From Alphaproteobacteria bacterium (lineage in GTDB: Bacteria > Pseudomonadota > Alphaproteobacteria > Micavibrionales > Micavibrionaceae), in assembly GCA_023150415.1 (NCBI GenBank), contig JAKLKY010000009.1, forward strand, positions 1-55,067: a stretch of DNA of 55,067 nt, given 5' to 3'. How positions within the stretch are numbered: the stretch's first letter is position 1; each line of letters begins with the position of its first letter. The position numbers and the translations under genes are program-made. A model generated the notes under the pieces. That model searched no databases. It was not told the DNA's origin and worked only from the letters and a program-made list of their open reading frames with translations. Of this stretch, positions 1 through 55,067 are shown one piece after another.

Positions 1-183
1 GCGCTGTGTTCGGGTCGGTCGAGATCGTGCAACATGGCAAACAGATTGGCTGCGGCCTCGTGTAGATCCCCGCTTTCACTTAAATTTCGCAGGCGCGATT
101 CAGGCAGATCGGCCGCCGCGCCGCCGCCGCGCAGACCCATGAATCTTAGTGATCCAAAGGCCAGCAGCGCCTCGCCCGGCGCG
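1..183 (-). pseudogene. Partial copy of sua5 (middle of gene only)
   Basis: These bases match 1534-1716, inside the intact threonylcarbamoyl-AMP synthase gene, in the same orientation. I count four mismatches (at 16, 79, 132 and 144), about 98% identity. The match stops abruptly after base 183, where the sequence switches to a phage MuF-like coding region. The copy corresponds to about residues 241-301 of the Sua5 C-terminal domain and has no start, so it cannot encode an enzyme. It is cut by the window edge and probably continues to the left. Its position fits the end of the first unit of a tandem duplication whose second unit is 184-1716. Confidence 0.9.
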
Positions 184-194
184 CCGATGCGCTC

Positions 195-815
195 ATGCGT
201 CCCAATGATGAAACGCACAATGCGCTGAATGATCTTCTGCGTCGGCAAGACCGTAACGGGAAATGTATCTGGCGCACCGTGGGCGATAACCGCGTCCGCG
301 CCAGCCATGCCGCTCTGGAGGGCGATGAGCGCAGCTGGGTTCAATCCCCTGAGCCAGGCGAAGAGGAAAATTGCCGGTGCTGGGCGGAGGTGGTTCCAGA
401 AATAGTAATCAGAAAAAATGCTTGTAAAGATTTGTTACAAAATTTGCGTATTGAACGATCAACACTTGAGGGTCTGACCAATGATCTTTCAAAAGCAATT
501 GCTAAACACAATCCTGCTCTAAAAGATTGGCAAGTCGCAGTTAAAAAATATAAAGAAATTCTTATTAAATATATACAAGATGCTTCTTCCGTAGCAGATC
601 CATCAAAAATAGGTGTCTTGGGCACTGTGGCTGTACTCGTTTTTGAATATCCTGAAGTACAAGCAGCTCAAGAAAAAGTAGACGCTGCCAAAGACAGATA
701 TATAGGAATTCAAGAGAATATTGCCTATCTACAAAAACAAATTGATCAAGTGATAAAGGAAATAAAGAAACTAGAGAAAGATAAAACTGACATGAAGTGT
801 GACGAACTTATTTGA
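195..815 (+). CDS. MuF (SPP1 gp7-like) C-terminal fragment with unique coiled-coil C-terminus
   Basis: Residues about 25-67 match the C-terminal end of the phage Mu F / SPP1 gp7 head-morphogenesis family: a W-R-T-V-x-D-x-R-V-R-x-S-H run, then a P-G-E motif and a closing N-C-R-C-W. The frame is open back to about base 150, but the family's N-terminal part is missing and the homology begins right at the duplication junction at 183/184. After the CRC motif the DNA becomes clearly AT-rich. It encodes a Lys/Glu-rich, largely helical region with a short hydrophobic stretch (G-V-L-G-T-V-A-V-L-V-F) and a terminal coiled coil. MuF domains are known carriers of variable toxin C-termini, so this may be an orphan MuF-CT cassette. 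No Shine-Dalgarno is seen before the ATG at 195 and expression is doubtful. The C-terminal function is unknown. Confidence 0.6.
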   Translation: MRPNDETHNALNDLLRRQDRNGKCIWRTVGDNRVRASHAALEGDERSWVQSPEPGEEENCRCWAEVVPEIVIRKNACKDLLQNLRIERSTLEGLTNDLSKAIAKHNPALKDWQVAVKKYKEILIKYIQDASSVADPSKIGVLGTVAVLVFEYPEVQAAQEKVDAAKDRYIGIQENIAYLQKQIDQVIKEIKKLEKDKTDMKCDELI

Positions 816-1455
816 GCTGCATGGATTTAAAATCGTCATCTGAGAGAAGCCAGAGGAAATCTGTGCTATAATAACCTTGTCCCTTGAGATCCTCAGCAAT
901 CTGTTGGCGTTCTGCAAAAGATTTACGCAGCAAATTTCGAATCCATTCCAATTCTTGTTCTAGCAAAGCTGGACTAGGTTGATCTCGCAAAAATTTTCTT
1001 AATGAAATGGACGGCTTATCTTCCTGCAATACGGGTGCCAGCGCTATCACCGTCTGCCGCATAAAGAACCGGGCGCGGGCTTCGTTACGCGAAGAAGCGG
1101 GTCCAAACGCATAGAGAAGACCCAGCCGAAGCGAGACATAAGGATGAGAGGGTGTTCGTTCAAAAGCTTGCTCATATGCTTCGCGCGCCTTGTCTAAATT
1201 TTGCGAAACACACAGCCCAGATTCATAAGCCAGCGCCTGAATTGCAATAGAGATATCAGTCGCTTGCGACTCAAAGAATTTCTGCTGAAACTCCCGACAA
1301 TCATCAACACCCAATTCCTTCAAAAGGGCAGGAACATCCGCATCATTGATTTTAAGAAAATAATCGAACGTGTCCACCGCGTGTGCTGCGCACCAAGACG
1401 TGCTTATAAAAAAGATTTCCAAGAGAAATATGAATTTTAAAGATCCTGACCTCAT
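808..1455 (-). CDS. Secreted Sel1/TPR-like repeat protein, function unknown
   Basis: The 215-residue protein starts with a hydrophobic signal peptide (F-I-F-L-L-E-I-F-F-I, probable cleavage after A-A-H-A). One or two degenerate Sel1/TPR-like helical pairs follow (E-S-G-L-C-x-S-Q-N-L-D-K-A-R-E-A-Y, then G-L-L-Y-A-F-G), so a periplasmic location is likely. Its ATG overlaps the sua5 stop in an ATGA, so it is probably translated by coupling from sua5. Its 3' end overlaps the convergent MuF-fragment gene by 8 bases. It could be an immunity partner of that cassette, but nothing in its sequence proves this; it may just be the neighbour of sua5 that was duplicated with it. Confidence 0.65.
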   Translation of the reverse strand: MRSGSLKFIFLLEIFFISTSWCAAHAVDTFDYFLKINDADVPALLKELGVDDCREFQQKFFESQATDISIAIQALAYESGLCVSQNLDKAREAYEQAFERTPSHPYVSLRLGLLYAFGPASSRNEARARFFMRQTVIALAPVLQEDKPSISLRKFLRDQPSPALLEQELEWIRNLLRKSFAERQQIAEDLKGQGYYSTDFLWLLSDDDFKSMQLK

Positions 1456-2438
1456 ATGCCCACCGCCCCGCGGCGCAGGCGGTCGTTAATCGCGATACCG
1501 AGACCGCTTTCGGGAATGTCCATGATGGCAATCGCGCTGTGTTCGGGCCGGTCGAGATCGTGCAACATGGCAAACAGATTGGCTGCGGCCTCGTGTAGAT
1601 CCCCGCTTTCGCTTAAATTTCGCAGGCGCGATTCAGGCAGATCGGCCGCCGCGCCGCCGCCGCGCAAACCCATGAACCTTAGTGATCCAAAGGCCAGCAG
1701 CGCCTCGCCCGGCGCGACATCCACAGCTTTTAAACGCAACGGCACGCGCGGCGCATAATGTTTTTCCATCATGCCCGGCGATTTGTGGCCATGGTCTTTC
1801 GTGGCGCTCAAAATTTTTTGCTGCAGTACGTCTTCAATTTGCTGCACCGTGATCGCGCCGGGACGCAGCAAAACGGCATCAGGGCCGGACAAATCAATGA
1901 CGGTCGATTCAAGACCAATCGCACACGGGCCGGCGGCCAGGATCATATCCACCGCCGCACCCAAACCTCGAGCCACATGCAGCGGTGTCGTGGGGCTGAG
2001 CCCAGTTGAGGGGTTGGCGCTGGGCGCCACCAGCGGGAAACCGCAGGCGCGGATCAATTGCTGCGCCACCCGATGGGCCGGCACCCGTATGGCGATTGTG
2101 TCCAGACCCGCCGTAGCCAGCGTTGAAATCGCCGACGAAGCCTGGCGCGGCAGTACCAGCGTCAACGGCCCGGGCCAGAATTTCTGCGCCAATAAATGCG
2201 CCCGTGCATCAAATTCGGCATGCTGCACCGCGCTGGGCGCATCGCCGAAATGGGCGATCAGGGGATTGAATTGCGGGCGGCCCTTGGCGGCGTAGACCTT
2301 GGCTACCGCCCGCCCATCCAGCGCATTCGCCGCCAGCCCATAGACGGTTTCGGTCGGCATGGCCACCAGCCCGCCTTCTTGGAGAATGGCGGCTGCCTTG
2401 GCAATCGCGGCGGGATCGGCGGCAAGAATGCGGGTCAT
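1452..2438 (-). CDS. tsaC/sua5: Threonylcarbamoyl-AMP synthase (long Sua5 form)
   Basis: This enzyme makes threonylcarbamoyl-AMP from Thr, bicarbonate and ATP for the t6A37 modification of ANN-decoding tRNAs. The 328 residues hold an N-terminal YrdC domain with P-T-E-T-V-Y-G-L (28-35), K-G-R-P-x-x-N-P-L (52-60), A-P-S-A-N (138-142) and G-L-E-S-T-V-I-D (175-182). The linker S-P-G-M-x-x-x-H-Y-A-P (220-230) leads into a C-terminal Sua5 domain, as in the two-domain family. Its ATG overlaps the anmK stop (ATGA), and its own stop overlaps the next gene's ATG in the same way, giving a three-gene coupled unit. Bases 1534-1716 are repeated at 1-183. Confidence 0.95.
   Translation of the reverse strand: MTRILAADPAAIAKAAAILQEGGLVAMPTETVYGLAANALDGRAVAKVYAAKGRPQFNPLIAHFGDAPSAVQHAEFDARAHLLAQKFWPGPLTLVLPRQASSAISTLATAGLDTIAIRVPAHRVAQQLIRACGFPLVAPSANPSTGLSPTTPLHVARGLGAAVDMILAAGPCAIGLESTVIDLSGPDAVLLRPGAITVQQIEDVLQQKILSATKDHGHKSPGMMEKHYAPRVPLRLKAVDVAPGEALLAFGSLRFMGLRGGGAAADLPESRLRNLSESGDLHEAAANLFAMLHDLDRPEHSAIAIMDIPESGLGIAINDRLRRGAVGI
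1534..1716. repeat. 183-bp direct repeat (second copy, inside sua5)
   Basis: This is the partner of 1-183 in direct orientation, at an offset of 1533 bases. Right of 1716 the intact gene continues, whereas right of 183 the MuF fragment begins. The pair therefore bounds one tandem-duplication unit of about 1533 bp, and RecA-dependent recombination between the copies could delete that unit. Confidence 0.9.
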
Positions 2439-3523
2439 GGCCGGGCGATCCTTCCCCCCGTTTGCGGCGCGGGAACGCCGGTTGTTGTCGTTAAACTCAG
2501 GGGCAGGCCCAAAACAGAGCGCACCGCAAGATAGGCAAAGCCCTGCGCCTCCAGCGCATCGCCGTTCCAGCCCAGCGCTTCGACGGGCTGGACAGAGGCA
2601 TGTAATCTCTGCCGCAGTAAATCCATCAAAAAATTATTCCGCCGCCCGCCGCCGGTGACAAACCAAGCGCCGACCGTCTGCGGAAAATGCTGCGCCCCGA
2701 CGGCAATACTATCTGTAGTAAAGGCCGTTAATGTTGCCGCACCATCTTCATCGGATAGGACCTCAAGGCCAGGCGTTTGCCAATGGTTGCGGTCCAGTGA
2801 TTTAGGCGGTTTCGCAGTAAAGAACGCAGCACTTTGCTGCATCCATGCTGCAACTAAGTCAGCGTGGATTGTACCGAGGCGGCCCAACGCGCCATCTGCA
2901 TCGAATGCCTGTCCAGTGCGGGTACGCACAAAATCATCGATCAGCGCATTTCCGGGCCCACAATCAAAAGCCAAAATGTCGTCTTGGCCAAGGCCAATCC
3001 ATGTCACGTTCGACACACCACCGATATTAAGAATGACAGCCGGCAACGCGATATTTCCCGCCCGCGCCAGCGCCTGATGATAGAGCGGCAAAAAGGGCGC
3101 GCCCTGCCCGCCGGCGGCCACATCCGCGCTGCGGAAATCGTAGACAACAGGAATGCCCGCCGCCCGTGCCAGAGCGCCCGCATCGCCGATCTGCACACTC
3201 ATACCCTGTGCGGGATCATGGAAAATCGTCTGGCCGTGAAAGCCGATCAGATCCGCCGCTCGACCTTGCAAGAGCCGCTCCACGGCCTGAATGTGGGTTT
3301 GGGTGATGACATCCTTGGCTGCCTTTACACGAGAATCTGTGCGGTCGATTAAGCCAAACGCTGCGCGAATGGCCGCGCTTTGGGCCGGCGTATAGGGCAG
3401 GGACAGAAAATTTAGGGCCCTAACATGGCTGTAGCCGTCCGTTTCGATCAACGCAGCATCCACCCCGTCCGCCGAGGTGCCAGACATCAGCCCCACAGCA
3501 GTGTAGACTTTTTGCGCGTTCAT
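2435..3523 (-). CDS. anmK: Anhydro-N-acetylmuramic acid kinase
   Basis: AnmK phosphorylates and opens 1,6-anhydro-MurNAc recovered from peptidoglycan turnover, giving MurNAc-6-phosphate. The family's ASKHA kinase motifs are present: G-L-M-S-G-T-S-A-D-G-V-D (11-22), G-F-H-G-Q-T-I-x-H, N-I-G-G-V-S-N-V-T, F-D-C-G-P-G-N-A-L-I-D, and the V-T-G-G-G-R-x-N-N-F late motif. I chose the ATG at 3523 over an upstream one at 3547. It has an AAGGGA Shine-Dalgarno, the protein then starts directly before the conserved motif, and the longer form would overlap tyrS. It is divergent from tyrS with only a few bases between starts, and coupled to sua5 downstream. Confidence 0.95.
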   Translation of the reverse strand: MNAQKVYTAVGLMSGTSADGVDAALIETDGYSHVRALNFLSLPYTPAQSAAIRAAFGLIDRTDSRVKAAKDVITQTHIQAVERLLQGRAADLIGFHGQTIFHDPAQGMSVQIGDAGALARAAGIPVVYDFRSADVAAGGQGAPFLPLYHQALARAGNIALPAVILNIGGVSNVTWIGLGQDDILAFDCGPGNALIDDFVRTRTGQAFDADGALGRLGTIHADLVAAWMQQSAAFFTAKPPKSLDRNHWQTPGLEVLSDEDGAATLTAFTTDSIAVGAQHFPQTVGAWFVTGGGRRNNFLMDLLRQRLHASVQPVEALGWNGDALEAQGFAYLAVRSVLGLPLSLTTTTGVPAPQTGGRIARP

Positions 3524-3538
3524 GCGTAACAATCCCTT

Positions 3539-4792
3539 ATGACCCAATACAAATCCGACTTCCTGAATATCCTAAACCAGCGTGGGTTCATCCACCAGTG
3601 CAGCGATTTCGCCGCGCTTGATAGCAAATTACAAAGCGGGGTGCAAAGCGCGTATATTGGATTTGACGCCACAGCGCCGTCGCTGCATGTCGGCTCGCTG
3701 GTGCAGATTATGATGCTGCACTGGTTTCAACAGTGTGGACATAAACCCATCACCCTGATGGGGGGCGGGACAACGAAAGTCGGGGACCCCAGCGGCAAGG
3801 ACGAAAGCCGCAAGATGCTCGACGATGCAGCTATTGCTGCGAATATCAGCGGCATTCAACAGGTCTTTTCAAAGTTCTTAAAGTATGGCGCAGGAGCCAG
3901 CGACGCGCTGATGGTAAACAATGCCGATTGGCTGGAGTCTCTGAATTACATAGATTTCCTGCGCGATTACGGCACGCATTTTACGATCAACCGTATGATG
4001 ACGTTCGATTCCGTGAAGCTGCGCCTGGAGCGCGAGCAGCCTCTGACCTTCCTGGAATTCAATTATATGATCCTGCAGGCCTATGATTTCGTCGAATTGC
4101 ACCGGCGTTACAAAACCGTGCTGCAGATGGGCGGCTCCGATCAATGGGGCAATATCATCAACGGCGTAGATCTGGCGCATAAAGCCTTGCGGCAGCAACT
4201 CTTTGGCCTGACCACGCCTTTGTTGACGACCGCATCGGGCGCGAAAATGGGAAAGACAGCCGATGGCGCGGTCTGGCTCAGCGCCGATCTGCTTTCGCCC
4301 TATGATTACTATCAATATTGGCGCAACACGGATGATGCCGATGTCGGGCGTTTCCTGAAATTATTTACAGTTCTGCCAGTGACCGAAATTGCCAAACTCG
4401 AAAAACTACAAGGCGCCGATATCAACGAAGCCAAAAAAATTCTGGCGTATGAAGCCACCAAAATGCTTCACAGCGCGCAGGCCGCACAAAACGCTCAGGA
4501 CACCGCGCAAAAAGTATTCGAACAAGGCGACACCGGCGATGATCTGCCGCGTGTAACGATCCCGGCGGCCCGTCTACAAGCGGGCGTCGCATTGATTGAT
4601 CTGCTGGTCGAGGCCGGGCTATCTTCATCCAAAAGCGAGGCGCGGCGCCTGGTTCAATCCGGCGGCGCGCGCGTCAATGGTGAGAAGATCGAAAACGAAA
4701 CTGCGCTGATCACGGCACAGCACCAAGACGCCCAAGGTATCGTCAAGCTCTCATCCGGCAAAAAAAAGCACGTATTGGTAACGGTGGATTAA
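3539..4792 (+). CDS. tyrS: Tyrosyl-tRNA synthetase
   Basis: This class I aminoacyl-tRNA synthetase charges tRNA-Tyr. The 417-residue protein has the HIGH-type motif H-V-G-S (50-53) within [11 protein letters not shown], the substrate motif [10 protein letters not shown], and a KMSKS-type loop K-M-G-K-T near residue 237. A C-terminal S4 RNA-binding domain follows ([11 protein letters not shown]-x-x-G-G-x-x-V-N-G). Length is normal for the family. The gene starts very close to the divergent anmK start and its stop directly abuts the stop of the convergent chemoreceptor gene. Confidence 0.97.
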
Positions 4793-6766
4793 CTATCCCG
4801 CGCGCACCTTATCCAGGAACTGATCGACCGATTCCTTGAGGCTCTGCGAACTTGTCGCCAGCTGGTCCGATGCGCTCTTGAGGGTCCGCGTCGTTTGCGC
4901 ACTGTCATTCGCGGCCTTCTGGATTGCCATGATACCATTCACCGCCGTAATTGTTGCAATCGCTGTGGCCTTGACCGTTGTCACCTTGTTTGTGATGTCA
5001 TCGGTCATCCTGTGCGTTTCATTGGCCAGGGTTTTGACCTCGCTGGCCACAACTGAAAAGCCCTTGCCAGCTTCACCTGCCCGCGCTGCCTCAATCGTGG
5101 CATTGAGCGCCAGCAGATTAGTTTGCTCCGCCACGGCCTTAATCGCATTGATGACCTCATCAATCTCATTCACGGCCTTTTGCAGCTCTTCAAGTTTTTG
5201 CTGGGATGTGCGTGCTGAATCAGTACACACACGCGCTTTGTTCGCAGTTTCATTGATGTTATGTGACACTTCGCGAATTGAAGCTGATAGTTGCTCGGTA
5301 GCTGATGCTACCGTTTGCACATTCACCGAAGCCTCTTCGGATGCTGCGGAGACAGCCATGCTTTGCGAATTCGTGTTTTCGATCCCGCGGTTCAACTCAT
5401 CCGCCACGCTTTGCATTTCACGCGCTGCTGTCCCCACCTTCTCGACAATCGCGCTGATACTGTGTTCGAAATCATCAGCAAGCTTCATGGCCATGCGCGC
5501 CTTTTCCTCCTGCTGCTTGACCTTAAGTTCCTCCTGCTCATCCTGCAGGCGCAGAACAGACTCTGCGTTGTTTTTAAAGACCTGCACGGAACGAGCAATA
5601 TCGCCGATTTCTGAATGTGACGTTGTGAAAGGGACTTCAACATTCAATTTCTGATCTGCCAGTTTTTTCATCACGGATGTCAGCGCCGCTAAGGGCTTTG
5701 TCAGACTATTCACAACGAGGAAGAATAGAATCAGCGAGATCGCAACGCCGATGGCGGAGACAATCATAACTTCCTGTTGTTGCGTTCTGTAAGCTGCGAT
5801 ACGTGCATCCAAGAGCCCATCCAGCTCGTCAAACCCCTTTTCCCACAGTGCATAGGCGCTTTCGTAAGCGCTCTGCCAGCTCAGTAATAGCGCGGAAGGA
5901 TCTCCCACAGGCACGTTTGAAAGTTCATCGACAGCCTTCGCAAATACGCCATTCGCGTCCTGATAGGACGTGTGCAGAGGGATCATATTTTGCTCATAAG
6001 TCGGACTCTTTCCGTAGAAGTTAGGGTCTTCCTTCAAGGAGGTGTCCATATCGGCCGCAATACGTGCCATATCGGCCTCTTTCAGTAATGCCGCCATAAC
6101 AGCAGCGCGTGTTTGAAACGCGGGCGTCGCAGGGCCCATCTGATTTTGTAACGTTGGGATAAGTTCAGCCACAATCGCCGATAGCCGATCGATGGTTTGC
6201 GGCAGAGCCAGTAAGGTCACATCCATAAGATAATAACTGTCCAGATCTGGATCGAGAATTAGATTGGATGTATCGCCGCTGTGGGCGATCATTCCCCGAA
6301 TATCGCCGATGAAGGAAACCAGATTATCGTGTGTAGATTGAGAGTAATCCGCCTGCGAAATCGCCGAGGCAATCCCCGCCCATTTTTCTGCAACGGTTTC
6401 ATATTTCAAATGCTCCCGGCCACGGCTAGCAAGCCCTTCATCCGTAAACTGCAAATCGACACCGATTTTTGTCTGGACGGTTGCCAATTCTGCCATTTCA
6501 GACTCAATCGCGCTGCGGGCGGCATTCAAAACGTCAGGATTTTTTTGCGTTTGCATCAATGCCACACGGATGGTTCCGGCGTCGCGCAAAATTTTTGCTA
6601 GCGGGCGCTGGTATTCATTGCCCATTTTCTCTTTCACAGCGAAATCAATATTCGCGTTGATCGAATCATAAGCCTGATAAAGCGCCACGACCAACGTGAT
6701 CAAGAAAGTAAGAATACTGAGGATCATTCGTGAGCGGACGGAGAGATTGTTAAGATATTTTTGCAT
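4793..6766 (-). CDS. Methyl-accepting chemotaxis protein
   Basis: This is a transmembrane chemoreceptor that would signal to CheA/CheW. From the N-terminus it has a first membrane helix (about 13-35), a long helical periplasmic sensor of about 290 residues (four-helix-bundle style), a second membrane helix ([14 protein letters not shown]), and a HAMP linker with P-L-A-A-L-T and E-I-G-D-I-A-R-S-V. The signalling hairpin is [20 protein letters not shown]. No NWETF-type CheR/CheB tether is visible at the C-terminus. The start at 6766 is chosen because it begins just before the first membrane helix. An ATG at 6814 would add 16 residues, and neither has a clear Shine-Dalgarno. No other che gene is nearby; the ligand is unknown. 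Confidence 0.93.
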
Positions 6767-6915
6767 AGCGGGCCTATCGAGAAAAAGAGAAGTAATGCCT
6801 GTTAAAACTAGCATAGAATCGCTAAAAAGAAATTAGACTTAAAGTTGAATTTTGGAAAAGTTGATTGTCTTAACCGTATGTATCTGTAAGGTAGGAGAAA
6901 GAGGCTTGGACATTC

Positions 6916-8037
6916 ATGATCATCAGCAACACCACGAAATACGCGCTTTATCGTCTGGCTGCCGTAACCGCAGCCGTTGCATTGATTTTATGGGGATGCT
7001 TATGGGTGCTGACCCCGTTTGTTCCCGCCCTTATCTGGGCGATGATCTTATGCCTAACAACATGGCCAGCTTTTGTATGGCTTCAAAACCGTATGAACGG
7101 CTATCGCACCGCAGCCGCGCTTGTAATGACGCTGCTGCTTGCTTTGGGCTTCGTTGCGCCGATGGTGTTCTTGGGCTCCAGCCTGGCGGATAATTTCGGT
7201 ACATTATATAAACTTTTCCTGCAAAACCTGCATCATTATCCACAAAGCCCGCCGCAATGGCTCATTGATATTCCATGGCTGGGCCAAGAGATTGCCGATC
7301 TATGGCAACGCTATCTCAGCGATAGCAAAAAGCTTTCTGAAACCCTGACAACCTATGCCGAGCCGCTATCGAAAAGTTTTCTGGCTGTTGGCGCGTCCAT
7401 AGGCCGGGGTTTGCTGGATCTGTCTTTGGGTATTCTGATCGCCTTCTTTTTCTTCCGCGACGGTGTTGCGCTGGCACGCCGGTTCCGCCAGCTTCTGGAT
7501 CGCTTTATAGGCCCGCGCGGCCAGCATCTGCTGGGGGTGTTTAAAAACACAATGATCGCTGTTGTCTACGGCATTCTGGGTGCCGCACTGGCACAGGGAA
7601 CGGTGGCGGGAATTGGGTTCTGGATCGCGGGCATTCCAGGCGCTCCTTTATTAGGCTTGTTGACTTTTATTCTTTCTATCCTGCCATTCGGGCCGCCGCT
7701 GATCTGGATTCCTGCGACGATTTACCTGTACATGCAAGATCAAATCGGCATGGCGATTTTTATGGGGCTATGGGGCATGCTGGGCATAAGCGCGATCGAT
7801 AATGTGATCAGGCCCTATTTCATCAGCCTGAGCAGCAGTCTGCCACTGCTTTTGGTATTGCTCGGTGTTTTCGGCGGCATCATCGCCTTCGGTTTCATCG
7901 GCCTGTTTTTAGGGCCGACGCTTCTGGCGCTGGCCTATACCCTGATCACCGAATGGGGGGATCCGCATCACCAGTACCACCACCATCATGCACAGCATGA
8001 TCCGCAGCATAACCCGCTCAAAAAGCCACAATTATAA
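6916..8037 (+). CDS. AI-2E/PerM family membrane transporter
   Basis: This 373-residue polytopic inner-membrane protein belongs to the PerM/TqsA family. Two N-terminal hydrophobic helices come first, then a hydrophilic stretch (about 85-155), then a long hydrophobic core with the family-like G-I-L-I-A-F-F-F-F-R-D-G, G-I-P-G-A-P-L-L-G-L-L and I-L-P-x-G-P-P-L-I-W segments. Members have been proposed to export autoinducer-2 or act as Na+/H+ antiporters, so the substrate is open. Unusually, the C-terminus is rich in His (D-P-H-H-Q-Y-H-H-H-H-x-Q-H), which could bind metal. It overlaps the convergent uppP by 6 bases. Confidence 0.88.
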   Translation: MIISNTTKYALYRLAAVTAAVALILWGCLWVLTPFVPALIWAMILCLTTWPAFVWLQNRMNGYRTAAALVMTLLLALGFVAPMVFLGSSLADNFGTLYKLFLQNLHHYPQSPPQWLIDIPWLGQEIADLWQRYLSDSKKLSETLTTYAEPLSKSFLAVGASIGRGLLDLSLGILIAFFFFRDGVALARRFRQLLDRFIGPRGQHLLGVFKNTMIAVVYGILGAALAQGTVAGIGFWIAGIPGAPLLGLLTFILSILPFGPPLIWIPATIYLYMQDQIGMAIFMGLWGMLGISAIDNVIRPYFISLSSSLPLLLVLLGVFGGIIAFGFIGLFLGPTLLALAYTLITEWGDPHHQYHHHHAQHDPQHNPLKKPQL

Positions 8038-8826
8038 AAGCAGCGCTAAAACAAAAATCCCCAGCGCGATGCGGTATACGGCAAACGGCGCGAACCCAAA
8101 ACGGGAGATAATTCTCATCGCTATTTTAAGTGTAAATAACGCCGTCACAAACGCCACGCCGAAGCCCAGCAACATAACATCCCACTGGTTTTGGCTGGTG
8201 ATCGCCTCCCAGCTTTTGAGCGTGTCATAGCCCACCGCCGCCACCATCACTGGTACGGCGGCGAAGAAGGAAAATTCGGCAGCCGTGGCGCGGCTGAGCC
8301 CCAGCGCCAGCCCGCCCATGATCGTCGCGCCGGAGCGCGAAACGCCCGGGATCATGGCAATCGCCTGGAAACAGCCGATCATCAGCGCCGTGCGCCTGGA
8401 AATCGCATCGACATCCTGCGTGGTTTCACGGTGCGGACGCCGCTCCAGCCACAAAATGATTAATCCGCCAATAACCAGTGCCACGGCGATCACAAAGGGA
8501 TTGTAAAGGTTCGCCTTGATCCAGTCCCGCCCGATCAAGCCGACGATCACGGCGGGAATCGTGGCCGCTATCAAATTGAATACGAAACGCCGCGCCGTGG
8601 CATCGCCTTGCACAAAGCCCAGCGCACTGAACAGCCACTTGCGCCAATAAGCCACGACGACGGCCAGAATCGCACCTAGCTGAATGAACACTTCGAATAC
8701 ATGATCAGGCGAAGAAAACCCCAGAAAATGTGTCAGCAGCAGCAAATGCCCGGTCGATGAGACAGGGATGAATTCTGTCAGACCTTCGACAAAGCCAAGA
8801 AAAAGCGGCGTCAGAAACGAATCCAT
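8032..8826 (-). CDS. uppP: Undecaprenyl-diphosphatase (UppP/BacA)
   Basis: This inner-membrane enzyme dephosphorylates undecaprenyl pyrophosphate to recycle the lipid carrier for peptidoglycan and O-antigen synthesis; it also gives bacitracin resistance. The 264-residue protein shows the two catalytic family motifs, E-G-L-T-E-F-I-P-V-S-S-T-G-H (14-27) and P-G-V-S-R-S-G-A-T-I (about 159-168), within about eight membrane helices. Its ATG overlaps the stop of the upstream permease as TGATG, so it is probably translated by coupling. Confidence 0.96.
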   Translation of the reverse strand: MDSFLTPLFLGFVEGLTEFIPVSSTGHLLLLTHFLGFSSPDHVFEVFIQLGAILAVVVAYWRKWLFSALGFVQGDATARRFVFNLIAATIPAVIVGLIGRDWIKANLYNPFVIAVALVIGGLIILWLERRPHRETTQDVDAISRRTALMIGCFQAIAMIPGVSRSGATIMGGLALGLSRATAAEFSFFAAVPVMVAAVGYDTLKSWEAITSQNQWDVMLLGFGVAFVTALFTLKIAMRIISRFGFAPFAVYRIALGIFVLALLL

Positions 8827-10226
8827 CAGCGCGCGGCCAATTTGCTATGTTTGGCCGAGTACAAGAAGTAGATCACCATCCCCAGCGCCAGCCAGAGCAC
8901 AAAGCGCTCATGCGTGATCGTGGGCAGGAAGGCGATCAGCGCGCCGCAGGACAACGTGCCCAGCACGGGCAGCAAGATCCCAAACGGCATTTTGAACGGG
9001 CGCGACATGTCCGGGTGCGTCTTGCGCAGCACGATTACGCCGATGCAGACCAGAACAAACGCCGCCAGCGTACCAATATTCACCAGCTCCGCCAGCGCGC
9101 CCAGCGGAATGAACCCCGCCATGATCGCCATAATCACGCCGCAAACAACCGTGTTACGCACGGGCGTTTGCGTTTTATCATCCACCTTGGCGAAAAATCC
9201 GGGCAGCAAGCCATCCTTGGCAATCGCCAGAATGATCCGCGTCAGGCCGTAATACAGCACCAACATCACTGTGGTCAGGCCTGCGATCACACCCGTTGCG
9301 ACCAGCGCCGAAGCCCAGTTCACGCCAATTTGCTGTAGCGCGTGCGCCACAGGTGATGGCACATTCAAATCGGTATAAGGCACGATCCCGGTTAGCAATC
9401 CAGACACCACGATATAAATCACCGTGCAGAAAATCAGGGAGGCCAGAATGCCAATGGGCACGTCACGCTGCGGGCTATGGGCTTCTTCCACGGCCGTAGA
9501 CACGGCGTCAAAGCCAACATACGCAAAGAACACCAGCGACGCCCCAGCCAACACACCAATCGTATGGCCGCTCTCATCGTGAGCGAACCAGCCGAATGGC
9601 ATGAAAGGCGACCAGTTCTCGGGCTGTACATGGAACACCGCCACGGCGATGAACACCGCAATCGTCAGCAATTTCACGAACACCATCGCCGCGTTCAGCC
9701 GCGCGCTTTCCTTCATCCCCACAATCAGCAAACCCATGAGGATCAGGATAATCGCAACAGCGGGCAAATTCACCAAACCCCCTGCAAACGGGCCCTTGGT
9801 CAGCATCTCCGGCAGTCCGAAGCCGATCGCCGTCAGCGCATTGTTGAAATAACCTGACCAGCCATTGGCCACCGCAGCCGTCGCCACGCCATATTCCAAA
9901 ATCAAATCCCAGCCGATGATCCAGGCGATCATCTCGCCAAACGCCGCATAGGAATAGCCGTAGGCGCTGCCGCAACCGCCGACGCTCGACGCTAGCTCGG
10001 CATAGGACAAAGCCGCAAACGCGCAGGCCACGCCGGCAATCACGAAGGATAACACCACGGCCGGGCCGGCCTGCGTCGCCGCCGCCACACCCGTCAGCAC
10101 GAAAATCCCTGTGCCAATAATCGCGCCGATGCCCAGCAAGGTCAGATCGAACGCGCTCAGGCATTTCTTAAGCCCCAGCGCCTCGCCATCATTGACAACC
10201 AGTTTTTTGCGAAAGAATTGTTTCAT
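8826..10226 (-). CDS. APC-family amino-acid permease (CAT/YfnA type)
   Basis: This 466-residue transporter has about 12 membrane helices. The first helix carries the APC-superfamily substrate-binding motif G-I-G-A-I-I-G-T-G-I-F-V-L-T-G, and a later conserved segment reads F-F-A-Y-V-G-F-D-A-V-S-T-A-V-E-E. This pattern is typical of cationic amino-acid transporter relatives in bacteria; the actual substrate cannot be told. The ATG at 10226 is preferred over one at 10304 because a GGGGA and an AAGGA lie just before it and the protein then starts with the usual short cytoplasmic tail (K-Q-F-F-R-K-K). It is the first gene of a pair with uppP and divergent from hslV. Confidence 0.92.
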   Translation of the reverse strand: MKQFFRKKLVVNDGEALGLKKCLSAFDLTLLGIGAIIGTGIFVLTGVAAATQAGPAVVLSFVIAGVACAFAALSYAELASSVGGCGSAYGYSYAAFGEMIAWIIGWDLILEYGVATAAVANGWSGYFNNALTAIGFGLPEMLTKGPFAGGLVNLPAVAIILILMGLLIVGMKESARLNAAMVFVKLLTIAVFIAVAVFHVQPENWSPFMPFGWFAHDESGHTIGVLAGASLVFFAYVGFDAVSTAVEEAHSPQRDVPIGILASLIFCTVIYIVVSGLLTGIVPYTDLNVPSPVAHALQQIGVNWASALVATGVIAGLTTVMLVLYYGLTRIILAIAKDGLLPGFFAKVDDKTQTPVRNTVVCGVIMAIMAGFIPLGALAELVNIGTLAAFVLVCIGVIVLRKTHPDMSRPFKMPFGILLPVLGTLSCGALIAFLPTITHERFVLWLALGMVIYFLYSAKHSKLAAR

Positions 10227-10350
10227 GTCCTTAAATCCCCACAATTTTTGAAATGATCTTTTAAAAACGGTAAAGATACTGCTTGCGCATGGCAAGACGC
10301 TCATGCAACGGTTCTTGACTTATACAGGGTTTAAAGCCCATATCATCTCC

Positions 10351-10923
10351 ATGACATACATGACAGACCCCCATCAGAATTATGCCCGTGCCGATCTGTG
10401 GCGCAGCACAACCATTATTTCGGTGCGTAAGAACGGCCAGGTGGTGGTGGCGGGCGACGGCCAGGTGTCGATGGGCGCGACCATTCTCAAAAGCAACGCG
10501 CGCAAAGTACGCCGCCTGGGCAAGGACAATCAGATCATCGCTGGCTTTGCGGGCTCGACGGCTGACGCCTTTACGCTGTTCGAGCGGCTCGAAGCCAAGC
10601 TGGAGGCGCATCCGGGCCAGCTGACCCGCGCCTGCGTCGAACTGGCCAAGGACTGGCGCACCGACCGTTACCTGCGCCGGCTGGAGGCCCTGATGGCCGT
10701 GTGCGATAAAGACACATCCCTGATCCTGACCGGCAATGGCGACGTGGTAGAGCCACAGGACGGCGTCATCGGTATCGGCTCCGGCGGCAATTATGCTTTA
10801 GCCGCCGCCCGCGCGTTGATGGATTCTGACCACGACGCAGAAACCGTGGCGCGCAAAGCCCTGCAGATAGCGGCGGATATTTGCGTGTATACGAATGCGA
10901 ATATGGTTGTTGAAAAATTATAA
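10351..10923 (+). CDS. hslV: ATP-dependent protease subunit HslV
   Basis: HslV is the N-terminal-Thr peptidase of the HslUV proteasome-like protease. The mature protein should begin at T-T-I-I-S-V-R-K, with the nucleophile Thr preceded by a propeptide of about 15-18 residues, as seen in alphaproteobacterial members. Other family motifs are [26 protein letters not shown] and [16 protein letters not shown]. The start is uncertain between ATGs at 10351 and 10360, and neither has a strong Shine-Dalgarno. It is followed after 22 bases by hslU. Confidence 0.96.
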
Positions 10924-10945
10924 AATCCTCATAAGTTCATTTCCT

Positions 10946-12283
10946 ATGGCTGAAATTTCCACGACATCCTCTGCTTCCTCTTTCTCCCCGCGCGAGATCG
11001 TCTCCGAGCTAGACCGGTTCATTATCGGCCAGAACGCGGCAAAGAAGGCCGTGGCCATTGCCTTGAGAAACCGCTGGCGCCGCATGCGCCTTGATCCCGC
11101 GCTGCAGGAGGAGGTTTACCCTAAGAATATCCTGATGATCGGCCCTACTGGCGTGGGCAAGACCGAGATCGCGCGTCGCCTGGCCAAATTGGCGCAGGCG
11201 CCGTTCATCAAGGTCGAGGCCACGAAATTCACCGAAGTCGGCTATGTCGGCAAGGATGTGGAGTCCATCATCCGCGATCTGACCGAAATCGCCATCCACA
11301 TGACCCGCGATAAAATGCGCACGGCCGTCACCGCGCAGGCCGAAATTCGCGCCGAGGAGCGCGTGCTGGATGCGCTGGTCGGTGAGAATGCGGGGGAGGG
11401 TACGCGCGAATCCTTCCGCGAGAAACTGCGCACCGGTGAACTGGATGAGCGCATGATCGAAATCGAAGTGAATGACAACGGCAATCCCCTGGGCCAGATG
11501 ATGGATATCCCCGGCATGCCGGGCGCGTCGATGGGCATGATTAATGTCGGCGAGATGTTCGGCAAGGCCTTTGGCGAGCGCAAGAAGCGCAAGCGCATGA
11601 GCGTAGAGGAATCCTACGATGTGCTGATGACCGAAGAATCCGACAAGCTGCTGGATGAAGATAAAGTCATCAGCGAGGCGCTAGATCTGGTGGAGCAGAG
11701 CGGCATCGTCTTCATTGACGAGATCGACAAAATCGCGGCACGCGCGGAAATTCGCGGCGGTGATGTGAGCCGCGAAGGCGTGCAGCGTGACTTGCTGCCG
11801 CTGATCGAGGGCACCACTGTCTCAACCAAGCACGGCCCTGTTAAAACGGACCATATCCTGTTCATCGCCAGCGGCGCATTCCACTACGCCAAGCCTTCGG
11901 ACTTGCTGGCCGAGTTGCAGGGCCGTTTGCCGATCCGCGTGGAATTGAAGGCCCTCACACAGCAGGATTTTGTGCACATCCTCAAAGACACCGAAGCCAG
12001 CCTGATCAAACAATACGAAGCCCTGATCGGCACCGAGGGCGTTAATCTGAAATTCGATGAAGGTGCCATCGATGAAATCGCCCGTCTGGCCTTTGCGGTG
12101 AATGAGCAAGTCGAGAATATCGGCGCGCGCCGTCTGCACACTGTGATGGAAAAGTTGCTGGAGGATATTTCCTTCACCGCCTCCGACCGTTCGGGCGAAT
12201 CCATCACCATCGACGCCGCGCTTGTGCGCGAACGCCTGGAAGAGCTTGTTAAAGCTACGGATTTGAGCCGGTTTATTTTGTAG
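10946..12283 (+). CDS. hslU: ATP-dependent protease ATPase subunit HslU
   Basis: HslU is the AAA+ unfoldase that feeds substrates to HslV. The 445-residue protein begins [16 protein letters not shown], a family hallmark. It has Walker A G-P-T-G-V-G-K-T (about 66-73), the pore motif G-Y-V-G, the intermediate I domain (about 110-235) and Walker B F-I-D-E-I-D-K-I (about 255-262). Sensor residues sit in the F-I-A-S-G-A-F-H and G-A-R-R-L-H-T regions. The C-terminus L-S-R-F-I-L is the conserved tail that docks into HslV. I chose the ATG at 10946 because it matches the usual family N-terminus. It is co-directional with hslV. Confidence 0.97.
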
Positions 12284-12285
12284 GC

Positions 12286-13385
12286 TTATGGCGCATGCTT
12301 TTCAAAAAGCATGCCCTGATCAGCGTGTCTTCCTAGAGAACTTTCTGGCGGAATATCGCTGCGTGCTGAAACTGTGTTGACAGCGATTCGGCTGATGCCC
12401 CGCTTGCAAATCTGCGCTTCGGAGTTTTGTACAATCCAGCGCAGATGATGCCAGTTCAATTTCTTTCTTGGATCAGTCAGCTGATCCCGTAAATTGTCAG
12501 GCTCGATGCTGACGCTCGGGCAGGCCAAAACATAAACGCCTTCGCGGCCCGCATCAAGAACTTGATCCAAAACTCTTTGATCAGCATTTACAGCTTTTGC
12601 CGCGGGCGGGATGACAAGCTGGCTCACATAGCAATCTTTGCCTTGTTGAGAAAAATTTCCGCGCATTTCCGATGCGCTTTTCCCATCCAATGTTGTTTGT
12701 GTTGGACAAAATTTTATAAGACGCGGCAATCCGACTTTGCGTGTTTGTCCAATCGGCAAACCCTCTATGCCTTCCTTAAGTGCTTGGTATAAGCCTCTGT
12801 GTTTTTCCGGACGCGGCCCCAAATAAAAACTTTCATAGGGCAAAACAGCGCCAGCAAACAGGACATGAACGCGCTCTTTATCTGCGAGGCTCTTAATTAG
12901 TCGGCGCGACAAGACCACAAGATCGGCAACACTCTGAACCGCAATGGTTGTATAATTGGTTCCATGATCGGTAATCCATTGTTGCAAGGATAAGGCGCGT
13001 CCCTGCTTCCCCAAACAATTGGAAAAATCTGCATCCCCGCGATATAAATTCATAGCCAGTGTGATCAGAATCCTTTGTTGAGGATTGATTGCCGTTAGTC
13101 GTTTCGATCGGTCAAAAACATGGTCTTTCGGCCCATACCCTGCCGCATAGGCAAAGCAAGCTGAAATTTTCACTGCTGTTGATGGCCGTTTTGAATGTCC
13201 GCTTTTGTTATAGGTCTGTTGAAAGGCTTTTCTAACTGTCACGGGCCGCCCGGTAGCGGGAGCAATAAAGGCAGCCTTTGCCAATTCAGGATGTGCACGA
13301 TCTCTTCAAAATGCTGCCGTGCTGTCACTGGCTGAATATGCTGCTTTCCCGCTTGATCCGTATAAATCCGCAATGCGATTTCCAT
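12286..13385 (-). pseudogene. Unknown gene, probably frameshifted near its 5' end
   Basis: The long frame (12286-13284, 332 residues) has no ATG and opens only with a TTG. Just upstream, in another frame, is an ATG at 13385 with a GGGAGA Shine-Dalgarno that encodes M-E-I-A-L-R-I-Y-T-D-Q and runs into the long frame near 13305-13320. A single indel there would join them into one protein of about 365 residues. I do not recognise the family. The protein is basic, soluble-looking, without signal peptide or membrane helices, and Cys/His do not form an obvious metal site. It lies tail-to-tail with hslU with only two bases between stops. It may be a lineage-specific gene or a decayed mobile-element gene. 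Confidence 0.5.
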
Positions 13386-13451
13386 TGAAAATCTCCCAAT
13401 TTTTTATCTTTTCCCGTGATCCAACCTTGTCTTCCCTGCGTAAACACTCTT

Positions 13452-13511
13452 GAAAGCGCCGCTTTTGGGCTTTCGGATGTTTAACAACCTTGCTTTTTGA
13501 AGGAGGTCACT
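13452..13511 (+). promoter_or_regulatory. ROSE-like RNA thermometer before hsp20
   Basis: The hsp20 Shine-Dalgarno AAGGAGGT (13500-13507) is preceded by ACCTTGCTTTTTG (13487-13499). The TTGCT can face AGGAG, leaving a G opposite a G. That U-U/C-G-C-U element opposite the Shine-Dalgarno is the signature of ROSE heat-shock thermometers. A second hairpin, GAAAGC...GCTTTC (13452-13475), lies just 5', as in multi-stem ROSE leaders. ROSE elements are known before ibpA-type genes in alphaproteobacteria. The folding is judged by eye only. Confidence 0.6.
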
Positions 13512-13991
13512 ATGAATAACCTTGTATCCTTTTCACCCCTGTTTCGTCAAACAATAGGTTTTGACCGGTTTAACGACCTGTTTGAAAACCTGGTCAATCA
13601 GACCGAAGACCGGTTCGAGGCCTATCCCCCTTACAATATTGAAAAAACTGGGGATGATACATATCGCATAACCTTGGCCGTGGCCGGGTTTACAGAGCGC
13701 GATATCGACATCACCGCGCAGGACGACCGGCTGACGATTTCCGGAAAAATCCTGCAAAGTGAAAATGAGGCAAAACCCCATTACCTGCACCGTGGAATTG
13801 CAGCGCGCAGTTTCGAACGGGTCTTCCGCCTGGCCGATCACATCAAAGTGCAAGAGGCCAGCATGAAAGACGGCTTGCTGACGCTCGATCTGATCCGCGA
13901 AGTGCCGGAGGAAAAGAAACCCCGTATGATCCCGATCAACGGACAAACGAGTGAATCGGGCAAATCTTTGTTGGGTAAGAAGAAATCGTAA
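13512..13991 (+). CDS. Small heat-shock protein, Hsp20/IbpA family
   Basis: This holdase-type chaperone binds unfolding proteins under heat stress. The 159-residue protein opens with F-S-P-L-F-R-Q-T-I-G-F-D-R-F-N-D-L-F, typical of IbpA/HspA. It then has an alpha-crystallin domain (about 37-130) with Y-P-P-Y-N-I-E-K-T, Y-R-I-T-L-A-V-A-G-F and the closing D-G-L-L-T-L-D-L. The C-terminal anchor I-P-I fits the family I-x-I motif. The ATG at 13512 has a near-perfect AAGGAGGT five bases upstream, so it is favoured over an upstream TTG/ATG. Expression is probably heat-controlled by the leader described at 13452-13511. A terminator follows. Confidence 0.95.
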   Translation: MNNLVSFSPLFRQTIGFDRFNDLFENLVNQTEDRFEAYPPYNIEKTGDDTYRITLAVAGFTERDIDITAQDDRLTISGKILQSENEAKPHYLHRGIAARSFERVFRLADHIKVQEASMKDGLLTLDLIREVPEEKKPRMIPINGQTSESGKSLLGKKKS

Positions 13992-14013
13992 GTTTGAAGA
14001 GCTCTCTCCCCCT

Positions 14014-14043
14014 AACCCTCTCCCTCACGGGAGAGGGTTTTTT
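14014..14043 (+). terminator. Rho-independent terminator after hsp20
   Basis: An inverted repeat ACCCTCTCCC / GGGAGAGGGT with a short loop is followed by a run of T. It also covers the stop codon of the convergent methyltransferase gene. The same CCCTCTCCC...GGGAGAGGG core recurs at 50859-50883. Confidence 0.85.
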
Positions 14044-15032
14044 GCGACGATAATTTTAAACCCGTTTTCTTTTTTTATAATTTGAAATTCAGCAAAATGA
14101 GACTGCAGCATTGCTTCATAAGGCAAATGTGTATTGGCCACCATATACAACCGACCACCCGGTTTTAATGACTGAGCCGCAACTGATATAAATCTCTGGC
14201 CAATAATGTTTTTTTCGATCTTTCCTTCGTGAAAAGGTGGATTCATTATGATCCAGTCATAGCGATTATTCAAATCAGGCTGCGGCTGGGTAAGGTCGCG
14301 CCAGAGAAAACGTCGCGACCCCGAAAGCCCTTCTAAATTCTTCTCACAGCATATCAGCGTCCGCGCATCCGCATCTATGCAATCCAATGCGGCGATGGCT
14401 GGATTTTGTTTCAAAACATGGGCGCAAAGCGCACCATAACCGCAGCCGAAATCCGCGCCCCTGCCCTGCAAATCCACCGGCAGAAATGTCATCAAAAGCG
14501 CCGATCCAGGATCCAGTCGATCCCAGCTGAACAGGCCTGGTTGCGACCAAAATCCCGCCGCGTTTTTCTGGATACTCTCTGGCGGCGTAGGATACGGTGC
14601 CGCGCAAACCGCCCAAACCAGCCGCGCATGTCGTTTGGATATACGCTGAATCTGATCCAGCCCCAATTCCTTGAACAGGCCGGCGATCCTTTTCCCGCCC
14701 GCATCATTCGCCGCCGACGCCGCCAGCACACCGCCGGAGGGTAGTAGACTTAAACTCTGCGCCAGCAGCACACGCGCCTCCTCAATGTTTTTTGGCAGAG
14801 CAACGAAGATCGCCGCAAGCGATCGGTCAAGCGGGCCGGATTCAAAAAGCGATTTAAAATCGGTAAAAATTTTAATGCCGTTATTTTCCAGTTGCTCGGC
14901 TTCGGGTTTGAATGGCTGCACCGCCCAGGCAATGCCCGCCCTTGCATCAGTCAACAAAGCACGCGAATGCCCATGAACAAAGCCAAGCATGCCCTTGGGC
15001 GCGAATGCGACGAATTCATCAAAAAGGTGCAT
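14025..15032 (-). CDS. RsmC-like rRNA (guanine-N2) methyltransferase
   Basis: This SAM-dependent methyltransferase has the two-domain layout of RsmC/RlmG: a divergent N-terminal methyltransferase-like half (1-170) and an active C-terminal half. The C-terminal half carries the SAM motif G-A-D-F-G-C-G-Y-G-A-L (about 195-205) and the catalytic N-P-P-F-H (about 262). RsmC methylates G1207 of 16S rRNA, and that substrate is likely but not certain here. I chose the ATG at 15032 (M-H-L-F-D-E-F); an ATG at 15074 would add 14 Lys/Gln-rich residues without a Shine-Dalgarno. Its last codons lie inside the hsp20 terminator. Confidence 0.85.
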   Translation of the reverse strand: MHLFDEFVAFAPKGMLGFVHGHSRALLTDARAGIAWAVQPFKPEAEQLENNGIKIFTDFKSLFESGPLDRSLAAIFVALPKNIEEARVLLAQSLSLLPSGGVLAASAANDAGGKRIAGLFKELGLDQIQRISKRHARLVWAVCAAPYPTPPESIQKNAAGFWSQPGLFSWDRLDPGSALLMTFLPVDLQGRGADFGCGYGALCAHVLKQNPAIAALDCIDADARTLICCEKNLEGLSGSRRFLWRDLTQPQPDLNNRYDWIIMNPPFHEGKIEKNIIGQRFISVAAQSLKPGGRLYMVANTHLPYEAMLQSHFAEFQIIKKENGFKIIVAKNPLP

Positions 15033-15124
15033 GATTATATTTTCTTCTTGTTGCTTGCTTTTCTTCCCTGTCACCGCATGTTAAGAAAAGCCCCATAAAA
15101 CAACAACCCAATTTTGCCCGATCG

Positions 15125-16522
15125 ATGAGTGCTGAAGAAACCCTGGCCGAACCTGCCCCCCTTCCATACGCGCATAAAGGCGATCTGACGCAAGGCGATA
15201 TCGGACGTCATCTTTTTAATATGACGGCGCCTATGATTGGCGGTCTCTTGGCCGTCATCAGCATTCAACTGGCTGATACCTACTTCATTTCCCTTCTTGG
15301 AACGCAGGAGCTAGCCGCTATCAGCTTCACATTTCCTGTGACAATGATTATTACACATCTTGTGTTTGGGCTGAATATTGCGCTCTCATCTGTCATATCG
15401 CGCTTGCTCGGGGCCCGCGACATCCACACAGCACAGCGCGTCACACTGCATGGATTGCTCTTGGCCTGTGCACTTTCCTTTATTGTGGCGCTGATTACAT
15501 TTATTTTTCTTGAGCCGCTATTCCTTTTGCTAGGCGCTGATGATACGACCATGCCGTTAATCAACCAGTTCATGCCGATCTGGCTTGCTGGCTCTGTTCT
15601 CTTAACTATCCCTGTCATCAGCAACTCCGCCATGCGCGCCGCAGGCGATTCATTTCACCCGATGATGGTCATGGCATTAATGGCGCTGGTGAATATCATT
15701 TTGAATCCCATTTTGATTTTCGGCTGGTTTGGTCTGCCCACGCTGGGGATTATGGGCTCGGCCGTTTCGACATGTTTGGCTTATGCCGCGGCTATGGTTC
15801 TCAGCCTTTATGACCTGATCCGTGTCAAAAATCTTTTACCGCAAGATGGGCTTTATCTAAGCCAGATAGGCGATTCATTCCGGCGTTTGATTTTTATTGC
15901 CATTCCGGCCGGGATCACAAATATCGTTCAGCCTTTGACCAATGCTGTGATCACCGCCCTGCTTGCAGCCCACGGCGCCCATGCCGTAGCTGCTTTTGGT
16001 GTGGCTACGCGTGTAGAGGCCCTGGCGATGTTGCTGGTGATTGCCCTGGCGTTGGGTCTGGCGCCGATCGTCGGCCAGAATTGGGGAGCCCGAAATTTTC
16101 CCCGCGTCCATCGTGCGATTACGTTATCAATCCGCTTTAATTTCTTCTGGTCCGCTCTGGTTGCCTTGATATTGTTTGTATTTGCTGAGCCAGTAGCGCG
16201 GGTCTTTTCTGAAGATGCAGATGTGGTGAGTTACGCCGTATGGTATTTCTTGCTAGTGCCTGTTTCATATGGGTTATCCAACCTCGTCTTTGGCTGGGGT
16301 GCAGCCTTTAACGCCATGGGCTTGCCGCAATGGTCGTTTATCATGATCGCCGTGAAGGCCTTTGTGATTACGTTGCCGGCCGTGGTCATTGGCTCATATT
16401 TGGGCGATGCGATGGGCATTTTAATTGCACTTTCGCTGGCGAATATTTTATCAGGCGTTGTGTTTCATATTCTGAGTTGGCGCATTTGCTATCAGCAAGA
16501 AGAAAAACTGGCGCAGGCATAA
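15125..16522 (+). CDS. MATE-family multidrug/Na+ efflux transporter
   Basis: This 465-residue inner-membrane protein has about 12 helices arranged in two repeats. The start of the membrane part, D-I-G-R-H-L-F-N-M-T-A-P-M-I-G-G-L, and the segment A-D-T-Y-F-I-S-L-L-G-T-Q-E-L-A-A-I-S-F-T-F-P are typical of MATE exporters. So is the mid-protein A-V-A-A-F-G-V-A-T-R-V-E-A. Members expel cationic drugs or toxic metabolites in exchange for Na+ or H+; the substrate is unknown. It starts about 90 bases after the divergent methyltransferase start. Confidence 0.93.
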   Translation: MSAEETLAEPAPLPYAHKGDLTQGDIGRHLFNMTAPMIGGLLAVISIQLADTYFISLLGTQELAAISFTFPVTMIITHLVFGLNIALSSVISRLLGARDIHTAQRVTLHGLLLACALSFIVALITFIFLEPLFLLLGADDTTMPLINQFMPIWLAGSVLLTIPVISNSAMRAAGDSFHPMMVMALMALVNIILNPILIFGWFGLPTLGIMGSAVSTCLAYAAAMVLSLYDLIRVKNLLPQDGLYLSQIGDSFRRLIFIAIPAGITNIVQPLTNAVITALLAAHGAHAVAAFGVATRVEALAMLLVIALALGLAPIVGQNWGARNFPRVHRAITLSIRFNFFWSALVALILFVFAEPVARVFSEDADVVSYAVWYFLLVPVSYGLSNLVFGWGAAFNAMGLPQWSFIMIAVKAFVITLPAVVIGSYLGDAMGILIALSLANILSGVVFHILSWRICYQQEEKLAQA

Positions 16523-16631
16523 GCGCCCGCATACGCGCATACACATTAATGTTCTGTGTTTGGTGAGGGAATTTTTATACTTTTCAGGTATAATTTTGGA
16601 TAGGCACGTATATTTTTCTGATTGAGGCTCC

Positions 16632-18374
16632 ATGCAAGGTATGGATATTTTAATTCCGACAGTGATCTTGCTGGGCATTGGCTTCACCGTCATTTACCTC
16701 AGCCGTCGCATCAAGATCAGCCCCACAGTCGGTTTTTTGATCTCAGGCATTGCCCTGGGGCCGCATGTGTTGGGTTTGATTCAGGAAACAGAGACAACGC
16801 ATCTTCTGGCCGAGCTGGGTGTCGTGTTCCTGCTTTTTGACATCGGCTTACATTTCTCGAAAAAATCCGCATGGTCTTTGCGTCGTGATCTGACAACCCT
16901 GGCGCCGCTACAAATGCTGCTCAGCGGTTTGGTCATCGGCTCGTCGCTTTCACTGGTTTTTGGCCTGAGCGCGGATCTTGCCCTGCTTGTTGGACTTGCG
17001 TTGTCGCTCTCGTCCACAGCCGTGGTGATGCAGGTGGTGGCCGATCTGAAGCAAACGGAATCGCCCGTCGGCAAAACCGCCAAAGCCGTTCTGATTTTTC
17101 AGGACATCGCTGCAATCTTTCTTCTAATCCTCGCGGATTCTTTGGGCCAGGATCAGGATCTGAGTAATCTTTTGCTGCTGACAATTGCAAAAACCTGCGC
17201 TGCATTCGCTATGGCCTTGGGTTTGGGACGTTATGTGCTGGGACCCCTGATGCGCACAATTATCCGCTTTGATGATCCTGAATTGTTCATGGTGCTGGGG
17301 TTATTGATTGTAATGCTCACGGGCTTAGCTACCGCTTCGGTCGGTCTATCTCTGACATTAGGCGCATTTTTATCCGGCATGGTTTTGGCAGAAACACCGT
17401 TTCGCGTTTTACTGCAAACAGAATTGCGCCCGTTTCGCTCGCTTCTGCTGGCATTATTCTTCATTACCGTTGGTATGATGATAGATCCTGTCATGCTGGC
17501 GCAGAATGCAGGCACGGTGTTAAGCCTCGCAGCCCTTCTGATTGCTGTCAAAGGCGCGATTATCGGCGCGCTGGTTTTTGTGATGCGCCGTCCCTTGCAT
17601 CATGTCATTCAGCTGACCTTCCTGCTGGCGCAGGGCAGCGAATTTGCCTTCGTGATCCTGAGCATGAGCGCCGTGCACTCTGTGCTTGGTCTTGCTCTGG
17701 CCGAGCAATTGATTGCCGCCTGCGCGATTAGCATGCTGCTAACACCTCTCTTGGCGACGGCTGCCCATCGTTTTTCACTTAAACTCTGCCAAAGCCTCAA
17801 AGCCACCGTGGCAAATATCCATGACGAAGCGCAAAACCATCCCAAAAAAATGCACCCGGTCTTTATCGTTGGCATGAACGAAGTCGGGAAAACCATCGCG
17901 CGCGGCATGCAGGCGCACAGCATCCCCTATATAGCCATAGACGGCAATCGCCAGCGTTTCCTCGAAGCCACCGCAGCCGGCTATATCGTCGCCTATGGCC
18001 ATGCGGATGATTTACGTTTTTGGAAGACGCTGGGCGTCGAGAATGCGCGCGCGATGTGCATTGCCGCGCCGCGGCTGGAAATCTCCAAGAAACTGGCGCC
18101 CATCGTACGCAGCCTTTATCCCAACCTCAAGCGTTATGCCGCCGTGAAAGACTCGGCAGAGGGTGTGCGCTTTTCAAGCATGGGGCTGATTCCCGTTTAT
18201 AACAACGGCACGCCGCCGGGGCTTGAAATGGCAACCTATGTCCTGCGCGATCTGGGCATTGCGGATGTAAAAATCGAGCGCTGGAATGAAGAGGAACGCA
18301 GCGCTTATCTCGATTCCCAGCTCCCGACAGAGGAAGAGCGGGAAGATTTGGCCGTTGCTGCGGTGGCCGGTTAG
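16632..18374 (+). CDS. CPA2 cation:proton antiporter (KefB/KefC-like) with TrkA-N domain
   Basis: This 580-residue protein has a 12-13 helix Na+/H+-exchanger membrane domain (1-385) with I-S-P-T-V-G-F-L-I-S-G-I-A-L-G-P, E-L-G-V-V-F-L-L-F-D-I-G-L and L-S-L-S-S-T-A-V-V-M-Q. A cytosolic RCK/TrkA-N domain (about 408-525) follows, with the nucleotide-binding pattern V-G-M-N-E-V-G-K-T-I-A and an acidic D-G-N at the end of the second strand. Kef-type proteins exchange K+ for H+ under electrophile or osmotic stress. The glutathione-specific regulatory residues cannot be judged by eye, so the exact subtype is open. It stands alone, with unrelated genes on both sides. Confidence 0.92.
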   Translation: MQGMDILIPTVILLGIGFTVIYLSRRIKISPTVGFLISGIALGPHVLGLIQETETTHLLAELGVVFLLFDIGLHFSKKSAWSLRRDLTTLAPLQMLLSGLVIGSSLSLVFGLSADLALLVGLALSLSSTAVVMQVVADLKQTESPVGKTAKAVLIFQDIAAIFLLILADSLGQDQDLSNLLLLTIAKTCAAFAMALGLGRYVLGPLMRTIIRFDDPELFMVLGLLIVMLTGLATASVGLSLTLGAFLSGMVLAETPFRVLLQTELRPFRSLLLALFFITVGMMIDPVMLAQNAGTVLSLAALLIAVKGAIIGALVFVMRRPLHHVIQLTFLLAQGSEFAFVILSMSAVHSVLGLALAEQLIAACAISMLLTPLLATAAHRFSLKLCQSLKATVANIHDEAQNHPKKMHPVFIVGMNEVGKTIARGMQAHSIPYIAIDGNRQRFLEATAAGYIVAYGHADDLRFWKTLGVENARAMCIAAPRLEISKKLAPIVRSLYPNLKRYAAVKDSAEGVRFSSMGLIPVYNNGTPPGLEMATYVLRDLGIADVKIERWNEEERSAYLDSQLPTEEEREDLAVAAVAG

Positions 18375-18493
18375 ACAAGACCATCTCTGTTAGGTTCGAA
18401 ACTTGCGGGAAAGGTAGGGTTTTTATTGCTTTGTACTGAGATTTTTGCTATCAAAACACTATCGAAATAAACCAACAACATGGGGATATGGAT

Positions 18494-19168
18494 ATGAATT
18501 TACGCAGAATCTTAAGCGCAGCCGCCATAGGGGGCGGTTTGACAGCGGGAACACCTCACACGGCTGAGGCAGGTCCATTGACCTTCAAGTTTAAAGGTAC
18601 CGTTGAAAGTTACTACAACGATTTTATGAACACTTTCATGGACGGTCTAACCTTTTCTCCCGGAATGCCTATAAGTCTTGATATCGATTTCAGCAACGCT
18701 GACACCAGTTCAGTCTCATCTTATTATTTTAAAGCGGGCCAGGTCTACTTGCATGCGGCGCCATTAAGTTCAGAGCTAAATCTCCTTAATGACACCACAG
18801 ACCCATCTGGAAATATGGTGGATTCGCTCAACTTGACCCTTACAGCCAAGAACAATTTATCGACAATAAAGGGCGTGGGTACAATAAGTATACATGCTTT
18901 CGCTCCTGCAAATACAATCAGTTCAGATGGTTTCAGCCCTAAGAATGTTACGGCACTTATGTCGGGTGCTTTTTCCAACAGTGCTAACTCTTCTTTTGAT
19001 TTTTCGTATACAAGTAATTTCGGAACCTCTTGGGAAAAAGGACGTCTCGACAGCATGACAGTCGTGCCTAGCCCTGGGGCGCTTGCTGTTCTAACAGCGG
19101 GTGGTGTTTTGGCACATCGCCGCCGCAGAACACCACCGGAATCTGCACCTGCGCTCGAAGCCGCGTAA
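18494..19168 (+). CDS. Secreted protein with PEP-CTERM-like C-terminal sorting signal
   Basis: The 224-residue protein has a signal peptide (N-L-R-R-I-L-S-A-A-A-I, probable cleavage after A-E-A). A Ser/Thr/Asn-rich beta-type body follows, without cysteines. The tail reads V-V-P-S-P-G-A-L-A-V-L, then a short hydrophobic helix, then H-R-R-R-R: the tripartite layout of a PEP-CTERM/exosortase signal in the P-x-P-G-A-L-A variant, followed unusually by about 13 more residues. Such proteins are processed by exosortase and often linked to extracellular matrix. I chose the ATG at 18494 because GGGGA sits seven bases before it; the ATG at 18488 adds two residues. A strong terminator follows. The function of the body is unknown. 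Confidence 0.75.
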   Translation: MNLRRILSAAAIGGGLTAGTPHTAEAGPLTFKFKGTVESYYNDFMNTFMDGLTFSPGMPISLDIDFSNADTSSVSSYYFKAGQVYLHAAPLSSELNLLNDTTDPSGNMVDSLNLTLTAKNNLSTIKGVGTISIHAFAPANTISSDGFSPKNVTALMSGAFSNSANSSFDFSYTSNFGTSWEKGRLDSMTVVPSPGALAVLTAGGVLAHRRRRTPPESAPALEAA

Positions 19169-19188
19169 ATCCATCGTTTTTGGAAAAA

Positions 19189-19217
19189 GGGCAGACAGTG
19201 CTGTCTACCCTTTTTTT
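19189..19217 (+). terminator. Rho-independent terminator
   Basis: The inverted repeat GGGCAGACAG-tg-CTGTCTACCC (one mismatch) is followed by seven T. It ends the transcript of the PEP-CTERM-like gene and lies just at the 3' end of the convergent AAA gene. Confidence 0.88.
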
Positions 19218-20154
19218 ATTTTTGCACTAACCCCGCCACTTCCTTCTTCACCGCTTCCACCAATTTTTCATCGTGCAGGGCGGTTTTGTTCAGGCCGGTT
19301 TCGCGCCCGACCATGTAATAAATGGATTCCAGCGCGACCTCCTGCTGAGTGCCAAAATTTTTCACGTGATACGCCATCGCAGCATCCATGGTGATGATGG
19401 ATTTGTCGGGCTGGTTGCGCTTGCGCATATTTTCCTCAGTCAAGCGCACAATCAGCATTAGATTCTCGTCGCTAATGGTAACATTGTGGTGCGCCTCATA
19501 CCCCTTACGCAGCCCCTGCATGATGCGGAAAGTTTCCAGCACATTGGGCACTTTGAGGAAAATTTTCTGAAAACGCCGATCCATCGCCGGATCAGCCGCG
19601 ACATAAACGCGAAATTCATCCAAAGTCGTCGCGCCGATCACCAGCAAATCCCCCACCGTCAGATAGGGCTTCATCACATCCGAGAGCCCCTTGTAAGAGC
19701 TTGCCTCGCAATTGGGCATGATCTGATGAATCTCATCGATGAATAAAATGATTTTGGGAACGTCCTTGCGGTGATAACGCTCTGCCACGCCTTTACACAG
19801 CGGGATGAAACGCGACTGAAACTCGGCGGGGCTCGATGTGCCCGCCGCCATACGTGCCAGCTCCACTTCCAAAACACGTGCGCCTTTAAGAAAATCCGGC
19901 ACCTCGCCCGCCACAATTTTCTGCGCCAACCCAGCCACCAACGCCGTCTTCCCCACCCCGGCCGGTGCCAGCAGCGCGGCATTCTTACGGCCCTTTTGCA
20001 GCATGATCAAAATCGCTTCGTCGATTTCTTGATCGCGCCCTGTGATCGGATCAAACCGCCCGGCCTTGGCCAATGCCGTAAAATCGCGGCAATACAAATC
20101 AAAAAGTTTTTCCAATTCTAAATCGGATATTGTTGGCTTCCATTTTTCGGTCAT
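19216..20154 (-). CDS. Single-ring Clp-type (ClpA/ClpB D1-like) AAA+ ATPase
   Basis: This 312-residue protein looks like the first AAA module of ClpA/B/C without the N-domain or the second ring. It begins with a helix leading to F-D-P-I-T-G-R-D-Q-E-I-D-E (compare R-D-x-E-I in Clp D1). Walker A is A-P-A-G-V-G-K-T (about 63-70) and Walker B is I-L-F-I-D-E-I-H (about 137-144). A sensor-like V-I-G-A-T-T-L-D-E-F-R and the arginine-finger region M-D-R-R-F-Q-K-I follow. There is no visible ClpP-binding loop. The 16-base gap after serB suggests one transcript. Its partner or substrate is unknown; it might be an adaptor-fed disaggregase or a regulator. Confidence 0.8.
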   Translation of the reverse strand: MTEKWKPTISDLELEKLFDLYCRDFTALAKAGRFDPITGRDQEIDEAILIMLQKGRKNAALLAPAGVGKTALVAGLAQKIVAGEVPDFLKGARVLEVELARMAAGTSSPAEFQSRFIPLCKGVAERYHRKDVPKIILFIDEIHQIMPNCEASSYKGLSDVMKPYLTVGDLLVIGATTLDEFRVYVAADPAMDRRFQKIFLKVPNVLETFRIMQGLRKGYEAHHNVTISDENLMLIVRLTEENMRKRNQPDKSIITMDAAMAYHVKNFGTQQEVALESIYYMVGRETGLNKTALHDEKLVEAVKKEVAGLVQK

Positions 20155-20170
20155 CGTGCGTAGCCTTCAC

Positions 20171-21079
20171 TCATGCGTTCTTAACCCCAATATCGTTAAT
20201 CGTGTATCCCTGCGCAAACAAGACGGCGGTCAGATTGCCATGCAGGATAACATTAGGCACAGCCTCCGCCACCACTGATTTCGGGTGATAGCCGATCCCC
20301 AAGCCTGCGGCCTTGAGCATCGGAATATCATTCGCCCCATCCCCTATAGCCAGAACATCGGCGGGCTTGAGCTTATATTCATGCATATTCTTCAACAGCA
20401 ATTCCAGCTTGCTCGATTGATCGAGTATGGGTTCTTCTACAGCTCCCTCAAGACGGTTTTCCGTGATCTTGAGCACATTGCCATAGTGATAGGTAAATCC
20501 TAGCCGCTCCGCGACCACCTGCGTAAAGAACGTAAATCCTCCTGAAATCAGAATACACGCAGCACCATTTTTCCGCATGGTTTTCACCAACTGCAATGCG
20601 CCCGGATTAATTTGCAACGCATCGGCTGTTTTCTGCAGAGAACCAACATCCAGCCCCTTGAGCAAATGAACACGCTCGCGCAAGGCATCGGCAAAATCCA
20701 CCTCTCCCTCCATGACCCTTTTGGTAATCGCAGCGACCTGTTCTTGAACCCCTCCATACGCGGCAAGGGCATCCAGCGTTTCTCCCTGCACAATTGTAGA
20801 ATCCATATCTGCTAGCAAAAGTTTCTTGCGTCGGTTTTCAATCGGCACGACAAAAACATCGATTGCAAAACGATCCAGAAACTCGCGCAAATGGGTAATC
20901 GCCTTACCATCCGGTTTGGCCGAAATCCCCAAATCAACAGCTTGTTGCGGCGCGAGCCAAACGGGCGCGCAGGTGGGTTGGATTTGGTAGAGACCCAGTA
21001 ATCTCTGCACCTCGCCGATATGGCGGTTGGTCAGGGGCTGATGCGTGGTGGAGGCAACAAGTGTGAGAACAAGGCTCAT
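20171..21079 (-). CDS. serB: Phosphoserine phosphatase
   Basis: SerB catalyses the last step of serine synthesis, hydrolysing phosphoserine. The HAD-type motifs are present: D-M-D-S-T (91-95, nucleophile Asp and general acid Asp), S-G-G-F in motif II, a conserved Lys, and G-D-G-A-N-D-I-P-M-L in motif IV. The roughly 85-residue N-terminal domain resembles the regulatory extension found in many proteobacterial SerB proteins. The total of 302 residues is normal. It appears to be the promoter-proximal gene of a pair with the Clp-like ATPase. Confidence 0.95.
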   Translation of the reverse strand: MSLVLTLVASTTHQPLTNRHIGEVQRLLGLYQIQPTCAPVWLAPQQAVDLGISAKPDGKAITHLREFLDRFAIDVFVVPIENRRKKLLLADMDSTIVQGETLDALAAYGGVQEQVAAITKRVMEGEVDFADALRERVHLLKGLDVGSLQKTADALQINPGALQLVKTMRKNGAACILISGGFTFFTQVVAERLGFTYHYGNVLKITENRLEGAVEEPILDQSSKLELLLKNMHEYKLKPADVLAIGDGANDIPMLKAAGLGIGYHPKSVVAEAVPNVILHGNLTAVLFAQGYTINDIGVKNA

Positions 21080-21273
21080 GAAGGATTTCTCTTTGGCTTA
21101 GATACGCGGATAATCTGAGAGCTTATACTAACTCCCACGGCATATATTCTACATGCTGACGCGCCAAGTAAAGCCTTTGCTAGTTCTGCCGCTGGCAAAT
21201 CTCTTGAGCATTCCGAGGCCATTCGAGAAACGCACAAAATTGACATACGCTCTGATGTTTTTTATAAAACGGC

Positions 21274-21663
21274 ATGAGTCTTGAAAAATATGCCTCTTCC
21301 CGTTTAGGTGCGCTGGTCAGATTGGGCTGGGTTTATGGAGGGCAATCACCATCCACCCAACAGCCGTTTCTGATTGCAGCAAGTGACTATCGTTGCTTTA
21401 CAACTCCCACAGAGGCCGCAACGATAGCGAACAGCAAGGGTGTTCGTCTTATGACACCTGAAGAATTTCAATACTTTATTGATACCTTTCCGCATACAGG
21501 CCTTGGCACCACAATCAACCGCAGCGAATGTTATTGGGTTGCAGCAACTGATCCGACTTCAGGAGAACCCATTATGTACGCAAGACGTTTCAAAGTGGGA
21601 CCACCACACCAAATTGGCATCGCGCGTTTTGTCTGCGATTCAGAGCCACGGCCTGGCGTATGA
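21274..21663 (+). CDS. Hypothetical protein
   Basis: This 129-residue protein is not recognised. It is soluble-looking with no signal peptide or membrane helix. It contains the segments P-F-L-I-A-A-S-D-Y-R-C-F and G-V-R-L-M-T-P-E-E-F-Q-Y-F and two cysteines. The middle is somewhat like proteins that present a small alpha/beta fold, but this is not enough to name a family. No good Shine-Dalgarno is seen before the ATG. The gene is isolated, with about 190 bases of non-coding DNA on each side. Confidence 0.5.
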   Translation: MSLEKYASSRLGALVRLGWVYGGQSPSTQQPFLIAASDYRCFTTPTEAATIANSKGVRLMTPEEFQYFIDTFPHTGLGTTINRSECYWVAATDPTSGEPIMYARRFKVGPPHQIGIARFVCDSEPRPGV

Positions 21664-21773
21664 GCGTGTTGCTAGTCTTAGTTACTGCCACTTATTAACA
21701 CTGCCGCCATATAGAATCTTTGCATTTTGGCGCTAAATCAGTATAAATCGCAGTTTGTGCGTATCCTCACCAG

Positions 21774-21793
21774 ATCCCTGCTTTCGCAGGGAT
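21774..21793. repeat. Short palindrome (hairpin) before pdxS
   Basis: ATCCCTGC-tttc-GCAGGGAT is a perfect 8-bp stem with a TTTC loop and no T-run after it, so it is not a typical terminator. It resembles dispersed REP-like palindromes common in proteobacterial intergenic regions. No second copy was noticed in this window. Confidence 0.5.
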
Positions 21794-21856
21794 GACCGGG
21801 AAGTAAGAGGCTATAGGCACAAAAAAAGCACTAAAAACGAAATTGGATTATGTATA

Positions 21857-22780
21857 ATGAAAAAAACAAAACAGGAATTAAAATCTGCGGCCAAAACATC
21901 CTCCACCGTCATTAATTTGAAAGTCGGGCTGGCCGAGATGCTCAAGGGCGGGGTGATCATGGATGTCGTCACTGCCGATCAGGCGAAGATCGCCGAGGAT
22001 GCGGGTGCGGTGGCGGTGATGGCGCTGGAGCGTGTACCCTCCGACATTCGCGCGGCCGGCGGCGTGGCGCGGATGAGCCCGCCGCGCCTGATCGAGCAGA
22101 TCATGGCGTCTGTGTCCATCCCCGTCATGGCCAAATGCCGCATCGGCCATTTCGCCGAGGCGCAAGTGCTAGAAGCCATCGGCGTGGATTATATCGACGA
22201 ATCCGAAGTGCTCACGCCCGCTGATGAGGATTACCACATCAACAAGCATGATTTTAAAGTGCCGTTTGTCTGTGGCGCGAAAAATCTGGGTGAGGCGCTG
22301 CGCCGCATTGGCGAAGGTGCTGCCCTGATGCGCACAAAAGGCGAGCCGGGCACTGGCAATATTGTCGAGGCGGTGCGCCATCTGCGTGACATTAACCAGC
22401 ATATCAAACGCATCACTGTCTTGGATGACGCCGAGCTGATGACAGAAGCCAAAAACATGGGCGCACCTTATGAGCTTGTGAAACTGGTGAAAGAGCAGGG
22501 CCGCCTGCCGGTGCCGAATTTTGCCGCGGGCGGCATCGCCACGCCCGCCGACGCGGCGCTGTGTATGCAGCTGGGCGCGGAGACAGTATTCGTGGGATCG
22601 GGTATTTTCAAATCCGAAAACCCGGCGGCTTTTGCCAAAGCCATCGTCAAGGCAACCTGCCATTACAGCGATCCGAGCATGGTTCTCGAAGCCTGCCGCG
22701 AAATCGAGGGCGAAGCCATGCGCGGCATCTCGATTGACACCATCGACGCCGGGATGCGGATGGCCAATCGGGGGTGGTGA
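21857..22780 (+). CDS. pdxS: Pyridoxal 5'-phosphate synthase lyase subunit PdxS
   Basis: PdxS (Pdx1) builds PLP directly from ribose-5-phosphate, glyceraldehyde-3-phosphate and ammonia. The 307-residue (beta/alpha)8 protein has the family segments [36 protein letters not shown] (catalytic Lys), [10 protein letters not shown] and [10 protein letters not shown]. The ATG at 21857 matches the family N-terminus. The gene heads a run of four overlapping genes. Most alphaproteobacteria are known to use the other, DXP-dependent PdxA/PdxJ route. Confidence 0.97.
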
Positions 22781-23382
22781 TGAGCCATCCCGTCATCGGC
22801 GTTCTCGCTCTTCAAGGCTGTGTCGAGCCGCACCGCCCCCATATCGAAGCAGCGGGGGCGGAATTTGCTGCGGTCAAGACGCCGCAGCAATTTGACGCCG
22901 TGGATGCGTTTATTCTGCCCGGCGGGGAGAGCACAACGATGCTCAAACTCATCGATATGTATGGTCTTTGGGATTCGCTGACGCGCAATTTCAAGACTAA
23001 GCCCGTCTGGGGTATTTGCGCGGGGACGATTTTGATGGCGCAGCATGTCACCAACCCCCAGCAAAAATCCTTCGGCCTTTTGCCCATCAGCGTGCAACGC
23101 AACGCCTATGGCCGCCAGCTGGATAGTCATCATGGCATGATCGACAACTATCTGGTTTCATTTATCCGGGCGCCCGTTATTCTTAGCCCCTCAGGTGTTG
23201 GGATAAGTGGGGAAGCAGAATTTGAAATCCTCGCCACCCACGAAAGCGCCCCCGTCTGGGTGCGGCAGGGCCCCTATATGGCTACAACATTCCACCCCGA
23301 ACTGACACAGGATTTTCCCTCGCCGATGCACCGTACCTTTGTTGACCTGGTGCGGGGATCTGCGGCACAATTGGTGGCATGA
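22780..23382 (+). CDS. pdxT: Pyridoxal 5'-phosphate synthase glutaminase subunit PdxT
   Basis: PdxT (Pdx2) hydrolyses glutamine and passes ammonia to PdxS. The 200-residue class I glutaminase has V-L-A-L-Q-G at its start, the oxyanion motif P-G-G-E-S-T-T-M, the nucleophile Cys in W-G-I-C-A-G-T-I-L-M-A (about 80), and a late H-P-E that supplies the catalytic His and Glu. The ATG at 22780 shares bases with the pdxS stop (TGATG), so the two are translationally coupled. That fits a fixed-ratio complex. Its stop overlaps the thrC start. Confidence 0.96.
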   Translation: MSHPVIGVLALQGCVEPHRPHIEAAGAEFAAVKTPQQFDAVDAFILPGGESTTMLKLIDMYGLWDSLTRNFKTKPVWGICAGTILMAQHVTNPQQKSFGLLPISVQRNAYGRQLDSHHGMIDNYLVSFIRAPVILSPSGVGISGEAEFEILATHESAPVWVRQGPYMATTFHPELTQDFPSPMHRTFVDLVRGSAAQLVA

Positions 23383-24752
23383 TCGCCTATCATTCCACCC
23401 GCGGCGGCGAGAGCGGCAAAAGCTTTGAAGATGTGCTGCTGGCCGGTCTGGCGGCAGATGGCGGTTTGTATGTGCCAGAATTCTTGCCATCCTTGCCGGG
23501 GCCTGTGCGTGGATCTTATATTGAAACCGCGCAACACATCCTCTGCCCCTTCACCGCCGGTTTTCTGACAGCGCAAGAATTGCAGATCACGCTGCAGCAA
23601 ATTTACGCGCCGCCGGTTTTTGCTGCGCCCGACATCGCGCCCTTGCGCCCGCTGCAAGACAATCTGTATCTACTCGAACTGTTTCATGGCCCGACGCTCG
23701 CGTTCAAGGATTTTGCACTGCAACTACTGGGCCGGTTGTTCGACCATGCGCTGCGGAAAACGGGCAAGACCATCACCATCATCGGCGCGACGTCGGGCGA
23801 TACGGGGTCGGCCGCGATTGAGGGCTGCCGCCATTCCACACTTACACGCATGTTCATGCTGCACCCCCATGGACGCGTGTCGGACGTGCAGCGACGGCAG
23901 ATGACAACGCTCAATGCGCCCAACGTGTATAATATCGCTATCGAGGGCACGTTCGATGACTGCCAGGCTTTGGTCAAAGCACTGTTTGCCGATGCCTATC
24001 TGCGGGCGCAGCATAATCTAGCCGCCGTGAATTCCATCAACTGGGCGCGCATCGCCGCGCAAATCGTCTATTATTTTTACGCCGCGCAGCAATTCGCGGA
24101 GCCCGTGACCTTTGTCGTCCCCACCGGCAATTTCGGCAATGTACTGGCCGGATATTACGCGCGGGCGATGGGCGCACCGATCAAGGATCTGGTCGTCGCC
24201 TCCAACCGCAATGACATTCTCACCCGTTTCTTCGAAACCGGCGCAATGACGGCGCAGCCCGTGCAACCCACCCTCAGCCCTTCGATGGATATTCAAATCT
24301 CCAGCAATTTTGAGCGCTATCTCTTTGCTCTGCTGCAGCATGACGCACAGCATCTCAAAACCCTGATGCAGCAATTCCGCGATGAGGGCGCGTTCCGCGT
24401 GTCCGATGCCCTGCTGGCCCGCGCGCGGCAGGATTTCACCGCCCTGCGCGCCAGCGAGACAGAAACGCTGGCCGCAATGAAAGATGTTTACGCGCAGGAT
24501 AAAATCCTGATCGATCCGCACACCGCCGTCGGCGTTCATGCCGCGCGGCAATTCCAGCACGAGAAAAATAAGGGCCCCGTTATCGTCCTCGCCACCGCCC
24601 ACCCGGCCAAATTCCCTGATGCCGTTCACCGCGCCACCGGCCAGAGCCCGGCCTTGCCCGCATCTTTGGCCACGATCCTGCAAAAACCGGAAAAATTCAC
24701 GGTCCTGCCCGCGGATTTGACCATCATCAAAAATTTCATTAAAGAGGCCTGA
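23379..24752 (+). CDS. thrC: Threonine synthase
   Basis: ThrC converts O-phosphohomoserine to threonine with PLP. The 457-residue protein has the long-form N-terminus Y-H-S-T-R-G, the PLP-lysine motif G-P-T-L-A-F-K-D-F-A-L-Q (about 105-116), S-G-D-T-G-S-A-A-I for phosphate binding, and the family segment P-T-G-N-F-G-N-V-L-A-G-Y. It overlaps pdxT by four bases (ATGA) and the next gene by one (TGATG). Co-expression with PLP synthesis would make cofactor next to a PLP enzyme, though this link is only inferred. Confidence 0.96.
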   Translation: MIAYHSTRGGESGKSFEDVLLAGLAADGGLYVPEFLPSLPGPVRGSYIETAQHILCPFTAGFLTAQELQITLQQIYAPPVFAAPDIAPLRPLQDNLYLLELFHGPTLAFKDFALQLLGRLFDHALRKTGKTITIIGATSGDTGSAAIEGCRHSTLTRMFMLHPHGRVSDVQRRQMTTLNAPNVYNIAIEGTFDDCQALVKALFADAYLRAQHNLAAVNSINWARIAAQIVYYFYAAQQFAEPVTFVVPTGNFGNVLAGYYARAMGAPIKDLVVASNRNDILTRFFETGAMTAQPVQPTLSPSMDIQISSNFERYLFALLQHDAQHLKTLMQQFRDEGAFRVSDALLARARQDFTALRASETETLAAMKDVYAQDKILIDPHTAVGVHAARQFQHEKNKGPVIVLATAHPAKFPDAVHRATGQSPALPASLATILQKPEKFTVLPADLTIIKNFIKEA

Positions 24753-26008
24753 TGATTAATTTAACCACCCTCCCCTCCGGCCTGCGCGTGATTACAGATC
24801 ATGTAGAATCCATGCATTCCGTGGCGCTGGGCATCTGGACGCATGTTGGCACGCGCGATGAAAATCCGTCGCATAATGGCGCTGCGCATCTGGTGGAGCA
24901 TATGCTGTTCAAGGGCACGCCGTCGCGCAGCACGTTCGACATCGCAGAGGCGATTGAGCGCGTGGGCGGCAATGTGAATGCCTATACCAGCCGGGAAATC
25001 ACCAGCTATCACACGCATATGCTCAAGGACGATATGGGCCTGGGGCTGGAGGTTTTGGCCGATATCTATCAAAACGCAACCATGCCCGAGGACGAGTTGG
25101 AGAAGGAGCGCCATGTCGTGCTGCAGGAAATCGGCATGAGTCTGGACACGCCTGACGATCTGGTCTTCGACATGTTTTATGAAACTGCCTACCCGCAGCA
25201 AATGCTGGGCGCGCCCATTCTGGGGCGGGCGGAGATTATTCGTGCCATGCCGCGCGACGCGCTGGCGGCACATGTGGGCCGGTTCTACAATAACGGACGC
25301 ACGGTGATTTCCGCCGCTGGCGGGGTCGACCACGACGCATTCGTGCAGCATGTCGCGCAACAATTTTCCGCGCTGCCCGCCGGGCAGGATGTTGAGAGCG
25401 TCGCGGCCGCATATCGCGGCGGCGAGAACCGTCAGGAAAAACCACTGGAACAAGCGCATATCGTGCTGGGCTTCCAGGGTGTGCGCCGCGCGCATCCCGA
25501 TTATTACGCGGTACAGGCGCTTTCAACCATTCTGGGCGGCGGCATGGCCTCGCGCCTGTTTCAGGAAGTGCGGGAAAAGCGCGGCCTCGTCTACTCCGTC
25601 TATACCTTCCACAGCGCCTATTACGATTGCGGTTTGTTTGGCGTTTATGCCGGAACCGGGGCCAAGGACTTGCCCGAACTTATGCCGATTTTGTGCGACG
25701 AGATCCTGAAAATAACGCAGGAGATCCGCGAAGACGAAGTCGCCCGCGCCCGCGCGCAACTGAAAGCGGATTTGCTGATGGCCCGCGAGTCGATGATGAC
25801 GCGCGCCGACCAGATGGCCAAGAACCTGATCTTCAAGCACAAGAAACTGGACATCGCCGAGCGCATCGCGCGCATCGCAGCCGTGGACGCCGCCGCCATC
25901 AAGGCAATCGCGCGGCAGATTTTTGCCTCCCCCCCGACGCTGGCCGCGCTGGGGCCGCTGGGACAACTGGAAAGTTTTGATCAAATCAAGCGCCGTCTGG
26001 CAGCGTAA
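24752..26008 (+). CDS. M16-family zinc peptidase (mitochondrial-processing-peptidase-like)
   Basis: This 418-residue metalloprotease carries the inverted zinc motif H-L-V-E-H (about 46-50) in N-G-A-A-H-L-V-E-H-M-L-F-K-G-T. The downstream glutamate lies in the segment after N-V-N-A-Y-T-S-R-E. Length and overall pattern match the single-chain bacterial relatives of the mitochondrial processing peptidase beta subunit. No signal peptide is visible, so it is probably cytosolic. It often sits next to thrC in alphaproteobacteria, as it does here, with TGATG coupling. The substrate is unknown. Confidence 0.93.
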   Translation: MINLTTLPSGLRVITDHVESMHSVALGIWTHVGTRDENPSHNGAAHLVEHMLFKGTPSRSTFDIAEAIERVGGNVNAYTSREITSYHTHMLKDDMGLGLEVLADIYQNATMPEDELEKERHVVLQEIGMSLDTPDDLVFDMFYETAYPQQMLGAPILGRAEIIRAMPRDALAAHVGRFYNNGRTVISAAGGVDHDAFVQHVAQQFSALPAGQDVESVAAAYRGGENRQEKPLEQAHIVLGFQGVRRAHPDYYAVQALSTILGGGMASRLFQEVREKRGLVYSVYTFHSAYYDCGLFGVYAGTGAKDLPELMPILCDEILKITQEIREDEVARARAQLKADLLMARESMMTRADQMAKNLIFKHKKLDIAERIARIAAVDAAAIKAIARQIFASPPTLAALGPLGQLESFDQIKRRLAA

Positions 26009-26013
26009 GAACT

Positions 26014-26595
26014 CTAAGCCCGCCCCGCGGCGCCCGAGAGCATCAACGGATCAACGCCTAAGCGTCCCAAAGCCACCGCCCATTTCTCTGCAGGCGGCGT
26101 GGTAAAGATGGTCTCGGCATCGGGTTCGACCACCAGCCAGGCATTTTCCTGCATTTCTTTATCCAGCTGCCCCGCGCCCCAGCCGGAATAGCCGAGCATG
26201 AACATAAAATTCTGCGGTCCGCGCCCGCGCGCAATTTCAATCAGCGCATCAATCGTGCCCGTCACACCAAAATGCGACACCACGGGAACAGTTTCGCGCT
26301 GGCGAAAATCAAGACTGTGCAGCAAGAATCCGCGCGATGTCTCCACCGGCCCGCCGCTATAGATCGGAAATTCCAGAGCTTTAGCGTCCGCCTCAGGCAA
26401 TCCCTTAATCTGCAGCTGATCAAATAACTGGCGCGCGCTTAAACCCGGCAGGGGTTGGTTGATCGTCAAACCCATCGCGCCCTGTGCGTCATGCGCGCAG
26501 AGAAAAATCACCGCGCGGTAAAAGCGCGGATCGCCCATGTTGGGCATGGCAATCAGTAATTTGCCTGCCAGGGATGAAACTTTCATATCTGCCAT
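26014..26595 (-). CDS. UPF0301 protein YqgE/AlgH
   Basis: This 193-residue member of the YqgE/AlgH family has L-A-G-K-L-L-I-A-M-P-N-M-G-D-P-R-F near its start, G-A-M-G-L-T-I-N-Q-P and L-G-Y-S-G-W-G-A-G-Q-L-D-K-E. Family members are conserved but their molecular role is unsettled; AlgH was named for effects on alginate regulation. It converges with the M16 peptidase gene with five bases between stops. Confidence 0.93.
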   Translation of the reverse strand: MADMKVSSLAGKLLIAMPNMGDPRFYRAVIFLCAHDAQGAMGLTINQPLPGLSARQLFDQLQIKGLPEADAKALEFPIYSGGPVETSRGFLLHSLDFRQRETVPVVSHFGVTGTIDALIEIARGRGPQNFMFMLGYSGWGAGQLDKEMQENAWLVVEPDAETIFTTPPAEKWAVALGRLGVDPLMLSGAAGRA

Positions 26596-26653
26596 AAGAG
26601 CCTACATTATACTGTCTATGCAATTCGCAGCAAGCCTTGCGCCGTCGCGTCGC

Positions 26654-27718
26654 TTAGCGTTCTTCTCCGCGCTGCGGGCTGTTTTTTGCGAAGGCTTCAA
26701 TCAACGCAGCGGCAGACTGGCTTAACATCCGCGCGCGCTGAACAGCTTTGTCGACAATCTGCACCACTTCCTTGCGATCCATCTCGGGCTCGATGGTGAT
26801 ATAATCCGGGCTGGCCTTTACATCGGCATAAAAGGCGATAATCTGAGCCCCCAGCCGCGCACCCAGAATATCCAGCCTGTCGGTATTGCGATCGAACACA
26901 GCACGGTCTAGAACTGGTTCGCTTTGCACAATATCACCAGATTTTTTATATTTCGGAATACGGTCTTCATCCTTCAGCGCCTTCAGCGTTTCTTCATAAA
27001 CCACAAGATAGGCTTCTATCTTCGATTTATTGGTACGCAGCTCAGCATCCAGCAGACTGGCAATAATGGCGCGTTCCTTGTCGCGCAGCTTGCGCTCACG
27101 GACCATCATGTCCAGGGTGTCGCGCTGGGCGTCGATGACCCGCTGAAATCCACGCATGATCATCAAACTTAAAACGATGAAAGCCCCCACCATCCCAGCC
27201 AGCAGAATAAAGGCCAGCACAAAAAAGAATTTGCCGTCGCTGCTCTCTGTCTTTTGGGGCGCATCGGCTTTGGCCCATATGCCCTCGCTTTGGTCCTGTG
27301 CTTGAATTTCTGCTTTTACATAAGGATCTTCAAAGACGGTATTAAAAATTTGCCCCCGGTTAGTTGTCGCATAACCGTGCTGCAGCATATAAAGCGCCAG
27401 ATCCATACCATTGGCATTGGTGCATTGCGCCTGCAGGCGCGGCGGTGCCCCAGCGCGCAAAGTACACTCCACCGGTGCCTTGCCCATAGCGTTATCAAGC
27501 GCCGTGCGAGCCCGCAAATCAAAGACCGCGCCCGCACCAGTTACGGGCTGCAGCCCCCAAAGCATCAAGCTTTGCTGCCCCAGGACAATCGTGACAGAAT
27601 CCAGCGCGCGCGCATTGCCGCGTATGGCGTTTTGCGCATCCTGCGCGATGGCGGCAGAGCCTACCATCAACAACCCGATCAGGCCCAAAAGAGCTATTTT
27701 ATTGATAGACTTCAACAT
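26654..27718 (-). CDS. Membrane protein with degenerate staphylococcal-nuclease-like periplasmic domain
   Basis: The 354-residue protein has a signal peptide (I-A-L-L-G-L-I-G-L-L-M, cleavage near A-I-A-Q) and an SNase-fold-like region (about 30-160). This region has D-S-V-T-I-V-L-G, A-R-T-A-L-D, C-T-L...Q-A-Q-C, L-Q-H-G-Y-A and a final Q-D-Q-S-E-G-I-W-A, matching the family's spacing. The catalytic Arg/Asp/Glu set is not clearly kept. A single membrane helix (about 170-192) is followed by a charged cytoplasmic coiled-coil-like tail. I chose the ATG at 27718; a longer frame upstream lacks support. A non-catalytic binding or sensor role is possible but unproven. Confidence 0.65.
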   Translation of the reverse strand: MLKSINKIALLGLIGLLMVGSAAIAQDAQNAIRGNARALDSVTIVLGQQSLMLWGLQPVTGAGAVFDLRARTALDNAMGKAPVECTLRAGAPPRLQAQCTNANGMDLALYMLQHGYATTNRGQIFNTVFEDPYVKAEIQAQDQSEGIWAKADAPQKTESSDGKFFFVLAFILLAGMVGAFIVLSLMIMRGFQRVIDAQRDTLDMMVRERKLRDKERAIIASLLDAELRTNKSKIEAYLVVYEETLKALKDEDRIPKYKKSGDIVQSEPVLDRAVFDRNTDRLDILGARLGAQIIAFYADVKASPDYITIEPEMDRKEVVQIVDKAVQRARMLSQSAAALIEAFAKNSPQRGEER

Positions 27719-27808
27719 ATTGGCGTTTCGTTCCTTCCTGCGGAGATGGTACCATGAAAAGGATGAACTTGCACGGGGCTGACATTTAGGGCTAGGCATA
27801 CAATCATT

Positions 27809-28315
27809 ATGCGTTTGCAACTGTTAAAAATGCTCGAAAAGCTCGGGGTGGACCGGATGCTGGCGCCGTACGAGACACAGCCCTGGTACCATTATGATGC
27901 AGAAAAGGCGATGACCTGCAGCGCCGAAGTGCGCATGGGGCCAGGCGCGCAGGATCTAGAAGCGGAAGTTCAACTGCTTGCCGATGAAACACCCGATCAA
28001 ACGGCCGCGCGGCCTGAACAGATTATGCGCCTGCGCGTTATTCCGGCTTTGGACAAAACCTGGTCGCCGGTGGAGCTGTGGGTCAAGGGCGAGGATTTCG
28101 TGAATAAATTCCATGGCTGGGAGGAAAAAGCCTGTAACTTTTTCCGCGCCTGCATCCAGTCGTTGCAGATGGGAGAGATTCCCGACATGGACGCACTGAT
28201 CGAAAAGGAACTGGATGACGATGACGGCTTTGGCGGCAAAGGCCGCGGCAAAATCGGACGCAAGGCACCTAAGATCAAACCGGCGCAACTGCTGGGTGTG
28301 AAGAAGCCGATGTGA
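27809..28315 (+). CDS. Hypothetical protein
   Basis: This 168-residue soluble protein is not recognised. It has Trp/Tyr-rich segments (Q-P-W-Y-H-Y-D, L-W-V-K-G-E-D-F) and an acidic stretch E-L-D-D-D-D-G. The tail is basic and rich in Gly and Lys (G-G-K-G-R-G-K-I-G-R-K). It is divergent from the nuclease-like gene with about 90 bases between starts. It converges on the terD gene, whose true end at 28328 lies just outside it. GC content is like the neighbours. Confidence 0.65.
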   Translation: MRLQLLKMLEKLGVDRMLAPYETQPWYHYDAEKAMTCSAEVRMGPGAQDLEAEVQLLADETPDQTAARPEQIMRLRVIPALDKTWSPVELWVKGEDFVNKFHGWEEKACNFFRACIQSLQMGEIPDMDALIEKELDDDDGFGGKGRGKIGRKAPKIKPAQLLGVKKPM

Positions 28316-28327
28316 TGAGGGAGGAGG

Positions 28328-28884
28328 CTACTGCTCCGCCACGACGAGGCCGAAGCGCGTGGCGAGGGCGGCCAGTCCACCGGGCGCAAATTCCGCTTTG
28401 GGCACGAAATGCCATTTCGGGCCTTCGCCGTGCCCTCTTCAACCAGCCGGATATAGACATTGCGGATCTGGCTCAAGTTCTGGCGTTTTTCCTCGCCTTT
28501 ATAAAGGCTCAAGACAAAGACGATCTGGAAGATGTCAAAAGGCACGCCGTTCAGCGAAATGCTCAACCCTTCGTCGTCGCCGTCGCCCGCGCCTGTACGG
28601 CTGTCGCCCAGATGGCGGATTGCACCACCCAGCGCTTCAGGCTGGTTATAGAACACAAAATCATCATCATTGCGGGTCTGATCGCCGCGCCCAAGCAAAA
28701 AGGCGCTGACATCCGCATCTGGTGCCTCGCCCTCAAAGGTGTTGGCATCCCAGCCTACGCCGATATGAATTTTATTGATGGTGGGAACCTTAGCATTGAT
28801 ATTGACTTCATCACCCAAATTGATGCGGTTGTCCTTGATCTCGACCGTTTTACCCTCAAACCGCGTATCGAAAATATCGTTCAT
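28328..28884 (-). pseudogene. terD: TerD-family protein, frameshifted near its C-terminus
   Basis: TerD proteins bind Ca2+ and take part in tellurite and general stress resistance. Residues 1-155 are typical: I-N-L-G-D-E-V-N-I-N, G-V-G-W-D-A, D-A-D-V-S-A-F-L-L-G and G-D-G-D-D-E. After V-E-E-G-T-A-K-A-R the reading frame changes. The expected ending K-W-H-F-V-P-K-A-E-F-A-P-G-G-L-A-A-L continues in another frame and stops at 28328. A one-base loss near 28415-28421 explains this. As sequenced, translation would run on to 27997 with an unrelated tail. The ATG at 28884 overlaps the preceding gene's stop (ATGA). It may be real decay or a sequencing error. Confidence 0.85.
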
Positions 28885-29624
28885 CGTTTTGTCCCGTCTT
28901 CCCAATCCAGCCCAAAGCCGAAGGCGCGGTCCATTTCCGCATGGCCCGGAAAATATTCGCTGTAATTTGTCAGCTTGATACCGTTATTCACATTCTCCAG
29001 CCCGCCAATCGCGCACAAAGGCAAATCATCCTTGTGGATATTGGGGCTCATGACCAGGTCCTGCTCACCAGGCACGTCGATAATGACCTCGGGTTTGATC
29101 GCGGCCCAGCTGGGTGCACCTTTATAGATATAAATATAGATCAACAGGCGCTTGATATTTTTCCAGTGCGCGCCGTTAATGCGCAAAGTTTCATCCATGC
29201 CTTGCTTGTCGCCGGTGCGCTCATCACCCGAGAGCGCAATATAAGGCGATTGGTCATAGGCACCAAATTTCTCGCCAAATGCCTGAATGGCGCCGCGGCT
29301 GCCGTCTTGCATTTCATACAAACAACCCAGATCAAGATCCACCTTACGGCGACGCGTCGTTCGAAATAATCGCAGCAATGGATTTCGTTCCCGGGTTTTG
29401 CGCCGCTCCCAAGCGCCGCCGATAAGGATCTCTTCAAATCCCTGTGCCCCAGGGCTGAGCGCAATGCAATCGCCAGGCTTGCGCAGGAAGGCGCAATTTT
29501 TAGGATGACGATTGAGTTCGCGCTGTCCCGCCGCGCCCAACGCGCCGCCATAGCCGGAAAATTGTCCGCGCTCACGGTTGGCTTCGATGAGGGAGTCGAT
29601 AGATGTGGGTTGGTCCTTGGCCAT
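28881..29624 (-). CDS. TerA/TerD-superfamily tellurium-resistance-like protein
   Basis: The 247-residue protein has a roughly 70-residue N-terminal extension, then V-D-L-D-L-G-C-L-Y-E-M-Q-D-G-S-R, the TerA-like segment I-A-L-S-G-D-E-R-T-G and a beta-strand-rich end (I-K-R-L-L-I-Y-I-Y-I-Y, V-I-I-D-V-P-G). Family members act in ter stress operons, probably in metal-dependent membrane-associated complexes. I chose the ATG at 29624; an ATG at 29666 adds 14 residues of low support. It is followed by terD with an ATGA overlap and preceded by tag and terC on the same strand, so a ter-type operon is likely. Confidence 0.8.
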   Translation of the reverse strand: MAKDQPTSIDSLIEANRERGQFSGYGGALGAAGQRELNRHPKNCAFLRKPGDCIALSPGAQGFEEILIGGAWERRKTRERNPLLRLFRTTRRRKVDLDLGCLYEMQDGSRGAIQAFGEKFGAYDQSPYIALSGDERTGDKQGMDETLRINGAHWKNIKRLLIYIYIYKGAPSWAAIKPEVIIDVPGEQDLVMSPNIHKDDLPLCAIGGLENVNNGIKLTNYSEYFPGHAEMDRAFGFGLDWEDGTKR

Positions 29625-29662
29625 GGGGGGAGGATAGCATCGAAAGTGTGCGTTTTCAAAGC

Positions 29663-30168
29663 TCATTCCAGAACGTGGCAGCTGCGAATATGGTCATTGA
29701 CCATCCCCATCGCCTGCATGAAGGCATAACATGTCGTGGGGCCAATGAATTTCCAACCGCGCTTCTTTAAATCTTTTGACAAGGCAAGGGATTCCGGCAC
29801 CTGCGCGGGGATATCGGCACGGCGCTTTACTGGTTTTGGCACGGGCTTGAAGGACCAGAAATAATCCGCCAAAGGCTGTTCTTTCACCAGTTCAACAGCG
29901 CACCTTGCATTGTGAATTGCGCAACGCGGTGAAAATCGAAATCGCGGAAGGCAGCGCGAAAATTCTCCCGCTTGCGCAAGATCGTCAACCAGGACAGGCC
30001 GGATTGAAAACCTTCGAGACAGATTTTCTCGAACAGCCGGCGGTCGTCATAAACCGGCCGGCCCCATTCTGTATCGTGATAGGCCATATAAAGCGGATCA
30101 TCGCCGCACCACCAGCAACGGCTTTTGCCGTCAGCGCTAATAATTATGCCTGCTTGCGTGTCTTCCAC
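29663..30168 (-). pseudogene. tag: 3-methyladenine DNA glycosylase I (tag) with internal deletion
   Basis: The two halves of Tag lie in different frames. The first (30168 to about 29905) has C-W-W-C-G-D-D-P-L-Y, Y-H-D-T-E-W-G and G-L-S-W-L-T-I-L-x-K-R-E. The second, read in another frame from N-A-R-C-A-V-E-L-V-K-E-Q, has D-Y-F-W-S-F, L-K-K-R-G-W-K-F-I-G-P-T and F-M-Q-A-M-G-M-V-N-D-H. Compared with the family, about 26 residues around the conserved I-V-R-N-R-x-K-I helix-hairpin-helix part are missing near 29910-29925, out of frame. The product would not repair alkylated DNA. The start is a GTG at 30168 inside the 3' end of terC. Confidence 0.85.
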
Positions 30169-31127
30169 AGGGAATATCCAAACCCGGCGGCCAAAATGGC
30201 CACCGTAATACCCAGCGACAATTCAGGTGGGAATTTCTGCAGTCCCAGAAAATCGGCAATCAGGACTTTCGAACCGATAAAGATCAGCACCAAGGACAGC
30301 GCATATTTCAAATAGGCAAAGCGCGAGAGCATCGCCGCCAGCGCGAAATACAATGCCCGCAGGCCCAGTATGGCAAACACGTTGCTGGTGTAGACGATAT
30401 AGGGGTCGGTGGTGATGGCGAAAATGGCGGGTATGCTGTCAACAGCGAAAATTACATCGGCGAATTCAATCATTACCAATGTCACGAGCAAGGGTGTCAT
30501 GTAGGTTTTCACCTTGCCCGAGACTGGATCGGCAATGCGGGTGAGGAATTTCTCGCCGTCGAGCTTATCCGTCGTGCGGAAATGCTTTTTCAGGAAGCGC
30601 AGCAGCATATTGTTGCCAATATCGCTTTCAGCATCATGGTCGATAAAAAACATTTTAAACCCGGTGTAAATCAAGAAGGCAGCAAAAATATAAAGTACCC
30701 AACTGAACTGCGTCACCAGCGCGGCGCCAAGGCCAATCATGATACCGCGCAGAATAAGAACCCCGACTATGCCGTAAATCAGCACGCGATGCTGATACAG
30801 GCGCGGAATGCCGAAATAACTGAAAATCATGGCGATGACAAAGATATTGTCCATCGCCAGGGTTTTCTCGACCACGAAACCGGTCAGGTATTCCATGCCC
30901 TTCTGGTGGCCCAATTCGAACCACACCCACACACCGAACAAAAGCCCGACAGAGATATAAAAAACCGAGAGCCAGAGGCTCTCTTTAATGTTGATCTCAT
31001 GGGTTTTCTTATGGAGCACGCCCAGGTCGAATGCGATCAGGCCGCCCACAAGGCCTGCAAAAGCAAGCCACGCCCAAACGGGCTTCACCAGAAATTCCGT
31101 GTTTAGGAGAATAAGAATGTCTTGCAT
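30144..31127 (-). CDS. TerC-family integral membrane protein (Alx-like)
   Basis: This 327-residue protein has about eight to nine membrane helices. Family segments include A-F-D-L-G-V-L-H-K-K, the intramembrane acidic motif T-L-A-M-D-N-I-F-V-I, Y-F-G-I-P-R-L-Y-Q-H-R-V-L and E-F-A-D-V-I-F-A-V-D-S-I-P-A. TerC/Alx proteins are linked to tellurite resistance and Mn2+ export. The ATG at 31127 has a GGGG-type Shine-Dalgarno. It is the first gene of the run terC-tag-TerA-like-terD on this strand. Confidence 0.94.
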   Translation of the reverse strand: MQDILILLNTEFLVKPVWAWLAFAGLVGGLIAFDLGVLHKKTHEINIKESLWLSVFYISVGLLFGVWVWFELGHQKGMEYLTGFVVEKTLAMDNIFVIAMIFSYFGIPRLYQHRVLIYGIVGVLILRGIMIGLGAALVTQFSWVLYIFAAFLIYTGFKMFFIDHDAESDIGNNMLLRFLKKHFRTTDKLDGEKFLTRIADPVSGKVKTYMTPLLVTLVMIEFADVIFAVDSIPAIFAITTDPYIVYTSNVFAILGLRALYFALAAMLSRFAYLKYALSLVLIFIGSKVLIADFLGLQKFPPELSLGITVAILAAGFGYSLWKTRKQA

Positions 31128-31313
31128 GTTAACCCCGTCCGGGTTGAGCGCTCTAAAAAGATGAAAACCTATCATCGCGCTATGACGACATCACGCAGCC
31201 GGGGAAGCCACGCCAGAGGGGCCCGTCACAAGATTAAGTTATAACAATTCTACAGAAATGCAAGGGTTTGTTCCCGGTCACTTTCCCCTACCCACATGCT
31301 CTCGCAGAAATAT

Positions 31314-32273
31314 TCAGCCCTGACCATTTCCAGGCGAAGGAAATCCATTCGGAAAAGCAGAATTTAATTGCTGATGCGCTTTTTCTTTACTCATCCCACC
31401 AAAACAACCCCAATCATCTGGACCCATCAAATCTCTTAACGCTGAAGTTTTCATTTGCATTAACTCTCCATTATAAACGAGGCGGCTACTCTCTAAGATC
31501 TCCTGCGCGCGCGGATCAAGATCATCATAATGTTTACGCAGAAGTGCACATTTCCAATTCATGAGCCTGAAATAAACACAATCGCCACTGCCGTCTGTCG
31601 TAAACAAAACATCACGCTGCCGGTGCGGCTCTAAAGAAGCAAGAATAGAGAAGAATTTTGCAAGGACAGGATCTTCATCTTTAACATGCCTTGTAGCAAT
31701 ATGCTGACTGACATTACCTTGGTTGAATGTTTTTTCCAGGAGCCAGCGTGCGCGATCCTCTGGACGATTAAATTTTTCGATTTGCTCTAAGAGCCATAGA
31801 GAGCGATAATCAACAAGCATAGACAGCAATAAACTGGCGCTTGCAATTTTCTTACCATCCTTTTCATATTCAACTGTTTTTAATATCAGCGACATCATGT
31901 CTGCATGCGAATAATGCTGCACCAGAAAATCACTTACAATTGCAAGACTTGGTTCACGCAAATGTCCAGCGCTCCCTCTTATAAGTTCCAGGAACAGTTT
32001 ATGACCTGTTGTACCGGGCACACAGGGCAGTAAAGCGCGCATAAAAGCATCACCATCAAAAGAATGCTGTGTTACAGACGGGTCTCTACGTATTCCTGAA
32101 AGAAATGTACGATGAAAAGCTGTCCCTTGTCCCGGCTTTGGTCTTTGATCATAAATTCGCTCTAAGATTTCTTCATCCGGAATTGTTCCTTCAGGGGTAG
32201 AAGCAATGGCCATCATATCTGCAAGGAGTTCCTCAGAAATGGGGTTTTTATGTGTGTCAGTGTTGTTAGCCAT
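31314..32273 (-). CDS. Hypothetical alpha-helical protein
   Basis: This 319-residue protein is not recognised. It is Leu-rich and seems fully helical, perhaps HEAT-like, with no signal peptide or membrane helix. The C-terminal segment M-G-P-D-D-W-G-C-F-G-G-M-S-K is distinctive. The DNA is more AT-rich than the flanking genes, which is a weak sign of lineage-specific origin. The ATG at 32273 is preceded by AAAAAAGGGAGAAA on the minus strand, a good Shine-Dalgarno. It stands alone between the divergent terC leader and the tetR gene. Confidence 0.65.
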   Translation of the reverse strand: MANNTDTHKNPISEELLADMMAIASTPEGTIPDEEILERIYDQRPKPGQGTAFHRTFLSGIRRDPSVTQHSFDGDAFMRALLPCVPGTTGHKLFLELIRGSAGHLREPSLAIVSDFLVQHYSHADMMSLILKTVEYEKDGKKIASASLLLSMLVDYRSLWLLEQIEKFNRPEDRARWLLEKTFNQGNVSQHIATRHVKDEDPVLAKFFSILASLEPHRQRDVLFTTDGSGDCVYFRLMNWKCALLRKHYDDLDPRAQEILESSRLVYNGELMQMKTSALRDLMGPDDWGCFGGMSKEKAHQQLNSAFPNGFPSPGNGQG

Positions 32274-32386
32274 TTTAATTTCTCCCTTTTTTAGACAGAT
32301 TAAGATTTCAAAAAAGTTATAATAAAAGATATATATATGAACATAAAGTTCTGTGCAAGAAAATAATGGGGAATAATATTATTAAA

Positions 32387-33013
32387 TTAATCCCTCACCA
32401 GTCTTTCAATCATCTCCGCCACGGCCTGGAATTCGCGGCTGGCGCGATTATGGTCCTTATGCGCTTTGGTGGTGAGGATGCAGCCCTGAAACGCGGCCAA
32501 GATCAGACGCGCGAACTGGCGCGGCTCCATCAGCAGCTTACCCTGCGCGGCGGCAGGCTTGAGATAGCCTACTAGCTGGTTCTCCCATTGCAGGAAAAGG
32601 GTTTTGATTTGCTCGCGCAGCTCTTCATCCCGGTCCGCCAGCGAAAGCGTCATATTCCCCAGCAAACAACCGCCTTTATATTTGCCGGCGGCATAGGCGA
32701 GATAACGTTCTTCCAGCCACGCCAGCAATCCCGTTTTTGTGTTGGTGGCGGCTTGCATGTGTTTGTCCAGCGGGCCGAACATGTGATCGACGCTGTAGCG
32801 CTCCAGAACCTCGCGCGTGATGGTTTGTTTGTTGGGGTAGTAGTGAAAGAACGCGCCCTTGCTGACGCCCGCCTTTTTCACCACATCGTTAAGGGAAGCC
32901 GCATCATAGCCTTCGCGCCACATCAGGCGTTCGGCCATTTTCACAATCTTCTCACGGGTGGCATTTTTATTAGCGGCCTTGGGAACAGCACGGGGGCGGG
33001 CAATGGCGGACAT
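32387..33013 (-). CDS. TetR-family transcriptional regulator
   Basis: This 208-residue repressor-type protein has an N-terminal helix-turn-helix (about 18-63: T-R-E-K-I-V-K-M-A-E-R-L, A-S-L-N-D-V-V-K-K-A-G-V-S-K-G-A-F-F-H-Y-Y-P-N-K). Its ligand-binding C-terminus contains Y-K-G-G-C-L-L-G-N, the motif of the NemR/AcuR-like subgroup, which often senses reactive electrophiles through Cys. An AGGAGGT Shine-Dalgarno precedes the ATG. A palindrome at 33069-33082 in its upstream region is a likely operator. Its target besides itself is not evident; mscS lies across the shared intergenic region. Confidence 0.92.
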   Translation of the reverse strand: MSAIARPRAVPKAANKNATREKIVKMAERLMWREGYDAASLNDVVKKAGVSKGAFFHYYPNKQTITREVLERYSVDHMFGPLDKHMQAATNTKTGLLAWLEERYLAYAAGKYKGGCLLGNMTLSLADRDEELREQIKTLFLQWENQLVGYLKPAAAQGKLLMEPRQFARLILAAFQGCILTTKAHKDHNRASREFQAVAEMIERLVRD

Positions 33014-33068
33014 GATCGGAACCTCCTGAAATTTGAATTACAATATCATCACAGAATTATACAACGAT

Positions 33069-33082
33069 ACCGCCCGGTCGGT
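33069..33082. promoter_or_regulatory. Probable TetR operator palindrome
   Basis: ACCGCCCGGTCGGT is a 14-bp palindrome with one mismatched pair. It lies about 55 bases upstream of the tetR start, between tetR and mscS. Its form (ACCG-x-CCGG-x-CGGT) is typical of TetR-family sites. It probably serves autoregulation and might also control mscS. Confidence 0.5.
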
Positions 33083-33155
33083 GGCATGGCAAGCGAATTA
33101 CGTGATGGATTGATTAGCGGTTGGCCCAAACGCAAAATAGCACTATAACTTTTCT

Positions 33156-34400
33156 ATGACGAATTTTTCTGTCGCAGAAATCTCTGAACAATCGGCGCCG
33201 ACTTATACCGGCGATACGGCAGCACCCCTGCCGACGCTGGGCGAGGCTTTGCGCGTGGAAGATCATGTCGCGCAGGCCACGCAGGCCTACACGGATTTTT
33301 TCACCAGCTGGAGCGCGCCTTTCAACGGCACATTGGCCGGACAGCTGACGCTCACTATCTTATCTTGTATCTTTGCGTTGTCCTTCTTATGGGCTTTGGC
33401 ACGCTTGGCGCGATGGGCGGCGACACGGATTGAACTTCTACAGCCGCGGCTTTATTTGCGCCATCACCGCTTTACGCAATATATCACATTCCTGCGCTTG
33501 CTGGCGCAGGGTTTGGTGTTGGCGCTGTTTGTCTATACTCTCGTTTTGATCTGGGGTGGCGATCCCTCTTTGTTTCAACACCCTCTGGCCGCGCACATTG
33601 CTGGCAAAGCCTTTAATCTACTGTTTATCATCATGATCGGCTTGATCCTGTGGGAAGCCATCAACAGCACGATTGAATACACACTTCAAAAATCACCCAG
33701 TCACCGGCGGCTCGGCACGTTATTGCCGATGCTGCGCAATGTGCTCGCGATCATTCTGGGTGGGCTATTTACGCTGATCCTCCTGGCTGAGCTGGGCATT
33801 AACATCATGCCTTTGCTGGCCGGGGCGGGGGTTTTGGGCATTGCTGTGGGCTTTGGCGCACAGACGATGGTGAAGGATTTCATTACGGGGTTCACGATTA
33901 TTCTTGAGGACTTGATCCAGGTCGGCGACGTGGTGCGGCTGGCGGGAAAATCCGGCGTGGTGGAGCATATCTCGATCCGCAAGATTCAACTGCGCGATGT
34001 CGACGGCGCGGTCTATACCATCCCATTCAGTGAAATCACCATCGTCGAAAATCTGACGAAGGATTTCAGTTACTACCCCTTTAATGTGAGCGTCGATTAC
34101 GCGCATGACACGGATGAGGTGATCGACGCACTCAAAAGCGTGGATGAGAATTTGCGCGCTGATCCTGCGTTCAAAAGCACTATTCTCGATGCACTGCAGA
34201 TCATGGGCGTGGACCAGTTCGCCGATAACGCGGTCATCATCAAAGCCCGCATCAAAACTCTGCCCGGAAAGCAGTGGGAGGTCGGGCGCGAATTCAACCG
34301 CCGCATGAAAAAGGAATTCGACGCGCGCGGGATCTCTATCCCCTACCCGCAGCGCACGGTGCGGGTGGTCTCAGACGAGGCCCAGAAGCGCTTGAAATAA
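33156..34400 (+). CDS. MscS-family mechanosensitive ion channel
   Basis: This 414-residue membrane protein has about five N-terminal helices, then the pore helix and MscS signature A-G-A-G-V-L-G-I-A-V-G-F-G-A-Q-T-M-V-K-D-F-I-T-G (about 222-245). The beta domain follows (V-G-D-V-V-R-L-A-G-K-S-G-V-V-E, P-F-S-E-I-T-I-V-E-N) and then the cytosolic alpha/beta cage. Such channels release solutes during hypo-osmotic shock. The extra N-terminal helices make it larger than E. coli MscS (286 residues) and similar to YbdG/YnaI-like members. It is divergent from tetR. Confidence 0.94.
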   Translation: MTNFSVAEISEQSAPTYTGDTAAPLPTLGEALRVEDHVAQATQAYTDFFTSWSAPFNGTLAGQLTLTILSCIFALSFLWALARLARWAATRIELLQPRLYLRHHRFTQYITFLRLLAQGLVLALFVYTLVLIWGGDPSLFQHPLAAHIAGKAFNLLFIIMIGLILWEAINSTIEYTLQKSPSHRRLGTLLPMLRNVLAIILGGLFTLILLAELGINIMPLLAGAGVLGIAVGFGAQTMVKDFITGFTIILEDLIQVGDVVRLAGKSGVVEHISIRKIQLRDVDGAVYTIPFSEITIVENLTKDFSYYPFNVSVDYAHDTDEVIDALKSVDENLRADPAFKSTILDALQIMGVDQFADNAVIIKARIKTLPGKQWEVGREFNRRMKKEFDARGISIPYPQRTVRVVSDEAQKRLK

Positions 34401-34470
34401 CAAAGTTTTCTATTTCCGGGGGTATAATTTAGAAAATCTCTCCTTGCCAAAAATTTAATATTATGGCAAT

Positions 34471-35619
34471 ATGATCCCCGTGACAAACCCTTCTGATATA
34501 CATGCGGCCTTGCATACTATTGCAGTATCCGTTTTCGAAAGAATTGAAAATGAGCTGTACCAAAAATCAAGTTACAGTCTCTCCATAGCAAAACACGTTG
34601 CGCCTTTGATGCGTCGCGATGATGACCGTTTCAATATGAGCGTGCGCGTGATGGTTGCGAATATGCTCCTGCCCGTACTGAACGCGTGTTTTTCTCGTGA
34701 TGTGCGTACCAATCCGAATATCGACCAGAAGGATCTTGATGAAGTTTATCAAAGCAGGAAAAAGACGATATTGAATGCGGGCATAAACGCCCTGATGGAA
34801 TTTTACAACGGGCAAGAACAAACAAGGCCGAATATTTTGAACCTGAATATGGCAGAGCTGACCGAAATAGAAACGCAGCTTGTAAATCGTCAAAAGCAAT
34901 GGGAAGCGGGACAATCCAATTACAAGGCCGATATTGTAATGGGAAATCCTTTCAATCCCCTGACCATCCATCTCCAAATCCACGCATGTTTCCTGGCACA
35001 TCATAGATTGATTACAGAGCCGGAAAGACGTCTTAACCCAGAAGACATGGCAATTATCGCTTGGCAAGATGAAATACGCAAAACCGCTGACCGCCTCGCG
35101 AAAACATTGGTTTTAAATTTTTTATCGGGCAAAGAAGAAGGCCTCGACATCATTCGCGCGGAATTAACAGGTGATGAGGAACATGATCGTCTGCTTGCAC
35201 TCTGCTTTTGTGATGCGTTTGCCGCCGAAAACCCTGTTATTCAGATAGGGACAAGAAAACTCCAGGAAAGATTGAGCTTTCAACGCGACTTCGAGAGGGC
35301 GGCAGATCAAGACACGACTTTAACACCGCGTCTCAGCGACACTATCTTTGAAATATTTTATGCCGTTGCAAAACAAGAACCAGCGGAGCCAAGAAAAATT
35401 GAAGATGCGCTTATACGCAAAGTCAAAGAACAACTGGATAAATATGCAGAAGTAAGGGTGCATATCATTCTCATGGGCATGGTGGTTGCCCATGTGGCGG
35501 ATTACCACAGCAACATCCGGGGCGGCAATTTCGATCGGCAATATTTCTTCACGCAGATGGATACTCTGAATCCGCCCGGTTCGGAGCCCCCCAAACCCCC
35601 ACGCCCTGAAGAACCCTGA
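34471..35619 (+). CDS. Hypothetical helical protein
   Basis: This 382-residue protein is not recognised. It is predicted soluble and almost all helical, with several acidic/basic amphipathic segments, three Cys in the middle-to-late region and a Pro-rich tail (P-P-G-S-E-P-P-K-P-P-R-P). There is no signal peptide. The DNA is slightly more AT-rich than mscS and typA on either side. It stands alone, co-directional with both neighbours. Confidence 0.65.
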   Translation: MIPVTNPSDIHAALHTIAVSVFERIENELYQKSSYSLSIAKHVAPLMRRDDDRFNMSVRVMVANMLLPVLNACFSRDVRTNPNIDQKDLDEVYQSRKKTILNAGINALMEFYNGQEQTRPNILNLNMAELTEIETQLVNRQKQWEAGQSNYKADIVMGNPFNPLTIHLQIHACFLAHHRLITEPERRLNPEDMAIIAWQDEIRKTADRLAKTLVLNFLSGKEEGLDIIRAELTGDEEHDRLLALCFCDAFAAENPVIQIGTRKLQERLSFQRDFERAADQDTTLTPRLSDTIFEIFYAVAKQEPAEPRKIEDALIRKVKEQLDKYAEVRVHIILMGMVVAHVADYHSNIRGGNFDRQYFFTQMDTLNPPGSEPPKPPRPEEP

Positions 35620-35671
35620 GACACGCCTTTTTCATTGCTAATTTTCTTCCAATCGGCTAAAGCCCTAGCCC

Positions 35672-37513
<1,842 letters not shown>

Positions 37514-37528
37514 TTCGATCCCTGCCGC

Positions 37529-40500
37529 TCATAAACGCCTGCACTGCCGCCAAAGCAAAAATCCGGCAAGGGCAAGACCTGCTCCCATCACCAGCCACAA
37601 CATCGGCAAGGCCTGCGTAGGCAAGAATGAGCCCTTGGGGGTCTTTTCTTTTGCGGCGGCGCTGAGCAACTCAACTTGCTCTTTAAGTTCATCGTGCGCG
37701 TTTTTGAGATCCTGTATCTGGGTTTCAAGTTCTTTATTTTCCTTGTTCAGCACCTGCACCGCACTGATCAGGGGCGCAATAAAATCCCGATAATCAATCG
37801 TGCGCATATCTTCGGTGCGATCAGGTTGAATGATCATTTCGGGGAAAACAGATTCCAGCTCTTGCGCGATGACGCCGTAACGTTTCCGCTTGTCCGCATT
37901 ATCCTTCATCACGAAGCTATGCGTTTTCACCTTCATCAGGCGATCCATAATCGCCTCGCTATCCAGAGGTTTGATATCCTCTTTCACGCGCCGATCAGAG
38001 ACTGAAGCGCCCATCGCCACCCACGCAGCACCTTCGCGCACTTCAAAACCCGGTGTCGTGGTATTGTAGCGGATCATCCCTGTCACAGCCGCTAAGGGGC
38101 GTTGAATCGATGTACCGTTAGGCACAATAATCGCATCCGTGCCCGAGCCCGCGTCGATAATCCCACGCGGTACTAATTGTGTTGCAGGCAGACGATTATC
38201 AATGACCACGCGCCCTCCGAAAATGCCAAAGGTACGCGCAGCGGTGACGTTGGCACCGTTATGATCACCCATAAAAAATGCTATGGCTCCGTCGCCGCTC
38301 ACGACAGGATTAGATGTCATGTTTCCTGCTCCAAAGGCAATGGCATTGACGCCTGTCGCGTTCACTTCCTGACCTAACGCTATTGAACCTGTGTTCGATG
38401 CCCATGTTGCCGAACCAAGGGCAACGGAGGCTGTACCCGTCGCAGCCGTACTCACACCAGCAGTAAAGCTGTTCGATCCAGAAGCAATCGAGCTCGTGCC
38501 AAACGCAACGCTAGCCGTTCCAATACCCGCGTCATCCCATTGTGTGCCAAGTGTATAGCCCGCGCGGAACGCTCCTTTTGACTTGTCGAAGAACATGCGG
38601 TTGTCGTCATCCGTACCGGCAGCATTGTCCAAGGTCGTGCCACCGAACAAGAAATCATCGCTGGCGATGGTCACAACGGTAGAGACAGGCCTGACGGAAC
38701 CGGTGCCCGAATCGCGTTCAAATGGACTGGGCACACCGCCGCCATCCGAGGTAAAGCCATCCTCATCCGTACCGCAACCCCATCCTGCGCTCGCTGTAAA
38801 AACAATTTTTTCCGTCGTATCATCACAATCTGGAACATCGCTGAATTCCTGCGACAAACCATCCAATAAATAAATGGGCGAACTTACGGAAATATTGGTA
38901 TCAATCTCTTCAAGCACATCGAGCGACTCCGAAATATCCACATCGCCACTCACTTCTAATGTGGCGTCATAACCACTCACAGCTGAATCGTTAGCATGAC
39001 CCAAACCGATACGCTTATTTTGTAAGTCCCCGTGAATCACATTGCCGATATTTAAATATCGCGAAGTTGCGGCTGCAGGCACATCTGCCAAGCTGCCGAT
39101 TAGAATATTTGTTGTCCCCGTAGTGAGAGTAGCACCCGTATTTGGTCCAAGCAGTGTATTATTTCCTCCGGAAACAGGTCCTGTTGTGCCCGCATTACGA
39201 CCGAGCAAAATTGTGCCACTTGCCGCTGCGGGTGTATCAAGTAACAAGTCTCCTTCAACGCGATAACCCCCTGTTGTATTAGCGGAACCGGTCACATCCA
39301 GCTCATAGGACGGCATTTCATTTAAAATGCCAACCTTACGGTCATTGCGAGCGAAGAGAATGCTGCTACTGGCGCTATTGCGCACGGTTAAAGCTGCTGT
39401 GGCATTGGTTGCCACCGTGCCTGTTATGATTACATCGGAATCTTCCATTGTTAATTGCTTATCCGTGCCATTCAACGTAACGCGCGGTCCCCCTGCCACA
39501 CCGCTATACAATTGAAGGCCGACATCGGGAACGTCGAGGCCGGTGATTGTCTGACCATTCGCCCATTGAACATTGGTATTCGACAACTTCACGGATCCGG
39601 TCAATTGGATATTCCCATCCACATCCAGCGCTTCTTGCGGATCGGAAAGAACCGTTCCAATCCCCACATTCCCGCCGCCATAGTAAATCTGCCCAGCATT
39701 ATCCCCAGCCACCCAATAGCTCGACCCTGAGGCCACACCTTCCCAGCTTGCCGCGCCTGCCCCGTCATTAGCGGGATCGTCGCAGATTTCAATCGAATCA
39801 GGCTCAGTGGTGCGATTGATACGAAGAATCCCAATATTTGCGCTATCCGCCGCTGCATTATCGCACATCGCATTCGTTGCTTCTGTCTCATCAGGTAGAA
39901 AAAGCGAGGCGGCGCCCAAACGCAACGCCGCGCTGGGCGACGCGCTCAGATCAATATCACCGCTGAAGCTCGCGCCGCCTGTGACCTCAAGATCTTTTGC
40001 AATGGTGGCTGTTGTCGGATCCCCTGTCTTAAGCGACCACAATCCACCAGACGATGCCACAGCCTCGGCATAGGTGAATTCGATGACGATATCATCACTG
40101 GCCGGGCCCTCTTCGATCAGATCATCGGCGTTATCGGGAATGCTATCCGCGTTCGCATCAACCCAGTTGTTGCAGGTGGTTTCAAAAGTCTGGTTGGGAC
40201 CGGCAGAGATAATCGCAATCACAACATAACCGTCATTGTTGCCGCCATCCAGACGCCGCGCATTTTCGCCTGCGCCGCTAACAGCGTTGCATCCGGCATT
40301 GTTGACAGACGAACCATTGTCCCATACGCAATAGCCATACTCGATTCCCCAGGGATCTTGCTTGGAAACACCCAACTGATCTGGCAATTGCCCGCCGCCC
40401 GTGGGTGCCGGCGTGCCCGTCTTCCAACCAAACGGCTCGACAAACGTATCGGCATCGCAATCGCCGCTGCTGGCCAGTTCTGCCGATTCAACAATCGCTT

Positions 40501-40681
40501 GACGATGAGCCAGTTGCATCTGTGCTTCAGCCTCGGCACGTCGACTTACAGTGACGAGAGTTGTTAACGGTCCGCGCGTCAATGACGCAATCCCCACACC
40601 GATCACACCGATCAATGCCACAGCCGCGAATAATGTGAAGAAAATATTGCCACGTTCATAAGGGCGATGATGCTGCAGCAT
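37529..40681 (-). CDS. Chimeric pseudopilin / trimeric-fibre protein with S74 endosialidase-type chaperone
   Basis: This 1050-residue mosaic has five visible parts. (1) A prepilin-like N-terminus: E-R-G followed by N-I-F-F-T-L-F-A-A-V-A-L-I-G (about 9-34), then a pseudopilin-like D-P-W-G-I-E-Y-G-Y near 108. (2) A long Gly/Thr/Asp-rich beta region with phage-fibre phrases (G-N-V-G-I-G-T, L-D-V-D-G-N-I-Q-L). (3) YadA/Hia-type head repeats (about 705-785: A-S-V-A-F-G, A-S-V-A-L-G, G-S-I-A-L-G, N-A-I-A-F-G). (4) A peptidase S74 intramolecular chaperone (about 890-960: S-D-R-R-V-K-E-D-I-K-P-L, R-Y-G-V-I-A-Q-E-L-E), then a coiled coil. (5) A C-terminal membrane helix with basic end. S74 domains fold trimeric fibres and normally cut themselves off at a Ser. 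It probably forms a surface or pilus-tip adhesin; the ligand is unknown. Confidence 0.85.
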   Translation of the reverse strand: MLQHHRPYERGNIFFTLFAAVALIGVIGVGIASLTRGPLTTLVTVSRRAEAEAQMQLAHRQAIVESAELASSGDCDADTFVEPFGWKTGTPAPTGGGQLPDQLGVSKQDPWGIEYGYCVWDNGSSVNNAGCNAVSGAGENARRLDGGNNDGYVVIAIISAGPNQTFETTCNNWVDANADSIPDNADDLIEEGPASDDIVIEFTYAEAVASSGGLWSLKTGDPTTATIAKDLEVTGGASFSGDIDLSASPSAALRLGAASLFLPDETEATNAMCDNAAADSANIGILRINRTTEPDSIEICDDPANDGAGAASWEGVASGSSYWVAGDNAGQIYYGGGNVGIGTVLSDPQEALDVDGNIQLTGSVKLSNTNVQWANGQTITGLDVPDVGLQLYSGVAGGPRVTLNGTDKQLTMEDSDVIITGTVATNATAALTVRNSASSSILFARNDRKVGILNEMPSYELDVTGSANTTGGYRVEGDLLLDTPAAASGTILLGRNAGTTGPVSGGNNTLLGPNTGATLTTGTTNILIGSLADVPAAATSRYLNIGNVIHGDLQNKRIGLGHANDSAVSGYDATLEVSGDVDISESLDVLEEIDTNISVSSPIYLLDGLSQEFSDVPDCDDTTEKIVFTASAGWGCGTDEDGFTSDGGGVPSPFERDSGTGSVRPVSTVVTIASDDFLFGGTTLDNAAGTDDDNRMFFDKSKGAFRAGYTLGTQWDDAGIGTASVAFGTSSIASGSNSFTAGVSTAATGTASVALGSATWASNTGSIALGQEVNATGVNAIAFGAGNMTSNPVVSGDGAIAFFMGDHNGANVTAARTFGIFGGRVVIDNRLPATQLVPRGIIDAGSGTDAIIVPNGTSIQRPLAAVTGMIRYNTTTPGFEVREGAAWVAMGASVSDRRVKEDIKPLDSEAIMDRLMKVKTHSFVMKDNADKRKRYGVIAQELESVFPEMIIQPDRTEDMRTIDYRDFIAPLISAVQVLNKENKELETQIQDLKNAHDELKEQVELLSAAAKEKTPKGSFLPTQALPMLWLVMGAGLALAGFLLWRQCRRL

Positions 40682-40696
40682 TGTAAATCCTGATGA

Positions 40697-42487
40697 TTAG
40701 AATATTAATACACGCCGAAAACCACTAAGACCTGGCATAGTATAAAAGAAAACTTGATCCTGCGCATCCCATTCGATGCTTTGTGTAAAAAAAACTGTGC
40801 GAAATTCTGGCGCAATATTTTTCAAGAAATTATTCATTTGTGAATGCGGAATACCCAGGCGGCGCGCTTGCACTGCCAGGCGCAGCATCTTCTTCAAGGC
40901 ATTATTCTGATGAAAAGTGCTAATAACGCCAACATTGGTTGTGAAAGTGGTCAACGACAATTCTGCCAACAACGTCCCCAGCGGGTTATAAACCCGCAAC
41001 CAGAGAGGCATCGGCTGCAGCACGGCAAATACGGCGCGCTGGCGCGCCATCAAATCCGGATGTATGAACAAGTCATCAGCAATTTCAAGCGCGGCGGTGA
41101 ATTGATTGCGCGTAGCGTTAGGCTGGATAAAGGGAAAATAGCCAACCAGCGAACGCTGCAGCAAATTCTCGTAGAGCACATATTCATGCGCCATAATGCC
41201 ATCGATCACATTCTGCCCGAATACGAGATCCGCCACCGCCAGATCGATTTCCTTCCCATAGTCCAGCACGGCTTGCGGCCAAGCGCGCAGCAAAATCGGC
41301 AAAGCGCTCAGAATATGGTTGTAATGGATGATGATTTTACTTTTTCCGGATAGAAAGCCTGGCTGGAGCAAGGCTGTGCGCCAAAAAGATGCCGCCTGCA
41401 ACCAAGCCACAAAAACCGCTTGAGGTTGTGGATCTTGCCCTTCGATTTGCAGGATGAGATCGGCCAGGAACAGATCGGTTAAAGCAACACTTTCCTGCGT
41501 TAAATAAACATTCTCGATCCGCTGCGGCGAAGCGGTGAGCATATCGCGCCGGTATGCGTCAATCAGCCCGCGATAGGCAGATAGAACACCCTGCGCCTCC
41601 TGCGGCGTGGGACATATGGCGATAGCACGATAATGCGCGTGGCGTGAAGCGCAGCGAAAATCTGGTAACTTCACGGCGATATCGAACCCCGAACGGTTGC
41701 GCCAAGTCGCTATCAAGGGTGCCAGATCCTGCGGCGCCTGCGCTGTCAATGCCACAAGCCTTGTATCCAGTGGTCGATCCGTGAGGTTCAGCGCCGCCCA
41801 GCCGCCCACAATCAGCATCTGCAACAAAACCAGTACCAGAAATGGCCCATGAAAGATTTTCTGCAGAAAGGTCGGCCCCTCCGGATGTACATCAAAATGA
41901 TCGATCTTCACATCCCAAAGAATATCGTGCAGCGCGCGTTTGCCCCGGCGGGTGAGCACAGGCACGTAAATGGCAACTTGCAGCAAAAGCAACAACGCAA
42001 AACTGTTTAACAACCCCCAATGCAACAAGGGCAGCTGCATTTTCACGCTGATTAATACCAGCTCATTGGCCAAAATCAGCGGCGCAAATCCCGTAAATGA
42101 CCATCCCCACGCCCGCAGGAAAGACAGGCGCTGGCCGTTGCTGTTACGGCGCACACGTAAATAAAATGCAACCATACCCGGCGTCGCGCGCACCGTGCTG
42201 GCGATCCCGATCGCCGAAAGGGCAAACAATCCCGCGATAATCGCCAATGATCGGCCCACACGCCCCCAATCCATATCCGGCGAAGGCGGCGTATAGCGCG
42301 GCCGCGTGAAAGGCACATCAAAGGCCAGATGATAGACAAAGCTCAGCGCTGCCAGCCCCAGGAGCAAAACCCCGATATCTAAAACCATTGCGCCGTGCCT
42401 TTGCACCAATGTCGCGGGAAAGACATGAAGACGGTTTTGATAGGGATTGAGGAATTTATGTAGAAAATGTGGTGTGCTTGCTTCCAT
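40697..42487 (-). CDS. RDD-like multi-pass membrane protein, function unknown
   Basis: This 596-residue protein has an N-terminal membrane part (about 30-215, four or five helices) that resembles the RDD domain: M-V-L-D-I-G-V-L-L-L-G at the first helix and T-P-G-M-V-A-F-Y-L-R-V-R before a basic loop. After a further helix (about 215-240) comes a 350-residue extracytoplasmic or cytoplasmic domain I do not recognise. It is Leu/Ala-rich with several Trp and ends F-F-Y-T-M-P-G-L-S-G-F-R-R. Fifteen bases separate its stop from the fibre gene start, so the two are very likely one operon. A role in export, anchoring or maturation of the fibre is an inference from position. Confidence 0.7.
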   Translation of the reverse strand: MEASTPHFLHKFLNPYQNRLHVFPATLVQRHGAMVLDIGVLLLGLAALSFVYHLAFDVPFTRPRYTPPSPDMDWGRVGRSLAIIAGLFALSAIGIASTVRATPGMVAFYLRVRRNSNGQRLSFLRAWGWSFTGFAPLILANELVLISVKMQLPLLHWGLLNSFALLLLLQVAIYVPVLTRRGKRALHDILWDVKIDHFDVHPEGPTFLQKIFHGPFLVLVLLQMLIVGGWAALNLTDRPLDTRLVALTAQAPQDLAPLIATWRNRSGFDIAVKLPDFRCASRHAHYRAIAICPTPQEAQGVLSAYRGLIDAYRRDMLTASPQRIENVYLTQESVALTDLFLADLILQIEGQDPQPQAVFVAWLQAASFWRTALLQPGFLSGKSKIIIHYNHILSALPILLRAWPQAVLDYGKEIDLAVADLVFGQNVIDGIMAHEYVLYENLLQRSLVGYFPFIQPNATRNQFTAALEIADDLFIHPDLMARQRAVFAVLQPMPLWLRVYNPLGTLLAELSLTTFTTNVGVISTFHQNNALKKMLRLAVQARRLGIPHSQMNNFLKNIAPEFRTVFFTQSIEWDAQDQVFFYTMPGLSGFRRVLIF

Positions 42488-42521
42488 AACCTCAGATCAC
42501 TATATATGCTCTTATAAACAC

Positions 42522-44183
42522 ATGACATCAGATTCGCCCACAGCAACCCCCTACCGCGTTCTTGCGCGTAAGTATCGCCCGCAGAATTTTGACCAGCTGA
42601 TCGGTCAGGACGCGCTGGTGCGTACCTTGAAGAACGCCATTACTTCGGGCCGCATTGCCCATGCCTATATGCTGACCGGGGTGCGCGGCGTGGGCAAAAC
42701 CACCACTGCCCGCATCATCGCCAAAGCCTTGAATTATAAGGGCCCAGATGGGACATCTGGCCCAACCACCGGCCCAACGGATGATTGCGCGCTGTGCCGC
42801 GCCATTGCTGAAGACCGCCACCCCGACGTCATGGAAATGGACGCCGCCAGCCGCACCGGCGTGGATGACATTCGCGAGATTATCGACGGCATGCGCTACG
42901 CCCCCAGCGAGGCACGCTATAAAATCTACATCATCGACGAAGTGCACATGCTCTCCAAGAACGCGTTCAACGCGCTTTTGAAGACCCTGGAAGAGCCCCC
43001 CGAGCATGTAAAATTCATCTTCGCGACCACTGAAATTCGCAAGGTTCCCGTCACCGTGCTGTCGCGCTGTCAGCGTTTTGATTTGCGCCGCGTGGATGCT
43101 GCGACGCTCCATGATCACTTCCAGAAAATTTGCGATCTTGAGAGTGTGCAGGCCGAGGCCGATGCACTGGCCCTGATCGCCCGCGCAGCCGATGGGTCCG
43201 TACGCGATGGTCTCAGTCTGCTCGATCAGGCTATTTCATTGGGAGGCGCGCAAGTCAGCGCACAACAGGTCAAGGACATGCTGGGTCTGGGTGATCGCGC
43301 CCAAACCCTTGATATGCTTGAATTTCTGCTCAAGGGCAAAACCGCCGAAGGATTGCAGATCTCCGACGACCTCTTCCGGGCCGGCGTCGATCCGCTGGTG
43401 CTGGTGCAAGATTTGCTTGATCTCGTGCATCTTTTGACGCGCCTTCGCGCAGTGCCAAAGTCAGGATCGTCGCTCTTGACACCAGATATGCAAAACAGAT
43501 GCGCGGCGCTCGCCGCCAGCCTGTCGATGCCGTCTTTGGGCAAAGCCTGGCAGATCTTATTGAAAGGCATTACCGAGGTTCAGCATGCACCACAGCCACA
43601 GAATGCCGCCGAAATAATCCTGATTCGTTTGGCTTATGCCGCTGACCTACCTGATCCGGTCGATCTTCTTCGCAGGTTGAAAGATCAGCCTGAAAGCACT
43701 GCGCAGGCACCCCTCTCAACGGTATCGCCGCCGATATCCGGAGGCAGTACGGCCCGTACGCGTACGAATGGATCAGCAACAGCTTTAGCCATTTCTGAGC
43801 CTTTGCAAAGCTCTGTACCGGCTCCCCGTACGCTTGAAGATGTTGTCGCTCTGCTGGATCAGGGCGGCGAACCCTTGCTGGCTAGTCAGGTTTATCATGG
43901 CGTGCACCTTATTAAGATGGAAGAAGGGCGGCTGGAAATCAGACCACATGAAGACGCCCCGCCCCAATTGGCGCAGGATCTGGGCGCGAAGCTCAGTGTT
44001 TTGACCGGCCAACGCTGGATTGTCAGCATCTCGCGCGAGGTCGGCGCAGCGACTTTGGCACAACAAGCACAAGGTGTTCGCGCAGCAGAATTCGAAAAAA
44101 TCTTGCAGATGCCTCTTATTCAGGCCATTGTGGACACGTTTCCGGGCACCAAGCTCGTCGATATTCGCGATAAGAAGGATTAA
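42522..44183 (+). CDS. dnaX: DNA polymerase III subunit gamma/tau
   Basis: DnaX is the ATPase core of the clamp loader. The 553-residue protein has Y-R-V-L-A-R-K-Y-R-P-Q-N-F near its start, Walker A G-V-R-G-V-G-K-T (53-60), Walker B-type I-Y-I-I-D-E-V-H-M-L and the S-R-C-Q-R-F-D-L arginine-finger motif. Domain III and a C-terminal tau-like region (about 410-553) follow. Between N-Y-K-G-P-D-G and E-D-R-H-P only C-A-L-C remains of the usual four-Cys zinc module, so zinc binding may be lost. The ATG at 42522 fits the family start. It is followed by ybaB after five bases. Confidence 0.96.
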   Translation: MTSDSPTATPYRVLARKYRPQNFDQLIGQDALVRTLKNAITSGRIAHAYMLTGVRGVGKTTTARIIAKALNYKGPDGTSGPTTGPTDDCALCRAIAEDRHPDVMEMDAASRTGVDDIREIIDGMRYAPSEARYKIYIIDEVHMLSKNAFNALLKTLEEPPEHVKFIFATTEIRKVPVTVLSRCQRFDLRRVDAATLHDHFQKICDLESVQAEADALALIARAADGSVRDGLSLLDQAISLGGAQVSAQQVKDMLGLGDRAQTLDMLEFLLKGKTAEGLQISDDLFRAGVDPLVLVQDLLDLVHLLTRLRAVPKSGSSLLTPDMQNRCAALAASLSMPSLGKAWQILLKGITEVQHAPQPQNAAEIILIRLAYAADLPDPVDLLRRLKDQPESTAQAPLSTVSPPISGGSTARTRTNGSATALAISEPLQSSVPAPRTLEDVVALLDQGGEPLLASQVYHGVHLIKMEEGRLEIRPHEDAPPQLAQDLGAKLSVLTGQRWIVSISREVGAATLAQQAQGVRAAEFEKILQMPLIQAIVDTFPGTKLVDIRDKKD

Positions 44184-44188
44184 GAACC

Positions 44189-44515
44189 ATGATCGACATT
44201 CAAAAAATGATGAAACAGGCGCAGGAAGTGCAGTTCAAGCTGCAGGAGATGCAAGAACGCCTGAAAGAAATCGACGTTGAGGGTGAATCGGGCGGCGGAC
44301 TCGTAAAAGTGGTCATGTCCTGTGCGGGCGAGCTACGCGGCCTTACGATCGATCCATCGATTATCGTGGCCGATGATAAAGAAACACTCGAAGATCTCAT
44401 CGTCGCTGCTGTTAACAATGCCAGCGAAAACAAGGATGAGCGCATCCGACAGGAAACCGAATCCATGATGCGCGAGATGGGCCTCCCCCCCGGCTTCCAG
44501 TTGCCGAATACTTAA
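44189..44515 (+). CDS. ybaB: YbaB/EbfC family nucleoid-associated protein
   Basis: This 108-residue DNA-binding protein has the family start I-Q-K-M-M-K-Q-A-Q-E-V-Q-x-K-L-Q-E-M-Q, a central beta part (G-G-G-L-V-K-V-V-M-S-C-A-G-E) and the C-terminal M-R-E-M-G-L-P-P-G-F-Q. YbaB follows dnaX in most bacteria, usually with recR after it; here an exonuclease III gene follows instead. The ATG lies six bases after the dnaX stop and its own stop overlaps the next ATG (TAATG). Confidence 0.96.
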   Translation: MIDIQKMMKQAQEVQFKLQEMQERLKEIDVEGESGGGLVKVVMSCAGELRGLTIDPSIIVADDKETLEDLIVAAVNNASENKDERIRQETESMMREMGLPPGFQLPNT

Positions 44516-45303
44516 TGAAGCTCCTCACCTGGAATATCAACTCGGTGCGGCTTCGGCTGCCGCTGCTGCTGCGCTTGATGAAAGACACACAGGCCGATGT
44601 CATCGCACTGCAGGAAACCAAATGCCCGGATGAATTTTTCCCGCGCGCAGAGATCGAAAAGGCCGGATACAAGCACATCCATATCCATGGCATGAAAGGC
44701 TATAACGGCGTGGCGATTCTCTCGAAAATTCCTTTTGAGCGGACAGGAATTCATGACCGCGTCAAGCGCAACGACTGCCGCCACATCGCCGCACAGATCA
44801 ACGGTATTGAATTTCACAATCTTTATATCCCGGCGGGCGGAGATATTCCTGATCCCGATCTGAACGATAAATTCAGGCACAAGCTGGATTACGTCGAGGA
44901 CATTGCCGATTATTTCACCAAAAATCACCGCGCCGATCAAAAGCTCATCGCACTCGGCGATTTCAACGTCGCGCCGCACGAGCATGATGTCTGGTCGCAC
45001 AAACAGCTTTTGAACGTCGTTTCGCACACGCCGCCGGAAACCACGCGGCTGCTGGATTTTAAAAAGACGCTGAACTGGCTAGACACCAGCCGCCACTTTA
45101 TTCCGATGGATCAGAAGGCCTACACTTGGTGGTCGTACCGCAACAGGGATTGGAAGAAATCGAACCGCGGCCGGCGCCTCGATCACATCTGGACCACGCA
45201 GCCACTAAAGGATTCTTTGAAAGGGCATGATATTTTGCAGCCCCTGCGCGACTGGGACAGCCCGTCCGACCATGTGCCGGTGGTGGTAGAATTAAGGGGT
45301 TGA
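44515..45303 (+). CDS. xthA: Exodeoxyribonuclease III
   Basis: This Mg2+-dependent AP endonuclease/3'-5' exonuclease works in base-excision repair. The 262-residue protein has W-N-I-N-S-V-R-L-R (6-14), I-A-L-Q-E-T-K with the metal-binding Glu, the catalytic G-D-F-N-V-A-P (about 143-149), Y-T-W-W-S-Y-R, R-L-D-H-I-W and a terminal S-D-H-V-P-V-V-V-E. These are the hallmarks of the ExoIII group. It is coupled to ybaB by TAATG and overlaps the convergent thioredoxin-like gene by 12 bases. Confidence 0.96.
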   Translation: MKLLTWNINSVRLRLPLLLRLMKDTQADVIALQETKCPDEFFPRAEIEKAGYKHIHIHGMKGYNGVAILSKIPFERTGIHDRVKRNDCRHIAAQINGIEFHNLYIPAGGDIPDPDLNDKFRHKLDYVEDIADYFTKNHRADQKLIALGDFNVAPHEHDVWSHKQLLNVVSHTPPETTRLLDFKKTLNWLDTSRHFIPMDQKAYTWWSYRNRDWKKSNRGRRLDHIWTTQPLKDSLKGHDILQPLRDWDSPSDHVPVVVELRG

Positions 45304-45645
45304 AGGCATATTCACCGCCATCCGCAACCCAGCGTGCAGCACATTCTCATGCAGGCCGTCCGTCGCGGCAATGCCTCCGATAATAATCACTGGCGTTTGT
45401 GTGGTAAGGATAAGCCTCTGATCGCGATAGTCATCAAGCCGATCCTGACAATCTTGCTGCGCCATGTCGCATTTTTCCATGCGGATAAGGGGACCATATT
45501 GCACCGCAATCTTGTCCAGATTGGCCTCAACAACCGCCAGATCGGCGCAATCTTGCAGATAAAACAGCTCCACCAGCACGGGGTCCTGCGCCTGAGCCGC
45601 TGTCCCAGAGAAAAGACACAATAAGATAAGAGTCAAAAACCGCAT
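45292..45645 (-). CDS. Secreted thioredoxin-fold-like protein
   Basis: This 117-residue protein has a signal peptide (L-T-L-I-L-L-C-L-F-S-G, cleavage near A-Q-A). It is followed by V-L-V-E-L-F-Y-L-Q-D-C, which has the strand-then-cysteine look of DUF1223/thioredoxin-like proteins, and by T-Q-T-P-V-I-I-I-G-G, the cis-Pro region of that fold. The C-x-x-C pair is absent (only one Cys at the expected site), so a redox function is doubtful. Two more Cys lie around residues 60-67. It was probably recruited as a small periplasmic protein. It converges with xthA. Confidence 0.6.
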   Translation of the reverse strand: MRFLTLILLCLFSGTAAQAQDPVLVELFYLQDCADLAVVEANLDKIAVQYGPLIRMEKCDMAQQDCQDRLDDYRDQRLILTTQTPVIIIGGIAATDGLHENVLHAGLRMAVNMPSTP

Positions 45646-45704
45646 AATTTTATTCTATCATAAAATTTGCCAAAACAGCGGAAGCCCCTGTATAACCTCT
45701 GCGC

Positions 45705-47060
45705 ATGACTGGAACGCCTGCACCGACCGAAATCAAGGACCGCCCGACCATCGGGCTGGTGTCGCTGGGCTGTCCGAAGGCGCTGGTGGACTCCGAACGC
45801 ATCGTAACCCAGCTGCGCGCCGACGGCTACGGCTTCACCGACACGCATGAAGGGGCCGATCTGGTGATCGTCAATACCTGCGGCTTCCTCGACAGCGCCA
45901 AGGAAGAAAGTCTGCACGCCATCGGCGAGGCGATGAACGAGAATGGCCGCGTCATCGTCACGGGATGCATGGGCGCGGAGGCTGAGCAGATCACGTCTAA
46001 ATACCCCAATATCCTGGCCGTGACCGGCCCGCATCAATATGAGCAAGTCGTCAGCGCCGTGCACACCCACCAGCCGATGACGCATAATCCGTTCGTCGAT
46101 CTCACCCCACCCAGCTATGACGAGGCCGGGATTAAACTAACCCCGCGCCATTACGCCTATCTGAAGATTTCCGAGGGCTGCAACAACCGCTGCTCATTTT
46201 GTATTATCCCCTCCCTGCGCGGCGATCTGGTCTCGCGCCCGCTGCATCGCGTGCTGCATGAGGCCGAACAGCTGGCCAAAGCAGGTGTAAAGGAATTGCT
46301 GGTGATCTCGCAAGATACCAGCGCCTATGGTGTTGATTTGAAATATGCGGAAAGCCCGTGGAAAAACCGCCGCGTCCCGGCAAAGTTTTATAATTTGTGC
46401 GAGGAGCTGGGCCAGATGGGCATCTGGGTACGCCTGCACTATGTGTACCCCTACCCGCATGTCGACAGCGTGATCCCGCTGATGGCCGATGGCAAGATCC
46501 TGCCCTATCTCGATATTCCCTTCCAGCATGCCGCGCCGAATGTGCTGAAGGCCATGCGCCGCCCGGCCGCGCAGGAAAAGACGCTGGCGCGCATTCAGGC
46601 TTGGCGCAATATGTGTCCGGATCTCACCCTGCGCTCCAGCTTCATCGTTGGCTTCCCCGGCGAGACGGAAGAGGATTTCGAGTTCCTGCTGCAATGGCTG
46701 GAAGAAGCGCAGATCGACCGCGCAGGCGCCTTCCAGTATGAAAACGTGCAGGGCGCCACGAGCAATACACATGACAACCACGTGCCCGACGAGATCAAGG
46801 AAATCCGCTGGCAGCGCTTCATGGAAAAACAGCAGGAAATCAGCGCTAAGAAACAAGCTGCCAAGGTGGGCAAAACGCTGGAATGCATCATTGACGAAGT
46901 TGCAGGCGGCGGCGCAGATGCGCGCTCCAAAGCTGATGCGCCGGATATTGACGGCACGGTGTATCTGCGCGACGTGCCTGATACGATCCAACCCGGCGAT
47001 ATTGTGCGGGTGAACATCGAAGAGGCCGAAGATTACGATTTGTATGGCGTCCCGGCTTAG
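45705..47060 (+). CDS. rimO: Ribosomal protein S12 methylthiotransferase RimO
   Basis: This radical-SAM enzyme adds a methylthio group to the conserved Asp of ribosomal protein S12. The 451-residue protein has the N-terminal UPF0004 domain ([24 protein letters not shown]) with three Cys for the second Fe-S cluster. The radical-SAM triad is C-N-N-R-C-S-F-C (about 159-166), and a TRAM domain (about 380-450) closes the protein. The C-P-K-x-x-V-D-S-E and P-S-L-R-G-x-L segments separate RimO from MiaB. Confidence 0.97.
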
Positions 47061-47080
47061 ATTTTTTTAGACTTTCTTGA

Positions 47081-47443
47081 ATGAGAACCAAATCTCTCTG
47101 GATTCACGTTCTTCTTTTGCTTGCCCTGGTCAGTGCCGGGGTATCCCCTGCCTGTGAGACACGCGCAGCACCGTATGACCTGATTGAAATTTGCGGCGCG
47201 ATGGGCATCAAGACCATCGCCGTTCCATCCACTGAAAAGAACCCAACCAGCCCGTCGCATAAAACCGATCATGATTGCGGCTTCTGCTTCGCAGCCACGC
47301 CATCGGCGCACACGCCCGATGTCGCAGTGTTACATGTATTTGACGTCTCGCGTTTACCTCTTCTTGCTTCGCCCGCGCACTTAAAATTTAGCGCTCGCCA
47401 CACCGCACACGCGCCGCGTGGTCCGCCAGCCTTCGTCTCTTAA
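47081..47443 (+). CDS. DUF2946-type secreted protein
   Basis: This 120-residue protein has a signal peptide (W-I-H-V-L-L-L-L-A-L-V), then an H-x-C-x-F-C pattern (D-H-D-C-G-F-C-F-A) and the terminal A-P-R-G-P-P-A, all typical of DUF2946. Members are often found beside copper-handling genes and have Cys/His that could bind metal. It starts 20 bases after rimO. The next genes include a SCO1-type copper protein, so a shared copper-related role is likely but inferred. Confidence 0.7.
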   Translation: MRTKSLWIHVLLLLALVSAGVSPACETRAAPYDLIEICGAMGIKTIAVPSTEKNPTSPSHKTDHDCGFCFAATPSAHTPDVAVLHVFDVSRLPLLASPAHLKFSARHTAHAPRGPPAFVS

Positions 47444-47492
47444 ACAAAAGACGACGATCTTTAAATTCATTCCATTTTGAGAAGGACAAACC

Positions 47493-48008
47493 ATGGACAC
47501 GCTCAGCAAGGCGTTCAACGCCGTTGCAAATTTTATCTTCAACAAACACACGCTGGTTCATCTGGCAATTATGGCCGTACTAATGACCTTTCCCATGATT
47601 GCCGCCGCAGTTCCGGCCGGTGCGGCCACGCTCGGCGATCTAGCCGTGCATACGGGTAGCATGTACAGCAATATGGCTGTGGAGGGGCTTAAAAATCTGC
47701 CCGTCGGTGCAGACATCATCGCCAACACGCTGCAGGGAAATTTTGCAGCAAATACCACAGCGATGGCGTCTTCCCACACGATTCATTACGGCGGGACTTC
47801 CCTGCTGCATACTACGACGGCAAGCGCTGGCGATCTGGCTGTTCATGGCGCAACAGCACTGTCCGATGCGGCATTAAACCCCACAATGCAAGCAGTCTTC
47901 AACGGTTTCAGCGCCGCGCAGCAAGGCGATATCATTGCCAAGGCCGTAAATTTGAAGATGACGCTGGCCGAGTATCTGCGCGGCTATTGCCTGACCCCCA
48001 CACCCTAA
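47493..48008 (+). CDS. Hypothetical Ala-rich membrane/secreted protein
   Basis: This 171-residue protein is not recognised. An N-terminal stretch (N-K-H-T-L-V-H-L-A-I-M-A-V-L-M-T) forms a signal anchor or signal peptide. The rest is rich in Ala, Thr, His and Met with a repeated pattern (A-G-D-L-A-V-H, L-G-D-L-A-V-H). Repeated His/Met could bind copper, which would fit the DUF2946 and SCO1 neighbours, but no known copper motif is exact. A good Shine-Dalgarno (AGAAGGA) precedes the ATG, and the SCO1 gene follows after 10 bases. Confidence 0.65.
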   Translation: MDTLSKAFNAVANFIFNKHTLVHLAIMAVLMTFPMIAAAVPAGAATLGDLAVHTGSMYSNMAVEGLKNLPVGADIIANTLQGNFAANTTAMASSHTIHYGGTSLLHTTTASAGDLAVHGATALSDAALNPTMQAVFNGFSAAQQGDIIAKAVNLKMTLAEYLRGYCLTPTP

Positions 48009-48018
48009 GGAGAACACC

Positions 48019-48594
48019 ATGAAGCGACGATCATTCCTGGCACTGTCATTTCTGAGTGCTGTGACAGCCCTTTCCGGTTGCGATGATTCCAACCGACCGC
48101 CCCAAGGCTTGATAAACCATTATGGTGAAAAGGTATCCGGCCCTACCATCAAAAGCGAGGGGTACACGCTTCTGTTCTTTGGGTTTACAAGCTGCCCACT
48201 GATTTGCCCCAGCGGCCTAAGCGACATCAATCGTGTTATGAGCAAACTTTCGCCGGAAATCGCAGCACAGATTACGCCTGTCTTTTTATCGGTTGATCCC
48301 GTGCATGATACGTCTGAAACCCTAGCTGCCTTTATCCAAAGATTCGACAGGCGCATAATTGGCATCACCGGTGACAGGGCCTCGATCGACGCCGTGGTCA
48401 AATATTACAATGCCGATTACAGCTTAAACCCGGACGGTACGGTTCTGAGCCATAGTTCATTTACGGTGCTGCTCGATCCTAAGGGCGCTGTTCTCAAAAC
48501 CTTTGCGTTTGGCTTTCTACCCGATGAAACAGCGCAAGCCATAACAGCCATCATCCATCAGCAATCCAGCCTCCGCCGGCCTGGCCTCGGATAA
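48019..48594 (+). CDS. SCO1/SenC-type copper chaperone lipoprotein
   Basis: SCO1 proteins deliver copper to the CuA site of cytochrome oxidase or act as thiol reductants. The 191-residue protein has a lipobox-like signal (A-V-T-A-L-S-G-C, Cys21), the copper ligands C-P-L-I-C (59-63), the conserved D-P-V-H-D (93-97), and the distal His in L-S-H-S-S-F (145), all in a thioredoxin fold. An AAGGAGA Shine-Dalgarno precedes the ATG. It likely forms a three-gene transcript with the DUF2946 and Ala-rich genes. Confidence 0.92.
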   Translation: MKRRSFLALSFLSAVTALSGCDDSNRPPQGLINHYGEKVSGPTIKSEGYTLLFFGFTSCPLICPSGLSDINRVMSKLSPEIAAQITPVFLSVDPVHDTSETLAAFIQRFDRRIIGITGDRASIDAVVKYYNADYSLNPDGTVLSHSSFTVLLDPKGAVLKTFAFGFLPDETAQAITAIIHQQSSLRRPGLG

Positions 48595-48596
48595 GC

Positions 48597-49127
48597 TTAC
48601 ATTTCTGAAGTACGCCTGCGGCGTACATATACATACAGTGCACCTTCGCCACCGTCCTTTGGCCGTGCTGCCGTAACGGAGAGAACTGTTTTGGCCAACG
48701 GTGCCTCTTCCAGCCATTGCGGCACCATACGGCGCAGAACACCTTTTCCCTCAATGCCGCCTTTACCTGTGATCACCAGCACGCAGCGATGTCCAGCTCT
48801 GTAGGCATGCAGAATGAACTGGCGCAGGCGCTCATGCGCTTGCGCTTGTGTCAGACCATGAAGGTCCAGCCGCGCATCAATCGCCATTTGCCCGCGCTTT
48901 AACTTTTGCGCCGTGCGGCGATCCACGCCCCCGCGCGGCCGGGGATCGGTTTTGGGCGCTATGGGTGTCGACAAAAGGAATTCACCGGCCTTTTTGCGGG
49001 CTTTTGGTTTCGAAGCGGGCGCAGCTACAGGGGTTGCTTTTTTGCGTCCTGCCATTGGTTTTACCCCTTTTGTGGCAAGATCCCAAATTTTATTTTCTGT
49101 AATATCGCTATCTGATGATTTTTTCAT
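48597..49127 (-). CDS. Smr/MutS2-domain protein
   Basis: This 176-residue protein has a basic, Ala/Lys-rich N-terminus followed by an Smr domain (about 85-172) with L-D-L-H-G-L-T-Q-A-Q-A-H, V-L-V-I-T-G-K-G and G-V-L-R-R-M-V-P-Q-W-L. Smr domains nick DNA or RNA; stand-alone bacterial forms are linked to stalled-ribosome or recombination functions. The ATG at 49127 (M-K-K-S-S-D-S) gives the usual length of alphaproteobacterial Smr proteins; an upstream codon at 49172 is unlikely. It converges with the SCO1 gene, with two bases between. Confidence 0.9.
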   Translation of the reverse strand: MKKSSDSDITENKIWDLATKGVKPMAGRKKATPVAAPASKPKARKKAGEFLLSTPIAPKTDPRPRGGVDRRTAQKLKRGQMAIDARLDLHGLTQAQAHERLRQFILHAYRAGHRCVLVITGKGGIEGKGVLRRMVPQWLEEAPLAKTVLSVTAARPKDGGEGALYVYVRRRRTSEM

Positions 49128-49234
49128 AGCCAAACTCGAACAAATAGTATAAATGGCACTACATTTGCACAAAAGATATTTGTAAAGAGTGCGTTCAATG
49201 AACGCACGGAGAAAGTGACATAGGCGATATTGCC

Positions 49235-49789
49235 ATGTTTGGATTATTTACAACGCCACTAACACCGACTTCTTCTGCGCAGGGCCGTGAGACCGAACGG
49301 ACCGAAGGCCGTTTTATGCTTCGTCGCAAAGACCCCGACGGCCGTCGTGGCAAGCTGCCCCATTTTTCGATCCGCGATCATGAGGATGAGGGCACATATG
49401 TTAGCATCGCTTCGCTTCAGATGTTTATCGAGCATTTTCTCAATGAACATGATCAAGCAGATAATAGTAAGGCTCGTGAAGATATAGGACCGGGCGACCG
49501 GTATGTTGATACCGCCCAGACCAGCGTTTTCCATGGTGTGAACAATGCAGCCACCCAAGCCTATCAGCGCGCTTCGCAAACCGCCAAGCAAAGCTTCCAC
49601 GGTTTTACGCGCCGTGTTCCTGCCCGCGATCTTGAAATTGCCCGTGAAGTGCAAATCCTTCTTTTATCGCTGGCGGCCCATGGCATGGAGCATTTATTCA
49701 TCTCCCGCGGCGAGGCCTTTCTGGATTCCTTGCTCCATGCGGCGCAAGCAGCAAAGCATGCGCTTGAACAGAGCCAGTCTCTCACCTAA
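49235..49789 (+). CDS. Hypothetical protein
   Basis: This 184-residue soluble protein is not recognised. A charged N-terminal half (R-R-K-D-P-D-G-R-R-G-K-L-P-H) leads to I-A-S-L-Q-M-F-I-E-H-F-L-N-E-H. The second half is helical and amphipathic (Y-Q-R-A-S-Q-T-A-K-Q-S-F-H-G-F, L-L-S-L-A-A-H-G-M-E-H-L-F). No signal peptide or membrane helix is seen. A GGAG lies too far upstream to be an ideal Shine-Dalgarno, so the exact start is uncertain. It ends just before the convergent DUF6489-type gene. Confidence 0.65.
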   Translation: MFGLFTTPLTPTSSAQGRETERTEGRFMLRRKDPDGRRGKLPHFSIRDHEDEGTYVSIASLQMFIEHFLNEHDQADNSKAREDIGPGDRYVDTAQTSVFHGVNNAATQAYQRASQTAKQSFHGFTRRVPARDLEIAREVQILLLSLAAHGMEHLFISRGEAFLDSLLHAAQAAKHALEQSQSLT

Positions 49790-49793
49790 AGCT

Positions 49794-50072
49794 TTATTTG
49801 CGCCGCGTAGCGGCAGGCTTCGCAGGAGAAGCCTGCTCTTCAGGGGTTAGACCCATCTGTTCCCAGAACATTTTTTGCACCTGCCCCCAGCCTTCAATCG
49901 TGGCTGGCAGCCATGTTTTAAGCATCGTCTCCGGCTCCAGATTGCGAATATTGTCACGCAAACGCTCCTCCAGTTCGGCCATCAAAACTTCTTGCATGGG
50001 CGCCACATCGGGCAGACCCAGAAAGGCGCGGGCTTCTTCAGGTGTGCAATCAATATTGAAGGTCACTTTCAT
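49794..50072 (-). CDS. DUF6489-type small protein
   Basis: This 92-residue protein starts K-V-T-F-N-I-D-C-T-P-E-E-A-R-A-F-L-G-L-P-D-V, the characteristic opening of a small family I know mainly from alphaproteobacteria, of unknown function. A W-x-x-x-x-E-G-W-G-Q-V-Q-K-M-F segment and a basic tail follow. The ATG at 50072 with AAGGA upstream fits the family; a longer frame to 50153 would overlap yggS. It is divergent from yggS. Confidence 0.8.
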   Translation of the reverse strand: MKVTFNIDCTPEEARAFLGLPDVAPMQEVLMAELEERLRDNIRNLEPETMLKTWLPATIEGWGQVQKMFWEQMGLTPEEQASPAKPAATRRK

Positions 50073-50138
50073 GATTTTATCCTTTGCTGAAACGAACCCC
50101 TTTGTAACATAAAGCTTCCCTATGATAAAAGCAGGGAG

Positions 50139-50698
50139 ATGACCATTGCCCAAAATCTTGACGCTTTACAAAAAAATCTGCAGCGTGCGCCGCAACCCGT
50201 GACGCTGGTGGCCGTCAGTAAACAACAACCACTAGAAAAAATTCACGAAGCCCTGGCATACGGCCAGCGGATCTTTGGTGAAAACCGTGTGCAGGAGGCG
50301 CGGGCCCGCTGGCAAGATCTAAGGCCCGATTATCCTGATTTACAACTTCATCTCATTGGTCCCCTGCAAACCAACAAAGTGCATGAGGCTGTAGAATTAT
50401 TCGATGTGATCGAAACCGTGGATCGCGAAAAGCTGGCGCGCGCACTGGCTGATGAGATGAAGCGCCAAGGCCGCACGCTGTCCTGTTTCATTCAGGTTAA
50501 TACAGGTGCCGAGCCGCAAAAATCAGGCGTCGCACCTGAGAATCACCAGCACTGCATTTTTCGCTTCTTAAGAAACTGGCTGGTCGGTATCAATTGCCCT
50601 GTTTGAGCATGGGTATGAGTGGTGATTACGAAGCCGCGCTCGCTCTCGGTGCCACACATATCCGCTTGGGCACAGCGGTGTTTGGGGAGCGGGCGTGA
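50139..50698 (+). pseudogene. yggS: PLP homeostasis protein YggS with internal deletion
   Basis: YggS-type proteins bind PLP and buffer its level. The first frame (50139 to about 50545) has L-V-A-V-S-K-Q-Q-P (PLP Lys), F-G-E-N-R-V-Q-E, H-L-I-G-P-L-Q-T-N-K and V-N-T-G-A-E-P-Q-K-S-G-V. The expected C-terminus, P-A-L-H-F-S-L-L-K-K-L-A, C-L-S-M-G-M-S-G-D-Y-E and G-T-A-V-F-G-E-R-A, lies in another frame and stops at 50698. Roughly 30 residues with the G-L-M-x-I-P motif are missing near 50540-50555. The sequenced frame ends early at 50606. The gene is probably non-functional unless this is an assembly error. Confidence 0.88.
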
Positions 50699-50728
50699 AA
50701 GCTTCCTTCGTTGCGCTCTAAAAAAGAA

Positions 50729-50804
<76 letters not shown>

Positions 50805-50858
50805 GTAGGCCCTTCATAATGCAGATTGATGTTAGGAGCAAGATTAAGAGAAAAAAGA

Positions 50859-50883
50859 CCCTCTCCCATAAAATGGGAGAGGG
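50859..50883 (-). terminator. Hairpin CCCTCTCCCAT...ATGGGAGAGGG with T-run on minus strand
   Basis: An 11-bp perfect stem is followed, on the minus strand, by TCTTTTTT, so it can end minus-strand transcription just upstream of the tRNA. The core CCCTCTCCC/GGGAGAGGG is the same as in the terminator at 14014-14043, which may mean a dispersed repeat. The rest of the 290-base gap (50805-51095) holds the promoter and inverted repeat described next. Confidence 0.6.
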
Positions 50884-51032
50884 GGAAGTTACCCTGTTCC
50901 TGCGGGAGCGCCACCACGCCATTTTTGCGTGTGTGGGAAGAAACGGTCATGGCGACGCGCCCACAGGAAAAGGTTAATTTTTCTCGCTTTTTCTCTTACA
51001 GTGAGAAATTACTAACATAGTTATTTTTACAC

Positions 51033-51087
51033 TGCAAGCTATTTTTCGTATTTTCTTCTTGCAATAGAATATGCGAACATTTATAAA
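51033..51087 (+). promoter_or_regulatory. Promoter and inverted repeat before the XRE regulator
   Basis: TTGCAA (51059-51064), 17 bases, then TATAAA (51082-51087) form a strong sigma-70-type promoter. The predicted start of transcription falls about at the ATG (51096), so the mRNA would be leaderless or nearly so. An inverted repeat TGCAAG (51033-51038) and CTTGCA (51058-51063) overlaps the -35 box and could be the regulator's own operator. Confidence 0.6.
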
Positions 51088-51095
51088 CTATACCT

Positions 51096-51752
51096 ATGAT
51101 TACATCCCTGCAGGCCTTACTCGCACGGACCATGACCGGCCTCTCCCAGCAGGAGGTTTCTGGCCTTTTGGGCTGGGCGCATCAGACACTGTCCAAAATC
51201 GAAAATGGCGATGTGAACCCGCCGGCCTCTCGCCTGAAGGCACTACAAGATTTTTATGAAAGCCGCGGGGTGGAGTTCCTGGAGGGGGAGGGGGTAAGAA
51301 AACGTCAAATTTATGTGAATCAATATAGCGGCGCAGAAGGATTTCGAGCCTTCATGGATGATGTCTATGAAACAGCCAAAGAATATGGCGGCGACATTTG
51401 CCTTTTTAATTCCAAACCGAGCATGTGGCATGAATGGCTGGGTAAAGAATGGTATGAAATGCATGCCAAAAGAATGAAAAGACTTGGCACTAAAATTAAA
51501 GTGAAAATAACAGTCCAAGAAGGGGAAGACTTTTTTATTCTCGATTCAGCAGAACATCGCTGGTTTTCCAAAGATATGTGGAAAGAAAAAATTTTCTATG
51601 CCTATGGACCTAAATTAGGTTTCCTCGATTTCAGCGATAATAACGTCCACATCATGGTGCTTAGTCAGCGCGAATTTGCCGACAGTTTTCGCGTTCTTTT
51701 CGACGTTGCATGGGAACACGTTGCCAAAATTCCAAGCCTAAAAGGCCAATAA
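51096..51752 (+). CDS. XRE-type regulator with TrmB/PLD-like sensor domain
   Basis: This 218-residue protein has an N-terminal helix-turn-helix of the XRE type (L-S-Q-Q-E-V-S-G-L-L-G-W-A-H-Q-T-L-S-K-I-E-N-G, 15-37). A C-terminal alpha/beta domain (about 72-210) has G-F-R-A-F-M-D-D-V-Y and L-G-K-E-W-Y-E-M-H, a late strand V-H-I-M-V-L-S-Q-R, and a closing F-R-V-L-F-D-V-A-W-E. The pattern resembles the phospholipase-D-like effector domain of TrmB-type regulators, which lack catalytic HKD motifs; that match is by eye. It is AT-rich relative to its neighbours and ends three bases before an unknown gene. Confidence 0.75.
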   Translation: MITSLQALLARTMTGLSQQEVSGLLGWAHQTLSKIENGDVNPPASRLKALQDFYESRGVEFLEGEGVRKRQIYVNQYSGAEGFRAFMDDVYETAKEYGGDICLFNSKPSMWHEWLGKEWYEMHAKRMKRLGTKIKVKITVQEGEDFFILDSAEHRWFSKDMWKEKIFYAYGPKLGFLDFSDNNVHIMVLSQREFADSFRVLFDVAWEHVAKIPSLKGQ

Positions 51753-51755
51753 GAA

Positions 51756-52709
51756 ATGGCGATGGATATCAACACTGTGCTGGACTATCAGTTTGTCAAA
51801 AGCTTCACACAAAGCGTTTGTGGACCGGACACTGTATGCGTCGAAAGGAAAAATGATCAAGGGACCCTGACAAGCGTCATCGTAAGCAAAGTGGACGAAG
51901 CAAAGAATAATAATCGTACGCTGCGCAGAGTTATTATTCTCCCTCCCCATGGTTATACAGCCAACGCACCAGATTTAACCAATGCTCATGACGAGGTAGA
52001 ACGAGCAACAATCGAGATTAAAGGAGGCGTTCGCCCCGGCAAGAGAGGCTTTAGCAAATTAAAAAATTGCTTGCTTGTAGCTTCTTTTAACAGGGCCGCC
52101 TCTGGCGAAGATGATGTTGTAAGCGCATTGGACACGCCTTATCGCGTCTTTCATGAAAACACACCAGACCTCTTAAGAACATTACATTCTGCCGGAACAG
52201 CCCCCTTTCCAGTTGTTGAACCTGATGGCACGGGATTTTATCACAATATGATCAACCTTACTGATGATTGGTTAGTTCTTGGGCTTGCCAAACAATTGAG
52301 GCTCTCTATGAAAGTCGAGATTGAAGCACTTATAGAGGATCTTCCAGATAAACAAAAAAGAAAACTGCGCAAACTACAACGTGCCGTCGTGAAATATGGC
52401 GATAAATTATTTGAGAACAAGCCAAAGCTTGTAGAAAGTGTTTGTGACATGAGGCCGGAAGAAACGATGCCTGCGCTTGGCGAGATGCTTTATACGCACG
52501 ATACGGGAATGCATGAAGCTTGTACAGTTTTTGCAATCATCCTTAGAATTGGAAAGCAACATCCAGATTTTGTTTGTAACTTTTTATACATATCAGTGTG
52601 TGAACAGAATATTCCTCTTTTCTACGGCGAACAACTGATTGAAAAAATCAGGAGAGCCACAGCCACATCAAAAGATTCATTGCCGAAGCCCGAACAAAAA
52701 ATGGGATAA
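51756..52709 (+). CDS. Hypothetical protein paired with the XRE regulator
   Basis: This 317-residue protein is not recognised. An N-terminal alpha/beta-like part (R-V-I-I-L-P-P-H-G-Y, A-T-I-E-I-K-G-G-V-R-P-G-K-R-G) contains a conserved-looking set of Asp, His and Arg. It is followed by a helical part with D-L-P-D-K-Q-K-R-K-L-R-K-L. There is no signal peptide. It starts three bases after the regulator, is AT-rich like it, and ends at a strong terminator, so the two form a compact unit. Whether it is an enzyme, a toxin or a partner of the regulator is open. Confidence 0.65.
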   Translation: MAMDINTVLDYQFVKSFTQSVCGPDTVCVERKNDQGTLTSVIVSKVDEAKNNNRTLRRVIILPPHGYTANAPDLTNAHDEVERATIEIKGGVRPGKRGFSKLKNCLLVASFNRAASGEDDVVSALDTPYRVFHENTPDLLRTLHSAGTAPFPVVEPDGTGFYHNMINLTDDWLVLGLAKQLRLSMKVEIEALIEDLPDKQKRKLRKLQRAVVKYGDKLFENKPKLVESVCDMRPEETMPALGEMLYTHDTGMHEACTVFAIILRIGKQHPDFVCNFLYISVCEQNIPLFYGEQLIEKIRRATATSKDSLPKPEQKMG

Positions 52710-52710
52710 A

Positions 52711-52738
52711 AAAACCCCGCCCAATCAGGCGGGGTTTT
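52711..52738 (+). terminator. Rho-independent terminator, bidirectional
   Basis: ACCCCGCC-caatca-GGCGGGGT is flanked by A-runs on the left and TTTT on the right, so it can stop transcripts from both the 51756-52709 gene and the convergent small gene at 52762-53031. Confidence 0.92.
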
Positions 52739-52761
52739 GTATTCTTTGAAACGGGTTCGGA

Positions 52762-53031
52762 TTAGTGAACCAGTTTGCCGCCGGCTGTCGTCACAGTCGT
52801 GTCATCGGACAGTGTGTGCGTGCCATCGGGAGCGGGTGTTTCGGTGCCGTCAGCGCCAACAACGAAAACTTCTTCGCCTTTAACATGCACTTTCGTGCCG
52901 TCTTTCAGCGTCAGCTCTTTCACTTCAGCAGCAGCCTCGGCAGCAGCCGGAGCAGCATGTTCTTCAGCGAAAACAGCAACAGGCGCAGCCAAAGCAACAG
53001 CAGCGGCTGCCAGTACAAACAGTTTCTTCAT
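52762..53031 (-). CDS. Small secreted Ala/Thr-rich protein
   Basis: This 89-residue protein has a clear signal peptide (K-K-L-F-V-L-A-A-A-A-V-A-L-A-A-P, cleavage near V-F-A). The mature part is low-complexity (A-A-P-A-A-A-E-A-A-A-E) and then has beta-turn-like D-G-T repeats (L-K-D-G-T-K-V-H-V-K, G-A-D-G-T-E, P-D-G-T-H-T-L, D-D-T-T-V-T). A good Shine-Dalgarno (AAGGAGAAGAAA) precedes the ATG. Function unknown; it is probably a periplasmic or surface protein. Confidence 0.75.
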   Translation of the reverse strand: MKKLFVLAAAAVALAAPVAVFAEEHAAPAAAEAAAEVKELTLKDGTKVHVKGEEVFVVGADGTETPAPDGTHTLSDDTTVTTAGGKLVH

Positions 53032-53157
53032 TTTCTTCTCCTTAAGGTTAAGACATCAGAGGCATCAAATCCCCCGACGTGAATAAATAGCAGGTTTTTC
53101 AAAGGTTAAAAGGGGGGTCAAGCCCTCTGAGAAAAATTTTTTCACAGTTAAAAATTT

Positions 53158-53188
53158 TTGTTTTCTTTGGAGAAAAAACACGTATAAT
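53158..53188 (+). promoter_or_regulatory. Candidate promoter for the decarboxylase leader
   Basis: A TATAAT at 53183-53188 is preceded by TTGTTT at 53158-53163 (19-base spacing, longer than ideal). Transcription would begin near 53195 and give a leader of about 370 nt before the decarboxylase ATG. Confidence 0.45.
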
Positions 53189-53228
53189 AAAAGAACGCAC
53201 GTGTCTCTGGCCCCTCGTTCATCGAGAT

Positions 53229-53258
53229 ATGGTTATGCAACGGCGTAAACATTTTTGA
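53229..53258 (+). CDS. Possible 9-residue upstream ORF in the leader
   Basis: The frame ATG-GTT-ATG...TTT-TGA encodes M-V-M-Q-R-R-K-H-F. It lies near the start of the leader. Short upstream peptides control polyamine genes in other bacteria, but this one is supported only by an ATG and stop and may be chance. Confidence 0.25.
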   Translation: MVMQRRKHF

Positions 53259-53324
53259 ACCGAGGGCGGCCAAGCCTTAAACAAGCGGCAACCAAACTCT
53301 CAGTGCTTTGAAAGGGTTTACGTG

Positions 53325-53453
53325 ATGAAACGTCAAGTTGCTGCTGAATGGGGCCACACGCCCCCTATAGGATCGTTTCTTGTAGGACTGGCCGCTTTCG
53401 GCCAGTGTTCGGCCTTACGTGATTCCGGAACGTCATTGGTGGTTATTCGGTAA
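53325..53453 (+). CDS. Possible 42-residue upstream ORF in the leader
   Basis: An ATG at 53325 with AAAGGG about nine bases upstream opens a 42-codon frame (M-K-R-Q-V-A-A-E-W-G-H-T ... S-L-V-V-I-R) that ends at TAA 53451-53453. It spans two leader hairpins, so translation would melt them. The stop lies just before the hairpin and anti-Shine-Dalgarno mimic, which is where a translation-coupled control would act. It may also be a chance open frame in a structured RNA. Confidence 0.35.
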   Translation: MKRQVAAEWGHTPPIGSFLVGLAAFGQCSALRDSGTSLVVIR

Positions 53454-53566
53454 GGGTTGCGCTCGTCTCCCGTTTGGGAGGTTGCGGGCGCATGCGTTTG
53501 TTCTGTTAAATCAGAATAACGCCTCCTTAACCCTTTAACCCTATGATGTGACTGGATGAAACGATA

Positions 53567-54784
53567 ATGACCAAAGTGGTTTCCTTGAAATCGCATGCTG
53601 CGGCTGCCCGACGCCGCCCTGCCATAGATCACGGCGGCGGCGCACGTCTGTTTGGCGACAGCGCCAGCGTGATTGCTCAACTGCGCCCACAGCGCCCCTT
53701 GTATATTTTGCGCACAGATAAGCTGACGCGCACGGCCCAGGCTTTTGCGGCCGCGTTTCCGGGTGAAACGATGTATGCGGTGAAAACCAATCCGCATGAA
53801 ACGGCGATTCGCACACTTTATAAGGCCGGAATCACATCGTTCGACGTCGCCTCGATGGATGAAGTACGGCTTGTGCGCAAATATGCGCCCAAAGCGAAGA
53901 TGTATTTCATGCACCCAGTCAAGGCGCCTGAGGCCATTGCCGAATCCTATCACAACTATGGCATCCGCCATTTCGTGCTCGATTCTCTGGACGAGCTTTA
54001 TAAGATCATCCGCGAAACCGGGCTGGCCTCTGACCTGCATCTGTATGTCCGGTTAGCTCTGCCTAAGAACCATAACGCGGCCATTGATTTCTCCGCCAAA
54101 TTCGGTGCCACCCCGGCCGAGGCCGCACGTCTGCTGCGCAAATGCCGCAGCGTGGCTGAGCGTTTGGGCTTGTGCTTCCATGTCGGTACCCAAACCACCG
54201 AGCCATCAGTCTATACCCGCGCTGTAGCGCACACGGCCAGCGTTATCGCTGATAGCGGCGTAAAGATAGATATGCTCGATGTTGGCGGTGGCTTCCCCGT
54301 GCCGTATCCGGGCGAGGACGCCCCGAGCATTCAAACCTGTATTGCGACGCTGCAAGAAGCATTAGCAGCCCACGGCCTGTCGCACCTGCCGCTGCTGGCC
54401 GAACCGGGACGCGCCCTGGTTGCCGAATCGGGCACATTGGTGACGCGGGTGGAGCTGCGCAAGGACAAGACGCTGTATATAAATGACGGCACCTACGGCG
54501 GCTTGTTCGATGCCGGGCCTCTTCTGGGTACGCGCTATCCCGTGACAGCGCATCGCTTGAGCGATAAGAATGGCGGCAAGTTTAAAAAGCCGCTGGCCGA
54601 TTTCCGCTTCGTGGGCCCGACTTGCGACGGTCTGGATCGCATGGAAGGGCCGTTTGCCCTGCCCGGCGATATCAAACTCGGCGATTATATCGAGATCGGG
54701 AATATGGGCGCCTACAGCCAGGGCATGCGCACGAACTTCAACGGCTTCGGCGCGGCGGATCTGGTCGTGGTGACGGATACCTGA
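53567..54784 (+). CDS. Ornithine/lysine decarboxylase, fold type III (alanine-racemase-like)
   Basis: This PLP enzyme makes putrescine (or cadaverine), the first step of polyamine synthesis. The 405-residue protein has the PLP lysine in M-Y-A-V-K-T-N-P (Lys73), C-F-H-V-G-T-Q, the phosphate-binding G-G-G-F-P-V-P-Y, A-E-P-G-R-A-L-V-A and the active-site Cys in G-P-T-C-D-G-L-D (about 352). These match the eukaryotic-type ODC group of alphaproteobacteria; ornithine versus lysine preference cannot be read. Its Shine-Dalgarno is weak and the long leader probably controls it. It is followed by a terminator and a polyamine-related gene. Confidence 0.93.
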   Translation: MTKVVSLKSHAAAARRRPAIDHGGGARLFGDSASVIAQLRPQRPLYILRTDKLTRTAQAFAAAFPGETMYAVKTNPHETAIRTLYKAGITSFDVASMDEVRLVRKYAPKAKMYFMHPVKAPEAIAESYHNYGIRHFVLDSLDELYKIIRETGLASDLHLYVRLALPKNHNAAIDFSAKFGATPAEAARLLRKCRSVAERLGLCFHVGTQTTEPSVYTRAVAHTASVIADSGVKIDMLDVGGGFPVPYPGEDAPSIQTCIATLQEALAAHGLSHLPLLAEPGRALVAESGTLVTRVELRKDKTLYINDGTYGGLFDAGPLLGTRYPVTAHRLSDKNGGKFKKPLADFRFVGPTCDGLDRMEGPFALPGDIKLGDYIEIGNMGAYSQGMRTNFNGFGAADLVVVTDT

Positions 54785-54802
54785 AATCAGCAAACTTCAA
54801 GC

Positions 54803-54834
54803 GGGGACACATTAATTTAATGTGTCCCCGTTTT
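54803..54834 (+). terminator. Rho-independent terminator after the decarboxylase
   Basis: A 12-bp perfect stem GGGGACACATTA / TAATGTGTCCCC with a 3-base loop is followed by GTTTT. It separates the decarboxylase from the next gene. Confidence 0.9.
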
Positions 54835-54884
54835 GTGACCTAAAAAAGGTTGGAAAATCATACATAATAGGCTAGAAAGCGCCC

Positions 54885-55067
54885 ATGAAAACACAAAAGA
54901 AACCCACCAATAACGAAAAAGCCCGCCTTTTGAGCAAAGAGGTCGAGCATATCGACATCACATCCTTCGATGCGCGGCCGATCATCGCGGCGATGGACAA
55001 GATGTCCTTCACCTCGCGCGACCTGGCCCGCGCCACCGCGATCTACAACCAGATGCTGAGCGACAAG
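54885..55067 (+). CDS. Deoxyhypusine-synthase-like protein (5' part, cut by window end)
   Basis: The first 61 residues read V-E-H-I-D-I-T-S-F-D-A-R-P-I-I-A-A-M-D-K-M-S-F-T-S-R-D-L-A-R-A-T-A-I-Y-N-Q-M-L. This is the start typical of bacterial deoxyhypusine-synthase-like proteins (V-x-H-I-D-I-x-x-F-D ... M-x-F-x-x-R-D-L-A-R-A). Such proteins use spermidine or putrescine as aminobutyl donor or acceptor and are often placed next to ornithine decarboxylase in alphaproteobacteria. The gene continues beyond the window, so the active-site Lys is not visible. Confidence 0.8.
   Translation, partial: MKTQKKPTNNEKARLLSKEVEHIDITSFDARPIIAAMDKMSFTSRDLARATAIYNQMLSDK

Follow-up and report, generated by a model that had tools for sequence, protein, structure and literature searches.

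Several described systems share parts of the construction reported here. Type IV pilins in which a pilin-type N-terminus is grafted on a large functional module were listed in 2021, and one of these architectures (IPR012902-IPR030392) joins the pilin motif to S74, which was taken there as a predicted peptidase function and not as a trimerization module (PMC8179133). PilV of conjugative type IVb (thin) pili is a minor pilin with an exchangeable C-terminal part, and PilV adhesins select mating partners (PMC9045228). In the predator Bdellovibrio, mosaic adhesive trimers (MAT) are S74-terminated chimeric trimeric fibers with variable tips and an SDxxxK motif, and behind a signal peptide they have a conserved beta domain of 130 aa (PMC10769870). 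In Myxococcus, large variable minor pilins at the tip of the Kil pilus decide prey specificity; Kil is a Tad pilus with a hetero-trimeric KilLMN complex, and an S74 fiber is not mentioned in its description (PMC12075869). MYRF/MrfA, a membrane-bound eukaryotic transcription factor, has a beta stalk and an S74 domain (ICA) that contains GVIAQ and a Ser-Lys dyad; these are followed by a coiled coil and then by a transmembrane helix (PMC3742440, PMC8326128).

The gene described here (positions 37529..40681, minus strand; ORF of 1050 aa) lies in a window of 55,067 nucleotides, which is an entire contig (C96) of a 1.92-Mb assembly with a completeness of 92.5%. The predicted protein begins with a leader that stops at Gly11, followed by a hydrophobic helix and a pseudopilin-like domain (DPWG..YGYC). 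A phage-fiber-like body comes next, then YadA-head repeats and S74, and the chain closes with a coiled coil and a basic-ended transmembrane helix. This order of parts had been put forward in the initial annotation, and the ORF translation, Pfam, and PHROGs bore it out. The accompanying view that no protein with such an order had been described does not hold as a new idea, since pilin-S74 architectures were already on record in 2021 (PMC8179133). The fiber follows the plan of those modular pilins and differs from them in having neither a pilin Pfam signature nor Glu5 and in carrying a membrane helix after S74. With PilV, it shares the layout of a minor pilin with an exchangeable C-terminal part and also the setting, in that a Rhodoferax homolog stands at the end of a pilus operon on a conjugative plasmid; unlike PilV, it has no Shufflon_N domain and no inverted repeats at its locus, and it possesses S74 and a probable C-terminal membrane tether. 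The likeness to MAT lies in the S74-terminated chimeric fiber of a predator with variable tips and the SDxxxK motif, whereas the prepilin-like helix, the pseudopilin-like domain, and the tether after S74 set it apart. The Kil tips resemble the fiber as proposed here in being large, variable, and pilus-borne, and the agreement with MYRF/MrfA covers the stalk-to-membrane-helix order and, as predicted for the fiber, a cleavage that liberates the N-terminal trimer, whereas the cargo, compartment, and N-terminus are unrelated. The novelty is moderate, as both pilin-S74 fusions and predators whose pilus tips are modular were known before; what is new is that one chain combines these parts, carries a MYRF-like membrane tether, and is linked with a single pilus system across a lineage of predators.

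Fiber gene and its distribution

The longest open frame across 20 mononucleotide shuffles of the window was 333 codons, compared with 1050 aa for the fiber. The neighbors of the gene are housekeeping genes (BipA, DnaX, YbaB, an exonuclease, and MscS); no phage gene neighborhood was found around it, and no pilus operon lies near it in its own genome. Tail fiber families of PHROGs match residues 707-1005 (best E value, 1.3e-24), which could point to a prophage tail fiber or its remnant. Such an origin is highly improbable in view of the housekeeping neighbors and of the N-terminal domain, which found no match in the phage collection and none in one viral-contig scan. The upstream RDD gene was rejected as a partner in a conserved operon, because the other loci contain no RDD or BipA homolog.

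Fiber relatives are present in 77 of the 104 genomes of the host's taxonomic family, and a profile of the N-terminal domain has strong matches in 77 of 103 Micavibrio-group genomes. Related loci in named records come mostly from Micavibrio and from other alphaproteobacterial assemblies, and the host, which the initial annotation had considered as a possible Micavibrio-like predator, does belong to the Micavibrio group. Relatives of full length, which have the N-terminal domain and body as well as S74 and the C-terminal helix, are found in at least 12 further genomes of this group and span about 1000 to 5033 aa. Since the same order of parts recurs in these genomes, the objection that separate genes had been joined here by misassembly is excluded. 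The joining of adjacent genes was also rejected: the S74 frames that stand alone at two loci (L079 and L114) adjoin the fiber frame downstream or overlap it, and they look like frameshifts. Outside the group, the N-terminal domain is found in Stella, Stappia, Methylobacterium, and Nitratireductor; non-predators too carry it.

Pseudopilin-like N-terminus

The leader (residues 1-11, MLQHHRPYERG; 40649..40681, minus strand) ends at a putative prepilin peptidase site after Gly11, a residue that all 86 aligned homologs share and that is followed by Asn in 76 and by Ser in 10 of them. As in prepilins, the Gly-terminated leader directly abuts a hydrophobic helix (residues 12-36; 40574..40648, minus strand), which on the basis of sequence and model is the start of a long pilin-type alpha-1 helix (residues 13-67 in the model). 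Glutamate at mature position 5 (residue 16) never occurs in the 86 homologs, where Ala, Thr, Met, Leu, Val, or Phe stands instead. Judged from its sequence, the segment after Gly11 is no textbook class III signal, though prepilins of the same class, those of the C5 pilus system described below, are likewise without Glu5. Some leaders outside the Micavibrio group are 71 to 86 residues long and have an additional hydrophobic segment.

The pseudopilin-like domain extends from residue 12 to about residue 235 (39977..40648, minus strand), as delimited by the model and by fold and profile matches. Its DPWG motif (residues 109-112; 40346..40357, minus strand), which was located in the homolog alignment and aligns with the DPWG of EpsG, is highly conserved (D in 86, P in 81, W in 85, and G in 73 of 86 homologs), and Gly37-Pro38, Asp109, Tyr117, Cys118, Cys170, and Asp196-Asp197 are, like Gly11, invariant across the 86 aligned sequences. 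The AlphaFold model of the N-terminal part (pLDDT, 84.6) has a single helix (residues 13-67) followed by a small beta domain. Of the solved structures, the pseudopilin EpsG gave the top profile match, in which the DPWG motifs align, at an E value of 0.29, which is below significance. Foldseek ranked GspG first with the model as the query (E value of 2.2, not significant), and VIA-align, which realigns Foldseek candidates and is no independent search, listed only GspG, EpsG, and PulG entries, with Z scores of 6.0 to 7.0 over 84 to 91 residues against a caution level of 8. Neither the Pfam pilin signature (N_methyl) nor T2SSG matched the fiber at E values up to 1. Because sequence profile and fold, each weak alone, point to the same family, the N-terminal domain is likely related to GspG-type pseudopilins. 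Like the major pseudopilins GspG, EpsG, and PulG, it has the DPWG..Y motif and an acidic loop and, in the model, a long alpha-1 helix and a probably similar beta fold; unlike them, it has no Glu5, is larger, is fused to a fiber, and has no T2SSG match. GspG was not found in the host's own genome, and therefore a type II secretion system (T2SS) does not explain the resemblance. The prepilin-like N-terminus with a DPWG motif proposed in the initial annotation is borne out by the Gly11 site and the motif, and the fold and profile matches, each weak alone, point to GspG-type pseudopilins, whereas Glu5 and a pilin Pfam signature are absent.

Association with one pilus system

The genome contains two A24 prepilin peptidases and two pilus machines, so the processing and pilus genes that such a fiber would need are both present. 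The C14 system is type IVa-like and comprises PilB, PilC, PilT/U-like ATPases, PilD with its N-terminal domain, and a secretin. The C5 system is type IVb- or MSHA-like and comprises a secretin, an ASH-domain protein, an ATPase, a PilC-like protein, and two prepilin-like proteins, one of which starts with G-N, like the fiber; a short A24 peptidase lies nearby. Among Micavibrio-group genomes that are at least 90% complete, presence/absence of the strong N-terminal domain against presence/absence of C5-type PilC gave counts of 61/0/6/13 (p = 8.6e-11). The same comparison with C14-type PilMN gave p = 1, and the T4a-like machine was rejected as the partner because it is nearly ubiquitous whether the fiber is present or not. 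Four genomes from four genera (G009, G052, G070, and G084; 93 to 99% complete) have neither the domain nor C5-type PilC, and most of their sister genomes have both. A general loss of motility does not account for this co-loss, as flagellin is retained in nearly all of those genomes; a shared change of lifestyle is a possible cause.

On plasmids, the N-terminal domain found a single match (E value, 3e-26), which lies on a conjugative plasmid of Rhodoferax. The homolog lies directly downstream of three pilin-like genes in an operon homologous to that of C5 (secretin, 32%; ATPase, 34% with an E value of 1e-79; pilins, E values of 5e-16 and 6e-9), and a tail-fiber assembly gene lies downstream of it. 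In our own reading of the sequence, a Sec-type signal peptide replaces the pilin helix in this copy, so that, given the operon context, the globular domain would belong with the C5-type pilus while its mode of attachment differs. A further related machine, on a plasmid of Methylibium, has no fiber. The idea of a pilus-mounted fiber thus gained support from the co-occurrence with one specific pilus system and from the homolog inside such an operon.

Two other readings of the N-terminus have to be weighed against this evidence. The fiber could be a plain signal-anchored envelope protein, with the N-terminal helix remaining uncleaved to anchor it in the inner membrane, the pseudopilin-like domain serving as a mere base, and no pilus involved. 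The missing Glu5 and the long leaders with their extra hydrophobic segment outside the Micavibrio group are in keeping with this. The same is true of Stella vacuolata, whose record holds two N-terminal-domain genes and in which, in the one record searched, neither T2SSE nor an A24 peptidase was matched, so that one non-predator host outside the Micavibrio group appears to have no pilin machinery. A search for C5-type PilC, run without a positive control, found none in six records outside the group. We regard a plain signal anchor as unlikely, because the invariant Gly stands immediately ahead of the helix, the domain co-occurs and is co-lost with one pilus machine, the Rhodoferax homolog lies in a pilus operon, and a fiber fixed in the inner membrane would be hard to get to the surface.

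Alternatively, the fiber could be a substrate secreted by a pilus-like, type II-like machine, in which case the domain would dock and the fiber would be released or kept on the outer surface without entering the filament. The closeness of the domain to GspG fits this reading, as does CofJ, which is secreted and works with the minor pilin CofB (PMC8179133), and so does the Rhodoferax homolog, which is exported with a Sec signal peptide and yet stands in a pilus operon. In the Micavibrio group, the membrane helix and the invariant Gly site favor pilin-type processing, which makes a secreted substrate improbable.

S74 domain and C-terminal helix

The S74 intramolecular chaperone/autoprotease (residues 895-949; 37835..37999, minus strand) matches Pfam Peptidase_S74 with an E value of 2.8e-14 and a score of 53.6 bits against a cutoff of 22. 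Ser895 (37997..37999, minus strand) is the predicted cleavage nucleophile and Lys900 (37982..37984, minus strand) the dyad lysine; both residues and Asp896 are invariant in 13 of 13 relatives, and GVIAQ starts at residue 936. The cleavage serine, which the initial annotation had named as a point to check, is thus present and conserved. The counterparts of Ser895 are S587 in MYRF and S911 in endoNF (PMC8326128). The modeled S74 part is most similar to the MyRF ICA (7dc3; Foldseek E value, 1.6e-6; VIA Z score, 8.6 over 122 residues), followed by the phage chaperones 3gw6, 3gud, and 4uw8. It is succeeded by a coiled-coil helix (residues 965-1013; 37643..37789, minus strand; helix 99-147 of the model) and, according to model and sequence, by a C-terminal transmembrane helix (residues 1025-1049; 37535..37609, minus strand), with RQCRRL at residues 1045-1050.

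In MYRF, the S587/K592 dyad and GVIAQ serve cleavage and trimerization, and the cut releases the N-terminal part from the C-terminal membrane anchor (PMC3742440); the cleavage is trimer dependent, and a coiled coil is present (PMC8326128). Of 49 complete proteins that carry the N-terminal domain and are related sequences, 17 have S74 and 32 do not; the C-terminal hydrophobic helix is present in 14 of the 17, one more protein being just under the threshold, and in 0 of the 32, a few of which are frameshifted. Since the helix occurs only with S74, the simplest reading is that it is part of the chaperone, which it tethers to the membrane; it is probably the tether of the cut-off chaperone and not the final anchor of the fiber. 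The membrane helix with a basic end that had been noted earlier is confirmed at the level of model and sequence, and only its role as a lasting anchor is probably to be given up. A PEP-CTERM-like sorting signal was rejected as an explanation of the helix, as no such model appeared in the scans and S74 would remove the helix.

Proposed mechanism

We consider it fairly probable that the fiber is a minor prepilin fused to a self-trimerizing phage-type fiber that is carried on the C5 type IVb-like pilus, releases itself, and has a role in recognition. At first the chain would sit in the inner membrane such that its two basic ends face the cytoplasm and its body lies in the periplasm. Sequence and fold strongly suggest that S74 and the coiled coil then bring three chains together and that S74 cuts before Ser895, so that the fiber would leave its C-terminal membrane tether in the manner of MYRF. 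The peptidase would cut after Gly11, and the pilin helix would enter the pilus, probably at the tip. The pilus would then push the fiber through the secretin, and the end of the fiber, the stretch before Ser895, may recognize prey surfaces, with specificity shifting among relatives by the exchange of body and tip. A wider proposal, which we hold tentatively and with somewhat less than even confidence, is that these are family-wide pilus-tip fibers of a predatory lineage, with an inner-membrane anchor at either end; the MYRF-like S74 self-cut would release only correctly trimerized fibers, and bodies would be exchanged while the pilin base and the chaperone-tether stay fixed.

To our knowledge, it is not known how epibiotic predators such as Micavibrio recognize their prey, and the fiber family provides a concrete and widespread candidate, linked to one pilus system by where it occurs and also by the operon in which a homolog stands in a distant relative. 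The arrangement of S74, coiled coil, and membrane helix known from human MYRF is now also seen in bacteria, where it would be a quality gate for the release of trimeric fibers. In addition, the cargo of prepilin-like bases would extend to trimeric phage-type fibers of up to about 5000 residues.

Variable body and specificity

The phage-fiber-like body (residues 236-744; 38450..39976, minus strand) is variable, and its length differs among relatives by thousands of residues. It is followed by two YadA head repeats (Pfam PF05658; E value, 5.8e-8), with the best stretch at residues 747-771 (38369..38443, minus strand). The beta-barrel anchor of YadA, a type Vc trimeric autotransporter, had no Pfam match in the fiber, which has head repeats only and a single helix as its C-terminus. 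The orthologs of two close relatives with complete genomes (G037 and G038) share 98% of the first 455 residues and 95% of the 100 residues that come after the start of S74, and the identity falls to between 42 and 71% in blocks 700-900, 1300-1500, and 2200-2560. The last of these ends just before S74, where the identity is 42 to 60%. The tip region ahead of S74, whose variability had been singled out for comparison, is thus among the most divergent blocks in these two near relatives. The N-terminal domain is also fused to other ends, including RCC1 propellers, DUF1554, Lcl_C, glycine-rich, and T4 gp34-like domains. At the level of sequence, this variation matches the pattern expected for a fixed base with exchangeable binding parts.

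The same construction could serve attachment to surfaces, kin, or mating partners instead of prey, a role that is compatible with the pilus-mounted mechanism. PilV adhesins, which select mating partners, offer a precedent (PMC9045228), and carriers of the N-terminal domain include Stella, Stappia, Methylobacterium, Nitratireductor, and a conjugative plasmid. We judge a non-prey role to be rather unlikely, as the domain is nearly group-wide in Micavibrio relatives and the large repertoires and hypervariable blocks fit prey recognition. Switching by a shufflon or invertase was rejected as a source of the variation because no inverted repeats were found flanking the fiber genes; positions 36500-43000 of the window contain none, and Shufflon_N (PF04917) had no Pfam match in the fiber. 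Serine recombinases lie upstream in four loci, all of them outside the Micavibrio group.

Homologs of the fiber protein and their genomic surroundings

The Stappia locus L107 encodes a single protein (5899-9111) that combines the pseudopilin-like N-terminal domain with T4 gp34 trimerization and Shufflon_N regions, and it possibly links the fiber family carrying this domain with PilV, the minor pilin of conjugative type IVb pili. A further homolog of the pseudopilin-like domain is present on the Rhodoferax plasmid NC_007901 (L150, 17992-21141), where a predicted Sec-type signal peptide replaces the pilin helix. The gene comes after the pilins in a type IVb-like operon, and a tail-fiber assembly gene follows it.

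Serine recombinase genes lie 230 to 400 bp upstream of the fiber genes in Stappia (L107, 4957-5538), Nitratireductor (L079, 4935-5552), and Stella (L105, 4370-5530), and about 1.8 kb upstream in a Hyphomicrobium assembly (L101, 3557-4231). No inverted repeats flanking the fiber genes were found at these four loci. In the homologs at 5758 and 8487 of L105, 5797 of L104, and 5812 of L059, the leaders are 71 to 86 residues long, with an extra hydrophobic segment preceding the conserved Gly site.

The fiber gene of the window (37529-40681, minus strand) has a third-codon-position G+C of 0.52, versus 0.73 in the neighboring BipA gene, which suggests a foreign origin or relaxed codon use. Fifteen bases upstream of the fiber gene, on the same strand, is a gene encoding a 596-amino-acid RDD-domain membrane protein (40697-42487), no counterpart of which was found beside the fiber genes at the other loci checked.

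The fiber ortholog of the Micavibrio-group genome G038 (L040, 1216-9748) is split into two frames of 462 and 2,375 amino acids, and its counterpart in G037 is a single frame of 2,739 amino acids. Either the reading frame has shifted in G038, its sequence contains an error, or the gene is subject to phase variation. The secretin gene of the type IVa-like system in the genome carrying the window (L131, 2831-4637) also apparently occupies two frames.
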